Positions 1-51,891 of a stretch of 51,891 bases of DNA are shown here, in pieces; within the stretch, counting starts at the first letter, position 1; each line of letters begins with the position of its first letter. Under the pieces are notes generated by a model. The model was not told the origin of the DNA and did no database searches. It was given only the letters and a program-made list of their open reading frames with translations. Location of the stretch: the NCBI RefSeq assembly GCF_001437155.1, contig NZ_JQAR01000016.1, positions 1 through 51,891 on the forward strand, written 5' to 3'. Source of the DNA: Liquorilactobacillus mali. GTDB lineage: Bacteria; Bacillota; Bacilli; Lactobacillales; Lactobacillaceae. A program made the translations under genes and the position numbers.

Positions 1-55
1 ATTAATTATGGCACAACTGTTCAGAAATTTATGTACCAAATACTAGGATAGGAGC
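1..55. repeat. Left copy of a contig-end repeat (probable mobile element terminus)
   Basis: The first ~55 bases match, in inverted orientation, the last ~50 bases of the window at roughly 85-90% identity. Both copies share TATGGCACAACTGT and GTACCAAATACTAGGATA, and similarity stops at GGAGC/AGAGC. An element shared by both ends and reading outward at each is typical of an insertion sequence at which an assembly stopped. No transposase lies inside the window, so the family cannot be named. Confidence 0.6.
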
Positions 56-794
56 AATTCATGCTAATAAAAAATATTATAGTGGACCTATTAAAGAAAA
101 ATCTTTTTTTATACTACACAAAACAATATCATGTCAGGGAAAGATAACATAAATTATTTCATTATAAACTTTATAAGCAGTAATATCCGTAATTTGATAA
201 GAATTATTCCAAATAAAACAGGTGTCAAGAAGGGACTGTCAATATTTATTTGTAGAGAAGTGGCTGGAAAGCTAAATACAGAATCCTTTATAAAAGAATC
301 AAACCGATGAAGAAACACTATCCAACAAATTATAAATCACAGTTTTATAGTTTTAAAGAAGAAAGTCCACAGTTTCATATCATCACCAGAAAAAGGAATA
401 ACGTACTTGTTAGGATTTAAAGTATATTTATTCACTGAAGCAAATGTTATTATTTTTTCATGCCTCGTCTTTTTTGACAACTTTGGAACTATCGGTAGTG
501 CAACTGGTTCGCTTAAAGTAACTAGTCAAAAGCGGTGAAGTTGTGTGGCAAAATTTTCAACGAAACTTTTATTGGTGTATCTACCGTGCACTTCTATTTT
601 GATGAGAACAATTACTGGGTTTTACTATCAATCAGATGCAGAGATCTTTAATATATGGAACATTCTTATACTATACACTACCAAATGTAAAAGTCGGATC
701 AAAAGATAGTTTTTGACCTAATTTTTCGCTGTATCAAAATCTAGCGTTATAATTAATTAGTGTTGATACTTAAACAAATCAGTAAAGAGGGTAT
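56..794. other. Degenerate region without an intact gene
   Basis: No convincing full gene is present. A 60-codon open frame at 356-535 on the + strand contains a hydrophobic stretch (FSCLVFFDNFGTIGSATG) that faintly resembles the DTxGT region of NCS2 purine permeases, but it has no start, ribosome site or continuation. Stem-loop remnants of the GTCAAAA/TTTTGAC type lie at 696-718. Gene decay next to an inserted repeat is the likeliest reading. The permease resemblance is weak. Confidence 0.4.
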
Positions 795-2120
795 ATGATG
801 AATAAACGTCTCACTAACTTTTTATTTAAAATCGATAACTGTGTAGAACACCGAAATTATCTGCTAACAGTACGTGAGGCTGTTACAATTTTGTTTCCAT
901 TTATTTTAGTAGGTATATACGTTGAACTACTGAGTAATGCAGTTTTTCATAAACATGGATTTTTAAATAATATCTACCATATTGATCAGTGGTTTCCAGG
1001 ATTTAAAATATTTTCTAGGTACTTCACTATATTGAATTTTAGTATAAATGGTGTAATTTCAGTTGTATTAACATTCTTAGTAGCTAAAATTGCAGTGCGA
1101 AAATCTTCTGAGAGCGGGTTAGTTGCTGGTATAACAGCCATCTCTTCGTTTCTGATGGTAAATTTCAATAGAAGTGTTTTTGAACGAGCAGGACACCATG
1201 TAACTAGTCGTTTTTTGGAGGGTAGTTTAGGTTACAGTGGGGTCTTTATTGCAATAGTTGTTGGGTTAATAACAGGATGGATATTCAATCGATTTACACC
1301 GATGAATGAACAAAAAAACAAATCTTTCAAACAAAATGTTTCACTAGCAGAACGAACACAAAAATCAATTATGCCGGTCCTGATGACTTTAACTTTTTTT
1401 GCGTTTCTGGGTTGTATTATAAGTTTACTAGTTAAGAATGGAATCACTAATTTATCATCTGGTCCAATTCAGTTTTCGTTTGTAGGAGGTAACTGGATTT
1501 TTGGCTCCGCTATTTTAGCAGTAGTTCTAAATAATTGTCTCTGGTTATTGGGAATAATTGGTTTTTTTGATTTTAATAATGTAAGCTCTAGTAGCATGGT
1601 TCAAAATTTAGAATATGCAATTCAGCATGGCTCTTCTTGGGGTGCACCAAATCAGATATCGCTTCATACTCTAATTGACAGCTTTGCAAATATTGGTGGT
1701 CCCGGAATGGCACTATCACTTTTGATAGCAATAATATGGCGTTCTCACAATAAGAATCTACAAATAATCGGGAAAGCGAGTTTCCTGCCCAGTGCTTTCA
1801 ATATTAATCAGTCACTTTTGATGGGAACTGCGTTATTGTATAATCCGTTATTAATTATTCCTTTTTTATGTACTCCTGTAGTTAGTGTTCTGATTACTTG
1901 GATTGCATTAAAATTTAATTTTATGCCACCTTCAGTATATCCAGTTAGTGAAACAACTCCTGGCTTCTTGGCTGGGTGGCTTGGTACAGGAGGGGCATGG
2001 CAGGCATTTTTGTTTAGCATTCTAAATCTTATAATTGCAATTGTGCTTTATCTGCCATTTGTTTTATTACATGATTATTTTGAAGATATACGTAAGGAAG
2101 GGGCAGCTAATGAAAACTAA
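795..2120 (+). CDS. PTS EIIC-like membrane permease, lactose/cellobiose family
   Basis: A 441-residue polytopic membrane protein of the PTS_EIIC (Lac/Chb) type, with about ten hydrophobic segments. It carries late family motifs resembling FNINEP and the IPF...P block (here FNINQSLLMG and NPLLIIPFLCTPVV). In the sugar-binding loop of the family a conserved Glu follows NIN; here it is Gln, and the NEP triplet reads NQS. No EIIA or EIIB gene lies nearby, so sugar phosphorylation would need partners elsewhere, or the protein does something else. The start is ATG at 795 or 798 after AAAGAGGG. The last codons overlap the start of the hydrolase gene, so the two are translationally coupled. Confidence 0.8.
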   Translation: MMNKRLTNFLFKIDNCVEHRNYLLTVREAVTILFPFILVGIYVELLSNAVFHKHGFLNNIYHIDQWFPGFKIFSRYFTILNFSINGVISVVLTFLVAKIAVRKSSESGLVAGITAISSFLMVNFNRSVFERAGHHVTSRFLEGSLGYSGVFIAIVVGLITGWIFNRFTPMNEQKNKSFKQNVSLAERTQKSIMPVLMTLTFFAFLGCIISLLVKNGITNLSSGPIQFSFVGGNWIFGSAILAVVLNNCLWLLGIIGFFDFNNVSSSSMVQNLEYAIQHGSSWGAPNQISLHTLIDSFANIGGPGMALSLLIAIIWRSHNKNLQIIGKASFLPSAFNINQSLLMGTALLYNPLLIIPFLCTPVVSVLITWIALKFNFMPPSVYPVSETTPGFLAGWLGTGGAWQAFLFSILNLIIAIVLYLPFVLLHDYFEDIRKEGAANEN

Positions 2121-2961
2121 GTTTTTTTTTGGTGGACTTGCTGTACTTGTACTACTGGCAATATGTATTCCGGCATATAATTGGAATCATAGCAACATTG
2201 CAAAGCTAAGAAATTCTGGAAAGACGCAAATGGCACCAATCATAATGGTTCCAGGATCAAGTGCGACCAAAAATCGTTTTGATAGTTTAATCACAGAATT
2301 AGGACATGAGGCTCCACAGAATCATAGTGTGTTGAAACTTGTTGTCCAAAAAAATGGTAAAATATCTATTACCGGTACAATTCGTCGAAATGATAATCAG
2401 CCCTTTATAGTTGTTAGTTTTGAAAATAATAAAGATGGTAAAAGTAATATTGATAAACAGGCAGTTTGGCTGAGTACTGCTTTCAAACAACTAGTAAAAA
2501 CTTATCACTTCAATCATTTTTCTGCACTTGGTCATTCTAATGGTGGATTGATACTGACCTTATTTCTTGAAAAGTATCTCAAGAAAACACCTTCAGTCAG
2601 AGTTGATAAGTTGATGACAATTGCAAGTCCATACAATATGGAAGAAAAGAGTACTACTTATAAAACGGCAATGTTTAAAGAATTGTATGCTTATCGTGAA
2701 GGATTACCAGAGTCTTTGGTTATGTATTCAATTGCAGGAACTGAAAATTATAATAGTGATGGCACTGTTCCATACAATAGTGTGAACTTTGCTAAATATA
2801 TTTTTCAAGATCAAATTAAAAATTTCACTGAGATCACCGTCACTGGGGCAAATACTGCACATTCTGATTTACCACAAAATAAGCAAATCGTATCACTAAT
2901 TGGGCAATATATTTTAAGAGAAAATTTCCGCAGAAGAATGGGACAAACACAAGGAGAATAA
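2110..2961 (+). CDS. Membrane-anchored DUF915-type alpha/beta hydrolase
   Basis: A 283-residue extracytoplasmic hydrolase. An N-terminal hydrophobic segment (about residues 5-23) acts as signal anchor. The fold motifs follow: an oxyanion-region VPGSSATKNRF near 47-57, nucleophile elbow GHSNGG (Ser143), acid Asp217 in NSDGTVP, and His251 in NTAHSDLP. This matches the DUF915 cell-surface hydrolases common in lactobacilli; natural substrates are largely unknown. The start at 2110 is chosen because AAGGAAGGGG lies just upstream and the ATG overlaps the EIIC stop; an earlier in-frame TTG/ATG would sit deep inside EIIC. Function with EIIC as one unit is inferred from overlap only. Confidence 0.85.
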   Translation: MKTKFFFGGLAVLVLLAICIPAYNWNHSNIAKLRNSGKTQMAPIIMVPGSSATKNRFDSLITELGHEAPQNHSVLKLVVQKNGKISITGTIRRNDNQPFIVVSFENNKDGKSNIDKQAVWLSTAFKQLVKTYHFNHFSALGHSNGGLILTLFLEKYLKKTPSVRVDKLMTIASPYNMEEKSTTYKTAMFKELYAYREGLPESLVMYSIAGTENYNSDGTVPYNSVNFAKYIFQDQIKNFTEITVTGANTAHSDLPQNKQIVSLIGQYILRENFRRRMGQTQGE

Positions 2962-2987
2962 CGTAGTTTACTATAGGAGGGGAAAAG

Positions 2988-3458
2988 ATGGAATATAAAG
3001 TCGATTTTAAAAATATTGAATTAACTGGTTTAGAAAGTTCTCCTGTAGCAGCATCATTGGCTGGACTTCGTGCTAATGAGGCACGCTATTTTTGGAATAA
3101 ATACAAATTTGAATATATCACGTACTCTGCAAGTGAAAGAACAAAAGAAATTAATTGGTTAAATAAAATTCTAAAAGAAGAACGAAATTTAGAATTTAAA
3201 TCACCTATTTTGGAAGTTGCAATCTATGAAGACGACGATATATATTGGCCTGACTTCATTTATCAAAATGGAATGATTATCAATGTTCTTTATGAGAAAA
3301 ATAGGGACAAACCCAAGAGGGCAGTTGGGTTAAAGTTGTGTGAGGATATGGAGATTCCAAGTGAATTACGAGGTAAATTCAATTTTGCACATCAACGTTC
3401 AAAATTAGCCGGCTCAATTCGCGGAAGTTATTTTAAACTGAAAAAAGAATGGTTGTAA
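2988..3458 (+). CDS. MepB family protein
   Basis: A 156-residue soluble protein matching the MepB family (third gene of the staphylococcal mepRAB multidrug locus; molecular function unknown). It shows the family pattern of an N-terminal EARYFW segment, a central PDFIYQNGMIINVLYE strand region and a C-terminal GSIRGSYFKLKKEW end. AGGAGG at 2975-2980 supports the start. It lies 26 bp after the hydrolase and may share its transcript. No mepR or mepA lies beside it, so it is an orphan here. Confidence 0.8.
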   Translation: MEYKVDFKNIELTGLESSPVAASLAGLRANEARYFWNKYKFEYITYSASERTKEINWLNKILKEERNLEFKSPILEVAIYEDDDIYWPDFIYQNGMIINVLYEKNRDKPKRAVGLKLCEDMEIPSELRGKFNFAHQRSKLAGSIRGSYFKLKKEWL

Positions 3459-3536
3459 GTGTAATTAAACGCGAGAAAAAGTTAGAAAGTGTCAATCTAT
3501 TCTATTAATTGTAAGGTTCAAAACTAATTTGTACAG

Positions 3537-4319
3537 ATGGGTGAGCATATGTATTTGGCAGAAAAATTATTTACATCACTTAAAGATGGGTATAAAAGAA
3601 TATTAAAAAATAATTTGGTCGGTATATATATCCATGGTTCATTTGTGCTTGATTCTTTTAATGAATCAGTTAGTGATTTGGATTATCTGGTTGTTGTCTA
3701 CCAGCCTCTTTCTTTGATTACGAAAAAAAGGATTATGCAATATACAGTCGAAAGTTTATGGCCATTAGCCCCAGCCAAAGGATTGGAATTTCATATTGTT
3801 TTATTAAAAAATACTGTAACTTTTAACGAACCTATACCCTTTGAATTACATTTCTCCAAGCAGCATTATCAGAACTATATAAATAATCCTACAGAATATG
3901 TAAAGACAATGCATGGATTGGATCCAGATTTAACGGCTCACTTTATGATTACCGTAAGGGCTGGACAAGTTTTAACTGGTATGCCAATTAGAAAAGTGTT
4001 TTGTTCGATTCCAAGTTTATCCTACTGGAATAGCATTTTATATGATGTTTCAGATGCTAAATCCACAATTATAGAACAACCTATGTATAAGGTTTTAAAC
4101 CTTTGTCGCGCACTTGCCTATAAGAAGGAGAAGTTGATAACCTCCAAACTTTCAGGTGGGAGGTGGGGAATAATAAATATTCCTCAAGAATACAGTGAAA
4201 TCATTAAAAGTGCGTTGCATGAATATACTTCCTGTGTGTCAAGACAATATGAAAAAAAATATAGCAACGCATCTTTGATTGAATTTGCAGATTATATGTT
4301 GAATAAAATTAATGATTAG
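3537..4319 (+). CDS. Nucleotidyltransferase with AadA-like C-terminal domain
   Basis: About 256-260 residues. The N-terminal nucleotidyltransferase fold shows GSFVLDSFNESVSDLDYLVV, i.e. the GS...DxD metal/ATP-binding signature, followed by AKGLEFHIV, which aligns with the E-L-E strand holding the catalytic base in streptomycin/spectinomycin adenylyltransferases. The C-terminal helical part (MYKVLNLCRALAYKKEKLITSK) resembles the DUF4111 domain of AadA. It may adenylylate an aminoglycoside, but resistance cannot be inferred from sequence. Start uncertain: ATG 3537 or ATG 3549; the latter has GGTGAG very close. It appears monocistronic. Confidence 0.7.
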   Translation: MGEHMYLAEKLFTSLKDGYKRILKNNLVGIYIHGSFVLDSFNESVSDLDYLVVVYQPLSLITKKRIMQYTVESLWPLAPAKGLEFHIVLLKNTVTFNEPIPFELHFSKQHYQNYINNPTEYVKTMHGLDPDLTAHFMITVRAGQVLTGMPIRKVFCSIPSLSYWNSILYDVSDAKSTIIEQPMYKVLNLCRALAYKKEKLITSKLSGGRWGIINIPQEYSEIIKSALHEYTSCVSRQYEKKYSNASLIEFADYMLNKIND

Positions 4320-4400
4320 AATCATAATCAAAAAAATACAAGTTTCAAATTTACTTAACAAGTAATGTATTTCAAAAATAGGCATTTAATATAAAATATA

Positions 4401-4430
4401 GAACACGCATAGTAGCGTATTCTTTTTATT
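4401..4430 (+). terminator. Rho-independent terminator after the nucleotidyltransferase gene
   Basis: GAACACGC and GCGTATTC form an 8-bp stem with one G-U-type mismatch around a 5-nt loop, followed by CTTTTTATT. It sits between the 4319 stop and the next ribosome site at 4454. Confidence 0.6.
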
Positions 4431-4465
4431 ATAATGACATTAATAAATAAAAACGGAGGTATTTT

Positions 4466-5269
4466 ATGCAACAACTGGTTGATGATATTTTGATTCACTA
4501 CGAAATAATTGGAACTGGTGAACCAATTGTTTTTATTCATGGTCTGTGTTTAGATCTTAATTCTATGAAATGTCAGTATGAACCTGCATTTATTGGAAAA
4601 AGGTACAAAAGAATTTACATTGATCTCCCTGGGATGGGAGAGAGTCAATCTTTTTTTGCACCACAGCCGTCTAGTGATTATTTGATGGAATTAATTATAA
4701 AGTTCCTAGACTCAATTAAAATTAGTACTTTCTATCTCTGTGGACATTCTTATGGGGGATATTTGAGCTTGGGGATAGCATATAATTATTCTACACGCAT
4801 AAAGGGGTTGTTTCTGACATGCCCAGTTGTTACAGCAAATTCAAATAAAAGGATTGTTGAAACACATAGCAACATCCGCGGGGAAAATTTTAAAATTCCA
4901 AGTAGTAAATATATGGAAGATTTTATCGGGATGAATGTAGTTATTGATGAAACTTCATGGCAGAAGTATACAGAAGAAATTATTCCAGGACTTAAAAACT
5001 GTGATTTTAGTTTTGTTGAAAGACTACAATCTGATAATTTTAATCATTATCAGTTTCAAAATGAAATGGAGCTTAAAAATTGGAATACTGATATCCCTGC
5101 TTTTCTTCTATTAGGGAAACATGATCATATTGTTGGTTTCAAAGAACAAGCTAAATTGGCTAAGAACTTTGGAAAATGCAACTTGCTAATTTTAGAAAAT
5201 GCTGGACATAATTTGCCAGTTGATCAATCAAAAATATTCGATAGTTGTATTAAGTATTTCTTTGTTTAA
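4466..5269 (+). CDS. Alpha/beta hydrolase (prolyl-aminopeptidase/esterase type)
   Basis: A 267-residue cytoplasmic alpha/beta hydrolase. Motifs in order: FIHGLCLD (oxyanion loop, 23-30), YIDLPGMGES (51-60), nucleophile elbow GHSYGG with Ser95, acid Asp220 in LLGKHDHIV, and His248 in ENAGHNLP. The catalytic triad is complete and length is normal. AACGGAGG upstream supports the ATG. Substrate cannot be told; esterase, lipase or aminopeptidase activity are possible. Own transcription unit after the terminator at 4401. Confidence 0.8.
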   Translation: MQQLVDDILIHYEIIGTGEPIVFIHGLCLDLNSMKCQYEPAFIGKRYKRIYIDLPGMGESQSFFAPQPSSDYLMELIIKFLDSIKISTFYLCGHSYGGYLSLGIAYNYSTRIKGLFLTCPVVTANSNKRIVETHSNIRGENFKIPSSKYMEDFIGMNVVIDETSWQKYTEEIIPGLKNCDFSFVERLQSDNFNHYQFQNEMELKNWNTDIPAFLLLGKHDHIVGFKEQAKLAKNFGKCNLLILENAGHNLPVDQSKIFDSCIKYFFV

Positions 5270-5297
5270 ATATTGGGGGGCTTTATAGAACTATATT

Positions 5298-5774
5298 CTA
5301 GTTTTCTCGTAGTTCATTGATTTTTCTGAGCATTTCGGCTAATTTTTGCAAATCTCTATCACTAAAATCGGCTCTCAATTCATTTAATTTTTGATTTTCA
5401 TTTTCATGATATTTTTCATGTAGCTTCGCTATAATTTGGCCATTGGCGGTTAGTTTTAAATATACGTCTTTTTTATTATCGCTACGATGATATTTTTTGA
5501 GCAAATCTTTCTTTACTAAACGATTAACTATTTTTGAAACAGTTCCTTGAGGAAAATAAACGGTGGCTGCTAATTCTTTAATTCTGATTTCAGAATGACT
5601 TGCAACATGATTAATAATGTCTAAATCTGTCACAGAAACATTAGGTATAATGTCGCTAATTTTTTCTTCAGCATGCTTTAACAGATGTTCTTGAACTTTT
5701 TTTGTATTATCAAAAGCAAGATAACGATGCAATTCTTTATCAATTTGCTGTAATAATGGGTTTAGTTTTGACAT
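5298..5774 (-). CDS. MarR family transcriptional regulator
   Basis: A 158-residue MarR-type repressor: central winged helix with recognition region IRIKELAATVYFPQGTVSKIVNRLVKKDLLKK, wing DNKKDVYLKLTANG, and helical dimerisation ends. GGAGG lies 5-7 nt before the ATG. It is divergent from the quinone-oxidoreductase pseudogene, and two palindromic sites lie in the shared 95-bp intergenic region, one over its own ribosome site and one over the other gene's transcription start. Ligand-responsive repression of the neighbour and itself is inferred. The repressor is intact although its presumed target is broken. Confidence 0.88.
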   Translation of the reverse strand: MSKLNPLLQQIDKELHRYLAFDNTKKVQEHLLKHAEEKISDIIPNVSVTDLDIINHVASHSEIRIKELAATVYFPQGTVSKIVNRLVKKDLLKKYHRSDNKKDVYLKLTANGQIIAKLHEKYHENENQKLNELRADFSDRDLQKLAEMLRKINELREN

Positions 5775-5775
5775 A

Positions 5776-5793
5776 TATATTCCTCCGAATATA
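5776..5793. promoter_or_regulatory. Probable MarR operator over the marR leader
   Basis: TATATTC-CTCC-GAATATA, an inverted repeat with 7-bp arms, resembling the perfect palindrome at 5828-5847. It overlaps the ribosome site of the minus-strand marR gene, which suits autorepression. Confidence 0.6.
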
Positions 5794-5795
5794 AA

Positions 5796-5824
5796 TTGAC
5801 AGTCCTTTCAGTTACTGTTATTAT
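5796..5824 (+). promoter_or_regulatory. Sigma-A promoter of the quinone-oxidoreductase gene
   Basis: TTGACA at 5796-5801, a 17-nt spacer, and TATTAT at 5819-5824. The expected start point (~5831) lies inside the palindrome that follows. Confidence 0.75.
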
Positions 5825-5827
5825 ACA

Positions 5828-5847
5828 TTATATTCCATGGAATATAA
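5828..5847. promoter_or_regulatory. Perfect 20-bp palindrome, MarR operator
   Basis: TTATATTCCATGGAATATAA is a perfect palindrome placed immediately downstream of a consensus promoter. A repressor bound here would block initiation. It shares the TATATTC/GAATATA half-sites with 5776-5793. Confidence 0.75.
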
Positions 5848-5869
5848 AAATGTAAAGAAGGAATTCTAT

Positions 5870-6466
5870 ATGCATGTATCTATAGTACTCGACCATCCAT
5901 ATACTTTAGAATCAAGTAAAAATGTTCCCCACAAGAGATCTTATTGTGCGGCACTTGCTGTGAATGCCATTGATACTTTGAAGGCTCAGAATCATACAGT
6001 TGATGTTATTGATCTTCAGGCAGATAGATATAATCCAGTTATTACTAAAGAAGGGTTGACCAATTGGCGAACTAAAGAATATGTTGATGAGCAAAGCCAA
6101 AACTATTTACTTCGACTAAAAAAAGCAAATGTTAAGATGAAATAATCTTTATTTTTCCTGTTTGGTGGGAGGTTATGCCTGCAAGGATTCATCGATAAAG
6201 TATTTTGCAAAGGACAAGTGGAGGAAATAGCTGGACAACGACAAATTCTAAATCTGAAAACTAAAATCAGAGTTTTAGCAGTAATCGGTACACCAAACAT
6301 TATTTATAAATTACATTATCGAAATCCATTAGGCAATATGTTAAAGAGAGGCGTGTTTGGTAAACTAGGATTAAAGGATTTTAAAATTACTTATTTTAAT
6401 GCTGAAGATCAAACAGAGAGTAAAAGACTTAGGGCAATCAAAAAAGTTGGTAAGTATATCTTGTAG
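5870..6466 (+). pseudogene. Flavodoxin-fold NAD(P)H (quinone) oxidoreductase, frameshifted
   Basis: Start ATG 5870 after AAGAAGGA gives MHVSIVLDHPYT, the N-terminus of an MdaB/KefF-like NAD(P)H oxidoreductase. The frame runs to a stop at 6143, while the next conserved block DEIIFIFPVWWEVMP is in another frame (about 6134-6174). The original frame is resumed at LQGFIDKVF and goes on to 6466 (AVIGTPN...HYRNPLG...). Two compensating small indels about 45 bp apart therefore break the gene. The rest of the ~200-residue family pattern is present. It faces an intact MarR repressor with operators. Sequencing error cannot be excluded, but two indels so close together favour a real or assembly-specific lesion. 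Confidence 0.8.
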
Positions 6467-6503
6467 CACGAATTATTGGTACTTAAAAGTGGTAAAAACC
6501 ATG

Positions 6504-6545
6504 AGCTAGATTAAAAACTGCATTTTAATCTAGCTTGTTTATTAA
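6504..6545 (+). terminator. Strong terminator after the oxidoreductase pseudogene
   Basis: AGCTAGATTAAAA and TTTTAATCTAGCT form a perfect 13-bp stem around a 6-nt loop, followed by TGTTTATT. Confidence 0.8.
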
Positions 6546-6663
6546 TTAGTATAAGCATATTTCATAAGTTAAAATAGGCAGAGTGTTAATTGATTAATGC
6601 AGATATACATGCCAATAATATGTTTTTAGATGGGCTAAACTTGATGACAATGGAGGAAATTTT

Positions 6664-7122
6664 ATGGAATTAAAAAAAATGGATCTAAAGGGCTATGAAA
6701 AGTATATTGTTGGAACTATTAAAGAATACGCTTCTGAAAAAGTGGATGCAGGAACATGGCGCGCTGAAGAAGCAATGGAATTAGCTGAAGAAGAATATAG
6801 ACAGTTACTTCCTGATGGACTAGAGACAGAAGGAAATTATTTCTATATTTTTAAAGTTGACCAGAACAATATTGGATATCTATGGCTGGCAAAAAGTAAA
6901 GTAAATCCAGAGGATTCTTTTATCTATGACTTTGCAGTTGAGCCTGAATTTCAAAATAAAGGATTTGGTACGCAAGCAATGGGGATGATTTTTATAGAAG
7001 CAAGAAAACTAGGCTTTAAGAAGATTGGTTTACATGTTTTTGGTAGTAATGAACGTGCAATTCATGTTTATCATAAACTTGGTTTTATTCCAACTGATAT
7101 TACTATGAGTCGTGATTTATAA
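6664..7122 (+). CDS. GNAT family N-acetyltransferase
   Basis: A 152-residue Gcn5-related acetyltransferase. The acetyl-CoA-binding motif A is FAVEPEFQNKGFGTQAMG (about 94-111; Q/R-x-x-G-x-G/A), and motif B is NERAIHVYHKLGF. GGAGG at 6651-6655 supports the start. Substrate unknown. It stands alone between the terminator at 6504 and the truncated TPR gene. Confidence 0.85.
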   Translation: MELKKMDLKGYEKYIVGTIKEYASEKVDAGTWRAEEAMELAEEEYRQLLPDGLETEGNYFYIFKVDQNNIGYLWLAKSKVNPEDSFIYDFAVEPEFQNKGFGTQAMGMIFIEARKLGFKKIGLHVFGSNERAIHVYHKLGFIPTDITMSRDL

Positions 7123-7186
7123 AAAATAATATAAGAGTCATACAGATAGGGGGATAACTCTAAAGGTAACACCTTATGATTCATTT

Positions 7187-7561
7187 TTGAACTATCAAGT
7201 TGCTTGGAGTTTTGATATTTTAGGTGAGGAAGATAAAGCAATTCTATTTTATGAAAAGGCGATAGAACTAGGACTTAATGAAGAATATTTGGAGGATGCT
7301 TATTTAGGAATGGGTAGTACCTATAGAACGCTCGGAGATTATAACAAATCCAAAGTTGTATTCGAAAAAGCTATTCACCAGTTTCCGCAAAACAACGCGT
7401 TAAAAGTATTTTATGCTATGACGCTTTTCAATTTAGGGAGACATGATATTTCGATGGAAATTTTATTACAGGTATTGTCTGCAACTTCAAATGATACAGA
7501 TATTCAGAATTTTAAAAAAGCAATTTTATTTTATTCTGATAAATTAGATAAAATTTGGTAG
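7187..7561 (+). pseudogene. TPR protein, 5'-truncated
   Basis: The frame encodes tetratricopeptide units (WSFDILGEEDKAILFYEKAIELG, YLGMGSTYRTLGDYNKSKVVFEKAI, and a C-terminal YSDKLDKIW end) typical of a ~160-residue Firmicute TPR protein. About 35 N-terminal residues are missing. The frame is open upstream to about 7142 without an ATG or GTG, and the first usable codon is TTG 7187 with no good ribosome site. It is probably a remnant that lost its 5' end. Confidence 0.6.
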
Positions 7562-7793
7562 AGATGACTACATGAATTAATCTAATAAGATATTGATTTT
7601 TTTAGTTTAGCACGGTGTTCTTGATTTAGGTATTGCCAGTTTTACCTATGAATTCTTTTCTAAATGACCACGTCTAAACAGGTTCTGATTTGATATGTAG
7701 CAGTTATAATGCTAGAGTCAACAGCACTTTTAGGGGAATAGATCAAATTTTAATTTCGATTTATTCTCTTTCTTATTTAGTTTGTTAAATAAA

Positions 7794-7829
7794 GGAGCTG
7801 GTTCAAAATCTAACTTTTGACCCAACTCC
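7794..7829. terminator. Bidirectional stem-loop terminator (GTCAAAA family)
   Basis: GGAGCTGGTTCAAAA and TTTTGACCCAACTCC form a 15-bp stem with two mismatches. It lies between the 3' ends of the TPR remnant (+) and the DHA2 exporter (-). On the minus strand it is followed by TTTATTTAAC. It is one of about eight related elements in the window. Confidence 0.7.
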
Positions 7830-7853
7830 AGATAAAAACAATTATTAGAATAT

Positions 7854-9695
7854 TTATTCTTTATTTTTTCGATCTGTCCATAATGCAACTGGAGACAGAA
7901 GCAAGACGATCAAGGAACCCAAAATATAGGTATGACTAAAGGCACTACTAATGTGCTGATTTTTCTCGTTTTTTATACGAGTAAGTGCCTTGGTCAGGGC
8001 TTCTTTTTGTGCCAGTAATTTTATTACAGTTAGAACTTTTTGCTGGCTTTGCGATATTTCTTCTGTTCCTTTATTAATTTTCAGAGAGTTTGAAACTAAA
8101 GGTGCAAGTAAAGTATTTTTTTTACTAATAAGATTTAGTTCATCGGTTACTGCAGCCGCTTTTTTTGCAGCCATCGTTGTTGCTTGGCTGATTTTTAATT
8201 CAGCATGATATATTTTTCCATATCCAGAATTATGTTTAGGAGTAGGTAGATTCTTTGTAGCTTTAGCAGCATGAGCAAGTTCTCTTCGTAAATGTTTCTG
8301 TTTGTTCTTGGTAGAAATCGTTGATGAATCGTTAGTAGAAAACAATTTGTTCAGTTCAACGTGTGCAGTTGTTTTGACCCCTGTTGATAGTGGTTCATTC
8401 TCAATAATCCGAATTGAATTTTGTCTTATAGTATTTTTGGCAGATGTCACATTGCCATCTAAAACTGTTACAAGAAGAGCAACTCCTAAACAAGTTCCGA
8501 TTTGACGTGCAGCATTTACAATACCAGAACCAATACCATTTTTATTTTGGGGTAAATGTTTTACAGAAGCAACTAGAGACACACAAGAAAAGCCAAAACC
8601 AATGCCATTTATAATTACAAAGATAACCATTATTTCTTTAGGAGTATTGACATTAATAAATGATAATAAATATAGACTAGATGCCATAATAATTAGACCT
8701 GATAACGTAACTGGAATTGCTCCTATTTTTTCAAATAACTTAGTTCCTAAGGGCATAGATACCATGATGGTCAATGAAATAGGCATGATTATTAGTGCCG
8801 AAGTCAATGCAGAATAATTTAATACATCTTGTAAAAAATAATTAAAAATTAGCATTGGACAAATCAGGGCAAATCCTGTTATAAAATAAACCAAACTGGA
8901 AGCAGTCAATGTTTTTTCGCGGAATAGATCCAATTCCAATAGAGGATTTTTTATCTTGCGCTCTACTGCAACGAAAATAACGAGTGCTAAGATACCTCCA
9001 ATAATACAACTTAGAATCAGGCTTGAGTTCCAACCATATTGTCTTCCTTCCAGCATACCAAAAGTTATACCACTTAAGCCAATCGTTAAAAGAATAGTTC
9101 CCAAAATATCAATTTTTCCATCTAACGTTTCGTCATATGATTCATTTATCCAAATTGAAATAATAATAAACGAAACAATTGTTAGTGGTACATTAATTCC
9201 AAAGACTTCACGCCAAGAGGCATATTCAAGAATTATTCCTCCAATCGGTGGTCCACCTGCTGCTGCCAAAGCTGTTACAGCACCAACTACACTAGCAAGT
9301 CTTGAGGTATTCTTTTTCCCGAAAATTTCAATACCCATTGGTAAAACGATTGGTGTAATAATTGCACCACCAATGCCTTGGAAAAAGCGAAAAATAATTA
9401 ATTCTAATAATGAGTTTGACAGCATACACGCTGCAGAAAAACCACCAAAGAGTGCTAAACCAAATAGCATTATTTTTTTTCGACCATAACGATCGGCAAT
9501 TTTTGACCCAGTAATCATAAACACAGCTAGCGATAGTGTATAGATAGTTGATACCCAGCTAACATTGGTAATACTTGTATTGAAGTGAGCCATGATTTTA
9601 GGCAAAGCAATATTTACAATGGTACTGTCTAATGTTCCCATGAACATTGCAATTGTTAAACCAATAAAGCTTACTATTTTTATAACTCGTGACAT
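7854..9695 (-). CDS. DHA2 (QacA/EmrB type) multidrug exporter with very large extracellular loop
   Basis: A 613-residue proton-driven drug exporter of the 14-TM DHA2 family. Motif A is GSKIADRYGRKK (63-74); motif C is AAAGGPPIGGIIL (144-156); DSTIVNIALPKI in TM1 is the D1 motif. The last two membrane segments are separated by about 170 hydrophilic residues rich in Lys, Thr and Ala (415-587), and TM14 follows at about 588-606. QacA has a much shorter hairpin there. CTCCTCC (i.e. GGAGGAG) precedes the ATG. The divergent TetR gene and GGTWAC repeats between them suggest local repression. Confidence 0.88.
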   Translation of the reverse strand: MSRVIKIVSFIGLTIAMFMGTLDSTIVNIALPKIMAHFNTSITNVSWVSTIYTLSLAVFMITGSKIADRYGRKKIMLFGLALFGGFSAACMLSNSLLELIIFRFFQGIGGAIITPIVLPMGIEIFGKKNTSRLASVVGAVTALAAAGGPPIGGIILEYASWREVFGINVPLTIVSFIIISIWINESYDETLDGKIDILGTILLTIGLSGITFGMLEGRQYGWNSSLILSCIIGGILALVIFVAVERKIKNPLLELDLFREKTLTASSLVYFITGFALICPMLIFNYFLQDVLNYSALTSALIIMPISLTIMVSMPLGTKLFEKIGAIPVTLSGLIIMASSLYLLSFINVNTPKEIMVIFVIINGIGFGFSCVSLVASVKHLPQNKNGIGSGIVNAARQIGTCLGVALLVTVLDGNVTSAKNTIRQNSIRIIENEPLSTGVKTTAHVELNKLFSTNDSSTISTKNKQKHLRRELAHAAKATKNLPTPKHNSGYGKIYHAELKISQATTMAAKKAAAVTDELNLISKKNTLLAPLVSNSLKINKGTEEISQSQQKVLTVIKLLAQKEALTKALTRIKNEKNQHISSAFSHTYILGSLIVLLLSPVALWTDRKNKE

Positions 9696-9710
9696 TTTTC
9701 TCCTCCTTTA

Positions 9711-9830
9711 GGTAACAATTGACCATATAGGTTACAAATGTTACCATTGATGCAATTAATATTATAATTAAACAAAGGTACAAAACAATAGAATTTGCAA
9801 AAGTGAAACAAATTTAGCATGTATGTAACC
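9711..9830. promoter_or_regulatory. Divergent TetR/DHA2 promoter region with GGTWAC repeats
   Basis: On the minus strand TTGTTT-16-TATAAT (TATAAT at 9766-9761) is a good promoter for the exporter. Hexamers GGTAAC 9711, GGTTAC 9730, GTTACC 9740 and GTAACC 9825 lie around it. The pair at 9730-9745 makes an imperfect 16-bp palindrome just downstream of the start point. These are likely operators of the adjacent TetR protein. Confidence 0.55.
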
Positions 9831-9856
9831 TATCTATCTTGATGGAGGTAAATCTT

Positions 9857-10426
9857 ATGAATGGTAAGGAAAGAATGGTTGAACAATCAAAGCAGTGGTT
9901 GAGTGAAGCTTTGATTGAATTAATGAAGTCTGAAGATTTTCAAGATATTTCAATCACTGAAATAGCACAACAGGCAGAGTTATCAAGAAAAACCTTTTAT
10001 CACTCTTTTAAAAATAAAGAAGCACTAATTAATTATTTCTGTGATAATTTATTCGATGCATATTTTCAACGATTGATCAAACAGGCTCCTCAACCAGGAG
10101 CTACGATGTTGGATAATACATTAGACATATTTTTAAATTTCTGGTGGGAACAAAGAGATCTCATTAGATTATTGATTGACCAAGGGCTTTTCGACCACAT
10201 GAATGAAATTTGGCAAAAAAAGGCAATACCGAGATATAATGCGTTCGCTGCACCATGGCATGTGAAGGGTAGCGCTAAGCAGGTGGCATATGTAATGTCA
10301 TTTCAATTAGGCGGTTTTACTAATATTCTGCGAGTATGGTTGGAGCAAGACGAGCCAGAATCTCCAGCAGAAATTAAGAAAATAATGATAGATGCGATAC
10401 ATCAATTAGCAAACAGTATTAAGTAA
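9857..10426 (+). CDS. TetR/AcrR family regulator
   Basis: A 189-residue TetR-type repressor: N-terminal helix-turn-helix ISITEIAQQAELSRKTFYHSFKNKEALINYF, and a helical ligand-binding part with TetR_C_7-like LDIFLNFWWEQRDLIRLLIDQGLF. GATGGAGG stands 8 nt before ATG 9857. It is divergent from the DHA2 exporter, its probable target. Confidence 0.85.
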   Translation: MNGKERMVEQSKQWLSEALIELMKSEDFQDISITEIAQQAELSRKTFYHSFKNKEALINYFCDNLFDAYFQRLIKQAPQPGATMLDNTLDIFLNFWWEQRDLIRLLIDQGLFDHMNEIWQKKAIPRYNAFAAPWHVKGSAKQVAYVMSFQLGGFTNILRVWLEQDEPESPAEIKKIMIDAIHQLANSIK

Positions 10427-10686
10427 AAAGGGACTAAAAATTAGTTGATTGTGAACCTTTATTTTTTGTATTTCTGGGAGAAGAAGCAAATATTAGGATA
10501 AACTATTTGTGAAACTGCGCAGAGTTCTTTAAGAAAATGTTTAAGCCAAATCATTTCTATAAGAAAAAATAATATACTTTAGAGTATTTTATGACAAAAA
10601 ATGAATATACTTCATCTTTTTAAAACAATTTGTTCATCGATTATTAGTATGATAGATGTAATAAATAATTGAGGAAGGTGAAATTT

Positions 10687-11292
10687 ATGTTAATTAACAA
10701 TCAATTTTACTTACCCGTTATGACAATTGCTCCATTTAAATTAGGGTTTGTTTTGCTACTATGTGCTTTTACTTACTGGACACATACTTCATTTCCTAAG
10801 GTAAATAAACGTAATATTTTGAAAGGTACATTCTTTTTCTATTTGGCCTGTGTTGCTCAATTAACTATCAGCATTAACGTATATACACCTCGAACTTACC
10901 TCGAACTTATTCGTTCGGCTAATGGATTCGGGTATTTTGATAGCATTGAATGGCATCCGCTTGAGATGTATAAGACAATATACACAGCTGCTTCACAATA
11001 TACGATCGTTGGAAATTTAGTAATGCTCATTCCATTAACTCTATTCATATCACTTCTCTGGGAGAATAAAGCAACTTTCAAAAAAATGTTTGCTATTTCA
11101 TTTTTGACTTCTTTAACCATTGAAAGTTCACAATTGTTGTTGTCCTATATTTACTTGGAGCATCGTCTCTTTGACATCAACGATTTATTACAAAACACAT
11201 TAGGTGGAGTGATAGGGTTTCTTATCTTCCTTGCTCTGCGAAAAATGGTTCCAAGTCTTGTCAGTCGAAGAAAAATTGTCGCAGAAGTATAA
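10687..11292 (+). CDS. VanZ-like membrane protein
   Basis: A 201-residue protein with about five membrane segments and the VanZ signature: NLVMLIPLTLF, then SLTIESSQLLLSYIYLEHRLFDINDLLQNTLGGVIGF, where E-S-Q, R-x-x-D-x-x-D-x-x-x-N and GGxxG are the conserved positions. VanZ itself gives low-level teicoplanin resistance; most homologues have unknown roles. ATG 10687 follows GAGGAAGGTG; the upstream in-frame TTG would overlap this ribosome site. Monocistronic. Confidence 0.8.
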   Translation: MLINNQFYLPVMTIAPFKLGFVLLLCAFTYWTHTSFPKVNKRNILKGTFFFYLACVAQLTISINVYTPRTYLELIRSANGFGYFDSIEWHPLEMYKTIYTAASQYTIVGNLVMLIPLTLFISLLWENKATFKKMFAISFLTSLTIESSQLLLSYIYLEHRLFDINDLLQNTLGGVIGFLIFLALRKMVPSLVSRRKIVAEV

Positions 11293-11314
11293 AATAAATA
11301 TAAATGCATAATTA

Positions 11315-11360
11315 AAAACAAAACTTCGCAGCTTTTTATTCACTGCGAAGTTTTGTTTTT
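11315..11360 (+). terminator. Terminator after vanZ-like gene
   Basis: AAAACAAAACTTCGCAG and CTGCGAAGTTTTGTTTT form a 17-bp perfect stem with an 11-nt loop and end in a T run. The A run on the other side makes it usable by minus-strand transcripts as well. Confidence 0.85.
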
Positions 11361-11495
11361 ATATCATAAATTTGATTTCAATAGTCGTTTTACACAAATA
11401 AGCGATAAGGTGTTGTATTATACTAATGCATTTACACAATCTTTTATATACCAATAATAAATATTTACCCGATTTTAATATTGTTGGTCATGGTT

Positions 11496-12137
11496 TCACT
11501 GCTTCCAACCGGCTAAAAGTGCTCTGATTCCCATTAGAAATTGCTCTTCACTGGTAAATTGCTTATTTTGGATAGATTTAAGAAGACTATTTAGGAGTTC
11601 AGAATCATCCTGTAATTCCTTCATTAAAGTAGAATCAATTTGACCACCATGTTTTGGCTCAATTGCCTCTGCCCAAACAAATCCCATTGTGTAGGCAGTC
11701 AATGAATTAATCAAAAAAACAGTTGTAGGCTGTAGTTCGAGGCCTTTTCTTCTTAATTCGACCAAAATTTTTTCCACTAATATAAATTCTGTTTTAGTCA
11801 CTAATGGATGTGTCGAAATCAAAGGCAGTGTATTTGGATGTTCTAATAAAGCCTGTCGTAAGTGAGTCATTATACCAATGAGCTGTTCTTGCCAACTGTC
11901 GGCCGTTGAATCTTCTTTTTCCACTAAGGCAGCCTGCCAAATCCATTCGACTAGGCCATCAAAAAGGGCATCCTGATTAGGAAAATAGCGATAAACGGCC
12001 ATAGGCGAGACGTTCATATCTTGCCCTAATTTACGCATCGAAAATTTATTGAGTCCTATTTGATCTATGATTTTAAGTGTAGTTTCTAAAATGTAAGATC
12101 TACTCAGAGTTTCTTTTGTTGGTTTGGCAGGTTTCAT
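11496..12137 (-). CDS. TetR family regulator, third gene of ABC exporter operon
   Basis: A 213-residue TetR repressor with HTH FSMRKLGQDMNVSPMAVYRYFPNQDALFDGLVEWIW and a TetR_C-like C-terminal half. It starts 1 bp after the permease stop, with AGGAAATAA upstream, so it is co-translated with the exporter. The 33-bp palindrome before the first gene of the operon is the probable autoregulatory operator. Confidence 0.85.
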   Translation of the reverse strand: MKPAKPTKETLSRSYILETTLKIIDQIGLNKFSMRKLGQDMNVSPMAVYRYFPNQDALFDGLVEWIWQAALVEKEDSTADSWQEQLIGIMTHLRQALLEHPNTLPLISTHPLVTKTEFILVEKILVELRRKGLELQPTTVFLINSLTAYTMGFVWAEAIEPKHGGQIDSTLMKELQDDSELLNSLLKSIQNKQFTSEEQFLMGIRALLAGWKQ

Positions 12138-12138
12138 A

Positions 12139-12912
12139 CTAGTTATTTCCTTCTTTCAATGGTCGAGAATGAAAACCAAATAGAGATAATAAACAAAAAA
12201 TAATTGTCATAATCCATAAAATAATTAAATTCTGAGAAATTGTGTTGAAGTTACCATGGTCCAAACTAATTTTTTTAATAGCCAAAAGTCCCCAGTATGC
12301 AGGATCAATCTTAGCCAGAATTCTGGCCCAATGTGGGAACGAATTAACTGGTGATAAACTGCCACCTAATCCGGCCATTAAAATTCCTAGTAAATTTGAT
12401 AGAGATAGTGCAATGGCTGAGGACTTTGACCAGCTAACTAACATGATCCCAAAAAAGGTTAATGTTGCAGCAAATGAAACAACAGTTGTGATGAAAGCAT
12501 ACCAGTTTCCATTAATATGAAATTTAAAAATTAGACTGCTGATAAGGATTACTGTACTGAGTTGAACAATTTGAATTAAATAAGCTACAACGGCTTTTCC
12601 AGTTATGATTTCAGTTAGAGAAGTTGCTGAGATTTGTTGCCTATTCCATGTATTCCAAGTAGTTTCATCAAAAAACATCTGAATTATTAGTTGGATAGAA
12701 AAAAAAGAAAATAAAATTGCTAGTCCAGGTACAACTTGTTCGGCACCATTTGCATGTATATATCCATCAGCAATTAACTGGGTCTTTGCTGAAGGAAGCA
12801 TAAATGGCGCCATTATTAGAGGAACTAGAATCATAATAAATTGTACCGTAGGATCTGCGAATTGCAAGCGACTATTTAATTTTATTACTGCAAAGGTTTG
12901 TTTAATGTTCAT
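12139..12912 (-). CDS. ABC-2 type exporter permease
   Basis: A 257-residue membrane subunit with about six hydrophobic segments and the ABC-2 pattern (N-terminal cytoplasmic stretch, TM1 IMILVPLIMAPFMLP, and the conserved LSPVNSFPHWARILAKIDPAYWG loop before the last TM). It pairs with the ATPase encoded just upstream; their genes overlap by 11 bp. Substrate unknown; a drug, lantibiotic or lipid is possible. Confidence 0.85.
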   Translation of the reverse strand: MNIKQTFAVIKLNSRLQFADPTVQFIMILVPLIMAPFMLPSAKTQLIADGYIHANGAEQVVPGLAILFSFFSIQLIIQMFFDETTWNTWNRQQISATSLTEIITGKAVVAYLIQIVQLSTVILISSLIFKFHINGNWYAFITTVVSFAATLTFFGIMLVSWSKSSAIALSLSNLLGILMAGLGGSLSPVNSFPHWARILAKIDPAYWGLLAIKKISLDHGNFNTISQNLIILWIMTIIFCLLSLFGFHSRPLKEGNN

Positions 12913-13825
12913 TTGTATTTCTCTTTTCTAACAGTGTCTGATAAGCCGACTCTAAGTCAGCCTTTTTAATTTTAATGTTTACCAATTGATTTTGATTGAC
13001 TTTTGGGTTACTGAGTACATTTTTTAATGCAGCTATATAATGCATGTTACTGCCTAAGTTTGCCAACTTCAAATGACCATTTTCAATTTTCCAACCTTTT
13101 AAAGAAGGTAATTTTTTTTCAAAGTAAAGTTCTAATGAAGGTCTTGCGTATGTTTGAAGTATCTTCTCTAAACTTCCGTTAGCTTGAATCAGCCCGTGGT
13201 TGAGAAAAATAATTTTTGCGTCAAGTGCTTCCATTTCTTGAAGATAGTGTGTTGTATATATAACTGTAATACCTTGTTTGCTTAAAACCTTAACTGCATG
13301 AATGATTTGATTGCGCGAATTAACATCTGCACCGACAGTTGGTTCATCAAGAAAAATAATTTTTGCTTGATTCATCAGAGCAATAGCTGAATGGAGCCAT
13401 CTTTTTTGACCACCACTTAAATCCGCTGCTTTTCGTTCTGCTAAATCTTTTAAATTAAAGATTGACGTCACGTGCAAGTACTTTTCTTCAATTTGTACGG
13501 GTGATAGACCGTTGAGAGCACCAAAGCTTCTCAAATTTTGTTTAACAGTTAGCTGTGGATAGATTCCTAATTCTTGTGGAGCAATGCCTAAATATCTCTT
13601 TAGGCGATATTTACTTTTAAACAAAGGTTTTTCTAATATTTCAACTTGGCCAGCATCGGGTGAAACTAAGCCTGTCATAATTTTAATTAATGTTGATTTA
13701 CCGGCACCGTTTGGCCCCAATAAACCAATGATTTCACCTTGTTTAATTTCAAAGCTTATTCCATTTAAAATGGGTCGCTTATTGAAACTCTTATAAATAT
13801 GATTCAATCTAATCGCAGTTTTCAT
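12902..13825 (-). CDS. ABC exporter ATP-binding subunit
   Basis: A 307-residue ATPase with all ABC motifs: Walker A GPNGAGKS (37-44), Q-loop region GIAPQELGIYPQLTV, signature LSGGQKRW, Walker B IIFLDEPTVGAD, and H-loop YTTHYLQEMEAL. The C-terminal ~80 residues resemble those of DrrA/CcmA-type drug exporters. It is the first gene of the ATPase-permease-TetR operon. Confidence 0.9.
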   Translation of the reverse strand: MKTAIRLNHIYKSFNKRPILNGISFEIKQGEIIGLLGPNGAGKSTLIKIMTGLVSPDAGQVEILEKPLFKSKYRLKRYLGIAPQELGIYPQLTVKQNLRSFGALNGLSPVQIEEKYLHVTSIFNLKDLAERKAADLSGGQKRWLHSAIALMNQAKIIFLDEPTVGADVNSRNQIIHAVKVLSKQGITVIYTTHYLQEMEALDAKIIFLNHGLIQANGSLEKILQTYARPSLELYFEKKLPSLKGWKIENGHLKLANLGSNMHYIAALKNVLSNPKVNQNQLVNIKIKKADLESAYQTLLEKRNTNEH

Positions 13826-13837
13826 TTTTTCTCCCTT

Positions 13838-13870
13838 GTTTACGTTGTAATCTATGATTACATTGTAAAC
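13838..13870. promoter_or_regulatory. 33-bp near-perfect palindrome, TetR operator of the ABC operon
   Basis: Left arm GTTTACGTTGTAATC, spacer TAT, right arm GATTACATTGTAAAC; only two of fifteen positions mismatch. It lies 13 bp before the first start codon, between promoter and ribosome site. Its size and place suit a TetR dimer-of-dimers or two nested sites. Confidence 0.75.
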
Positions 13871-14030
13871 TAAAAAATAAAAAATACAAGTATCTGCTAA
13901 AAATTACTTATAGTAAGGAATACGCTCTGGTCGTAATTTTGAAGCGATACTTGAATTTTACCGTTTTATGCAAAGTATTATACTTTATTTAAAAAATTAT
14001 GCTGAGCCATCAGCATAGCAACAGTGACAA

Positions 14031-14671
14031 CTAAATTGTCAATAATTCTTCGGCCTTACTTAAAAGAAAATCAGGTTTTTCTTTTAACAGACTATAAGGA
14101 TCATGTGCTCCCCAAGTAACCCCGCAGGTATGAACACCAGCAGATTTACCCATTCTTAAATCAAAAATGGCATCTCCAATCATAATGCAGTCATCAGAAT
14201 TAAGATGGTATTTATTAATTATTGATAAAACACCATCAGGAGCAGGTTTAAAATGTTGAACTTGATCTGAACCAATAACATCTGTGAAATATTTTTTTAT
14301 TTTCAGATTTTCTAAATTTCGTAATAAGGCTACTGAATTTTTACTAGATACCACGTAGAGAGATTTAGAACGCTGAGTTAAGGTCTGTAAGGTCGGTAAA
14401 ATGCCATTAAATAGAGTTATATTAGCTAACTCATTTTTTTATAATGTTCGCGAAAACAATCCATCAAGTCTTTAAACTCTTGTTCATTAAAAACGTGTTG
14501 GGGAGCCATCTTTTTGAAAGAAACTTCAATTGGTATTGCCATATAATAATTAACTGTTTTGTAATCAGGTATAGGCAATGAGAAGTCCTTAAAAGCATCT
14601 TGGGTCGCCAAAATTCCAGTTTTTCCTGAATCGGCTAAAGTACCATCAAAATCAAAAATATATGTTTGCAT
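14031..14671 (-). pseudogene. HAD phosphatase (phosphoglycolate phosphatase-like), frameshifted
   Basis: The start at 14671 (GGAGAG upstream) gives MQTYIFDFDGTLADSGK, motif I DxDGT of HAD enzymes. The frame stops at 14426 just after HYKKMS. Restoring one A in the run of seven (T7 on the + strand, 14434-14440) reads HYKKNELANITLFNGILPTL and continues into VSSKN (motif II), FKPAPDG (motif III Lys) and IGDAIFDLRMGKSAG (motif IV) to 14031. All catalytic motifs are then present in ~213 residues. It is a single-base deletion in a homopolymer: real, slippage-prone or a sequencing error. Confidence 0.85.
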
Positions 14672-14895
14672 ACAACTCTCTCCTAGGTTATTCGCTAAAA
14701 ACTTAAGTAACCATAATAAATAAAGTGTTTTAGCAATGATTTTTAGCAATTTTTTAATTCTATAAATTCTCATTATACAGAATTCTAAATATAAGTGGTA
14801 GACACATTTGATGGGTTACGAAGTAATATCTTGGGAAAAGGATTAGTAAATGAGTAATTGTATTATATTAATTAACGGTAAAACTTAAATGACTT

Positions 14896-14935
14896 AAAGC
14901 AATCGCTAACTTACATTTAGCGATTGCTTTTTGTT
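14896..14935. terminator. Stem-loop between the HAD and TetR genes
   Basis: AAAGCAATCGCTAA and TTAGCGATTGCTTT form a 14-bp stem with a 7-nt loop, with TTTTTGTTT on the + strand. Its position 3' of the minus-strand TetR gene suggests termination of that gene, though the T run is better on the + strand. Confidence 0.6.
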
Positions 14936-14948
14936 TAATAATATAAAA

Positions 14949-15491
14949 TTATTTCTGGGCAGCAAAAGAAAAGAGTTCATTGAGTATTTTCCCCATCTCA
15001 GCAGGTGTTTCTTTCATTCCTTCTTGTATCCATTGAATTTGAATGGATATCACTGCTCCTGCCATAAATGAAGGAAAGTACTGATGATGACTTCTTGTAT
15101 TTGAAGAATCAATAATTTTTTGATCCACGAGAAATAGATATACAGTTCTGAATGTCCTAATTAGAGTATCTGTTAGTCCTGCATTAATAAGCAATACATT
15201 CTCGGTTGACTGTTGCTTCATTAATCTAAAGTAGGCAGTCATAAGTTGAGTAAAATTCATATGTGCCGCGTGCGGGAGAATACGCAAGTAGGATTTAATA
15301 GCCATTTCCTGATGCCGCGAAATAATTTCTTGCATGGACTTATAGTTTCGGTAGTAATATGTGCGCGATACACCTGCATTACGACACAAAACTGAGACAG
15401 AGATGTCACTGAGAGAATGGTCGGCAAGCAATGATAAGAGTGCCTTGTATATTCGATTGAGTTTTAATTGTTTCATTTCCTGTGGAGACAT
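14949..15491 (-). CDS. TetR/AcrR family regulator
   Basis: A 180-residue TetR-type protein: HTH LSDISVSVLCRNAGVSRTYYYRNYKSMQEII and a DhaS/TetR_C_7-like helical part. It is divergent from the second DHA2 exporter with a 94-bp gap. CTTACT...AGTAAG at 15554-15574 may be its operator. Start at 15491 (ATGTCTCCACAGG); the second Met, MKQLKLNR, is an alternative. Confidence 0.82.
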   Translation of the reverse strand: MSPQEMKQLKLNRIYKALLSLLADHSLSDISVSVLCRNAGVSRTYYYRNYKSMQEIISRHQEMAIKSYLRILPHAAHMNFTQLMTAYFRLMKQQSTENVLLINAGLTDTLIRTFRTVYLFLVDQKIIDSSNTRSHHQYFPSFMAGAVISIQIQWIQEGMKETPAEMGKILNELFSFAAQK

Positions 15492-15553
15492 AGTTTACAA
15501 GTTTCCACCTTTCTGTAACCTAATTATTTACTTCTAATATATCATTACTTACA

Positions 15554-15574
15554 CTTACTGCATACTTTAGTAAG
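15554..15574. promoter_or_regulatory. Possible TetR operator before the second DHA2 gene
   Basis: Inverted repeat CTTACT-9-AGTAAG, eleven bases before the TTG start and overlapping the ribosome site AAGGGG. Short arms, so only tentative. Confidence 0.4.
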
Positions 15575-15585
15575 GGGTAATTATT

Positions 15586-17280
15586 TTGAAAAAAAGACAA
15601 ATTATTATTTTAGCTACAATGGCTCTTGGGATTTTCCTTTGTATGCTTGATACAACGGTAATGAATATTGCACTGCCAGCAATTCAAACAGGACTTCATA
15701 CAGATCTCAATACTCTCCAATGGGCATTAAATGTCTATACTATTACGTTTGCGGCGCTCACTATTCCACTCGGTAGAATAGCTGACCAGATAGGACGACA
15801 CAAAGTCTATGTTCTTGGTCTAATCTTATTTTTCACTGGTTCATTGTTGTCAGCTGCAAGCTCAACGGTGATCATTCTAATTTCAGGACGAGAACTTCAG
15901 AGTATTGGAGCAGCAATCATTTTTCCAGCTAGCATGACGATAGGTATCAATTCGGTTGAGTTAAGTAAAAGGAATGAAGCTGTTGTAGTCTTAGGTATTA
16001 CTCAGGGACTTGCAACAGCCCTCGGACCAACAATCGGTGGATTGTTAACCCAAGTTTGGGGATGGCGGGGTATTTTCTATATTAACATTCCATTGGTCCT
16101 AATAGCCATTGTTTTGTGTTTGCTTTTATTACCAATGCGCAATGAAAAAAATGTACGAGCTAAGTTGGATATTACAGGTATGCTTCTAGCAATCTTTACC
16201 TTGTTCTCATTGACACTTGCCCTTGTCCAAGGAAGTGAGTGGGGGTGGAGCAGTAGTAAAATTCTTTGTTTGTTTGTCGGATTTGTTGTATCACTTGGAT
16301 TGTTTATCTGGCGTGAAACAAGTGCTTCGGATCCAATAATTCGCTTAGATCTATTTAGATATCGTCATTTCACAGGGGCTATCATTGTAACTGTTTTTGC
16401 TGGAATATTTTTTGTGGGTATGATGGTGCTTATGCCAAGTTTCTTTACCAAGATTCAAAGTCATACTGAATTGGCAGCTGCATTAATGATCACTCCTGCA
16501 TCAGCAATGGTTTTTCTATTTTCACCAGTCAGTGGATTGCTTCTTAAAAAAGCAGGTAGTCGATTATTGATTTCCTTAGGAATTATTCTTCTGGCATTCG
16601 GTTATGTCGGAATTTCGATCATGGACCCTGATATTTACTGGCAATTTGCAATTTCCTGCATTTTTATCGGAGCAGGTTATGGAATAATTATTGGTCCAAT
16701 TACTGTCTTGAGCGCTGGAAATTTCACAGGTGAGCTGCTCACAGCGTCTCAAAGTGTAACGGGTGTGTTTAGGCAAATTGGTACAGTGCTTGCTGTTGCT
16801 ATTTTTGTTTCTACACTTTCAACAAATTTGGGAATTGCAAAAGCGCAAGTTTGGTCAACAGCACAAATCGAAATCAAAAAAATATCTGTCAATCGAAATG
16901 AAAGAAAACAAATATTACAGACAACGCACAAATCTTTGTATGGTACAGGAAGTTCAACTACTAAAGATAATCCAGCTATTAATTCTCAGGCACAAGAAAA
17001 GATAGTTATGGCTGAGACAAAGCGTTATCTAACAAAACATGATGGAATTCAGTGGCCGACAGCCGCTAAGGAGAAAGTTCAAGCAAAAATTTCAGTAATC
17101 GTAAAAGAAAAGGTCAGAAAAATAAATCAACAAGTTGATAATTATCGGCAAATTATTGCTAAGACAGCTAAGAAAAAAATGACGATTGCATTTATCAAAC
17201 CATACCAAATTGCAATGCCTTTTGCTTGGATGCTGCTGCTCACAGTATTTATTTTTGAAAAAAGGAAACAAAAGTCTTAG
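15586..17280 (+). CDS. DHA2 (QacA/EmrB type) multidrug exporter with large extracellular loop
   Basis: A 564-residue 14-TM major-facilitator exporter. D1 motif LDTTVMNIALPAIQ (21-34), motif A GRIADQIGRHK (63-73), motif C ALGPTIGGLL (145-154). As in the other DHA2 protein, a long basic hydrophilic stretch (about 414-540) separates TM13 from TM14. TTG start after AAGGGG; no nearby ATG fits. It is divergent from a TetR gene that probably represses it. Confidence 0.87.
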   Translation: MKKRQIIILATMALGIFLCMLDTTVMNIALPAIQTGLHTDLNTLQWALNVYTITFAALTIPLGRIADQIGRHKVYVLGLILFFTGSLLSAASSTVIILISGRELQSIGAAIIFPASMTIGINSVELSKRNEAVVVLGITQGLATALGPTIGGLLTQVWGWRGIFYINIPLVLIAIVLCLLLLPMRNEKNVRAKLDITGMLLAIFTLFSLTLALVQGSEWGWSSSKILCLFVGFVVSLGLFIWRETSASDPIIRLDLFRYRHFTGAIIVTVFAGIFFVGMMVLMPSFFTKIQSHTELAAALMITPASAMVFLFSPVSGLLLKKAGSRLLISLGIILLAFGYVGISIMDPDIYWQFAISCIFIGAGYGIIIGPITVLSAGNFTGELLTASQSVTGVFRQIGTVLAVAIFVSTLSTNLGIAKAQVWSTAQIEIKKISVNRNERKQILQTTHKSLYGTGSSTTKDNPAINSQAQEKIVMAETKRYLTKHDGIQWPTAAKEKVQAKISVIVKEKVRKINQQVDNYRQIIAKTAKKKMTIAFIKPYQIAMPFAWMLLLTVFIFEKRKQKS

Positions 17281-17356
17281 AAAGCTTAGGAATTAATTCG
17301 TGGGTATAGTAAGCTTGTCTTATATCTACTGTTGACAAAATATAAGGGGAATATAG

Positions 17357-17992
17357 ATGAAAAATATTTTACTTTCTTCACGAGCATTTATAAATAAAGA
17401 AATTACACAGAGTTTTCTAAATATGTTAGGAGATATAGATTTTGCATCTGATCAAGTGATAATTATTGTCAATTCAGTCAAAGAAGGTAAGAAACATCCT
17501 AAAATGATTGAATTACAACAAACTGTTCGAACGTTAGGATTTGAAAATGTTGTTTTGTTTGATGTTTTATCAGATAATTCAGATATTCTTAAAACAGCTA
17601 AAGCCATCATATTAAATGGTGGTTACGAATTTTTATTGCTAGATAGCTTAAGAAAAACTGGTGTCATTCGTATCTTACAGGAACTAGCCTTAAGAGGAAC
17701 ACCTCTCTATGGGATAAGTGCAGGAGCAATCGTTTTAGGACCAGATCTCGACTTATATGATGAGCTTTATCCAGAAGATAATTTTAATGATGATGTAGAC
17801 ATGTCCTCTATTAGTGTTACAGATATTAGAATTTATCCCCACTACGATGTACACTCAAAGCTAGATCATCGTCTGAAAAATGCTATAGATGAGTTCGAGA
17901 AGGAGACCCAAAAATCGATTACTAGATTAACTAATGAACAAGGTATTCTAATCGAGGATAATAAGAATATCCTAATATCTCCAACTGAGTGA
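17357..17992 (+). CDS. Peptidase S51 (dipeptidase E-like)
   Basis: A 211-residue protein of the class I glutamine amidotransferase-like fold. The S51 pattern is clear: LNGGYEF (87-92, cf. GGGNTF), nucleophile elbow YGISAGAIVLG with Ser121, and IYPHYDVHS supplying a His. Dipeptidase E hydrolyses Asp-Xaa dipeptides; this variant could have another peptide substrate. AAGGGG upstream. Monocistronic. Confidence 0.75.
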   Translation: MKNILLSSRAFINKEITQSFLNMLGDIDFASDQVIIIVNSVKEGKKHPKMIELQQTVRTLGFENVVLFDVLSDNSDILKTAKAIILNGGYEFLLLDSLRKTGVIRILQELALRGTPLYGISAGAIVLGPDLDLYDELYPEDNFNDDVDMSSISVTDIRIYPHYDVHSKLDHRLKNAIDEFEKETQKSITRLTNEQGILIEDNKNILISPTE

Positions 17993-18173
17993 TTGTTGAT
18001 TATTTCTAATCGGATAATTTGAATTTCATAAATGTCTCTAAGAATAGGCAGAAGATTATACATTCTATATTATCAAATGATAAGTTCTTTTAATTATGTT
18101 ATAAGGTAAAGTTGCAGCCTCTGAACCTCTATATAATTTTTATTGAGAAATTCAGTATGGGGGCTTAATTATT

Positions 18174-19184
18174 TTGAAGAAAAAAATTATATATGGTTCT
18201 TCGCCATATTACTTAGCAAGCCTAGGATTACATCTGATAGGCATTGTGTTATTATTTATAGCTGCTGCAAAGCACCCCAGTTTTTGGGGGTTAGGTTTAT
18301 TAGCTTACTCACTAGGATTAAGACATGCATTTGATGCAGATCATATCGCCGCAATCGACAATACAGTGCGCAAACTAATTCAACAAGACAAGAAATCTTA
18401 TGGGGTAGGTTTTTACTTTTCATTAGGACATTCAACTGTTGTCTTCTTGATGGCAGTTGTAGTAAGTATCTCAATTAAGTGGGCTAAATTGAAATTACCT
18501 TTCTTAGAAGCAGTTGGAGGAAGAATTGGATCTCTAGTCTCAGGTAGCTTTTTGATTGCTATCGCTGCTTTTAACTTTTTGGTGCTTATTAGTCTATATC
18601 GTTCATTGAAATCCATGAAAAACGGGGAAGTCGATGAAGATGTCCTCAATAATATTCTACTGTCGCGTGGCCTTTTGGCCAGAATTCTCAAACCGTTCTT
18701 TAGATGTATAAATCATTCATGGCAAATGTATCCGATTGGTTTTCTATTTGGCTTAGGATTCGATACTGCAACAGAAATTGCTCTAATAGCTCTTTCAGCA
18801 AGCACGGCTCAGTCGGGGATATCTACCATTGGAATTATTGCATTACCAATTTTGTTTGCTGCTGGAATGAATCTGATGGATACGACAGACTCTGTTATGA
18901 TGTCAGGTGCATATACTTGGGCATTTGATACTCCGGTCAGGAAAGCATATTACAATTTAACTGTAACTACAGTTTCTGTGATTGCAGCATTTCTCATTGG
19001 AGCAATTGAATTGATACAAGTTGCTGCAAGTCTGGCACACACTGAGGGTGGAATCTGGTCTTGGATACAGAACATAGACTTTGGTTGGTTAGGGTATGGA
19101 TTGGTCCTTACCTTACTAGCTATGTGGTTAATCGCTTATGCTATTCGAAAACTTCTCATTAAAAAAAGAGAAACAACAATTTAA
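18174..19184 (+). CDS. NiCoT family nickel/cobalt permease
   Basis: A 336-residue membrane protein with about eight TM segments. The family signature RHAFDADHIAAIDN (50-63) in TM2 binds the metal, and LGFDTATEIALIAL and NLMDTTDSVMM are the second and third signatures. TTG start; an ATG does not exist in a better place. No urease, hydrogenase or cobalamin genes lie near, so the metal and its use are unknown. I saw no cobalamin or NiCo riboswitch in the 180 bp upstream. Confidence 0.88.
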   Translation: MKKKIIYGSSPYYLASLGLHLIGIVLLFIAAAKHPSFWGLGLLAYSLGLRHAFDADHIAAIDNTVRKLIQQDKKSYGVGFYFSLGHSTVVFLMAVVVSISIKWAKLKLPFLEAVGGRIGSLVSGSFLIAIAAFNFLVLISLYRSLKSMKNGEVDEDVLNNILLSRGLLARILKPFFRCINHSWQMYPIGFLFGLGFDTATEIALIALSASTAQSGISTIGIIALPILFAAGMNLMDTTDSVMMSGAYTWAFDTPVRKAYYNLTVTTVSVIAAFLIGAIELIQVAASLAHTEGGIWSWIQNIDFGWLGYGLVLTLLAMWLIAYAIRKLLIKKRETTI

Positions 19185-19196
19185 GAATTCATGATT

Positions 19197-19240
19197 GGAG
19201 GCAGATCAAAGGTTAAGCTTTGATTTGGCCTCCTTATTTA
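19197..19240 (+). terminator. Terminator after the NiCoT gene (GTCAAAA-like family)
   Basis: GGAGGCAGATCAAAG and CTTTGATTTGGCCTCC form a stem with one bulge, followed by TTATTTATT. Confidence 0.75.
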
Positions 19241-19365
19241 TTCTTCGTAAATGTGTTCTAGAAATCGAAAATTTCTGTCTGATTTCGAATTATTCATGAT
19301 AAAGTATAACTAGCGACTTACGTCACGAACCTATCTTGTGATAGTTAGAAAGGATGAAAATTACA

Positions 19366-19881
19366 TTGATATTGATTAGTTCATGCTTAGCTGGATTTGA
19401 AGTTCGCTACGACGGATCCGCAGCTACAAATAAGTTGGCCCTTTGGTTAGTTACACATGGTCAGGCCATAACTGCATGTCCCGAAATAATGGCAGACTTT
19501 GATATTCCACGTTCACCGGCAGAAATTGTCAATGGAACGGCCAATGATGTCCTTGATGATAAAGCAATAGTAAAAGAAATAAATGGCAAAGATGTAACAG
19601 ATAAATACCTTTTGGGTGCAGATTTAGTTTTGAAAATAGCTAAGAAAAATCAGGTAACTGCGGCTTTTTTAAAGGATGGTAGCCCATCTTGTGGAAATTG
19701 CACTGTCTACAATGGCACATTTACGGGTCAGAAAATCTCTGGTAGAGGTGTAACTGCTGAAGTTTTGGCAAAAAATGGAATTAAAACCTTTTCTGATAAT
19801 GAGCTTTCTGTCGAAAATGTGTTGCCTTTTGTCGATGATATTGTAAAGGAAAGCCTACTAGATACAACTATTTTTAACTAG
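19366..19881 (+). CDS. DUF523/TudS-like iron-sulfur protein
   Basis: A 171-residue protein of the DUF523 family, which includes the thiouracil desulfurase TudS. The three cluster-binding cysteines are in place: Cys7 in SSCLAG, Cys38 in ACPE, Cys109 in GSPSCGN. VRYDG follows the first. TTG 19366 is preferred because AAGG at 19350-19353 is well spaced for it, while it abuts the ATG at 19354; homologues also begin MILIS. Possibly co-transcribed with the phosphoesterase 20 bp downstream. Confidence 0.8.
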   Translation: MILISSCLAGFEVRYDGSAATNKLALWLVTHGQAITACPEIMADFDIPRSPAEIVNGTANDVLDDKAIVKEINGKDVTDKYLLGADLVLKIAKKNQVTAAFLKDGSPSCGNCTVYNGTFTGQKISGRGVTAEVLAKNGIKTFSDNELSVENVLPFVDDIVKESLLDTTIFN

Positions 19882-19900
19882 GACAGGAGAGAATGTTATT

Positions 19901-20692
19901 TTGGCAAAAATTGCAATTTTTTCGGATATTCATGGCAATTTGAGCGCCCTAAATGCATTTTATGAAGACTCAAAAAAAGAAAATGTTGATGATTACTGGT
20001 TTCTGGGTGATATCTTTGGACCAGGGCCTGATGTTCAAGAAATATGGAATAAATTTTTGGAAATTAATCCTAGTATAAAAATTAGGGGAAACTGGGAAGA
20101 CTTTCTCATTAATTCATTCTCAAAAAAAGCTAAATTATCCAATTCAATCGAGCTCATTGAAAAGTACATTATTGGGCACCTAGACAATCCATTGGAAACT
20201 TGTAAGATTGTTGAACAGTGGCCACTACACTTTGAAAAAGAAGTTAATGGGGTAAGAATAGGATTATCACACAATCTTCCTAATGATAATCAGGGTGATT
20301 CTCTTTCTGTAAGGGCAGAAAGTATAGATTTAATTAGATTATTTGAGAAACAGCGTCAAAATTTAGATGTTGCTATTTTCGCGCATATTCATCATCCAAC
20401 AATGCGTTACATTGATTTGAATTGCTTAAGTAATAATATGGTAAATTACGATTATACTAATGCTGATGAACGTTTAATCTTAAATATTGGCTCTATCGGG
20501 CTTCCATTTGATAAACCTACTCATTTGTACAAAGAAAAGCGAGCCGAGTATCTGTTGTTGGAAGTAGGTGAGCATGGTGACATTAATCCACAATTTAGAC
20601 GAATTGCTTATGACTGTACTCTTGAATTCGAAAAAGCCTTTGAACTTAGGTTACCCTTTAAAGAACAATATATAAAGAACTTTAAATCATAG
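19901..20692 (+). CDS. Calcineurin-like metallophosphoesterase
   Basis: A 263-residue metal-dependent phosphoesterase of the YfcE/MJ0936 type. Motifs: SDIHGN (8-13), LGDIFGPG, IRGNWED (GNH-like, His replaced by Trp), and the late FAHIHHPT His pair. The replaced GNH histidine is a departure from the canonical site. TTG start with AGGAGAG upstream. Substrate unknown. Confidence 0.78.
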   Translation: MAKIAIFSDIHGNLSALNAFYEDSKKENVDDYWFLGDIFGPGPDVQEIWNKFLEINPSIKIRGNWEDFLINSFSKKAKLSNSIELIEKYIIGHLDNPLETCKIVEQWPLHFEKEVNGVRIGLSHNLPNDNQGDSLSVRAESIDLIRLFEKQRQNLDVAIFAHIHHPTMRYIDLNCLSNNMVNYDYTNADERLILNIGSIGLPFDKPTHLYKEKRAEYLLLEVGEHGDINPQFRRIAYDCTLEFEKAFELRLPFKEQYIKNFKS

Positions 20693-21354
20693 AAGTTTTA
20701 TGTAAAAAAATAATAAATCAGATGTTTAAGATACAAGAAACATTGAATTATTATTATATGTGTACTATAACGATGTTTATACAAATTACTTAGGGAAACT
20801 GCAGATGCAATTTTCTACATATTGATATTCATCACCTAGACATTACTTTTCTGAAGAGTAGGATGGGTAAAGCAAATTATGCAGGAAAATTCAAAAAATA
20901 AAAAACACCAGGGTATTACAAATAAGGAATCAAATGTTCAAATTTTAAAAGACGTACTTAGTAAACATCACAAAAAGGCTGTGTCAAAATACAAATTTTG
21001 GCACAGCTTATTTTTTAATTGTAGATTTAAAATTGATTTTCGGTACTCTATTAGTAAATAGCATTCCAGGCAAAATAATTAATAAATTGAAATCGGAATA
21101 ACCATAAATTAACATTAAAAAGAATGGATTTTGATTACTCTCAGATAGTGTTGCAGGAATATTTTTATACATTCTTGATTATCACGGAGTTTATTAGTTA
21201 CAAATGTGTGTCTGAAAAATGCAATGGTTGAATTTGGCAAGCTGTTACCAAAGTTGAAATTAATATGGAACAGAATACACTACAATATTTTGAAAAATTC
21301 GAAAACCAATTGGAATGGCGAAAATTTGTGAAATTTTTTTATCAGAGTAATTAT
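20693..21354. other. Intergenic region, no convincing gene
   Basis: It holds a small ATG frame (20879-21061) whose 3' half runs through a stem-loop terminator and which has no recognisable similarity, so I do not call it. No other coding or RNA pattern was recognised apart from the terminator at 20976-21018. It may be decayed DNA. Confidence 0.4.
20976..21018 (+). terminator. Stem-loop terminator (GTCAAAA family)
   Basis: AGGCTGTGTCAAAAT pairs with ATTTTGGCACAGCTT (14 bp, one wobble) and is followed by ATTTTTTAATT. It belongs to the dispersed family but lies almost 300 bp past the nearest gene end. Confidence 0.7.
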
Positions 21355-21383
21355 TTGACTAGACTAATCTGATTAGTTATAAT
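21355..21383 (+). promoter_or_regulatory. Consensus promoter with palindromic operator in the spacer
   Basis: TTGACT at 21355-21360 and TATAAT at 21378-21383 are 17 nt apart. The spacer begins AG and then holds ACTAATC-T-GATTAGT, a perfect 15-bp palindrome (21363-21377). A repressor there would compete directly with RNA polymerase. The TetR encoded as second gene of the operon is the obvious candidate. Confidence 0.8.
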
Positions 21384-21435
21384 GCTAATATAGTTAGTTA
21401 AATCGGAAATAATGCCATTTGGAAAGGAGAAAATA

Positions 21436-22134
21436 ATGAAAGTAACACAAAACAAAAACTTATATCAGATAACTTGGGCACCCTATATTTTTCCAATCAA
21501 TTGTTATGTTTGGGAAGATAAGAATGAGCTATTTGTGATTGATATGGGTGTTAAAAGCTTTGTATCGGAAATAGAAAAGATTTCAAGAAAATTAAAAAAG
21601 CCCGTTTCTAAGTTGTTGCTGACTCATGCACATGCGGATCATGTGAGTGGGGTTCCTTTATTTCACCAGAAATTTCCAAAAACAGAAATAGGCATATCAC
21701 AAAGAGATTTACGACTTATAAGAGGAGACTTTACTTTACTGCCTACAGAGTCCCAAAATAAAATTAGAGGTTCATTTTCAAAGAACATAATTCATATTGA
21801 TTTTACATTTAAAAATAAGGATATTCTTAGTACACTTGAAGTAATTGAAAGTTCAGGACACACCCCTGGGTCGGTTTCCTTCTTTGACACTTCTTCTAAG
21901 ACTTTAATTGCTGGTGATGCTTTTCAGACAAGGGGAGGAATCGCTGTTTCTGGTACTTTGAAAATATTTTTTCCGTTTCCATCTCTTGCTACCTGGAATT
22001 CTAAAGTAGCATTAACTAGTGCAAAAAAATTACGAAAACTGAATCCCACTCTCTTAGCAGTAGGTCATGACATTTTATTAAGTGACCCAATTGAGCAGAT
22101 AGAAAAGGCTATTAGAGCTGCCGAAAGGAAATAA
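21436..22134 (+). CDS. MBL-fold metallo-hydrolase
   Basis: A 232-residue metallo-beta-lactamase-fold hydrolase: zinc motif THAHADH (63-69), later ESSGHTPGS (His), and LIAGDAF (bridging Asp). It resembles the small YqjP/glyoxalase II-like hydrolases rather than true beta-lactamases. ATG 21436 follows AAAGGAGAA. It is the first gene of an operon with TetR under a promoter with internal operator. Confidence 0.83.
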   Translation: MKVTQNKNLYQITWAPYIFPINCYVWEDKNELFVIDMGVKSFVSEIEKISRKLKKPVSKLLLTHAHADHVSGVPLFHQKFPKTEIGISQRDLRLIRGDFTLLPTESQNKIRGSFSKNIIHIDFTFKNKDILSTLEVIESSGHTPGSVSFFDTSSKTLIAGDAFQTRGGIAVSGTLKIFFPFPSLATWNSKVALTSAKKLRKLNPTLLAVGHDILLSDPIEQIEKAIRAAERK

Positions 22135-22136
22135 AA

Positions 22137-22694
22137 TTGAAAAGAAAAATAACTACAAATGAGATAATAAATGCTGCTATTTTTATCTTGGATCAACAAG
22201 GATTAGAAAAGGTTACTTTAAAAAATATTGCGACTGAATTGAATATCAAATCTCCATCACTGTATAATCATATTAAAAGTTTGGATGATATACTTTTACA
22301 AACAGCAAGGCGGTCATTAGAGAATTTATATAATAATCTTGTGAAGTCTATCATTGGTTTAGAAAAAGAGAAGGCTTTATTAGCGCTGTCTGACACATAT
22401 CGAGCTTTTTTTAAATCACATCCTGGACAATATTCATTAACTCAGAAAGTAGCTCTCTGGAATAAGAATAACTTTTCTGTATCTAAATCAGATGAAATCT
22501 TACAATTAGTCGAACGTATTTTAGTTGGATACAACATTAAAGATGAGAACGCGATTCACTTCATTAGGGTTTGGAGAAGTTACATGCATGGATTTTTACT
22601 TCTGGAAACCAATGAATCTTTTGGATTGGATACTGATATTGATGAATCCTTTACTTATGGGTTGAAGTTACTTATTGGGAGTCTTAAGGAGTAA
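22137..22694 (+). CDS. TetR/AcrR family regulator with WHG-type C-terminus
   Basis: A 185-residue TetR-type repressor: HTH VTLKNIATELNIKSPSLYNHIKSLDDIL and a C-terminal half with FIRVWRSYMHGFLLLE, the WHG-domain pattern. TTG start 2 bp after the hydrolase stop, ribosome site AGGAAA. The TetR subfamily with SPSLYNH often controls esterases or hydrolases encoded beside it. Autoregulation through 21363-21377 is inferred. Confidence 0.83.
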   Translation: MKRKITTNEIINAAIFILDQQGLEKVTLKNIATELNIKSPSLYNHIKSLDDILLQTARRSLENLYNNLVKSIIGLEKEKALLALSDTYRAFFKSHPGQYSLTQKVALWNKNNFSVSKSDEILQLVERILVGYNIKDENAIHFIRVWRSYMHGFLLLETNESFGLDTDIDESFTYGLKLLIGSLKE

Positions 22695-22834
22695 GCTATT
22701 AGTGAAAGCTCAAGTGTTATGGAAAATATTTTTAATACAACCTTGCACTGATAAATTTAGTGTCATGTACAGATTGGATCTATCTGGTATTAAAATTGTT
22801 AATAAAAATAGATAATAAAAATGGGAGGTTAATA

Positions 22835-23353
22835 ATGCAAACCTACAGTGACCAATCAGAACTGGTTGCCAAAATTAATTTAGCTTACTCTAAGTTTATT
22901 AATGAATTTAATGGTATTCCCGAAAATAAGCGAGACTTATTACGTGTCCCTGTCGATAAAACACCATCACAAATGTTGTCTTATCATATAGGTTGGTTAA
23001 CTTTGTTATTATCCTGGGAAGAACGGGAAAAAGCAGGTAAGCCTGTAGTCACACCGACACCTGATTTCAAATGGAATAATCTAGGGGGTCTTTACCAGCA
23101 ATTTTATATTGAATTTGGTAACCAATCACTGGTTTCACAGCGGGAAAAATTGGATCAATTGGTCCAGCAAACTTGTAGTTGGATACTTACTTTATCAACA
23201 GATGAACTATTTGGCTCTCATCAAAGAGAATGGGCTAACAATCAGGCTCAATGGCCCTTATGGAAATGGATTCATATTAATACTGTGGCACCATTTACTA
23301 ATTTTCGTCCTAAAATAAGAAAGTGGAAAAAGCTGGCTGTTTCTTCCAATTGA
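22835..23353 (+). CDS. ClbS/DfsB (DUF1706) family four-helix protein
   Basis: A 172-residue protein with the DinB-like four-helix pattern of the ClbS/DfsB family: KTPSQMLSYHIGWLTLLLSWE, FKWNNLGGLYQQFY, LFGSHQREWANNQAQWPLWKWIHINTVAPF. ClbS hydrolyses the colibactin cyclopropane and DfsB belongs to another LAB/Bacillus context; most members are of unknown role. ATG 22835 after GGGAGG. It stands alone. Confidence 0.8.
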   Translation: MQTYSDQSELVAKINLAYSKFINEFNGIPENKRDLLRVPVDKTPSQMLSYHIGWLTLLLSWEEREKAGKPVVTPTPDFKWNNLGGLYQQFYIEFGNQSLVSQREKLDQLVQQTCSWILTLSTDELFGSHQREWANNQAQWPLWKWIHINTVAPFTNFRPKIRKWKKLAVSSN

Positions 23354-23486
23354 ATTAATTGTTTATTTTTGTTGAGACATTTTACTAATAGGTTCAAATT
23401 TTAAATAGATTTAACTTAGAAAAATATTCTATAATGGTTGTTATAGAGTATTTTTTAATTTATTTTGTAAGATGGAGCCTTTAATT

Positions 23487-24419
23487 ATGAATATTTCAGT
23501 ACTTAATAATCAAATCATTCTTATTTTTTTATTAATGTTAGTAGGAGTTTTAATTAATAAGATTGGATTTATGCATCCACAAACAGCAAATGATCTAACT
23601 AATATGTTGCTAAACATTGTTTCACCTTGTTTAATCATCAATGCCTTTGAACAATCATACTCTGCTGATCGTGTACAGCAGCTTTTAATAGCTGGGATTG
23701 GAATTGTAGTGTTTTATCTACTAGAAATATTGCTGGCCTCTATTTTTTTCAAAGTGGTCAAAGATTCCAATCTTCGAAGGATTTACAAGTATGGTTCTAT
23801 TTTCTCTAACGCTGGTTTTATGGGAATTCCCTTAGTCAGTTCACTTTTTGGAAAGATGGGGGTGTTTTTTGCGGTTGTTTCCCTTGCAGGGTTTAATATT
23901 TTTAATTGGACATATGGTTTATCTTTGTTTAATAAAAATAAGAGTAACATAAAAAAATTGTCTAGATTAAGAACAGTATTCTTGAATCCCAATATTATTT
24001 CAATATTTTTGGGATTGCTTTTGTTTATTTTTTCTATTTCTTTACCAAGTACTATTAGCCAAACAGTTAGGTATGTTGGGACAATTAATACACCATTGTC
24101 TATGATCGTAATTGGTAACAGTTTGGGAAACATTAAAATACAGAGAGAAGCAAAAAGTCTAGGTATCTGGCTAACAGTTTTTTTAAGAAACATACTTTTC
24201 CCAATACTTGCAATAGTAGTTCTGGAATTCTTAGGTGTTTCTGGAGTTGCTCTTGATACGACAGTCATCATGATGGCATGTCCTGTTGCTGGAATTGTTG
24301 TTTTGTTCACACTACAAAATAAGGATGATGTTTCTCCTGCAATCACATTAATGGGTATTTCTACAATTCTTAGTCTAATAACAATTCCAATTGTGTTTTA
24401 TTTGATTCCTTACATATAG
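23487..24419 (+). CDS. AEC family permease (auxin efflux/malate carrier type)
   Basis: A 310-residue membrane protein with ten predicted segments arranged as two inverted five-TM halves, with N-terminal ILIFLLMLVGVLINKIGF and the helix-breaking NIVSPCLIINAF that mark the AEC family. LAB members include the malate permease MleP, but no malolactic enzyme gene is adjacent. ATG 23487 is preferred (GGAG 8 nt upstream); ATG 23472 is the alternative. Confidence 0.82.
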   Translation: MNISVLNNQIILIFLLMLVGVLINKIGFMHPQTANDLTNMLLNIVSPCLIINAFEQSYSADRVQQLLIAGIGIVVFYLLEILLASIFFKVVKDSNLRRIYKYGSIFSNAGFMGIPLVSSLFGKMGVFFAVVSLAGFNIFNWTYGLSLFNKNKSNIKKLSRLRTVFLNPNIISIFLGLLLFIFSISLPSTISQTVRYVGTINTPLSMIVIGNSLGNIKIQREAKSLGIWLTVFLRNILFPILAIVVLEFLGVSGVALDTTVIMMACPVAGIVVLFTLQNKDDVSPAITLMGISTILSLITIPIVFYLIPYI

Positions 24420-24723
24420 TTAATTTTTGTAATGTGAGAAGAGGGGTCTTTGATTGAGGGAAAAATTTTATTTGGAAAGAGGATAGGGTGGTGCATTGGT
24501 ACAGATTCATTTGTTATTTTCTCAGTCCAATACTATAAATTTTTTAAATTTTGATAATTCAGATTAGATGTATTAGAAGCTAACATTGCTTGCAAATATT
24601 ATAGAAACGTGATATTTTCAGAAATGTTGATTACATAAAGATTACCATTAAATGTATTTGCACATGCGAATATTTCTTTAGGTTTTAAAAATAATTTTAT
24701 ATGTGCTTTTGGGGGGAATAAAA
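24420..24723. other. Intergenic region before the SMR gene
   Basis: No gene. I looked for guanidine riboswitches, which often precede Gdx-type exporters, and saw no ykkC core and no paired ACGR-loop hairpins. GGGGGG just before the SMR start is the ribosome site. Confidence 0.4.
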
Positions 24724-25044
24724 ATGACATGGGTTTATTTAATAGTTGCAGGGATTTTTGAGGTAGTTTGGGCAACCTCTATGAAACTCAGCAATGGCTT
24801 CGTAAATATCTTTTGGGATGTGATTACACTTTTGGGAATGTTTCTAAGCTTTTATTTTTTGGTAATTGCTACCAAACATCTTCCAATAAGTATTGCTTAT
24901 CCTGTGTGGACTGGAATTGGGGCCGCTGGCTCAATCTTAGCTGGAGTGATTTTATTTAGAGACCAAATTCCAGGTATAACATGGCTATTTATTGTCTTGT
25001 TGTTAGTGGGGATAGTAGGAATAAAAATAACATCTGGACATTAG
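24724..25044 (+). CDS. Small multidrug resistance protein, Gdx/SugE type
   Basis: A 106-residue protein with four TM segments. Essential Glu13 sits in AGIFEVVWATSMKLS, and PISIAYPVWTGIGAAG in TM3 is the Gdx (guanidinium exporter) pattern rather than the EmrE one. It works as an antiparallel dimer exchanging guanidinium-type or quaternary cations for protons. Single gene; members of paired heterodimers usually come as two genes, so this is likely a homodimer. Confidence 0.87.
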   Translation: MTWVYLIVAGIFEVVWATSMKLSNGFVNIFWDVITLLGMFLSFYFLVIATKHLPISIAYPVWTGIGAAGSILAGVILFRDQIPGITWLFIVLLLVGIVGIKITSGH

Positions 25045-25150
25045 TTAGACCTAATTTTTTAATTTAAAGCGTAACAATAAGCATTTTTTGACTGATAAGT
25101 TGTGTTGAACTCACAGTTTGAAACGAATAAACTTAACCTTGATAATAATT

Positions 25151-25197
25151 ATGTTCAAGAATAGATTTCAAAAGTGAAAGATTTGAACATTATTTTA
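25151..25197. terminator. Terminator between SMR and GNAT genes
   Basis: ATGTTCAA (25151-25158) and TTGAACAT (25183-25190) pair with a 24-nt loop, followed by TATTTTATTTTTT on the + strand. Convergent genes on both sides. Confidence 0.5.
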
Positions 25198-25707
25198 TTT
25201 TTTCAGATCTTTAAACATCATCTTTCCAGGTTTATTTTGACCATTGATAGTCAACAGAATTGGTAAGCCTCCAACTACTTTAAAACCATATTTTTGATAA
25301 AGGCCAATGGCTCTTTGATTATCAGAAAGTACTTCTAAATAAAGACCATCGATTCGCCATTTATTAGCAGCTTGATCAATACAGGCTTCAAATAACTTAC
25401 TACCAAAATGTTGACCCCAATATTCTTTATCTACTGAGATAGCCAGTTCTGCTTGATTCTTGTATCTGATTCTTAGCTTTCTAGTAATTTGTGCTAATCC
25501 AATGATTTGTCCAGTCTCATCATTTTTAGCAACAAAAGAAACGTTTGCTTCTGAATCTTTATTGAAGCGTTCAATTTTCTCTACATTAAAAAAAGCAGAT
25601 ATTTCTTGGCTTTCTATACCAAGATTGTTAGTTTGTAATGAAACTTTTTTAAGATATCCCAATAAATTTTTAGAATCAGTTTTCTCAAAGGGCATTATTT
25701 TTATCAT
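25195..25707 (-). CDS. GNAT family N-acetyltransferase
   Basis: A 170-residue acetyltransferase. Motif A reads AELAISVDKEYWGQHFGSKLF (Q-x-x-G-x-x), then LYLEVLSDNQRAIGLYQKYGFKVVG (motif B), all typical of RimI/PAT-like GNATs. GAGGTG lies upstream of the ATG. Substrate unknown. Confidence 0.85.
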   Translation of the reverse strand: MIKIMPFEKTDSKNLLGYLKKVSLQTNNLGIESQEISAFFNVEKIERFNKDSEANVSFVAKNDETGQIIGLAQITRKLRIRYKNQAELAISVDKEYWGQHFGSKLFEACIDQAANKWRIDGLYLEVLSDNQRAIGLYQKYGFKVVGGLPILLTINGQNKPGKMMFKDLKK

Positions 25708-26043
25708 TTAATCACCTCACTAAATAATCAAGATTATACAATATCAAATTAATCAACGCAAAATAATCAGTGTCAGTGAATAAAAAAAGAAAATAACAGA
25801 ATTTGATATTGTGGAACTCGTATTAAGGAACTTTGACGCTATGTTTTAAAGCATTGTTAGTTTCTACTACCATAGTCTCTGACTTCCTTCAGTTTCATTT
25901 TTTTGTTTATTCTAGTGTTAAGATTCTGTATTTGCCCATATATTAATTTAAAATAACTTCTTTGTTTAATAGTTTTGAGGTATTCGGGGCTATTAATCTG
26001 AGAAGTTTTTTGTGTGCCTAATGTTTTAGATATCAATATTGTA
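25708..26043. other. Intergenic region with an inverted-repeat element
   Basis: Holds the promoter region of the GNAT gene and a pair of perfect 13-bp inverted repeats, ACAATATCAAATT (25738-25750) and its complement (25800-25812). Nothing else recognisable. Confidence 0.4.
25738..25812. repeat. 75-bp segment bounded by perfect 13-bp inverted repeats
   Basis: ACAATATCAAATT and AATTTGATATTGT face each other across 49 bp of A-rich DNA. It could be a long hairpin, a miniature element without visible target duplication, or paired regulator sites upstream of the GNAT gene. Confidence 0.5.
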
Positions 26044-26083
26044 AAAAATGTTAGTTGACTAACATTTTTAATTAGTTTAACAT
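26044..26083 (+). promoter_or_regulatory. Promoter overlapped by 26-bp perfect palindrome, MarR operator
   Basis: AAAAATGTTAGT-TG-ACTAACATTTTT is perfect over 12-bp arms (26044-26069). The -35 TTGACT (26055-26060) lies in its centre, with TAACAT 17 nt downstream as -10. The MarR gene it precedes is likely self-repressed here. Confidence 0.78.
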
Positions 26084-26123
26084 AATCCTATTAACGACTA
26101 CGTATAAAAAGGAGCAAACAACT

Positions 26124-26552
26124 ATGGGACAAACGGAAAATATTGGTCGTTTAATTAAAATTGCAAGCAATAAACTAACAACTTCCTTGAATTATTACGG
26201 AAAACAGCATGATTTGACTAGTACTCAAATGTCAATTATTGATTTTATAATGAATCACCCGAACAAAGAAATTTTGCAGAGTGATATTGAAAAGGAATTC
26301 AATATTAAACGATCAACCACAACCAACTTGCTTAAGAGAATGGAATCAAAAGGGTTATTAAAAAAAGTTAACAGCACTCATGATAAACGGCAAAAGAAAA
26401 TTATAATTGCTGACAAAGCTACGAATTTAAGTAATCACATAGCGCAACACCTGAAAGGACAGGAGAAATTATTGACTAAGGACTTTGATGATGAAGAAAT
26501 ACAGTTAATTATTTCATTTTTGAAGAAAATAATTAACAAGGAGGCAAAGTAA
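26124..26552 (+). CDS. MarR family regulator
   Basis: A 142-residue MarR-type repressor: ILQSDIEKEFNIKRSTTTNLLKRMESKGLLKKV winged helix and the wing DKRQKKIIIADKA. AAAGGAG upstream. It forms an operon with the MFS exporter one base downstream and carries a perfect palindromic operator in its promoter. Confidence 0.88.
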   Translation: MGQTENIGRLIKIASNKLTTSLNYYGKQHDLTSTQMSIIDFIMNHPNKEILQSDIEKEFNIKRSTTTNLLKRMESKGLLKKVNSTHDKRQKKIIIADKATNLSNHIAQHLKGQEKLLTKDFDDEEIQLIISFLKKIINKEAK

Positions 26553-26553
26553 T

Positions 26554-27918
26554 TTGAATTCTGAAAAAATGGCACGAAACGATATTTGGGGATTATTTGC
26601 TATCTGCGGACTGGTTTTTACAGCAGTTTGTTTAGAAACGGCATTGAATGTAGCTTTTCCAACTTTAGCAAGAAACTTTCACACCTCAATTTCAACAGTA
26701 ACTTGGTTAACAACAATTTATTTGTTAGTTTTAAGTATTATTGTTCCTTTGTCAGCTTATTTGAATAAGGCTTTCACTACTAGGCAACTATTTATTTTTT
26801 CAAATCTACTCTTTTTAATTGCACTGGCTTTATCTGGTTGGGCACCAAATTTTGCTTGGTTATTGTTTTTCAGAACACTGCAGGCTATTGGTGCTGGAAT
26901 TGCCTTACCACTTGTTTTTAACTATGTGGCAGCTACCGCACCACTTAAAATATTGGGATTTATGATGGGGATTGCCAATCTTATTATTTCAATTGCTCCG
27001 GCAGTTGGTCCAACTTATGGTGGAATCATCTTGTCAAATGTTTCTTGGCAAGCCATTTTTAGACTCGCATGTCTAGTTCCTTTTATTACATTAATTATTG
27101 GTTTAATCTTCTTGCGCAAAGAGCCAACAATAAAAAAACGCCCCCATTTTGATTTTATCAGTTGGCTAATTCTATCAGCATGTTTGACTTTATTGGTATT
27201 AGGATTAGAAAGGCTAGTTACAACACCAATTTTTGCTGTTATTTTATTATTATTTAGTGGAATTTTCTTATTTGTTTTCTTAAACAGATCGAAAAAAACA
27301 AAGACCCCATTATTAAAATTGAGCTTATTTAAACAAAAGGATTTCTTAAAAAACAGTCTTAGCTTTTTTATTGTTCAATTTACGCTATTGTCATTGAATC
27401 TCTTACTACCAACTTATGTGCAGCAAACGTTACACTTATCTGCTCAAGTAAGTGGCTTTGTCATCTTCCCCGGAGCTATTTTAGGCTCAATTCTAGCACC
27501 TATCAGTGGGGGATTATTGGATGAATATGGTGCTAAATTGACTGTCATACTTGGTTCAATAATCAACTTTATTGGGCTTTTATTAATGAGTGCTGCCTTA
27601 CTATTTAATCATTTGGATTTGATGTTATTACTAATTTTCTACATTGTCTACATGCTAGGGGTTGGTTTCTCATTTAGTAATATTAGAACGCTGGCGACCA
27701 TGGTATTAGCTGATAAGGACCAAGCTGATGGCAATGCTTTACTAACTACTGGACAGCAATTATCCGGTTCTATTGGAACAGTATTCGTTTCCGCAATGTT
27801 GTCCATTATTTCTACAGTTATAACCGCTTCATTTTTGATTATTACTTTGTTTTCGGCTTTGTTGTTCATTCTAATTTTTGTTATTAGTTCTCAATTTAAA
27901 AATTCACGAGCTAACTAA
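26554..27918 (+). CDS. MFS multidrug exporter, MDR/DHA2-like without large loop
   Basis: A 454-residue major-facilitator protein: TM1 LETALNVAFPTLARNF (D1-like, Asp replaced by Glu), motif C SIAPAVGPTYGGIIL, and fourteen hydrophobic segments. It lacks the long TM13-14 insert of the other two DHA2 exporters. TTG start one base after the marR stop with AAGGAGG upstream, hence strictly co-regulated with marR. Confidence 0.86.
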   Translation: MNSEKMARNDIWGLFAICGLVFTAVCLETALNVAFPTLARNFHTSISTVTWLTTIYLLVLSIIVPLSAYLNKAFTTRQLFIFSNLLFLIALALSGWAPNFAWLLFFRTLQAIGAGIALPLVFNYVAATAPLKILGFMMGIANLIISIAPAVGPTYGGIILSNVSWQAIFRLACLVPFITLIIGLIFLRKEPTIKKRPHFDFISWLILSACLTLLVLGLERLVTTPIFAVILLLFSGIFLFVFLNRSKKTKTPLLKLSLFKQKDFLKNSLSFFIVQFTLLSLNLLLPTYVQQTLHLSAQVSGFVIFPGAILGSILAPISGGLLDEYGAKLTVILGSIINFIGLLLMSAALLFNHLDLMLLLIFYIVYMLGVGFSFSNIRTLATMVLADKDQADGNALLTTGQQLSGSIGTVFVSAMLSIISTVITASFLIITLFSALLFILIFVISSQFKNSRAN

Positions 27919-28501
27919 TAGCGTGGGACTTCGAATACATTTCAAAAAAATTTAATCAAAGATACTAGAAAATATGTGAATAGAGGAGTCAGGTCATAAA
28001 TTTGACTTGGCTCCTCTATTTATTCCACAAGAAGAGTGTCCCATTAGCTAAATTATTTGTCTAATTTCAAATTTTTCAAACTAATGAGGCATTTCTGCAT
28101 ATTTATATGGTTGATGTTTTACTCACATTGATAGCATTACCTTGACATCCTTGATCAAAACTCACATTGCATTACTTATACTAAGTAAAAAATAATATCG
28201 GTAAACAGCATAAATTTCAAAATAAACTATGGTATAACAATTTTCTACACTTATCTTGGTATTTTCACCACTTGAATCATATATATTGCCACTTATCATA
28301 ACAATTAAGACGGCCATCAAAATAGTTCATATAATAAATACAAATCTATTATAGAGAGAAATACTTCATGAAAATTTTATTGTTTATCTCATTAATGACA
28401 AAATAGAAAAACTAAACTGCACTGAGTTAGATAAATATTTCTATTTTTGACTTACTAGAAACATATAATAAAATTAATTTTTTTGATAGGAGAAGAAGAA
28501 G
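27919..28501. other. Intergenic region with terminator and small palindromes
   Basis: Contains the GTCAAAA-family terminator (27982-28020), a TTTGTCTAATTTCAAATT motif at 28051 shared with two other spots, and a perfect palindrome TTACTTA-TAC-TAAGTAA (28172-28188). No gene seen. Confidence 0.45.
27982..28020 (+). terminator. Terminator after the MarR-MFS operon (GTCAAAA family)
   Basis: AGAGGAGTCAGGTCA pairs with TTGACTTGGCTCCTCT, followed by ATTTATT. Confidence 0.75.
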
Positions 28502-29020
28502 ATGGCTGATATACTTAAAATTATTTTTGAAATAGTTCACAATACTCCCTTGTGGGTATGGTTTGTTTTATTGATCTTAATTAAACGTGGATCTGCTTTG
28601 TTAGTGGAAAGTCAGGTTTCTTTGAAACGTTCTTTCATAATGCCTGCTATTTTCATTGTTTGGGGGTTAGATACTATTGTTAACCGCTTTGGTAATCCTA
28701 ATGTATTATTGAATTTTTACGTAGTTTCTTTAATCCCAGGGTTTTTTCTTAGTTATTTTCTTTATAAAAATCAAAAATTTTATATTAGAAATACTGTGCT
28801 AGTACGCGAGGGAAGTATTATTCCATTAGTAGTTATGTTACTCAATTTTTTAGTCAAATATACTTTAAACGTGGTACTTGCAATTCGACCGACACTGTAT
28901 ACTGATTTTCATTTTAATATCTTTTATGGTTATATCAGTGGCTTTACCATTGGTCTCTTCTTTGGTGGGATTTATAAAATTATACAGGTCAAGAAACAGC
29001 TATTTGTTCGTAAAAAATAA
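28502..29020 (+). CDS. DUF6622-like membrane protein
   Basis: A 172-residue membrane protein with about five TM segments. The N-terminal IVHNTPLWVWFVLLILIKRGSALL matches the pattern of the DUF6622 family; its function is unknown. AGGAGAAGAAG precedes the ATG. Monocistronic. Confidence 0.65.
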   Translation: MADILKIIFEIVHNTPLWVWFVLLILIKRGSALLVESQVSLKRSFIMPAIFIVWGLDTIVNRFGNPNVLLNFYVVSLIPGFFLSYFLYKNQKFYIRNTVLVREGSIIPLVVMLLNFLVKYTLNVVLAIRPTLYTDFHFNIFYGYISGFTIGLFFGGIYKIIQVKKQLFVRKK

Positions 29021-29246
29021 GTATATTTAATCGAACGGTATATTGACTCATTCTAATTACGAATAATCTTGGAAAGAAATTCTACAACAGAATTTTAGGA
29101 TTTTAAAAGAATATTTTGTGAATTTGATGCATTGATTTAGACTACATTTTTCATTTGAAAATTTTTGATTATCAAAATAAAAAATGATAACATTGCAGTT
29201 GTTTGAAAAGTACAAATGAAATAAGAAAGAAAGAGAGGAGTAGATA

Positions 29247-31493
29247 GTGAATAATGAATGGATTGAAATCTCAAATGCATATCAAAATAATCTAAAAAAT
29301 GTTTCTATTAAAATACCTAAGCATCAATTAACGGTTTTTACTGGTGTATCAGGTTCTGGAAAATCAACTTTGGTGTTTGACACCTTAGTTGCACAGTCAA
29401 GACGCGAGTTAAATGATACTTTTTCAAGCTATATTCAGCACATCTTACCAAAATATGGTAGACCTGAGGTTGGTAATATCACTAACTTACCGATAGCCAT
29501 TCCAATTGAACAAAGAAAAATGTCAGGCAATGTCAGATCGACAGTAGGTACATATACCGAAATATATACTTTTTTAAGATTACTCTTCTCAAGATTAGGC
29601 AAACCATTTGTTGGTTATTCTGATGTTTTTTCCTTTAATCACCCTCAGGGAAAATGTGAAGTATGTGATGGCTTAGGGTTTACAAAGGAAGTTAATTTGC
29701 ATTACTTAGTTGATTTCAACCAGTCGCTAAATGAAAATCCAATTAATTTCCCAACTTTTGGGAATGGTGCGTGGCGTTGGAAACGATATGCGGATAGTGG
29801 CTTATTTGATTTGGATAAAAAAATTAAAGACTATTCAAAAGAAGAATTGGATATGTTTCTTTACGCACCCCAGCAGAAATTAGCAAATCCTCCTCAAAAA
29901 TGGCCAAAAACGGCTCTGTATGAAGGCATATTGCCAAGAATCAAAAGAAGTATTATAAATACTGATGAAGGTAAGCGACATAAAAAACAACTCGAGAAGT
30001 TTGTGACAACAAAGGTATGTCCTGCCTGCAACGGTTCAAGACTAAATGCTAAGTCGCTTAGTTGTAAAATTAAAGGACGAAACATCAGTGACTTAGTTGC
30101 CATGCCATTAGACGAATTAAGTAACTTTATTAAAAGTCTGAAAAGCTCACTGGTTAAAGATGTTAACATACAAATTATCAAACGTTTAGATGCTCTAATT
30201 ACAATAGGTTTAGGTTATCTTAATCTGGCAAGAAGTACTGACACTTTATCAGGCGGTGAAGCACAGAGAATTCGGATTGCCAAACATATCACTAGTTCTT
30301 TAAATGATGTCATGTATGTACTAGACGAGCCGAGTTCTGGCTTGCATCCTAAAGATATTGAGCGTATCTATAACTGTTTGAATATTTTAAAAGGACAAGG
30401 GAACACCATCATTTTAGTAGAACATAATCCCTTGCTGATCGAAAAAGCTGATTATATAATCGATGTTGGGCCCGGACCTGGTAATACAGGTGGCCAAATT
30501 CAATTTGCCGGAACATATAATGACTTTAAGAACGCTAATACTATTACAAGTTCCGCATTGCGGGAAAAAAAGATTGAAAAGCTTGACACACCTGTATTTA
30601 ACAATTGGTTTTCGATTCAACACCGAAGCTTAAATACATTAAAAAATGTTTCTTTGAAACTTCCATTAAATGCCTTAACTGTACTTTGTGGAGTTGCTGG
30701 TTCTGGGAAAACATCGCTCGCGCATATTATTGGAACAGAACTAGAGAGAGAAAACTTTGAAGTTATTAATATTTCGCAAAAGAATATAGGTATCAGTCTT
30801 AGATCTACACCAATGACTTATTTAGATATTTTTGATGATATTAGAAAATTATTTGCCAAAGCTAATGCAGTCAGTGTATCCCTGTTCAGCTATAATTCCA
30901 AAGGTGCCTGCCCACATTGTAAGGGGAAGGGAGTTATTGTCAATGATATGTATTTTATGGATGATGTTGTGTCAGAATGCGAGCTATGCCATGGTACGCG
31001 CTATGCTGCAGAAGTTTTACAATACAAGTATCATGACAAAACAATAGTTGATGTATTATCCATGACTGTTAGTCAAGCACTGAATTTCTTCAAAGAAGAG
31101 AATAAAATTAAAGTTGGCTTGCAAGCTATTTGTGATGTTGGACTTGGCTATTTAAAATTAAATCAATCTTTGAAAACATTATCAGGTGGTGAACTTCAAC
31201 GGATTAAACTCTCGAGTTTTTTACAAAAAGAAGGTAGTGTTTACATTATTGATGAACCAACGAACGGGCTACATTTAAAAGACATCGATCACTTATTAGC
31301 ACTTTTTGATAAATTGATTGATAAGGGGAATACTATTATCATTATTGAACATAGTCTTAAAGTTATCAGAAGGGCTGATTGGTTAATTGAAATGGGCCCT
31401 GAAGGCGGTAAAATGGGTGGTTCTGTAATGTTTTCTGGTACTTTTAGTGAGTTAAAAAAATCAAAAGATACAATTACAAAACCTTATTTATAA
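29247..31493 (+). CDS. UvrA-like ABC ATPase lacking the UvrB-binding region
   Basis: A 748-residue protein with two ABC cassettes as in UvrA: Walker A GVSGSGKSTL and GVAGSGKTSL, signatures LSGGEAQRIRIAK and LSGGELQRIKLS, Walker B VLDEPSSGLHPKD and IIDEPTNGLHLKD. Zinc-type CxxC pairs occur as CEVCDGLGF, CPACNGSR, CPHCKGKG and CELCHGTRY. RSTVGTYTEIYTFLRLLFSRLG passes directly to FSFNHPQGKCEVC; the ~150 residues that hold the UvrB-binding domain in true UvrA (~940 residues) are missing. It resembles drug-resistance UvrA paralogues (DrrC type). GTG start after AGAGAGGAG. Not expected to replace UvrA in excision repair. Confidence 0.85.
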   Translation: MNNEWIEISNAYQNNLKNVSIKIPKHQLTVFTGVSGSGKSTLVFDTLVAQSRRELNDTFSSYIQHILPKYGRPEVGNITNLPIAIPIEQRKMSGNVRSTVGTYTEIYTFLRLLFSRLGKPFVGYSDVFSFNHPQGKCEVCDGLGFTKEVNLHYLVDFNQSLNENPINFPTFGNGAWRWKRYADSGLFDLDKKIKDYSKEELDMFLYAPQQKLANPPQKWPKTALYEGILPRIKRSIINTDEGKRHKKQLEKFVTTKVCPACNGSRLNAKSLSCKIKGRNISDLVAMPLDELSNFIKSLKSSLVKDVNIQIIKRLDALITIGLGYLNLARSTDTLSGGEAQRIRIAKHITSSLNDVMYVLDEPSSGLHPKDIERIYNCLNILKGQGNTIILVEHNPLLIEKADYIIDVGPGPGNTGGQIQFAGTYNDFKNANTITSSALREKKIEKLDTPVFNNWFSIQHRSLNTLKNVSLKLPLNALTVLCGVAGSGKTSLAHIIGTELERENFEVINISQKNIGISLRSTPMTYLDIFDDIRKLFAKANAVSVSLFSYNSKGACPHCKGKGVIVNDMYFMDDVVSECELCHGTRYAAEVLQYKYHDKTIVDVLSMTVSQALNFFKEENKIKVGLQAICDVGLGYLKLNQSLKTLSGGELQRIKLSSFLQKEGSVYIIDEPTNGLHLKDIDHLLALFDKLIDKGNTIIIIEHSLKVIRRADWLIEMGPEGGKMGGSVMFSGTFSELKKSKDTITKPYL

Positions 31494-31535
31494 GATGTTT
31501 TTAAGTATTGTACATGTTTATATGAAATAAATAGA

Positions 31536-31570
31536 GGGGCTAAGTCAAAATTTTTTTGACTTAGCCCCTT
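31536..31570. terminator. Bidirectional terminator between uvrA-like and APC genes (GTCAAAA family)
   Basis: GGGGCTAAGTCAAAA and TTTTGACTTAGCCCC form a perfect 15-bp stem with a 3-nt loop. The better T-rich tail is on the minus strand (TCTATTTATTTC). Confidence 0.8.
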
Positions 31571-31597
31571 GGAATGTTAATAATGTGATCAGGTGAT

Positions 31598-33004
31598 TTA
31601 ATTATTTTGTTTTTGAAGTTTTGAGTGCTGCAATCCATATACAAAGTAAACAATAAGACCTAATACTAGCCAAATTCCGACTGATATTTTAGTGATATTA
31701 GGCAGCATAATTATAAAATAAATGCTTGCAATGCCTGCTAAGCAGGGTAGAAAAGGATAAAGAGGCATTTTAAATCCTTTATTTTGAATGTCCTGACGTC
31801 TGCGCAAAGGAATAATACCAAAGGAAATAAATGCAAAAGCAAGTAAAGTACCAGCATTAATTAGTGAAGCAAGTTCTGTTAGTGGTACTAAACCTGCAAA
31901 AAATGCCTGAACGATTGTTGCAACAATGATTGCATTTTTAGGAACAACGTGTTTACCACTAACTGCACCCATCTTAGCGGGTAATAGTCCATCACGTCCT
32001 AAAGCATAGACTAGTCGTGAACCACCGAAAAACATTGTGATCATTGATGTGAAAATACCAATCAGAGCTCCGATTGTAATCAACTTATTCCAAGTGTTTA
32101 AATGGATAACTTGCAACGCATAAGCTGCAGGATCATCAACATTCAATTCGGAATAATGAACGATTCCAGTTAGAACAAATGAAAATGAAACATACAAAAT
32201 GACCGAAACAATGACTGTACCTAGGATTCCTTTAACAACATTCTTCTCAGGTTTAATAGTTTCAGCAGAATTAGCTGCCAAAGCATCAAAACCGATAAAA
32301 GCAAAAAAGACTGTAGCTGCAGCTGTTGAAATTCCACCTAGACCGAGAGGATGTGTTTGAAATTGTTTTGGATAAAAGGGCACATAATTACTGGACTTGA
32401 TATAAAAGGCTCCTACTAAAATAAAAGCAAGAATAATGGCTACTTTGATGATAACTGCAACATTTTCTACGCTTTTTGAAAGATTAACACCGTTAGAAAT
32501 AATAAGCGCAATTATTAAAACGATAACTACAGCAGAAAGATTAATAACGCCACCCTCTAATGGGCCGGCTTGAAGAGCTTTCGGGAGTATTAAGCCTAAA
32601 GATTCTAGAATATTATTATTAAAATAAGCAGCAAATCCTGTGGCTTCTGCAGATACCGCTAAGAAATATTCTAAGATCAAAGCCCAACCTAGGATCCATC
32701 CGATGATTTCCCCATAAACAACTGAACCAAAAGAATAGGCCGAACCTGCCACTGGCATTGCAGACGAAAATTCTGCATATGCCATACCTACAATACCTGA
32801 AACTATTGCGGCTATCAAGAAGGCTATTGTGACGGCTGGTCCAGCATGGAGTGCAGCTTCATGGCCTGGCAGAATGAAGATTCCAGTTCCAATCACCGCT
32901 CCAATTCCTAATGCTAAAAGATCTCGTGCACGTAAGCTTTTATTCAAACGAGCATCAGCCTTCAAATAAGTACTAACTGACTCTTTCTTAAAGATATTCT
33001 TCAT
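31598..33004 (-). CDS. APC family amino acid permease (YfnA/CAT type)
   Basis: A 468-residue, 12-TM amino acid permease. The TM1 signature LGIGAVIGTGIFILPGHEA and the cytoplasmic FFAFIGFDALAANSAET and GGSRLVYALGRDGLLP motifs mark the cationic amino acid transporter (CAT/YfnA) branch. GGAGGAAAC precedes the ATG. A folded leader lies immediately upstream. It is convergent with the uvrA-like gene. Substrate not determinable; branched, basic or alanine-type amino acids are possible. Confidence 0.87.
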   Translation of the reverse strand: MKNIFKKESVSTYLKADARLNKSLRARDLLALGIGAVIGTGIFILPGHEAALHAGPAVTIAFLIAAIVSGIVGMAYAEFSSAMPVAGSAYSFGSVVYGEIIGWILGWALILEYFLAVSAEATGFAAYFNNNILESLGLILPKALQAGPLEGGVINLSAVVIVLIIALIISNGVNLSKSVENVAVIIKVAIILAFILVGAFYIKSSNYVPFYPKQFQTHPLGLGGISTAAATVFFAFIGFDALAANSAETIKPEKNVVKGILGTVIVSVILYVSFSFVLTGIVHYSELNVDDPAAYALQVIHLNTWNKLITIGALIGIFTSMITMFFGGSRLVYALGRDGLLPAKMGAVSGKHVVPKNAIIVATIVQAFFAGLVPLTELASLINAGTLLAFAFISFGIIPLRRRQDIQNKGFKMPLYPFLPCLAGIASIYFIIMLPNITKISVGIWLVLGLIVYFVYGLQHSKLQKQNN

Positions 33005-33029
33005 GTTTCCTCCTACTAATTTGTTAGCT

Positions 33030-33110
33030 TGTTCTTAAAAGTACATGTTCACTATTCAACCTACAATGTTTGAATAGTAGACTAAAAAGATTGGCTATAT
33101 TTTGAGAACA
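33030..33110 (-). promoter_or_regulatory. Folded 5' leader of the APC permease gene
   Basis: Two nested inverted repeats: outer TGTTCTTAAAA (33030-33040) with TTTTGAGAACA (33100-33110), inner ACTATTCAA (33051-33059) with TTGAATAGT (33070-33078). On the minus strand a -10 TATACT is just upstream (33121-33126), so the structure would lie at the start of the mRNA. It has no T-box GGGTGGNACCGCG element. Possible attenuator or mRNA-stability structure. Confidence 0.5.
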
Positions 33111-33541
33111 GCCTCTAAAGTATAACATATGATGTAATAAAGAGTAATCATGATATTTTACTCGTTAGAACTATGATTTCAAATTACTATCCTTGATTTA
33201 AGCGCATTTTAATGTGATTCGAAAATAGTTTAAGAAGAAGTCATGAAAGTAAGCTTGTTGTACGTAGTCATGTTATATTCTAAAAATTTACAAAATAATT
33301 AATTTGGAGATAATCCCACCCTTGATTTCAGATAAACGTATTCTACAATTTGAAGTTTTTTGTCTAACTTCAAATTGCTTATGGTCAAGAACTAGTTATG
33401 TTTGTATTTTCGTGATAGTACTCAAATTTTACTAACTTATGGCACGCTCACATAAAAAATATTACGAGGCAGTTTAAATAACTTTTTGGCTTAACAGGCG
33501 TAAAATTAAATTATTACTAAAAAGAAACAAGGTGATCTTGC
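33111..33541. other. Intergenic region with a 12-bp perfect hairpin
   Basis: No gene seen. CAATTTGAAGTT (33346-33357) and AACTTCAAATTG (33366-33377) form a perfect stem with loop TTTTGTCT. Related TTGTCTRAYTTCRAATT sequences are at 19278 and 28051. Confidence 0.5.
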
Positions 33542-34777
33542 ATGAGTATTATTAGTTTTCTGAGAGATAAATCTAATCATTCAGAATGGCAACAAAACCT
33601 ACGTATACTTTGGTTTGGGACCTTTATGGCTGGGATTGGTTCAAGCTGTGTCGCACCATTTATCGCATTATTTATTGGTCAATTAGGTCATTTTTCTAGT
33701 GCAGAGAATGCTTTTTGGAGTGGTTGGGCTTTTTCTGCACCATTTATAACAAAAGCACTTATTTCTCCTTTTTGGGGTCGTCTTTCTGATAAATATGGGC
33801 GCAAACCAATGTTGATTCGTGCTTCCTTGGGAATGTCCCTTGTAATGATGGCAACAGCATTAGCAGGGAATGTTTATGAATTGATTGGCTTGCGTCTTCT
33901 TTTAGGAGTGTTTAACGGTTTTATTAGTACAGCTAATACTCTGGTTGCAATTCAAGTCCCACGAAACAAAAGTGGGCAGTCTTTAGGAACCTTAGCAACA
34001 GGAAGTGTCTCGGGAACTTTGATTGGTCCATTGGTCGGTGGAACAATTGCCGATTTGATTGGATATCGATACACATTTTTAATGACTGGCCTATGTTTAT
34101 TTGTTGCTTTTTTACTAGTTGTTTTTTTTGTACATGAACATTTTACCCCTATAAATCAAGAAAAAGACAAGCCTGCCACTAATTTTTTTAAAGCTTTACC
34201 ACAGCGTAAAATTATCTTAGGAATGTTTTTAACAACAATGATTATTCAAGCATCTAACAACTCAATCGAGCCAATTTTAAGCCTTTATGTACGCCAATTA
34301 TTGAATGGACATGGTCATATAGCATTAGTAGCTGGAATAATTGAAGCAATTAGTGGAATTGCTACTTTGTTTGCGGCACCATTTTTTGGACGTTTAGGAG
34401 ATCATTGGGGGACTCACTGGATTTTACTTAGTGGTTTAATTTTTTCAATGCTGATTTTTATACCAATGGCGTTTGTGCAAAATGTTTGGGAACTGGGAAT
34501 ATTACGCTTTTTAGTCGGTATTTCCGATGCTGCCTTGATTCCAAGCGTGCAAACTCTTCTTTCTAAAAATTCACCACATAGAGTGATGGGCGAAGTTTTC
34601 AGTTGGAATCAAAGCTTTCAAGCGGTTGGAAATGTTGTTGGACCGCAAATTGGAGCTAGCGTGGCGCGAATTGGTGGCTATCGTGAAGTCTTTTTATCAA
34701 CTTCTGTTTTGGTTTTAATTAATTTCTTGGCAGTCTTTAGAAATACCGATGGATTGCGTGAGAAGTCCCACAATTAA
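33542..34777 (+). CDS. DHA1 multidrug efflux MFS transporter (PmrA/MdtG-like)
   Basis: A 411-residue, 12-TM major-facilitator protein: motif A GRLSDKYGRKPML (80-92 approx.), motif B-like RLLLGVFNGFISTANTLVA, motif C SGTLIGPLVGGTIADLIGYR. The branch of the pneumococcal PmrA and E. coli MdtG exporters is the best fit. AAGGTGAT precedes the ATG. No adjacent regulator. Confidence 0.83.
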   Translation: MSIISFLRDKSNHSEWQQNLRILWFGTFMAGIGSSCVAPFIALFIGQLGHFSSAENAFWSGWAFSAPFITKALISPFWGRLSDKYGRKPMLIRASLGMSLVMMATALAGNVYELIGLRLLLGVFNGFISTANTLVAIQVPRNKSGQSLGTLATGSVSGTLIGPLVGGTIADLIGYRYTFLMTGLCLFVAFLLVVFFVHEHFTPINQEKDKPATNFFKALPQRKIILGMFLTTMIIQASNNSIEPILSLYVRQLLNGHGHIALVAGIIEAISGIATLFAAPFFGRLGDHWGTHWILLSGLIFSMLIFIPMAFVQNVWELGILRFLVGISDAALIPSVQTLLSKNSPHRVMGEVFSWNQSFQAVGNVVGPQIGASVARIGGYREVFLSTSVLVLINFLAVFRNTDGLREKSHN

Positions 34778-35092
34778 ATTTTACTCAAACAAGTATGGAT
34801 AAGATGAGTAAATGCTGACTATGAAACATATTGAATTTGTGCTGCGAATTTGTATATTTCAATTAATAAATTAAAGAGTATTATATTTTCAAACAACTTT
34901 AACACAGTCAGGCAATATAACAATTGCAAAGCAAGGTGTATCGGCAATTGTTTAAGACAAATTGAAGAACCTATCCTGATTATCTCGCAAAAAAACATCA
35001 GCTTTTTTTGTGGTGAGAAAAATAAAATGGTAAACTTATGTGATATATATTTGTGGATTGCTGCCTTAAACTTTATGAACGGAGTGTATTTA
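34778..35092. other. Leader/intergenic region before the antiporter gene
   Basis: No separate gene. ACAATTGC (34920-34927) and GCAATTGT (34944-34951) form an inverted repeat that could fold in a long 5' leader. An upstream in-frame ATG at 34850 would add 81 non-family residues and lacks a ribosome site. Confidence 0.4.
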
Positions 35093-36259
35093 ATGTCTTT
35101 TATTGGTTCACTAGTTATTATTTTGTTATCTACCACACTTGCGGGGCATGTGACTGCAAGAGTTGGGGTTCCTGCGGTCCTAGGCCAACTCTTAATTGGG
35201 ATAATTATTGGTCCAGGTGTCTTGAACTTTATTCATTCAACCGAACTAATAGAGCAATTCGCTGAAATTGGTGTTATCTTGCTGATGTTTATGGCTGGAA
35301 TAGAGAGTGATATGAAGCAACTGAGAAAATATTTCAGGCCGGCCCTATTAGTTGCATTATCAGGTGTTTTGTTACCTGTAATTCTGATGGGCACGGTCAG
35401 TCTATTATTTGGTTATCATTTACAAGAATCTTTATTTATCGGTGTTGTTTTTTCGGCTACCTCTGTCAGTATTTCTGTAGCAGTAATGCGTGAATTTAAG
35501 GCGCTTAACGGCAAAGAAGGAACAACAGTCCTCGGAGCTGCAGTTGCAGATGATATTCTGGGGGTTTTGCTGTTGAGTTTAATGATAGCCCTTGTAGGTA
35601 ATAGCGGGACGGCTAATCATGGAAGTTCAAACAATATTTTAGTGCAGTTGGTTTTCCAAGGAATCTTTTTTGCAGGTGTTTTTCTCCTTGTTCGTTGGAT
35701 TGCACCAAGCATCATGAACCTAAGTAGTAAATTATTAATTCCAACTAGTAGGACCATCTCAGCCGTAATCATCTGTTTATCAATGGCCTATTTAGCTGAA
35801 TTTGTTGGTTTATCTGGTGCAATTGGTGCATTTTTTGCAGGAATTGCAGTTGGACAAACTCCAACTAAAGAAATCGTTAGTACTAATATTGAACCGATCA
35901 GTAACGCTATTTTTGTACCTGTTTTCTTTGTTAGCATTGGCTTGAGTGTATCATTTAATAACTTTTTGACCTCACTACCATTTATCGTAACTATGACAAT
36001 ACTCGCAGTCATAACAAAATGGTTTGGTGGAGAATTAGGGGCATTACTAGCTGGTTTTGATAGAAATAGTGGGCGGGTAATCGGTACTGGAATGATTGCA
36101 CGTGGTGAAATGGCTCTCATTACTGCCCAGATTGGTTTTAATGCACATTTACTTGATAAGGCTTTATATATGGATATTATTTTTGTGATAGTTATTGCAA
36201 CGTTACTAGCACCATTGCTATTACGTTGGTCATTGAAAAAGTTAAATCAAATCAATTGA
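35093..36259 (+). CDS. CPA2 family Na+/H+ antiporter (NapA/KefB membrane domain)
   Basis: A 388-residue, ~12-TM antiporter. The ion-binding double aspartate is in GAAVADDILGVLLLS, and TARVGVPAVLGQLLIGIIIGPG and FFVSIGLSVSFNN are family blocks. No C-terminal TrkA-N domain is present, so it is the stand-alone type. Start ATG 35093 is chosen from GGAGTG and the family N-terminus (MSFIGSLVIILLS). Likely role in pH and sodium homeostasis. Terminator follows at 36282. Confidence 0.85.
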   Translation: MSFIGSLVIILLSTTLAGHVTARVGVPAVLGQLLIGIIIGPGVLNFIHSTELIEQFAEIGVILLMFMAGIESDMKQLRKYFRPALLVALSGVLLPVILMGTVSLLFGYHLQESLFIGVVFSATSVSISVAVMREFKALNGKEGTTVLGAAVADDILGVLLLSLMIALVGNSGTANHGSSNNILVQLVFQGIFFAGVFLLVRWIAPSIMNLSSKLLIPTSRTISAVIICLSMAYLAEFVGLSGAIGAFFAGIAVGQTPTKEIVSTNIEPISNAIFVPVFFVSIGLSVSFNNFLTSLPFIVTMTILAVITKWFGGELGALLAGFDRNSGRVIGTGMIARGEMALITAQIGFNAHLLDKALYMDIIFVIVIATLLAPLLLRWSLKKLNQIN

Positions 36260-36281
36260 TTTGCTGGTAAGATTATTTTTA

Positions 36282-36325
36282 GGGAGCTGGGTCAGAAGTT
36301 AAATTTTGACTTGGCTCTTCTATTT
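36282..36325 (+). terminator. Terminator after the antiporter gene (GTCAAAA family)
   Basis: GGGAGCTGGGTCAGAA pairs with TTTTGACTTGGCTCTTC and is followed by TATTTGTT. Confidence 0.72.
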
Positions 36326-36484
36326 GTTCTGAATAAACAGTTGGAATATATGGTTATGATTGTGACCTTTTATTTTGAAAAGCTGAAAGTTTCAAGCAAA
36401 AATAATTTACCCATTGTTAATTCATGATTTACATGGAATAATATTACTAAGTTGCATCATCTACCAGCGAGGAGGAATATTCTT

Positions 36485-37282
36485 ATGCAAAATCATGAAG
36501 CAGGACACAGTTTTTTAGCACGGTTAGGCAAGACTAAACTACGTCCAGGTGGGATAACAGCTACAAATTGGTTACTAGAACAAAGTAATATACAGAAAGA
36601 TACAAAAGTTTTAGAGGTAGCATGCAATATGGGAACAACCATGATTTATTTAGCCAAAAAATATGATTGTGACGTCGTTGGATTGGACCAAAGTCCCACT
36701 GTTTTGAAAAAGGCTAAACAAAATATTTTAAAAAATAATCTCTCCCAAAAGTTAAAAACTATTCAAGGAAACGCTCTTAAATTACCCTTTGAGGATAATA
36801 CTTTTGATATTGTTATAAATGAAGCAATGCTAACCATGTTAGGTGAGAATGCCAAAAAGAAGGCCGTTGCAGAATATTATCGCGTACTGAAACCAAATGG
36901 CGTTCTCTTGACCCACGATGTCTGCCTATTTTTAGATGATACCAGTAAAAAAGAAAAACTCATTGAGGAACTAAGCCGAACGATTAATGTCCATGTTGGC
37001 CCGATGAACGCCGCTGGTTGGAAAAAGTTATTTGAGACTAACGGATTTGAAAATTCACAAAAAGTAGGGAAAATGACTTTAATGAATCCAATTGGCATGA
37101 TACATGACGAGGGCTTTTTGCGGACATTAAAAATTGTTAGAAATGGTTTTAAAAAAGAGAACCGATCAATGTTTTTCAAAATGTTTAATTTTTTCAAGAG
37201 TAATCAACAAAATTTAGGTTATGTAGCAAACTACAGCGTAAAAAAGGGAGTAAATGTCGATGAAAAAATATCAAGGAACTAA
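36485..37282 (+). CDS. SAM-dependent methyltransferase (class I)
   Basis: A 265-residue methyltransferase with motif I VLEVACNMGTTMIYLAKKY, the acidic loop VVGLDQSP, motif LPFEDNTFDIVINEAML and a post-motif EYYRVLKPNGVLLTHD; the ubiE/Coq5-like group. ATG 36485 follows GAGGAGGAA. The 3' end overlaps the cupin gene by about 23 bp, which implies coordinated synthesis. The methyl acceptor is unknown. Confidence 0.83.
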   Translation: MQNHEAGHSFLARLGKTKLRPGGITATNWLLEQSNIQKDTKVLEVACNMGTTMIYLAKKYDCDVVGLDQSPTVLKKAKQNILKNNLSQKLKTIQGNALKLPFEDNTFDIVINEAMLTMLGENAKKKAVAEYYRVLKPNGVLLTHDVCLFLDDTSKKEKLIEELSRTINVHVGPMNAAGWKKLFETNGFENSQKVGKMTLMNPIGMIHDEGFLRTLKIVRNGFKKENRSMFFKMFNFFKSNQQNLGYVANYSVKKGVNVDEKISRN

Positions 37283-37544
37283 CAAAATTAGTAATATCTT
37301 TGAGTCAAAAAATCAAGTTATCACAAATTTAGTAATTCCAAAAGGAAAAGAAATTCCCACTCACCATGTGCCTTATACAGTTGTCGTCGTTCCTGTTAAA
37401 GGAAAAATCATTTTTTCAGGAGAAAATTTTGAAGAAGAGATAAAACCTGGAATAATTGTTAGGATGCAGCCAGATGAAAAGCATAAATTGTTCGCATTAA
37501 CAGATAGTGAAATTATGGTAATCAAATCACATTTGGCAAATTAA
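37260..37544 (+). CDS. Small single-domain cupin
   Basis: A 94-residue cupin: PKGKEIPTHHVPYTVVVVPVKGKIIFSGENF corresponds to cupin motif 1 (two adjacent His), and PGIIVRMQPDEKHKL to motif 2 (Pro, His). ATG 37260 is better spaced from GGGAG than ATG 37254. Translationally coupled to the methyltransferase. It may bind a metal; the substrate is unknown. Confidence 0.75.
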   Translation: MKKYQGTNKISNIFESKNQVITNLVIPKGKEIPTHHVPYTVVVVPVKGKIIFSGENFEEEIKPGIIVRMQPDEKHKLFALTDSEIMVIKSHLAN

Positions 37545-37659
37545 TAAACACGCAATCTGTTTGTCTGTAAAGAATTTTCATTATGAGGTCCAGAGATAAA
37601 ACAGCCAAAAAACATTAATAATGGATAATAACTATTGTAGAGGAGGAAGAACTACCGTT

Positions 37660-38160
37660 ATGGTTTATGCTACAAAAGAACAAGCCATTGCACTATTAGA
37701 AAATCTGCAAATTAATTACAAAATGATTGAGCATCCGCCTTTGTGGACAATGAATGATCCGCACGCTCCCAAGGGCTTACCAGAGGTTAAAAACCTCTTG
37801 ATAAAAAAGAAAAAAAGTGATCAGTACTATTTGTTTCTAACTACTAACAAGCCAGTTGATTTTAAACTTTTGGCGGTACAATTAGAAACTAGTCGCAACA
37901 AACTAAAATTTGCAAGTGAAGCAGAACTGGAAGGAATACTGCACGTTGTATCAGGTATGGTAACTCCATTGGCATTACCTAATGATATTTACCACAAAGT
38001 TCAAGTACTGATAGACGCAGATTTGCAGAAATTGCCGGCAATTTCTGCGCACCCTAATGTCAATACTGCAACTATTATTATCTCCTATGAAGATCTTATT
38101 AAACTATTAGAGAGCATAGGTTACATACCGCAAATCATACAACAAGATTATTGTCTATAA
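37660..38160 (+). CDS. YbaK/ProX-type aminoacyl-tRNA deacylase
   Basis: A 166-residue YbaK-domain protein with the prolyl-tRNA editing (PrdX/ProX) pattern: EHPPLWTMNDPHAPKGLPEVKNLLIKKKKSDQYYLFLTT, and RNKLKFASEAELEGILHVVSGMVTPLAL, whose Gly-x-x-(T/S)P-L/A segment forms the active site. It hydrolyses mischarged Ala-tRNA(Pro) or similar. AGGAGGA lies before ATG 37660; ATG 37621 is too far upstream. Confidence 0.83.
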   Translation: MVYATKEQAIALLENLQINYKMIEHPPLWTMNDPHAPKGLPEVKNLLIKKKKSDQYYLFLTTNKPVDFKLLAVQLETSRNKLKFASEAELEGILHVVSGMVTPLALPNDIYHKVQVLIDADLQKLPAISAHPNVNTATIIISYEDLIKLLESIGYIPQIIQQDYCL

Positions 38161-38611
38161 TTATTTTAACACCTCTTAGGATGCTCAATCTATTAGAGTA
38201 ACAGGTGTAAGGTCGTCCAAATGCAGAGTGGACTTAATTTTTGTGGAATACTCTTTGTGGGGCTTGTAATTTTACTTATACACTCAGTACTAATTATCTA
38301 GTTTCAAAATATTTCGGTATTTTGTGTACTATAATCTTAAACAATATTTAATAACACAGAATTGATTTCAAAAAGTTTAATTGATTCGTGGTTCTTAAAA
38401 CCTATCGTTAGAGATAGGTTTTTTGCGTACAAGATAATCTATTTTTTCCTGTTTTTATGTTGGAAAAACATTAGTATGACTACAAAAGAAATATCGTTAT
38501 TTACTTTTGATGTTTATGTTTAATGGAGATTACCTAATAAAAATATGATAGAATTACTCATTATTAATACAAAGTATAGGTCTTATCATTACGTAAAAAG
38601 GGGAGAAAGTT
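38161..38611. other. Intergenic region before the LysR gene
   Basis: No gene seen. A perfect terminator lies at 38397-38422 without a gene directly before it, so either the deacylase mRNA is ~240 nt longer than its gene or a short RNA is made here. The LysR promoter region follows. Confidence 0.4.
38397..38425 (+). terminator. Terminator upstream of the LysR gene
   Basis: AAAACCTATC and GATAGGTTTT form a 10-bp perfect stem with loop GTTAGA, followed by TT. Nearest + gene end is 237 bp upstream. Confidence 0.75.
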
Positions 38612-39523
38612 ATGTTTGAAAAACAAATTGCAGTTTTTTTAACCCTATGTGTTACAGGAAGTTTTACAAAAACGGCTGAAAGATTATTTATGAGTCAAGG
38701 TACTGTTTCGAAATATGTTGCTTTTCTTGAAAAAAAATTCGGTCCTTTGGTAAAAAGAAATAATAATGGTGTCGTAGTTAATGAACAAGGAAAATTAGTT
38801 TTTGACTATTTTATAAGAATGCTTGACCAAGAATTCCGAATGGAATATGAACTACTTCAGTTGGAGGAACCACATCCGACAGTAACAATATCTACAATTC
38901 CATCAATCGTTAACTATCATATTTTCCAAGTGATTAAAGAATTCCAAAAAAAATATCCAGCTATAGAGGTCCGCTTTCAAGAATCAAGCATGCGTGATTG
39001 GGAAAAAGATGTTTCGCCAGAGGAAGTTGATTTTTTATTTTTCCATCAAATGAGTGAACACATTAATTTATTATACTATGAAGCACTCGCTGGGGAGGAC
39101 GAAAAATTTGTAGTTGCGGTCAACAAGAATAGCTCATTAGCAACTTATCCTGAATTGCGGTTCAGAGATCTGGTAGATGAAAAATTCTTCTTATTGGACT
39201 GGAGTACGAAAAAAATTGATCCTATTTTAAACATCTTAAAAAGAGATTTTTCTAAATCTCAAATTTCATATATTGGTCAGAATTTGGATATGATTTTGTC
39301 ATCTGTTTCTTCAAATATGGGAGTTTCCATTTTACTTAAACGTATAATACCTGCTAAAGAAACGACTCAATTAAAGTTGGTACCTTTTAATGATTTAGAA
39401 GGTGGAAAGGTTGTACTAGTTAGACAACGGCAAGTGGATCATTCAAGGCCTGCTAATTTATTTTGGGAATTTGTAATGACAAATCAATTAGTAAAAAGTG
39501 GAATTCCAAAATGGAATAGTTAG
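38612..39523 (+). CDS. LysR family transcriptional regulator
   Basis: A 303-residue LysR-type activator: HTH FLTLCVTGSFTKTAERLFMSQGTVSKYVAFLEKKFG (9-44) and a PBP2-like co-inducer domain starting at VTISTIPSIVNYHIF. GGGGAGAAAG precedes the ATG. It lies directly before the permease-DUF917-HyuA-Pcp genes in the same direction, which makes it their likely regulator; a direct repeat GCCTTTAT-AAC-GCCTTTAT (39566-39584) lies between them. Confidence 0.87.
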   Translation: MFEKQIAVFLTLCVTGSFTKTAERLFMSQGTVSKYVAFLEKKFGPLVKRNNNGVVVNEQGKLVFDYFIRMLDQEFRMEYELLQLEEPHPTVTISTIPSIVNYHIFQVIKEFQKKYPAIEVRFQESSMRDWEKDVSPEEVDFLFFHQMSEHINLLYYEALAGEDEKFVVAVNKNSSLATYPELRFRDLVDEKFFLLDWSTKKIDPILNILKRDFSKSQISYIGQNLDMILSSVSSNMGVSILLKRIIPAKETTQLKLVPFNDLEGGKVVLVRQRQVDHSRPANLFWEFVMTNQLVKSGIPKWNS

Positions 39524-39565
39524 TTGCTTATTAGATAGCAATGAACAATTAATATTTAACTTAGT

Positions 39566-39584
39566 GCCTTTATAACGCCTTTAT
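39566..39584 (+). promoter_or_regulatory. Direct repeat GCCTTTAT x2 upstream of the NCS1 permease
   Basis: Two identical 8-bp units 3 bp apart, in the LysR-permease gap, a site where an activator could bind. The LysR T-N11-A form is not obvious. Confidence 0.35.
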
Positions 39585-39690
39585 TCGACTCGTGATTAAA
39601 ATTTGGAAATAAAACAATTGCAAATAAAATGGAATTGGATTATAAAAATGTAATGAGAAACGCTGGAATATTATAATTAATTTATTTTGT

Positions 39691-39721
39691 TTTTCCAAAT
39701 TTGAGAAAGAGGGTTTTCACC
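39691..39721 (+). promoter_or_regulatory. Leader/RBS block shared with the alcohol dehydrogenase gene
   Basis: TTTTCCAAATTT, then GAAAGAGGGT and TTCA, ends at the permease ATG. The same 29-bp block (26 identities) ends just before the ADH start at 45369. Contains the ribosome site AAAGAGGG. Confidence 0.5.
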
Positions 39722-41017
39722 ATGAATAAAGAAGAACAAAAAGTTGTTGCGCAGGTAGATGATTTTTCACTAAGTCGTGTTCCGATGGATAAGCGACAAC
39801 CATTATGGCAGGTTTTAGCCATTCAGATTGGTGGCTTTGTTGCTTTAAGTCAATTCATGTTGGGAGCCGAACTCGGCTATGGATTGGACTTTAAAACAGC
39901 AGTCATAGCTACAATTTTAGGTAGTGTGATTTTGGAGGTTATTGCATTTTACTTGGGACTAGCAGGACAAAAAGAAGGTCTACCAACAAGCCTTTTAGCT
40001 AAGTGGGCGGGCTTTGGTACTGTTGGATCTGCATTGGTGGGCGTTGCATTTGCTATTAGTCTTATCGGCTGGTTTGGTATTCAGAATTCAAATTTTGCTG
40101 CAGGCATTATTACTATTTCGGGTCAGCATTGGCCCTTTGGTGTGGTAGCAACAATAACTGGCTTATTGGTTACACTTTCAGTTATTTTTGGATTTAAGGG
40201 CTTGGCTTGGACGACCGTTATTTCGCTACCTTTGTTCTTAGTAATGATAATCATGGCAACAGCTAATATGTTAGAAGGACACAGCTTAAACACTCTGGTT
40301 TCTATGGCTGCTCCTAGTGCAAAATTAACATTAACGACTGCTATTACTTTAGTAACAGGAAACTTTATCATCGGTGCTATCATAATGCCCGATATTACAA
40401 GGTTTGCTAAAAGTGGGAAAGATGTTTTTTGGGTTACTGTTGTTGGTACAACAATTGGAGAATTAGGCGTAAATGTTTTAGGAGTCTTGATGGCTCACGC
40501 AACTGGAACAGAAGAAATTTTGCCAATTATCTACGAATTGACTGGTAGCTTAGGTATATTATTGGTCATTACGTCAACATTAAAGATCAACGATATTAAT
40601 TTATATTCGGCTAGCTTAGGATTTGTTAATTTTTTTAAACAGGTATTTAAAATTGATTTTAATCGTGGTGGTGTAACATTAGTTGTTGGAATTTTTGGAA
40701 CCATAGCTTCGGTTTTGGGAATTATTGATAAATTTGCAGGGTTTTTAACAATTTTAGGTATTGTGTTTCCACCAATAGCTGCAATTATTTTTATTGATTA
40801 TTACGTGCTGAAGAGAAGTCGTAAAATTTTAGATGAATCGCGTCGGACTGGAACATTGCCCAGTTACACAGAAACCATGCATCCTGTAACATTAGTAGCT
40901 TGGATTGCCGGAGCAGCTACGGGATATTTTGTGACATGGGGAGTACAATCCTTTACAGTATTAATCGTATCAAGTGTTGTCTATTACGTTGGTATGAAAA
41001 TATTTGATAAGAGATAA
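39722..41017 (+). CDS. NCS1 family permease (CodB/hydantoin permease-like)
   Basis: A 431-residue, ~12-TM transporter of the nucleobase:cation symporter-1 family, which takes cytosine, allantoin, hydantoins and other small ring amides. QPLWQVLAIQIGGFVALSQFMLGAELG and GLAGQKEGLPTSLLAKW belong to TM1-3, and IIMPDITRFAKSGKDVFW is the characteristic loop. ATG 39722 follows GAAAGAGGG. Family membership alone does not give the substrate; its neighbours (DUF917, HyuA, Pcp) point to a cyclic amide such as 5-oxoproline or a hydantoin rather than cytosine. Confidence 0.85.
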   Translation: MNKEEQKVVAQVDDFSLSRVPMDKRQPLWQVLAIQIGGFVALSQFMLGAELGYGLDFKTAVIATILGSVILEVIAFYLGLAGQKEGLPTSLLAKWAGFGTVGSALVGVAFAISLIGWFGIQNSNFAAGIITISGQHWPFGVVATITGLLVTLSVIFGFKGLAWTTVISLPLFLVMIIMATANMLEGHSLNTLVSMAAPSAKLTLTTAITLVTGNFIIGAIIMPDITRFAKSGKDVFWVTVVGTTIGELGVNVLGVLMAHATGTEEILPIIYELTGSLGILLVITSTLKINDINLYSASLGFVNFFKQVFKIDFNRGGVTLVVGIFGTIASVLGIIDKFAGFLTILGIVFPPIAAIIFIDYYVLKRSRKILDESRRTGTLPSYTETMHPVTLVAWIAGAATGYFVTWGVQSFTVLIVSSVVYYVGMKIFDKR

Positions 41018-41122
41018 AAAAGATTGTTCTAAAATCTAGAAATGTACTTCTTTATAAACGGACCATACACCGATTATTATGGTTATCAAAAATCTATTAA
41101 TACAAAGTTAGAAGGTTTATTT

Positions 41123-42229
41123 ATGACACAGATTAACATTGATGATATTAAACATATTGCAATAGGAGCGTCTCTTTTAGGTGCTGGAGGCGGTGGAAAT
41201 CCATATGTGGGCACTTTAATGGCAATTTCAGCTGTTCGTGAAAAAGGGCCAGTTCAATTAATTGAGCCAACTGACGTACCAGAAGATGCTTTAGTAATTT
41301 CTGCTTCAATGGTGGGGGCACCCGCAGTTTCATTAGAAAAATTCCCCAATGGAAATGAATATGATAAAGCTTTTCCTCTTTTAGAGGAAACATATGGGCA
41401 AAAAGCTTATGCTACTTACCCAATTGAGGCCGGTGGTATTAATTCTATGATTCCAATCATGGTCGCGGCTCGTCGAGGTCTTCCACTTGTTGATGTAGAT
41501 GGTATGGGACGTGCATTTCCAGAGCTGCAGATGACAACCTTTGCTATAGCAGGACATCCAGTTACACCAATAGTTATAACCGACGAACGTGGTAACAATG
41601 CATTAGTGAATACCATTGATGCCAATTGGGCCGAGAAAATTATCCGGACAATCACTGTTAAAATGGGAGCAACTTCATCAGTTGCGGGAGATGCGGTTCA
41701 TGGTAAAGATTTGGTTGCAAATGGTGTGACAGGAATTATTAGTTTAAGTAAACAAATCGGTGAACTAATTGACAGTGCTAGTGATTTTGAAACGGTTGAT
41801 GCTGCATTAACACAGCTATTGCAGATTACGAAGGGTTATAAATTATTTACTGGAAAAATTACTGATATTAATCATACGACAAAAGATGGTTTCAATTTTG
41901 GCGAAGTTACAATAGAAGGATTTGGTACATTTGAGCAGAGTTTCGGTTCTGTATCATTTCAAAATGAAAATATTATTTTTAAAGTCAATGATCAAGTTTT
42001 GGCTACAGCTCCTGATTTAATTACTTTAGTAGACGTGGACACCCTAATTCCAGTTACAAATGAGGAATTACGTTACGGTAAGCGAGTCAACGTGCTAGGT
42101 CTACCTGCAAATTCAAAATGGCGAACAGAGGTTGGTATTGCGACTGTTGGGCCACGGTACTTTGGTTATGATATAGATTATGTACCACTGGAGCAACTTG
42201 TAGAAAAGTATTCAAAGATGGGAGAATAA
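41123..42229 (+). CDS. DUF917 (S-methyl-thiohydantoin desulfurase-like) protein
   Basis: A 368-residue DUF917 protein: GASLLGAGGGGNPYVGTLMA (13-32, glycine loop), SMVGAPAVSLEK, EAGGINSMIPIMVAARRGLPLVDVDGMGRAFPELQM and AGHPVTPIV, then a beta-rich C-terminal half. The family name was revised after a member from ergothioneine breakdown that desulfurates a thiohydantoin; other members are fused to or sit beside HyuA proteins. ATG 41123 with GAAGG upstream; ATG 41042 gives an odd N-terminus. Probably acts on a five-membered ring amide together with the HyuA-type protein, starting 4 bp further on. Confidence 0.83.
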   Translation: MTQINIDDIKHIAIGASLLGAGGGGNPYVGTLMAISAVREKGPVQLIEPTDVPEDALVISASMVGAPAVSLEKFPNGNEYDKAFPLLEETYGQKAYATYPIEAGGINSMIPIMVAARRGLPLVDVDGMGRAFPELQMTTFAIAGHPVTPIVITDERGNNALVNTIDANWAEKIIRTITVKMGATSSVAGDAVHGKDLVANGVTGIISLSKQIGELIDSASDFETVDAALTQLLQITKGYKLFTGKITDINHTTKDGFNFGEVTIEGFGTFEQSFGSVSFQNENIIFKVNDQVLATAPDLITLVDVDTLIPVTNEELRYGKRVNVLGLPANSKWRTEVGIATVGPRYFGYDIDYVPLEQLVEKYSKMGE

Positions 42230-42232
42230 AAA

Positions 42233-43792
42233 ATGACTTATCAGATTGGTATTGATGTTGGAGGCACTAACACAGATGCCGTTATTTTAGATGAAAGACG
42301 TAAAGTGATTGCTGCTACCAAACAACACACCACAAAGGACATTCAAACTGGTATTTCAAATGCACTGCATGAGGTATTGAATCAGTCTGGTGTCAACCCA
42401 GATTATATTACAGATGTTATGTTGGGAACTACTCAAGCAACTAATGCCATAGTAGAAAGAAAAAGTTTAGCGAAAGTCGGTGTTATTCGCCTAGGATATC
42501 CTGCAACCGCCTCTATTGTACCGTTCACAGAATGGCCAAGTGACATGGTCTCACTTTTATCTGGTACTTATCAGCTAGTCCATGGTGGTTATGAATTTGA
42601 TGGCAATAATATTTCACCTATTGACTACAATGAGATTCGGAAGGTACTAAAAGGTTGGAAAGGAAAAGTGGACTCAATTGCTGTTGTTGGTGTTTTTTCT
42701 AGCTTAAATCCAGATCAAGAAGAAAGTGTAAAAAAACTAGCAACCGAAATTCTAGGTGACGTACCAATATCGATTTCATCGAAAATTGGTTCCCTTGGTC
42801 TGATTGCACGTGAAAATGCAACAATTTTAAATGCTTCCTTGTATAAAGTTATTAATAAAGTAGCAATTGGATTTGATAAAGCACTGCAAGATGAAGGTAT
42901 AAAAAAATGTAATAAATATCTTACTCAAAATGACGGTACATTGATGACCCTAGATTATGCAAAACTGTATCCAATATTAACCATCGGTTCTGGACCCACA
43001 AATAGTATTCGCGGAGCTGCTTATTTAGCTAAGATCAGAGAATCTCTTGTTTTGGATATTGGAGGCACAACATCTGATATTGGTGTTTTGATTAATGGTT
43101 TCCCACGAGAATCATCACTTGCAGTTAATGTCGGAGGAATCCAAACCAATTTTAGAATGCCTGATATTTTATCAGTTGGTCTTGGTGGTGGTTCTGTTGT
43201 CAGACAGTTGAGTAATGGAGAGGTGACTGTCGGGCCAGATTCTGTAGGATATAATATTACCCAAGAGGCATTAGTCTTTGGTGGTCAGACTACCACAGCA
43301 ACGGACATTGCAGTGGCAATGGGTGTAGCAAAAGTAGGAGATTCTAAGAAAGTCGATGGACTTGATAGAACGTTTGTAAAAAAAGCATTTAAGAAAATAT
43401 CAGAAATTTTGGAAGATGCCATTGATAAAATGAAAACCAGTGCCGAAAAAGTTGATTTAGTTCTAGTTGGAGGTGGTGCTATTATTGCACCGGATTATTT
43501 AAAGGGTGTTAGTCATATATTTAAGAATGAACAAGGAGGCGTGGCAAATGCAATAGGCGCGACTATTGCACAAATTGGTGGTCAATATGAAAAAATATAT
43601 CAGTATGCACAATATAAACGCGAAGAGGCATTGCGAGACACACAAAAATTGGCAAAGAAGCAGGCAATTCAAGCGGGAGCCGATCCTGAGAGTGTTCGTT
43701 TAGTAGATATTGAAGAGATGCCTCTTGCTTACGCACCGGGTGAAACAACAAAAGTCAAAGCAAAAGTAGTTGGGGACTTTATGAAGAAATAG
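42233..43792 (+). CDS. Hydantoinase/oxoprolinase family protein (HyuA-type)
   Basis: A 519-residue actin-fold ATPase of the HyuA/oxoprolinase A type: phosphate loop IGIDVGGTNTDAVILD (4-19), LGTTQATNAIVER, second ATP loop LVLDIGGTTSDIGVLI, and LSVGLGGGSVVR. It is shorter than HyuA of ATP-dependent N-methylhydantoinase (~680) or 5-oxoprolinase (~1280), and no HyuB gene lies here. ATP-driven ring opening of hydantoins or 5-oxoproline is the family activity. ATG start 3 bp after the DUF917 stop; same operon. Confidence 0.83.
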   Translation: MTYQIGIDVGGTNTDAVILDERRKVIAATKQHTTKDIQTGISNALHEVLNQSGVNPDYITDVMLGTTQATNAIVERKSLAKVGVIRLGYPATASIVPFTEWPSDMVSLLSGTYQLVHGGYEFDGNNISPIDYNEIRKVLKGWKGKVDSIAVVGVFSSLNPDQEESVKKLATEILGDVPISISSKIGSLGLIARENATILNASLYKVINKVAIGFDKALQDEGIKKCNKYLTQNDGTLMTLDYAKLYPILTIGSGPTNSIRGAAYLAKIRESLVLDIGGTTSDIGVLINGFPRESSLAVNVGGIQTNFRMPDILSVGLGGGSVVRQLSNGEVTVGPDSVGYNITQEALVFGGQTTTATDIAVAMGVAKVGDSKKVDGLDRTFVKKAFKKISEILEDAIDKMKTSAEKVDLVLVGGGAIIAPDYLKGVSHIFKNEQGGVANAIGATIAQIGGQYEKIYQYAQYKREEALRDTQKLAKKQAIQAGADPESVRLVDIEEMPLAYAPGETTKVKAKVVGDFMKK

Positions 43793-43805
43793 TAATTGAT
43801 TAATC

Positions 43806-43855
43806 TAGCAGCAAGCGTTACTCTCTTACGTTTTTGGTATTAAGAATTGCTGCTA
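43806..43855 (+). repeat. Inverted repeat between hyuA-like and pcp genes
   Basis: TAGCAGCAA (43806-43814) and TTGCTGCTA (43847-43855) pair over 9 bp across a 32-nt loop. No T run follows, so it is no plain terminator; an mRNA processing or stability element is possible. Confidence 0.45.
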
Positions 43856-43921
43856 AAACAGTCACTACGCTATATTTTAAACTAAGTTAAACTAGAAATT
43901 AATAGATAGGGGGAGCTAGAA

Positions 43922-44530
43922 ACGAAAATACTTCTGACAGGGTTTGCGCCATTCGGGGATGATAAGATTAATCCAGCCATTGAAACTGTCAAGATGATTC
44001 CTGATAAAATAGCACAAGCCGAAATTTTCAAACTAGAGTTACCAACCGTTTTTAATAAAAGTGCAGAAGTTGTACATGCAGCCATTTTAAAATATCACCC
44101 TGATGTTGTATTAAATATCGGACAGGCTGGTGGCAGGTATGGCATAACCCCAGAAAGAGTGGCAATTAATATGGATGATGCACGTATTCCTGATAATGAA
44201 GGTCAACAACCACTAGAAAAAGTTATTCATTCTGATGGAAAAACCGCGTATTTTTCTCAATTGCCTATTAAAAAAATAGTTGAAGCGATTAAAAGGGAGT
44301 CTTTACCTAGTTATGTTTCTACCACTGCTGGAACGTTTGTCTGCAACCATATTATGTATCAAGTTCAGTACATGATTGATAAGGAATTTAAGCACATTAA
44401 AGGTGGTTTTATTCATATACCATTTCTTCCTTCACAAGTAATTGATAGGCCGAATACCCCTTGTTTAAGTATTCGTGATGATGTATTGGGGATTACCAAA
44501 GCAATTGAAGTTATTGTTAAAGAAGCCTAA
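43922..44530 (+). CDS. pcp: Pyroglutamyl-peptidase I, apparent ACG start
   Basis: A 202-residue cysteine peptidase (C15) that removes N-terminal pyroglutamate from peptides, releasing 5-oxoproline. The triad is complete: Glu78 in [10 protein letters not shown], Cys141 in [10 protein letters not shown], His165 in [10 protein letters not shown], and substrate loop [16 protein letters not shown] is at 4-19. The reading frame begins with ACG 43922 well placed after GGGGGAG. An in-frame stop (43907-43909) bars upstream starts, and the next ATG (43994) would remove the substrate loop. Either a non-ATG start or an ATG-to-ACG mutation or read error. It is the last gene of the cyclic-amide cluster. 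Confidence 0.85.
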
Positions 44531-44748
44531 ATAATTTGCAAGAAAATCAGAGAACTGATTCAGTTATGGTTTCAATGATTTTAGCAACATTCAATATTTT
44601 AAATGGATGATTCGAAAATTTATTTTTTATATTTCCGCTAAGGTAAAGGTCACCTCAGTAGAAATATTGCCCATGATTATCTTAGGGTAAAGTTATTTGA
44701 AGAAATTGTTCAAAATGACGATGATAGGAAAAATATTTTGTTTTTTAA

Positions 44749-44763
44749 AAGGAAACGCTTGCA
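44749..44763 (+). promoter_or_regulatory. cre-like box over a -35 element
   Basis: AAGGAAACGCTTGCA matches the CcpA consensus WTGNAANCGNWNNCW with one mismatch. It overlaps the -35 TTGCAT at 44759-44764. Confidence 0.55.
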
Positions 44764-44786
44764 TTTTTTAGGATGTATGCTATATT
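44759..44786 (+). promoter_or_regulatory. Strong extended -10 promoter before candidate RNA
   Basis: TTGCAT at 44759-44764, 16-nt spacer, and TATATT at 44781-44786 with TGC before it (extended -10). No open reading frame with a ribosome site follows for over 500 bp; the transcript would start at about 44793. Confidence 0.65.
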
Positions 44787-44792
44787 ATAGAT

Positions 44793-45112
44793 GTAGGGGA
44801 TTATGGCAGACGCTATAATCGAAGTTTCATTAACATGCTTGCATGATAATGAAACAAAAATAGCTATCGCAAGGTAGTTAGAAAAGAGGCCAGAGTTTGG
44901 AAATCCCTTATAATAGCAGTCCAGTAGTTAATTGATAAAGTTGCGGATGATTTTAAAGTGATTTAAAGTTGTTGCTACGGATATTGGTTAGATTAAAAGA
45001 AAAAGTGATGTGTTAAAAGCTGAAACTTTATCTTACTGGGCTGTTTTAATTTGTTTATTAATAATTTACTTGAGGTCAAGTCAAAAGTTGATTTTTGACT
45101 TGGCTTTTCTGT
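44793..45112 (+). ncRNA. Candidate structured RNA (novel or unrecognised) upstream of adh
   Basis: Three hairpins follow in tandem. H1, 44799-44820, GATTATGGC/GCTATAATC (9 bp, one G-U). H2, 44824-44855, GTTTCATTA with TAATGAAAC, then one A-A mismatch, then CATGC/GCATG. H3, 44861-44880, TAGCTATC/GGTAGTTA closed by the GNRA tetraloop GCAA. AGGG (44795-44798) can pair with CCCT (44895-44898) to close the group. A GTCAAAA-family terminator at 45073-45112 would end a ~320-nt transcript. It shows no hallmarks of RNase P, tmRNA, SRP or known riboswitches. It could be a leader of the dehydrogenase mRNA or an independent small RNA under carbon control. Confidence 0.5.
45073..45112 (+). terminator. Terminator after the candidate RNA (GTCAAAA family)
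   Basis: AGGTCAAGTCAAAA pairs with TTTTGACTTGGCTT, then TTCTGTT. Confidence 0.65.
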
Positions 45113-45336
45113 TATATGGGATGTAAATTCAATAAAATTGATGTTACGAGTTTGACAATAGAACGACAGCACAAAAGGTTAAGACTCATATTAATCAATG
45201 CTACCTCATAATAAATTATTTATTTTTCACAAATAAAAAATTTAGCATTTATATTTTTTAATAAGAATAATAGCAATCACAAATTGACATTTACTCTTAA
45301 AAGACTTACACTTTGATTGTGAAATAGTTATTAATC
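45113..45336. other. Promoter region of the alcohol dehydrogenase gene
   Basis: AT-rich, without gene or clear repeat. It ends in the 29-bp leader block shared with the NCS1 permease (45337-45368). Confidence 0.35.
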
Positions 45337-45368
45337 TTTTCCAAATTTACGAAAGAGGGTCTTCAAAG

Positions 45369-46543
45369 ATGGTTGAACGCAGTTATGATTTTTTGGTACC
45401 TAGTGTTAATTTTTTCGGTCCAGGTGTGATCAGTAAGATTGGTCAGCGTGCACGAATGCTTTTAATATGAAGAAACCGGTAATCGTTACTGATAAATTCT
45501 TAGAAAATTTAGAGGATGGAGCTGTACAACAAACTTTAAGTTCCTTAAAGAAAGCTGGAGTAGATTATGTAATCTATAATGGGGTTGAACCTAATCCAAA
45601 GATTCACAATATAGAGGCTGTAAAAAAATTATACCAAGAGTCTGGTGCTGATTCTATCATCACAGTAGGTGGCGGCTCGGCTCATGATACCGGTAAAGGT
45701 GCTGGAATAATTCTTACAAATGGTAATGATATTACCAAATTGGCAGGAATTGAAACACTTGATAAAGCTCTGCCACCATTAATCGCGGTTAATACTACTG
45801 CTGGGACCGGATCCGAATTAACCCGTCATGCAGTTATCACTAATGAAGAAACACATTTAAAGTTTGTGGTTGTTTCATGGCGCAATATTCCACTGGTTTC
45901 TTTCAACGATCCGACATTGATGTTAGATGTTCCTAAAGGTTTGACTGCAGCAACTGGTATGGATGCTTTTGTACAAGCAATTGAACCATATGTCTCTGTT
46001 GACCATAACCCAATTACAGACTCTCAGTGCATTCAGGCAATTAAATTAATTGAGACTTCCTTACGTGAAGCTGTTGCAAATGGTCATAATCTTGATGCAC
46101 GAACTAAGATGGTTGAAGCTGAGATGCTGGCTGGAATGGCGTTTAACAATGCAAATCTTGGCTATGTCCACGCAATGGCTCATCAGTTGGGTGGTCAGTA
46201 CGATGCTCCTCATGGTGTCTGCTGTGCACTATTGCTACCCTATGTTGAAGAATATAATATAATTGCTTGTCCTGACCGTTTTGCACAGCTAGCTAAATTT
46301 ATGGGTGAAAACACAGACGGTTTATCAACCCGTGATGCAGCAGAATTAGCAATTAAGGCAATGAAACAGATGTCTGAAGATGTTGGTATTCCTAAATCAA
46401 TTAAAGAAATCGGTGCAAAGCCTGAGGACTTTTCTTTAATGGCTGAGAATGCTTTGAAAGATGGCAATGCCTTCTCTAATCCGCGCAAGGGAACTAAAGA
46501 AGACATCATTCGCATCTTTCAAGCAGCTTATGATGCTAGTTAG
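45369..46543 (+). pseudogene. Iron-containing alcohol dehydrogenase, frameshifted near residue 33
   Basis: ATG 45369 gives MVERSYDFLVPSVNFFGPGVISKIGQRARM and then stops at 45468-45470. The rest of the protein continues in another frame from KKPVIVTDKFLENL to 46543 (ca. 390 residues in all); one missing base near 45455-45466 explains it. The group III alcohol dehydrogenase motifs are intact: VGGGSAHDTGKG, NTTAGTGSELTRHAVI, DAFVQAIEPY, MAHQLGGQYDAPHG (iron ligands). An internal start at ATG 45467 has no ribosome site. Ethanol, butanol or propanediol reduction is typical. If the frameshift is real, the N-terminal Rossmann strand is lost. Confidence 0.82.
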
Positions 46544-46596
46544 TAAAAAAATAAATACTGCTCTTTATCAATGGTTGTTGATGAAAAAATTTATGA

Positions 46597-46633
46597 GAAA
46601 TTTAATTCATTTTTGAATTAATTTCTTTTTTTT
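46597..46633 (+). terminator. Terminator after the alcohol dehydrogenase gene
   Basis: GAAATTTAATTCA and TGAATTAATTTC form a 12-bp stem with one bulge and a 4-nt loop, followed by eight T. Confidence 0.8.
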
Positions 46634-46695
46634 CAATTTATTTAAAGTGGAAATTAAATCTCAACTCGCATGAAAGAATGAAAAATTTTTCGTAT

Positions 46696-46710
46696 ATGTA
46701 AGCGTTCTCT
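46696..46710 (+). promoter_or_regulatory. cre box (CcpA site) upstream of the P-type ATPase
   Basis: ATGTAAGCGTTCTCT matches WTGNAANCGNWNNCW at every position. It lies 63 bp past the adh terminator and 146 bp before the ATPase start, so it probably controls the ATPase by carbon source. Confidence 0.65.
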
Positions 46711-46855
46711 TTAATTCTTTTAATCTAACTACGAAGTTTTCAGTAATTTAACTTTTGAATTAACCGCAATTGGAGATGATAAGGAAATTTGATAGGACGA
46801 AATTGAAATACAAAATTGTTATTTGTTGCTGGAATAGAGTTAAGAGGTGTTTAAG

Positions 46856-49645
46856 ATGGAAAATGAAAAAAGAGACCTTGTTACAACCATCGCACAACTT
46901 ACTGATGGTATGGCTATTTATAATCAATTAGATACCACTGAAAAGGGACTAAGTACACAAGAAGTTAACGAACGGCTGGCAAAGTATGGAAAAAATGTAT
47001 TACATGAAATAAAAGGAGAACCATTATGGTTAGAATTTGTTAAAAATTTTACTAGCTTAATGGCAATTTTACTATGGGTTGCTGGCTTAATATCTTTTAT
47101 TGCAAATTTAACGGAACTGGGTATAGCTATATGGGCAGTTAATATTATCAATGGGTGCTTTAGTTTTTGGCAAGAGTATCGTGCGGGAAAAGCAACTGCT
47201 GCCTTAAAGGATATGTTACCAGCTTATACGCGCGTAGTTCGAGATGGTGAAGAAAAGAAAATATTGGCACAGGAACTAGTACCTGGTGACATTGTTAAGT
47301 TAGAAGAAGGCGATGATATTCCTGCAGATATAAGGATAATACATGCAACAGATGTCAGAGTCGACCAATCGACGTTAACTGGCGAAGTGAATCCTGTTAA
47401 CAAGGATGCACGTGTTGTTCGCAATACAACAGGAAATCATGCCGATTTAAGAAACACAATTTTTTCAGGAACATCAATGCTTAAGGGAAACGCAATAGGT
47501 ATTGTGGTAGTTACGGGAATGGAAACTGATTTTGGGAAAATTGCAGATTTGACTCAAAATGTAAAGGAAGATAGCAGCCCACTGCAAAAGGAATTGAATG
47601 TACTGACAAGACAACTATCAGCTTTAGCCATTGCTATCGGCATCGCTTTTTTTCTGCTTGCAACTTTTATAGTACATTATCCTATTGTCAAGGCTTTTGT
47701 TTTTGGACTAGGTATGATTGTGGCCTTTATTCCGGAAGGATTATTACCGACTGTGACCCTTTCATTAGCAGGGGCCGTTCAAAGAATGGCACAAAAAAAT
47801 GCCCTCGTAAAAAAACTAGCAAGTGTTGAAACTTTGGGTTCTGCTTCAGTTATTTGCTCTGATAAGACGGGTACACTGACCCAAAATCAAATGACAGTAA
47901 ATCATCTCTGGACGATTAAGCACAGTTATACAGTTAGTGGTGAGGGATACAAGCCTAAGGGGAGTATTTTAGAAGGTCCTAAAGAGGTCAAAGCAGCGGA
48001 TAATCCGGATTTATTTGAATTATTAAGAGGTGCTTTGCTGGCAGATAATGCAAAAATTGTAGCTCCTAATAAACATCATAAACGTTATCAAGTATTAGGT
48101 GATCCAACCGAAGCTTGTTTAGAAGTTGCAGCGTTTAAAGGCGGCATTAATCCTGAGTTGGAGAGAAAAATTGCTGTACGAATTAAGGAACTGCCTTTTG
48201 ATTCTGACCGTAAGATGATGACAGTGATAGAAGAAAACGTTGCTATACGAACTTTTGATACTTTTACAAAAGGAGCTCCAAATTGTGTTTTAGAGCAGTG
48301 TAGCAGCTATCTAGAAAACGGGAAGGTAAAAAAGTTAACTGCTGAGATAAAGCAAAAAATTATGGACGCAAATGACGGTTATGCTAAACAAGGATTACGC
48401 GTTTTAGCTGTTGCTTGCCAGCAATTACCAGAAGAACTACGAAAAGAAATAAAAAAAGCATCAATAGCGAATGTCGAACAAAAAATGATTTTTGTTGGAT
48501 TGATTGTTATGTTCGATCCTCCAAGAAAGGAGGTCCGTGCTGCAGCACAGTTATGTCATAAAGCAAAAATAAAAATTATTATGGTAACTGGTGATTACAG
48601 CTTAACGGCTGAAAGTATTGCACGTAATATCGGTATTATTCCTCCTGATTCTCATGTAAATGTAGTAACAGGGGAGGATTTAAAGAAAATGTCTGATAGT
48701 GAATTGAAGCAAGCTTTGAAAGGTGAAATAGTCTTTGCACGTATGGCACCAGAGCAAAAATATCGAGTGGTTGCTAATCTTCAGCAAATGGGAGAAGTTG
48801 TTGCTGTAACAGGGGATGGCGTTAACGATGCTCCTGCGTTAAAGAAAGCTGATATTGGAGTTGCAATGGGCATCACAGGAACTGATGTTGCTAAGGAAGC
48901 AGCGGATATGATTTTAACTGATGATAATTTTGCGTCGATTGTTACTGCAATTAAGGAAGGTCGCGGGGTCTATAGTAATATTCGTAAGTTTTTGTTATAT
49001 ATACTAAATAGTAATATGCCAGAAGCGGTTCCATCAGTTCTCTTCTTATTAAGCGGAGGGCTGATTCCGTTGCCGCTAACCATTATGCAGATTCTCTCAA
49101 TTGATTTGGGCACTGATATGTTGCCAGCGCTTGGGCTTGGAAAAGAGTATGCAGAAGATAGTGTTATGGAAAATCCACCTCGTTCATTGAAGCAGCATCT
49201 TATTAATAGAAAACTATTGTTTAAAGCTTTTTGTTGGTATGGATTATGGGCCTCGATTATTTCAACAGGTGCATATTTCTTTAGTAATTATTTCTCTGGG
49301 TATACTTTCCCACATTTAGCAAGTAATGGAACAGTATATGCTCAAGCAACAACCGTTACTCTTGGCGCAATAATTTTTTGTCAAATTGCTGCGGTGTTAA
49401 ATTGTCGCTATGAAAAGAAATCAATGTTTCATAAACATTTTTGGAATAATTCACTAATTTTTGTGAGCATTATTTTCGAAATAGTGTTATTTTTAGCGCT
49501 AACCTATGTTCCTATACTACAGGGAGTTTTTGGAACTGCACCTTTAGGATATAGAGATTGGTTATTTCTAGTTTGTATTCCGTTCCCACTTATTTTGATT
49601 GATGAAATAAGAAAATGGGTAGTACGCAAACGAAGTTCTAATTAA
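46856..49645 (+). CDS. Cation-transporting P-type ATPase, type IIC-like (Na,K-ATPase-like)
   Basis: A 929-residue P2-type ATPase: cation_ATPase_N (residues ~13-80), actuator TGE (175-177), TM4 PEGLLPTVTLSL (293-304), phosphorylation site DKTGT (Asp336), nucleotide domain KGAPNCVLEQ, hinge TGDGVNDAPAL (from 652). TM5 NSNMPEAVPSVLFL and TM6 SIDLGTDMLPAL mirror SNIPEITPF and CIDLGTDMVPA of animal Na,K- and H,K-ATPase alpha subunits, not SERCA. The ion could be Na+, K+ or H+; no beta subunit is expected. ATG 46856; AAGAGGTG upstream. Monocistronic. Confidence 0.88.
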   Translation: MENEKRDLVTTIAQLTDGMAIYNQLDTTEKGLSTQEVNERLAKYGKNVLHEIKGEPLWLEFVKNFTSLMAILLWVAGLISFIANLTELGIAIWAVNIINGCFSFWQEYRAGKATAALKDMLPAYTRVVRDGEEKKILAQELVPGDIVKLEEGDDIPADIRIIHATDVRVDQSTLTGEVNPVNKDARVVRNTTGNHADLRNTIFSGTSMLKGNAIGIVVVTGMETDFGKIADLTQNVKEDSSPLQKELNVLTRQLSALAIAIGIAFFLLATFIVHYPIVKAFVFGLGMIVAFIPEGLLPTVTLSLAGAVQRMAQKNALVKKLASVETLGSASVICSDKTGTLTQNQMTVNHLWTIKHSYTVSGEGYKPKGSILEGPKEVKAADNPDLFELLRGALLADNAKIVAPNKHHKRYQVLGDPTEACLEVAAFKGGINPELERKIAVRIKELPFDSDRKMMTVIEENVAIRTFDTFTKGAPNCVLEQCSSYLENGKVKKLTAEIKQKIMDANDGYAKQGLRVLAVACQQLPEELRKEIKKASIANVEQKMIFVGLIVMFDPPRKEVRAAAQLCHKAKIKIIMVTGDYSLTAESIARNIGIIPPDSHVNVVTGEDLKKMSDSELKQALKGEIVFARMAPEQKYRVVANLQQMGEVVAVTGDGVNDAPALKKADIGVAMGITGTDVAKEAADMILTDDNFASIVTAIKEGRGVYSNIRKFLLYILNSNMPEAVPSVLFLLSGGLIPLPLTIMQILSIDLGTDMLPALGLGKEYAEDSVMENPPRSLKQHLINRKLLFKAFCWYGLWASIISTGAYFFSNYFSGYTFPHLASNGTVYAQATTVTLGAIIFCQIAAVLNCRYEKKSMFHKHFWNNSLIFVSIIFEIVLFLALTYVPILQGVFGTAPLGYRDWLFLVCIPFPLILIDEIRKWVVRKRSSN

Positions 49646-49764
49646 AGTAATACTAGAAGATAACACTTTTTCTACTGTATATTTGTATTTGACATATGCA
49701 CTACAAAATTCTGCGCATCGTTTATATCCATTTGTTTGAATAGAATATTTGTTCATAATACTTT

Positions 49765-49795
49765 CCTTAGAGTCAACTTCATGGTTTAGTATAAC
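49765..49795 (+). promoter_or_regulatory. MerR-type promoter with operator
   Basis: CCTTAGAGTCAACTTCATGG (49765-49784) is an imperfect palindrome, followed by TATAAC at 49790-49795; the spacing from the CCTTAG end is 19 nt, which is usual for MerR-controlled promoters where the protein untwists the DNA. Confidence 0.5.
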
Positions 49796-49820
49796 TTTAT
49801 AGATAGGGAGGGTAAGCTTA

Positions 49821-50240
49821 ATGAATATCAAGAAAGCGGCTGAAATGTTTGATTTGAGTGTTGATACACTGCGCTATTATGAACGTGTAGGTGTAATTCC
49901 ACCAGTTCACCGTAATGCAAGTGGCTACCGTGATTACACAACGAACGATTTAAATTGGATTTATTTAGCAAAAAATTTGCGTAATGCTAGTTTATCGGTG
50001 GAATCATTAATTGAGTTTGCTAAGCTGGCTCAATTACATGATACTCAAAATGTAGAAAACGCCCAAAAACAGATTTTATTTGATCAATTAGAAGAACTGG
50101 ATAAAAAACTAGTTGAAATGCAGCAAGTAAGAGACTTACTCGTCTATAAAATTGAAGCTTATGATGATCATATCGCGAAATTCAAAGCAGGTGATGGAGG
50201 AACGGATAAGGTCGAAAAATTATGGGAAAGGGCAAAATAA
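49821..50240 (+). CDS. MerR family regulator (AdhR-like)
   Basis: A 139-residue MerR-type protein: HTH MNIKKAAEMFDLSVDTLRYYERVGVIPPVHRNASGYRDYT and an antiparallel coiled-coil helix (about 78-115). No metal-binding Cys pair is present, as in the stress/aldehyde sensors of the AdhR/NmlR group. GGGAGG precedes the ATG. It stands in one unit with the aldo/keto reductase, with 74 bp between. Confidence 0.88.
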   Translation: MNIKKAAEMFDLSVDTLRYYERVGVIPPVHRNASGYRDYTTNDLNWIYLAKNLRNASLSVESLIEFAKLAQLHDTQNVENAQKQILFDQLEELDKKLVEMQQVRDLLVYKIEAYDDHIAKFKAGDGGTDKVEKLWERAK

Positions 50241-50314
50241 ACTTTTCTCTTGCTATGGATCTAACTCCAAGGTTTAGGATAGATAATGTAAAGAATATTG
50301 GAGGAGGAAATAGC

Positions 50315-51181
50315 ATGCAAATAATCAAATTGAATAATGGTGTAGAAATGCCTCAATTAGGATTTGGGGTTTATCAAATTCCATTGGAAAAAACAGCCGA
50401 AGCAGTTTATCAAGCAATCAAAGCAGGTTATCGTTTGATTGATACAGCTTCTGTTTATGGGAATGAAAAAGAAACAGGTGAAGGAATCAGACGTGCAATA
50501 CATGAAGGGCTCGTAACTCGAGAAGACCTCTTTGTTACTTCTAAATTGTTTATTTTACAAGCACCAGAAGTGAAAGCTGCCAAAACGATTGAAAATTCAC
50601 TTAGGATAATGGGGTTAGATTACCTTGATCTTTATCTTATTCACCAGCCCTATGGAGACATTTATGGTGCATGGCGCGCAATGGTCGCGGCACAAAAATC
50701 TAAAAGCTTACGTGCAATTGGTATTTCAAATTTCAAAGCACCCAAGATGATTGAATTTGTTGGACTGAATGATGTAAAGCCACAAATTAATCAAATTGAA
50801 GTTAATCCTTGGAATCAACGAAGCGAGGACCAAAAATGGCATGAAAAATATGGAGTACAAGTCGAAGCCTGGGCACCATTTGCTGAAGGTCGCCACGATT
50901 TATTTACAAATTCTGTACTAACGAAAATTGGAAAACAATATGGCAAAACAGTTGGACAAGTTGTGCTTCGCTGGTTGATGCAAAGAGGAATTGTGGCTTT
51001 AGCAAAATCAGTTCATCCGGAACGAATGGCAGAAAATATTGATATTTTTGATTTTGAACTTTCAAAAGAAGACATCGAAAAAATAGCAGCTTTAGACATG
51101 AAAGAATCTGCTTTCTTCGACCATGATGCACCACAACAAGTAGAATGGTTTATGAATCGAATGTTGGATACGGAAAAATGA
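50315..51181 (+). CDS. Aldo/keto reductase
   Basis: A 288-residue NADPH-dependent aldo/keto reductase (AKR5-type, YvgN-like) with a complete tetrad: Asp43, Tyr48 (DTASVYGNE), Lys77 (TSKL), His110 (LIHQPYG). The NADP pocket VALAKSVHPERMAENI is present. ATG 50315 after GGAGGAGG; earlier in-frame starts lie inside the MerR gene. Reduces aldehydes such as methylglyoxal. Likely induced by the MerR partner on electrophile stress. Confidence 0.9.
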   Translation: MQIIKLNNGVEMPQLGFGVYQIPLEKTAEAVYQAIKAGYRLIDTASVYGNEKETGEGIRRAIHEGLVTREDLFVTSKLFILQAPEVKAAKTIENSLRIMGLDYLDLYLIHQPYGDIYGAWRAMVAAQKSKSLRAIGISNFKAPKMIEFVGLNDVKPQINQIEVNPWNQRSEDQKWHEKYGVQVEAWAPFAEGRHDLFTNSVLTKIGKQYGKTVGQVVLRWLMQRGIVALAKSVHPERMAENIDIFDFELSKEDIEKIAALDMKESAFFDHDAPQQVEWFMNRMLDTEK

Positions 51182-51269
51182 TGAATATATACAAATTTCG
51201 ACGCAGGTGGTTAAAAGGGCGCATAGATAGCTTTTTTATACACTTGACGTTGATGTTTTAGCGGCCTGC

Positions 51270-51306
51270 AAATCACCCCTATGTCCCTAAATAGGAGTGA
51301 TTTTTT
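51270..51306 (+). terminator. Terminator after the MerR-AKR operon
   Basis: AAATCACCCCTAT and ATAGGAGTGATTT form a 13-bp stem with one mismatch, with loop GTCCCTAA and a TTTTTTG tail. Usable by the convergent MFS gene as well. Confidence 0.8.
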
Positions 51307-51421
51307 GTATTTAAATATTAAACTTAGCTAGAAAATAAATTCTAATATGAATTAAAAACTTATAAATTCACTAAGATAATGCAGTTCAACAAAAAAACTG
51401 ATATTCTTGTAAAAAGAAGAT

Positions 51422-51841
51422 TTAGATTGACCTGTGCTGCTTTTTTAACAAATAAGAAACAATTAGGGGTACTAGAGCTATGATTGGTAACGTGTACAGA
51501 ACCATGGATAAGCCATAAGTGTCAGCCAAACTACCTAATATTGGTGAAGCAATTCCGCCAACGCTAACCGCTAATCCTAAAGTCACACCAGAAGCAAGTC
51601 CCATGTTTTGGGGTAGATAGGCCTGACCTAGTAAAACCATAGAACTATAGGGCATAAAAACAATTAATCCCAGTGGAATTAAAAACAGTAATGCTAAAAT
51701 GGGATTTTTAATTAGAGGAAAAAGTAATAAAATAACCGGTAAAATAGTAAAACTTAGCCGTAATACATTGATAAATCCTAAGCGATCTGCCAAGTTCCCA
51801 CCAAGTAAAGTACCTAATGATCCAACAATGAAGAGCTGCTC
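51422..51841 (-). pseudogene. MFS transporter, 5' end lost to repeat insertion
   Basis: The C-terminal ~140 codons of a major-facilitator protein: GSLGTLLGGNLADRLGF (motif A of the second half) and four to five TM segments to 51422. The frame is open to 51841, where an in-frame TAA (51844-51842) lies within the repeat seen at both window ends. Whether the upstream half exists beyond the window cannot be seen. It is probably the residue of an insertion-disrupted exporter of the sugar/drug type. Confidence 0.75.
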
Positions 51842-51891
51842 TTATCCTAGTATTTGGTACACAAATATTTAGACAGTTGTGCCATAATAAA
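51838..51891. repeat. Right copy of the contig-end repeat
   Basis: The last ~53 bases match the first ~55 in inverted orientation, with about 85-90% identity. The boundary is clean at GAGC where MFS coding sequence stops. No transposase is visible. Confidence 0.6.

Follow-up and report, generated by a model that had tools for sequence, protein, structure and literature searches.

A recurrent permease–DUF917–HyuA cassette in Liquorilactobacillus mali and the two-part ring-amide hydrolase that it may encode

What do a short HyuA-type ATPase and a DUF917 protein do next to an NCS1-family permease? This question is raised by a locus of Liquorilactobacillus mali that a first-pass annotation had read as serving the utilization of 5-oxoproline or a hydantoin. 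The three genes permease, DUF917 and HyuA have already been named by annotators, and in those parts of the literature covered by our search we found no described function for the trio and no match for "thiohydantoin desulfurase". The host is a food-associated lactic acid bacterium, and the cassette is small and widely shared.

Gene arrangement of the locus

In the window, the whole stretch of 51,891 nt of contig NZ_JQAR01000016.1 that was analyzed, five genes were assigned by Pfam (Table 1). Their common direction and the order LysR, NCS1, DUF917, HyuA and pyroglutamyl peptidase (Pcp) are as first annotated, and the recomputed distances, in gene order 198, 105, 3 and 129–201 bp, reproduce the 3 bp previously given for the DUF917–HyuA pair. 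The permease has an alternative TTG start at 39701 and DUF917 an alternative upstream ATG at 41042, from which the distance between the two genes would be 24 bp. A promoter and terminator scan of the locus yielded promoter-like counts close to the shuffle mean.

Table 1 Features of the L. mali locus
Feature	Coordinates	Strand	Evidence or remark
LysR-type regulator	38612..39523	+	Pfam LysR_substrate 3.8e-23, HTH_1 4.1e-12
NCS1-family permease, probable ring-amide importer	39722..41017	+	Transp_cyt_pur 1.3e-23; 7qoa CodB 7e-26
DUF917 / S-Me-THD-like protein (368 aa), proposed to replace HyuB as second subunit	41123..42229	+	S-Me-THD_N + S-Me-THD_C
Short HyuA-type ATPase, 519 aa	42233..43792	+	Hydant_A_N 3e-40, Hydantoinase_A 3.7e-32
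Peptidase_C15 (pyroglutamyl peptidase) reading frame	43922..44530	+	Pfam 2.7e-66; neighbor, probably outside the cassette
Block 97.6% identical to UCMA15818	38520..43794		blastn

In the blastn comparison with the related strain UCMA15818, identity is highest in the block from LysR to HyuA and amounts to 86% for the piece carrying Pcp, 88% for the next piece and 79% for the piece with an NhaP-type antiporter. The block ends 2 bp past the HyuA stop codon, leaving Pcp outside, and LysR-NCS1-DUF917-HyuA is likely an exchange unit.

The conserved unit

The neighborhood counts cover bacterial and archaeal loci, 97 after dereplication, with NCS1 and PucR scored within 4 kb. HyuA adjoins DUF917 in 88 of these loci (in a set of 101 loci, 95 have the two genes side by side on the same strand), and an NCS1 permease lies near the core genes in 56. 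The conserved unit is thus permease-DUF917-HyuA, narrower than the five-gene cluster initially proposed, whose conservation in relatives holds for these three genes across phyla but not for Pcp, found near the pair in a single locus of the 97. The order of the three genes is beyond chance, because it recurs across phyla while an NCS1 gene of any kind is present in just 72 of 198 Lactobacillales genomes. DUF917 was also found on 130 plasmid records. In relatives, the regulator is often of the PucR type instead of LysR (PucR in 22/97 loci).

The pairwise distances of DUF917 and HyuA correlate with a coefficient of 0.77, and those of either with NCS1 more weakly (0.41 and 0.43), all calculated from 53 loci with shared ancestry not removed. 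A peptide-type ABC importer can stand beside the pair as well: among 92 loci, 4 have both importer types, 20 only the ABC type, 39 only NCS1 and 29 neither, a tendency to avoid each other with p 7e-4 when relatedness is not corrected.

A candidate two-part enzyme

The L. mali HyuA possesses both phosphate motifs, P1 (DxGGTxTD, here DVGGTNTD) and P2 (DxGGT, here DIGGT). Among 103 HyuA reading frames of relatives, the exact patterns of both motifs occur in 86, P1 alone in one and neither in 16; the adenosine motif GxxPGP is absent from the L. mali protein and was found in one of the 103. HyuA shares the ASKHA fold with CapA, Apc and acetone carboxylase, and its structure matches also include N-methylhydantoinase, which is both the best PDB sequence relative (5e-27) and the top Foldseek match. 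The C-terminal beta-barrel of CapA and Apc is lacking, since the alignment stops at CapA residue 614 and at residue 579 of Apc chain b, before the barrel described at 590–660 of the Apc alpha' subunit (PMC5214803), and the protein ends at 519 amino acids. This structural comparison bears mainly on the HyuA part, and the lack of further DUF917 folds among its matches carries no weight.

To our knowledge, all HyuA-type enzymes studied need a HyuB-type subunit or domain. A search of the whole L. mali assembly gave no match to HyuB (PF02538), and the statement that this usual partner is missing therefore extends from the locus to the genome. The near-universal adjacency of DUF917 and HyuA together with their correlated divergence suggests that DUF917 acts as the second subunit. 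We consider it about an even chance (probability roughly 0.5) that both proteins form a two-part, ATP-dependent ring-amide hydrolase with DUF917 in the place of HyuB, fed by the NCS1 carrier. The earlier idea of a two-part enzyme working without HyuB thereby gains indirect support. A joined-chain model of HyuA and DUF917 reached a pLDDT of 89.4, indicating good folds, but a pTM of only 0.68, too low to fix the position of the subunits relative to each other; natural fusions were not found among the reading frames of the 101 loci.

In such a route, LysR would control the cassette and the carrier would import a small amino-acid-derived ring amide. By analogy with the mechanism proposed for CapA and 5-oxoprolinase, HyuA would use ATP to phosphorylate the ring carbonyl at its lactim oxygen, a step suggested by the conserved phosphate motifs and the fold. 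DUF917 would then finish the hydrolysis as the subunit replacing HyuB/CapB, and its invariant acidic core of E102, D124, D126, E282 and D298 (numbered from the ATG at 41123) perhaps takes part. A His-based metal site was rejected, as no His occurs among the columns conserved to at least 90%. The product, a linear dipeptide or an N-carbamoyl amino acid, would enter ordinary peptide or amino-acid catabolism. Import and ATP-driven opening of a ring amide, as first suggested, are thus indirectly supported; pyroglutamate as that amide is not.

Cyclic dipeptides or hydantoins as possible substrates

Neighboring genes elsewhere, mostly outside Lactobacillales, suggest cyclic dipeptides or 5-substituted hydantoins as substrates. 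These neighbors are peptide ABC importers, hydantoin-type (Asp/Glu/hydantoin) racemases (16/97 loci), M24 peptidases (4/97), cyclodipeptide oxidase (4/97) and proline racemase (1/97). In the 22 Lactobacillales loci, the reference proteins for M24, the oxidase, M15 and the Asp/Glu racemase had no match, and proline racemase was detected in Enterococcus raffinosus only, where both D-proline reductase and proline racemase are encoded near two cassettes, the racemase at a distance of 4.2 kb. The gene order HyuA-DUF917-M24-DUF917 appears in loci L167, L168, L170 and L171 and also in L173, in which the last DUF917 is a fragment. Proline racemase adjoins the HyuA-DUF917-M24 operon in L173 and is 6.8 kb away in L167. 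As HyuB with a long HyuA is also present in the region of L167 and L168, the remaining genes of these two loci may function with that enzyme. In locus L153, an AlbA/AlbB-type cyclodipeptide oxidase is encoded beside HyuA-DUF917.

A tentative reading, which we consider less likely than not, is that HyuA-DUF917 is a two-part, ATP-dependent hydrolase of cyclic dipeptides (2,5-diketopiperazines), with DUF917 replacing HyuB, in bacteria, archaea and on plasmids. Enzymes opening cyclic dipeptides were called unclear in 2013, and those of cleaving strains were left open in the part of that article used here (PMC3852281).

The two substrate classes are about even, and we lean only slightly toward cyclic dipeptides. 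A hydantoin is a possibility of much the same tentative standing. In a hydantoin route, the permease would import a 5-substituted hydantoin in the manner of Mhp1, HyuA-DUF917 would convert it into the N-carbamoyl amino acid, and the last step would fall to a HyuC-type carbamoylase encoded elsewhere in the genome. The match of N-methylhydantoinase to HyuA, the racemases and the PucR regulators agree with this, although no hydantoin-type racemase was detected in the 22 Lactobacillales loci. Of 30 cassette genomes, 19 exceed the cut-off of the carbamoylase model TIGR01879, L. mali among them (306 bits). This speaks for hydantoins, and for L. mali we therefore discarded a missing carbamoylase as an argument against them. 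However, the family stays below the cut-off in the other 11, the single M20 reference lies near the pair in 1/97 loci, and TIGR01879 may also cover allantoate-type hydrolases. At permease position 121, 40 of 50 cassette permeases have an Mhp1-like Gln and the other 10 have Glu; this residue was dropped as a hydantoin signature, Gln being equally common in unlinked NCS1 proteins (23/29; control of the 30 best-scoring NCS1 loci, 29 of which gave a usable reading frame).

One enzyme or two

The two proteins might also work sequentially, DUF917 acting alone like the thiohydantoin desulfurases and HyuA taking its product. DUF917 carries both family domains (PF06032, 1.5e-56; PF20906, 1.4e-60), and enzymes of this family are named thiohydantoin desulfurase or S-methyl-thiohydantoin desulfurase in NCBIfam. 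The L. mali protein aligns with these models over most of its length and scores 99.7 bits, far below the cut-offs of 450 (NF058532) and 440 (NF058529); the (thio)hydantoin suggested initially is supported in part, a hydantoin substrate being still a serious rival. Two further observations fit sequential action, namely eight loci with four or five DUF917 genes per HyuA and several with DUF917 but no HyuA nearby. At position 280 (279 in a second numbering), Lys is found in 11 of 14 copies lacking HyuA in the locus and Gln in 97 of 99 copies adjoining HyuA, but the solved protein 2o3i has Gln, so that we rejected this residue as a mark of a HyuA partner and regard it as a lead only. Against the adjacency and correlated distances of the pair, and the dependence of the HyuA-type enzymes known to us on a HyuB-type part, sequential action appears doubtful.

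Permease specificity and nucleobases

The permease belongs to NCS1 (Transp_cyt_pur, 84 bits; gathering threshold 23.5), and CodB is its sole PDB sequence relative (Table 1), but with 177 bits it falls short of the cut-off of 326 for the NCBIfam CodB equivalog. Gln105 of CodB is required for cytosine (PMC9379551); its equivalent is Leu114 in L. mali, and the Gln is replaced in all 50 cassette permeases, while Trp and Asn are retained in all 50. A CodB-like cytosine permease, named at the outset as a finding that would speak against the proposed function, is judged from these residues to be unlikely.

This residue also bears on nucleobase or dihydropyrimidine salvage, in which the pair would open the ring of a compound brought in by the permease, namely cytosine, uracil, dihydrouracil or a product of purine breakdown. 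The NCS1 family with CodB as relative, the PucR-type regulators, the deposition of the HyuA relative 9h03 under a dihydrouridine title and a recurring molybdopterin-dehydrogenase-type FAD protein (6/92 neighborhoods) are compatible with salvage. We nevertheless consider it improbable, given the replaced Gln, the peptide-type ABC importers that can take the permease's place and the absence of pyrimidine-pathway genes among 30 neighbor proteins typed by Pfam.

Pyroglutamyl peptidase and 5-oxoproline

The original reading, in which Pcp frees pyroglutamate from peptides and HyuA-DUF917 opens the ring, fares worst. The Glu/Cys/His triad of Pcp, recognized by the family motif, is complete as annotated. 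However, the listed reading frame (ATG at 43994) aligns with the family profile from position 29 onward only, its first ATG lying inside the domain. The homologous frame begins farther upstream, at 43922, with ACG instead of ATG, GTG or TTG; a standard start codon with a complete N-terminus was not found in this frame. In the two Liquorilactobacillus lineages that possess Pcp, the gene lies directly after HyuA, and the three Pcp-bearing genomes among 14 of the genus all have DUF917. Its rarity at other loci and its place outside the shared block nonetheless argue against membership in the cassette.

The PxpABC partners reported as missing are absent from the HyuA-DUF917 locus, but a complete operon, pxpB-pxpC-accB-accC-DUF1445-pxpA, lies elsewhere in this genome, on a separate contig (pxpA recognized by profile, the others from translations). 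5-Oxoproline therefore has its own enzyme in L. mali, one of the findings that the first-pass annotation had itself named as speaking against its proposal. PxpA was not found in the 26 of 30 cassette genomes outside the genus, but it is rare in the order anyway (17/295 genomes; 1/31 with DUF917) and thus not associated with the cassette, and we rejected the idea that the pair replaces a missing PxpA. With this operon present and Pcp rare and outside the block, 5-oxoproline was discarded as the purpose of the cassette and is a very improbable substrate.

Comparison with known systems and significance

The ATP-dependent caprolactamase CapAB and the HyuAB family of hydantoinases and 5-oxoprolinases (PMC8453981, PMC5214803) share with the L. 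mali pair the ASKHA-fold ATPase, the motifs DxGGTxTD and DxGGT and cyclic-amide chemistry, but here HyuA is short, without the beta-barrel and GxxPGP, and its neighbor is DUF917 instead of a HyuB/CapB with an Asp/His metal site. N-methylhydantoinase (PDB 7hk5, 9h03) is one chain of 1288 residues, in contrast to HyuA plus DUF917. The (S-methyl-)thiohydantoin desulfurase models belong to the DUF917 family yet imply no ATPase partner. With CodB and Mhp1 (PMC9379551, PMC4195764), the permease has the NCS1 family, the aromatic sandwich and an Asn on TM8 in common; it differs in Leu114 and in Lys288-Ile289 at the Na2-site Thr pair. Cyclodipeptide-oxidase clusters containing DUF917 (PMC11055893) combine DUF917, racemases and peptide ABC importers in shared neighborhoods, as here; the section concerned proposes DUF917 proteins to be hydantoinases, without naming either a HyuA partner or an NCS1-DUF917-HyuA cassette.

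If the two-part reading is correct, a pair labeled "DUF917" and "hydantoinase/oxoprolinase" in databases would be given a single function, and the ATP-dependent lactamases would include a second, HyuB-free architecture. If the substrates are cyclic dipeptides, the pair would provide a testable enzyme for their opening. Together with Xaa-Pro-type peptidases and an importer of the NCS1 or peptide ABC type, it would constitute a general route by which cyclic dipeptides, including those containing proline, are broken down.

Gene content and border of the cassette

The five genes that the first-pass annotation had assigned to one possible 5-oxoproline/hydantoin utilisation locus were all confirmed by Pfam, with two corrections needed; DUF917 and HyuA genes are 3 bp apart.

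Features of the locus and the PxpABC operon of the same genome
Feature	Location	Strand	Evidence
LysR	38612-39523	+	Pfam
NCS1 permease	39722-41017	+	Pfam
Lys-Ile at Na2 site	40583-40588	+	
DUF917 (S-Me-THD_N/C)	41123-42229	+	Pfam
HyuA	42233-43792	+	Pfam
Pcp frame (Peptidase_C15)	43922-44530	+	Pfam
Iron-dependent alcohol dehydrogenase	45370-46543		
pxpB-pxpC-accB-accC-DUF1445-pxpA, then NRAMP-like transporter	L131:20-4879 (G000:C2)		translations (except pxpA)

The window comes from a Liquorilactobacillus; over 13,333 bp it is 99.99% identical to contig L133, which shares its gene order with contig L033 of L. mali DSM 20444. Compared with the related strain UCMA15818, positions 38520-43794 share 97.6% identity, ending 2 bp past the HyuA stop codon. 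Outside this block identity is 86% for the Pcp gene, 88% for the next piece and 79% for the upstream NhaP-type antiporter gene, and the sequence between HyuA and Pcp is unlike in the two strains. Because the block ends at HyuA and its flanks reach 79-88%, the genes from LysR to HyuA appear, from these alignments, to have been exchanged as one unit that did not include Pcp. Downstream of Pcp, the alcohol dehydrogenase gene is split, its N-terminal part and remainder lying in different frames; L133 carries an ORF of the same extent.

Conservation across relatives

Relatives were retrieved by DUF917 alone, leaving HyuA, permease and Pcp free to be missing. In a first sample of 101 loci (80 named, 12 from plasmids and 9 genome regions), DUF917 and HyuA genes were adjacent on the same strand in 95, some of the other six being cut by contig ends. 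An NCS1 gene lay within 2.5 kb in 52 and a Pcp gene in two, both from Liquorilactobacillus. Adding 40 Bacillota and 2 Liquorilactobacillus regions gave 143 loci, forming 97 clusters at 90% DUF917 identity. Neighbours were counted up to 4 kb from the core genes in one representative per cluster, with one or two reference sequences for each family, so the figures are lower bounds: the pair in at least 88 clusters, NCS1 in at least 56, a peptide-ABC ATPase in at least 26, PucR in at least 22, a family-5 solute-binding protein and an Asp/Glu/hydantoin racemase in at least 16 each, a cyclodipeptide-oxidase-like protein and an M24 peptidase in at least 4 each, HyuB in at least 3, and Pcp and PxpA in at least 1 each. 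The same search found PxpC in none of the 97. Of the proposed neighbourhood, the pair is conserved and Pcp is not.

DUF917 occurs in 31/295 Lactobacillales genomes. Permease, DUF917 and HyuA, one frame each, are found in 27 of 30 Lactobacillales loci (including the window's, where HyuA runs off the end of the locus); the exceptions are L024, with HyuA in two frames, L029, in pieces, and L030, with DUF917 only. Since only 72/198 Lactobacillales genomes have any NCS1 gene, the linkage of permease and pair is not due to chance.

Some arrangements differ. Eight loci named Chloroflexi/Chloroflexota or Anaerolineae (L083-L087, L089, L093, L098) combine one HyuA with four to five DUF917 genes. Divergent DUF917 copies in L174, L175 and L178-L182, with no HyuA in the fetched region, carry Lys where 97/99 HyuA-adjacent copies have Gln. 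In L144-L150, L154 and L177, a sigma-54 activator lies between divergent gene sets, each with DUF917, which suggests shared control.

HyuA and DUF917 as a proposed two-part enzyme

The proposal that HyuA and DUF917 form a new two-part enzyme is supported indirectly, by adjacency, the missing HyuB and correlated distances. The DUF917-HyuA distance correlation is 0.69 over 88 pairs and 0.77 in 53 permease-bearing loci, where each correlates with NCS1 at only 0.41 and 0.43; 999 Mantel shuffles never reached these values, which still contain common descent. One joined-chain AlphaFold2 run (pLDDT 89.4, pTM 0.68) fits two well-folded parts, whether or not they touch.

The window HyuA carries the phosphate-binding motifs listed in PMC8453981; the GxxPGP motif was not found in it. 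In model alignments it ends at residue 614 of CapA (691 modelled) and 579 of Apc chain b (649 modelled) and, unlike both, lacks the C-terminal beta-barrel. The short form is the rule beside DUF917: among the 97 representatives, 87/92 adjacent HyuA ORFs span at most 600 aa stop to stop and two exceed 640, some being cut by contig ends.

Substrate of the cassette

The pair may be an ATP-dependent cyclic dipeptide hydrolase, a two-part lactamase with DUF917 replacing HyuB, to which we give a probability of roughly one in four. Many genes annotated as 5-oxoprolinase could encode lactamases or cyclic dipeptide hydrolases (PMC6061476), and DUF917, racemases, peptide importers and peptidases have been seen around cyclodipeptide oxidases (PMC11055893). 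In L153, HyuA-DUF917 adjoins AlbA/AlbB homologues (8uc3: 2e-29, 8.5e-10) and a peptide ABC importer. Proteins like the fused nitroreductase-DUF6092 of L060 (domains assigned there only), which resembles fused cyclodipeptide oxidases of PMC11055893, lie near DUF917 in L053, L059, L060 and L061. Among 92 loci, 4 have both NCS1 and a peptide-type ABC importer beside the pair, 20 ABC only, 39 NCS1 only and 29 neither; the two tend to exclude each other (p 7e-4, relatedness not corrected), and a small peptide-like ring would fit either.

Five of 40 Bacillota regions, spread over three families, have an M24 peptidase gene 3′ of HyuA-DUF917; in four it is flanked on both sides by full DUF917 genes, and in L173 it precedes a DUF917 fragment. 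The L168 protein is closest to Xaa-Pro dipeptidase PepQ among NCBIfam models (276 bits, cut-off 630). L167 and L168 additionally encode HyuB and a long HyuA, so that their peptidase may work with that enzyme rather than with the pair. In L173 a proline racemase gene (Pfam 8.3e-126) is the direct neighbour; in L167 one lies 6.8 kb off. Two cassettes of Enterococcus raffinosus come after genes for D-proline reductase and proline racemase, and the Arsenophonus permease gene overlaps one for an M15 metallopeptidase.

Searches of 22 Lactobacillales loci with reference proteins for racemase, M24, oxidase, M15, Pcp and Pxp matched nothing; an ABC ATPase turned up in just two, ~5 kb away, and E. raffinosus alone had proline racemase. 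Neighbours from other lineages are therefore weak guides to the window, and these negatives, the L173 fragment and the racemase distances weaken the cyclic-dipeptide reading.

A hydantoin substrate also fits, with hydantoin-type racemases in 16/97 clusters and a carbamoylase family in 19/30 cassette-bearing genomes.

Cytosine, a permease substrate considered earlier, is disfavoured by residue comparison with CodB (PMC9379551). The window permease retains equivalents of Trp108, Phe204 and Asn280 but has Leu for Gln105 and, at residues 288-289, Lys-Ile for the Na2-site threonines. Across 50 cassette permeases, the window's included, Trp and Asn are invariant and the Gln105 equivalent is never Gln, which argues against CodB-like cytosine binding; a control of 29 unlinked NCS1 proteins shows that a Trp/Gln/Asn pattern is widespread in the family, so the comparison names no substrate. 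Lys occupies the Na2 position in 21/50, and transport by the Lys-Ile permease may be sodium-independent.

A pyroglutamate pathway centred on HyuA-DUF917, fed by Pcp-released 5-oxoproline, loses its basis, because the genome has its own PxpABC operon (HyuB alone of the supposedly missing partners is absent) and the homologous Pcp frame opens with ACG, preceded by a GGGGGAG stretch, the first ATG (43994) lying within the domain. The UCMA15818 copy is intact with a standard start. Within the genus, 3/14 genomes bear Pcp and all three carry DUF917, a co-occurrence at that level.

Standing of the cassette

The cassette is already familiar to annotators: its three genes are named in L. rhamnosus (PMC7513527) and as CDR20291_1615-1617 (permease, DUF917, hydantoinase) in C. 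difficile (PMC12915319), with no function in the passages listing them, and the literature searched held no described role. With DUF917 in 4/14 Liquorilactobacillus genomes and on 130 plasmid records, it is an accessory trait. The original interpretation is supported in part. Pcp and 5-oxoproline fall away; the cassette would import a substrate, and phosphorylation and joint hydrolysis by HyuA and DUF917 would open its ring.
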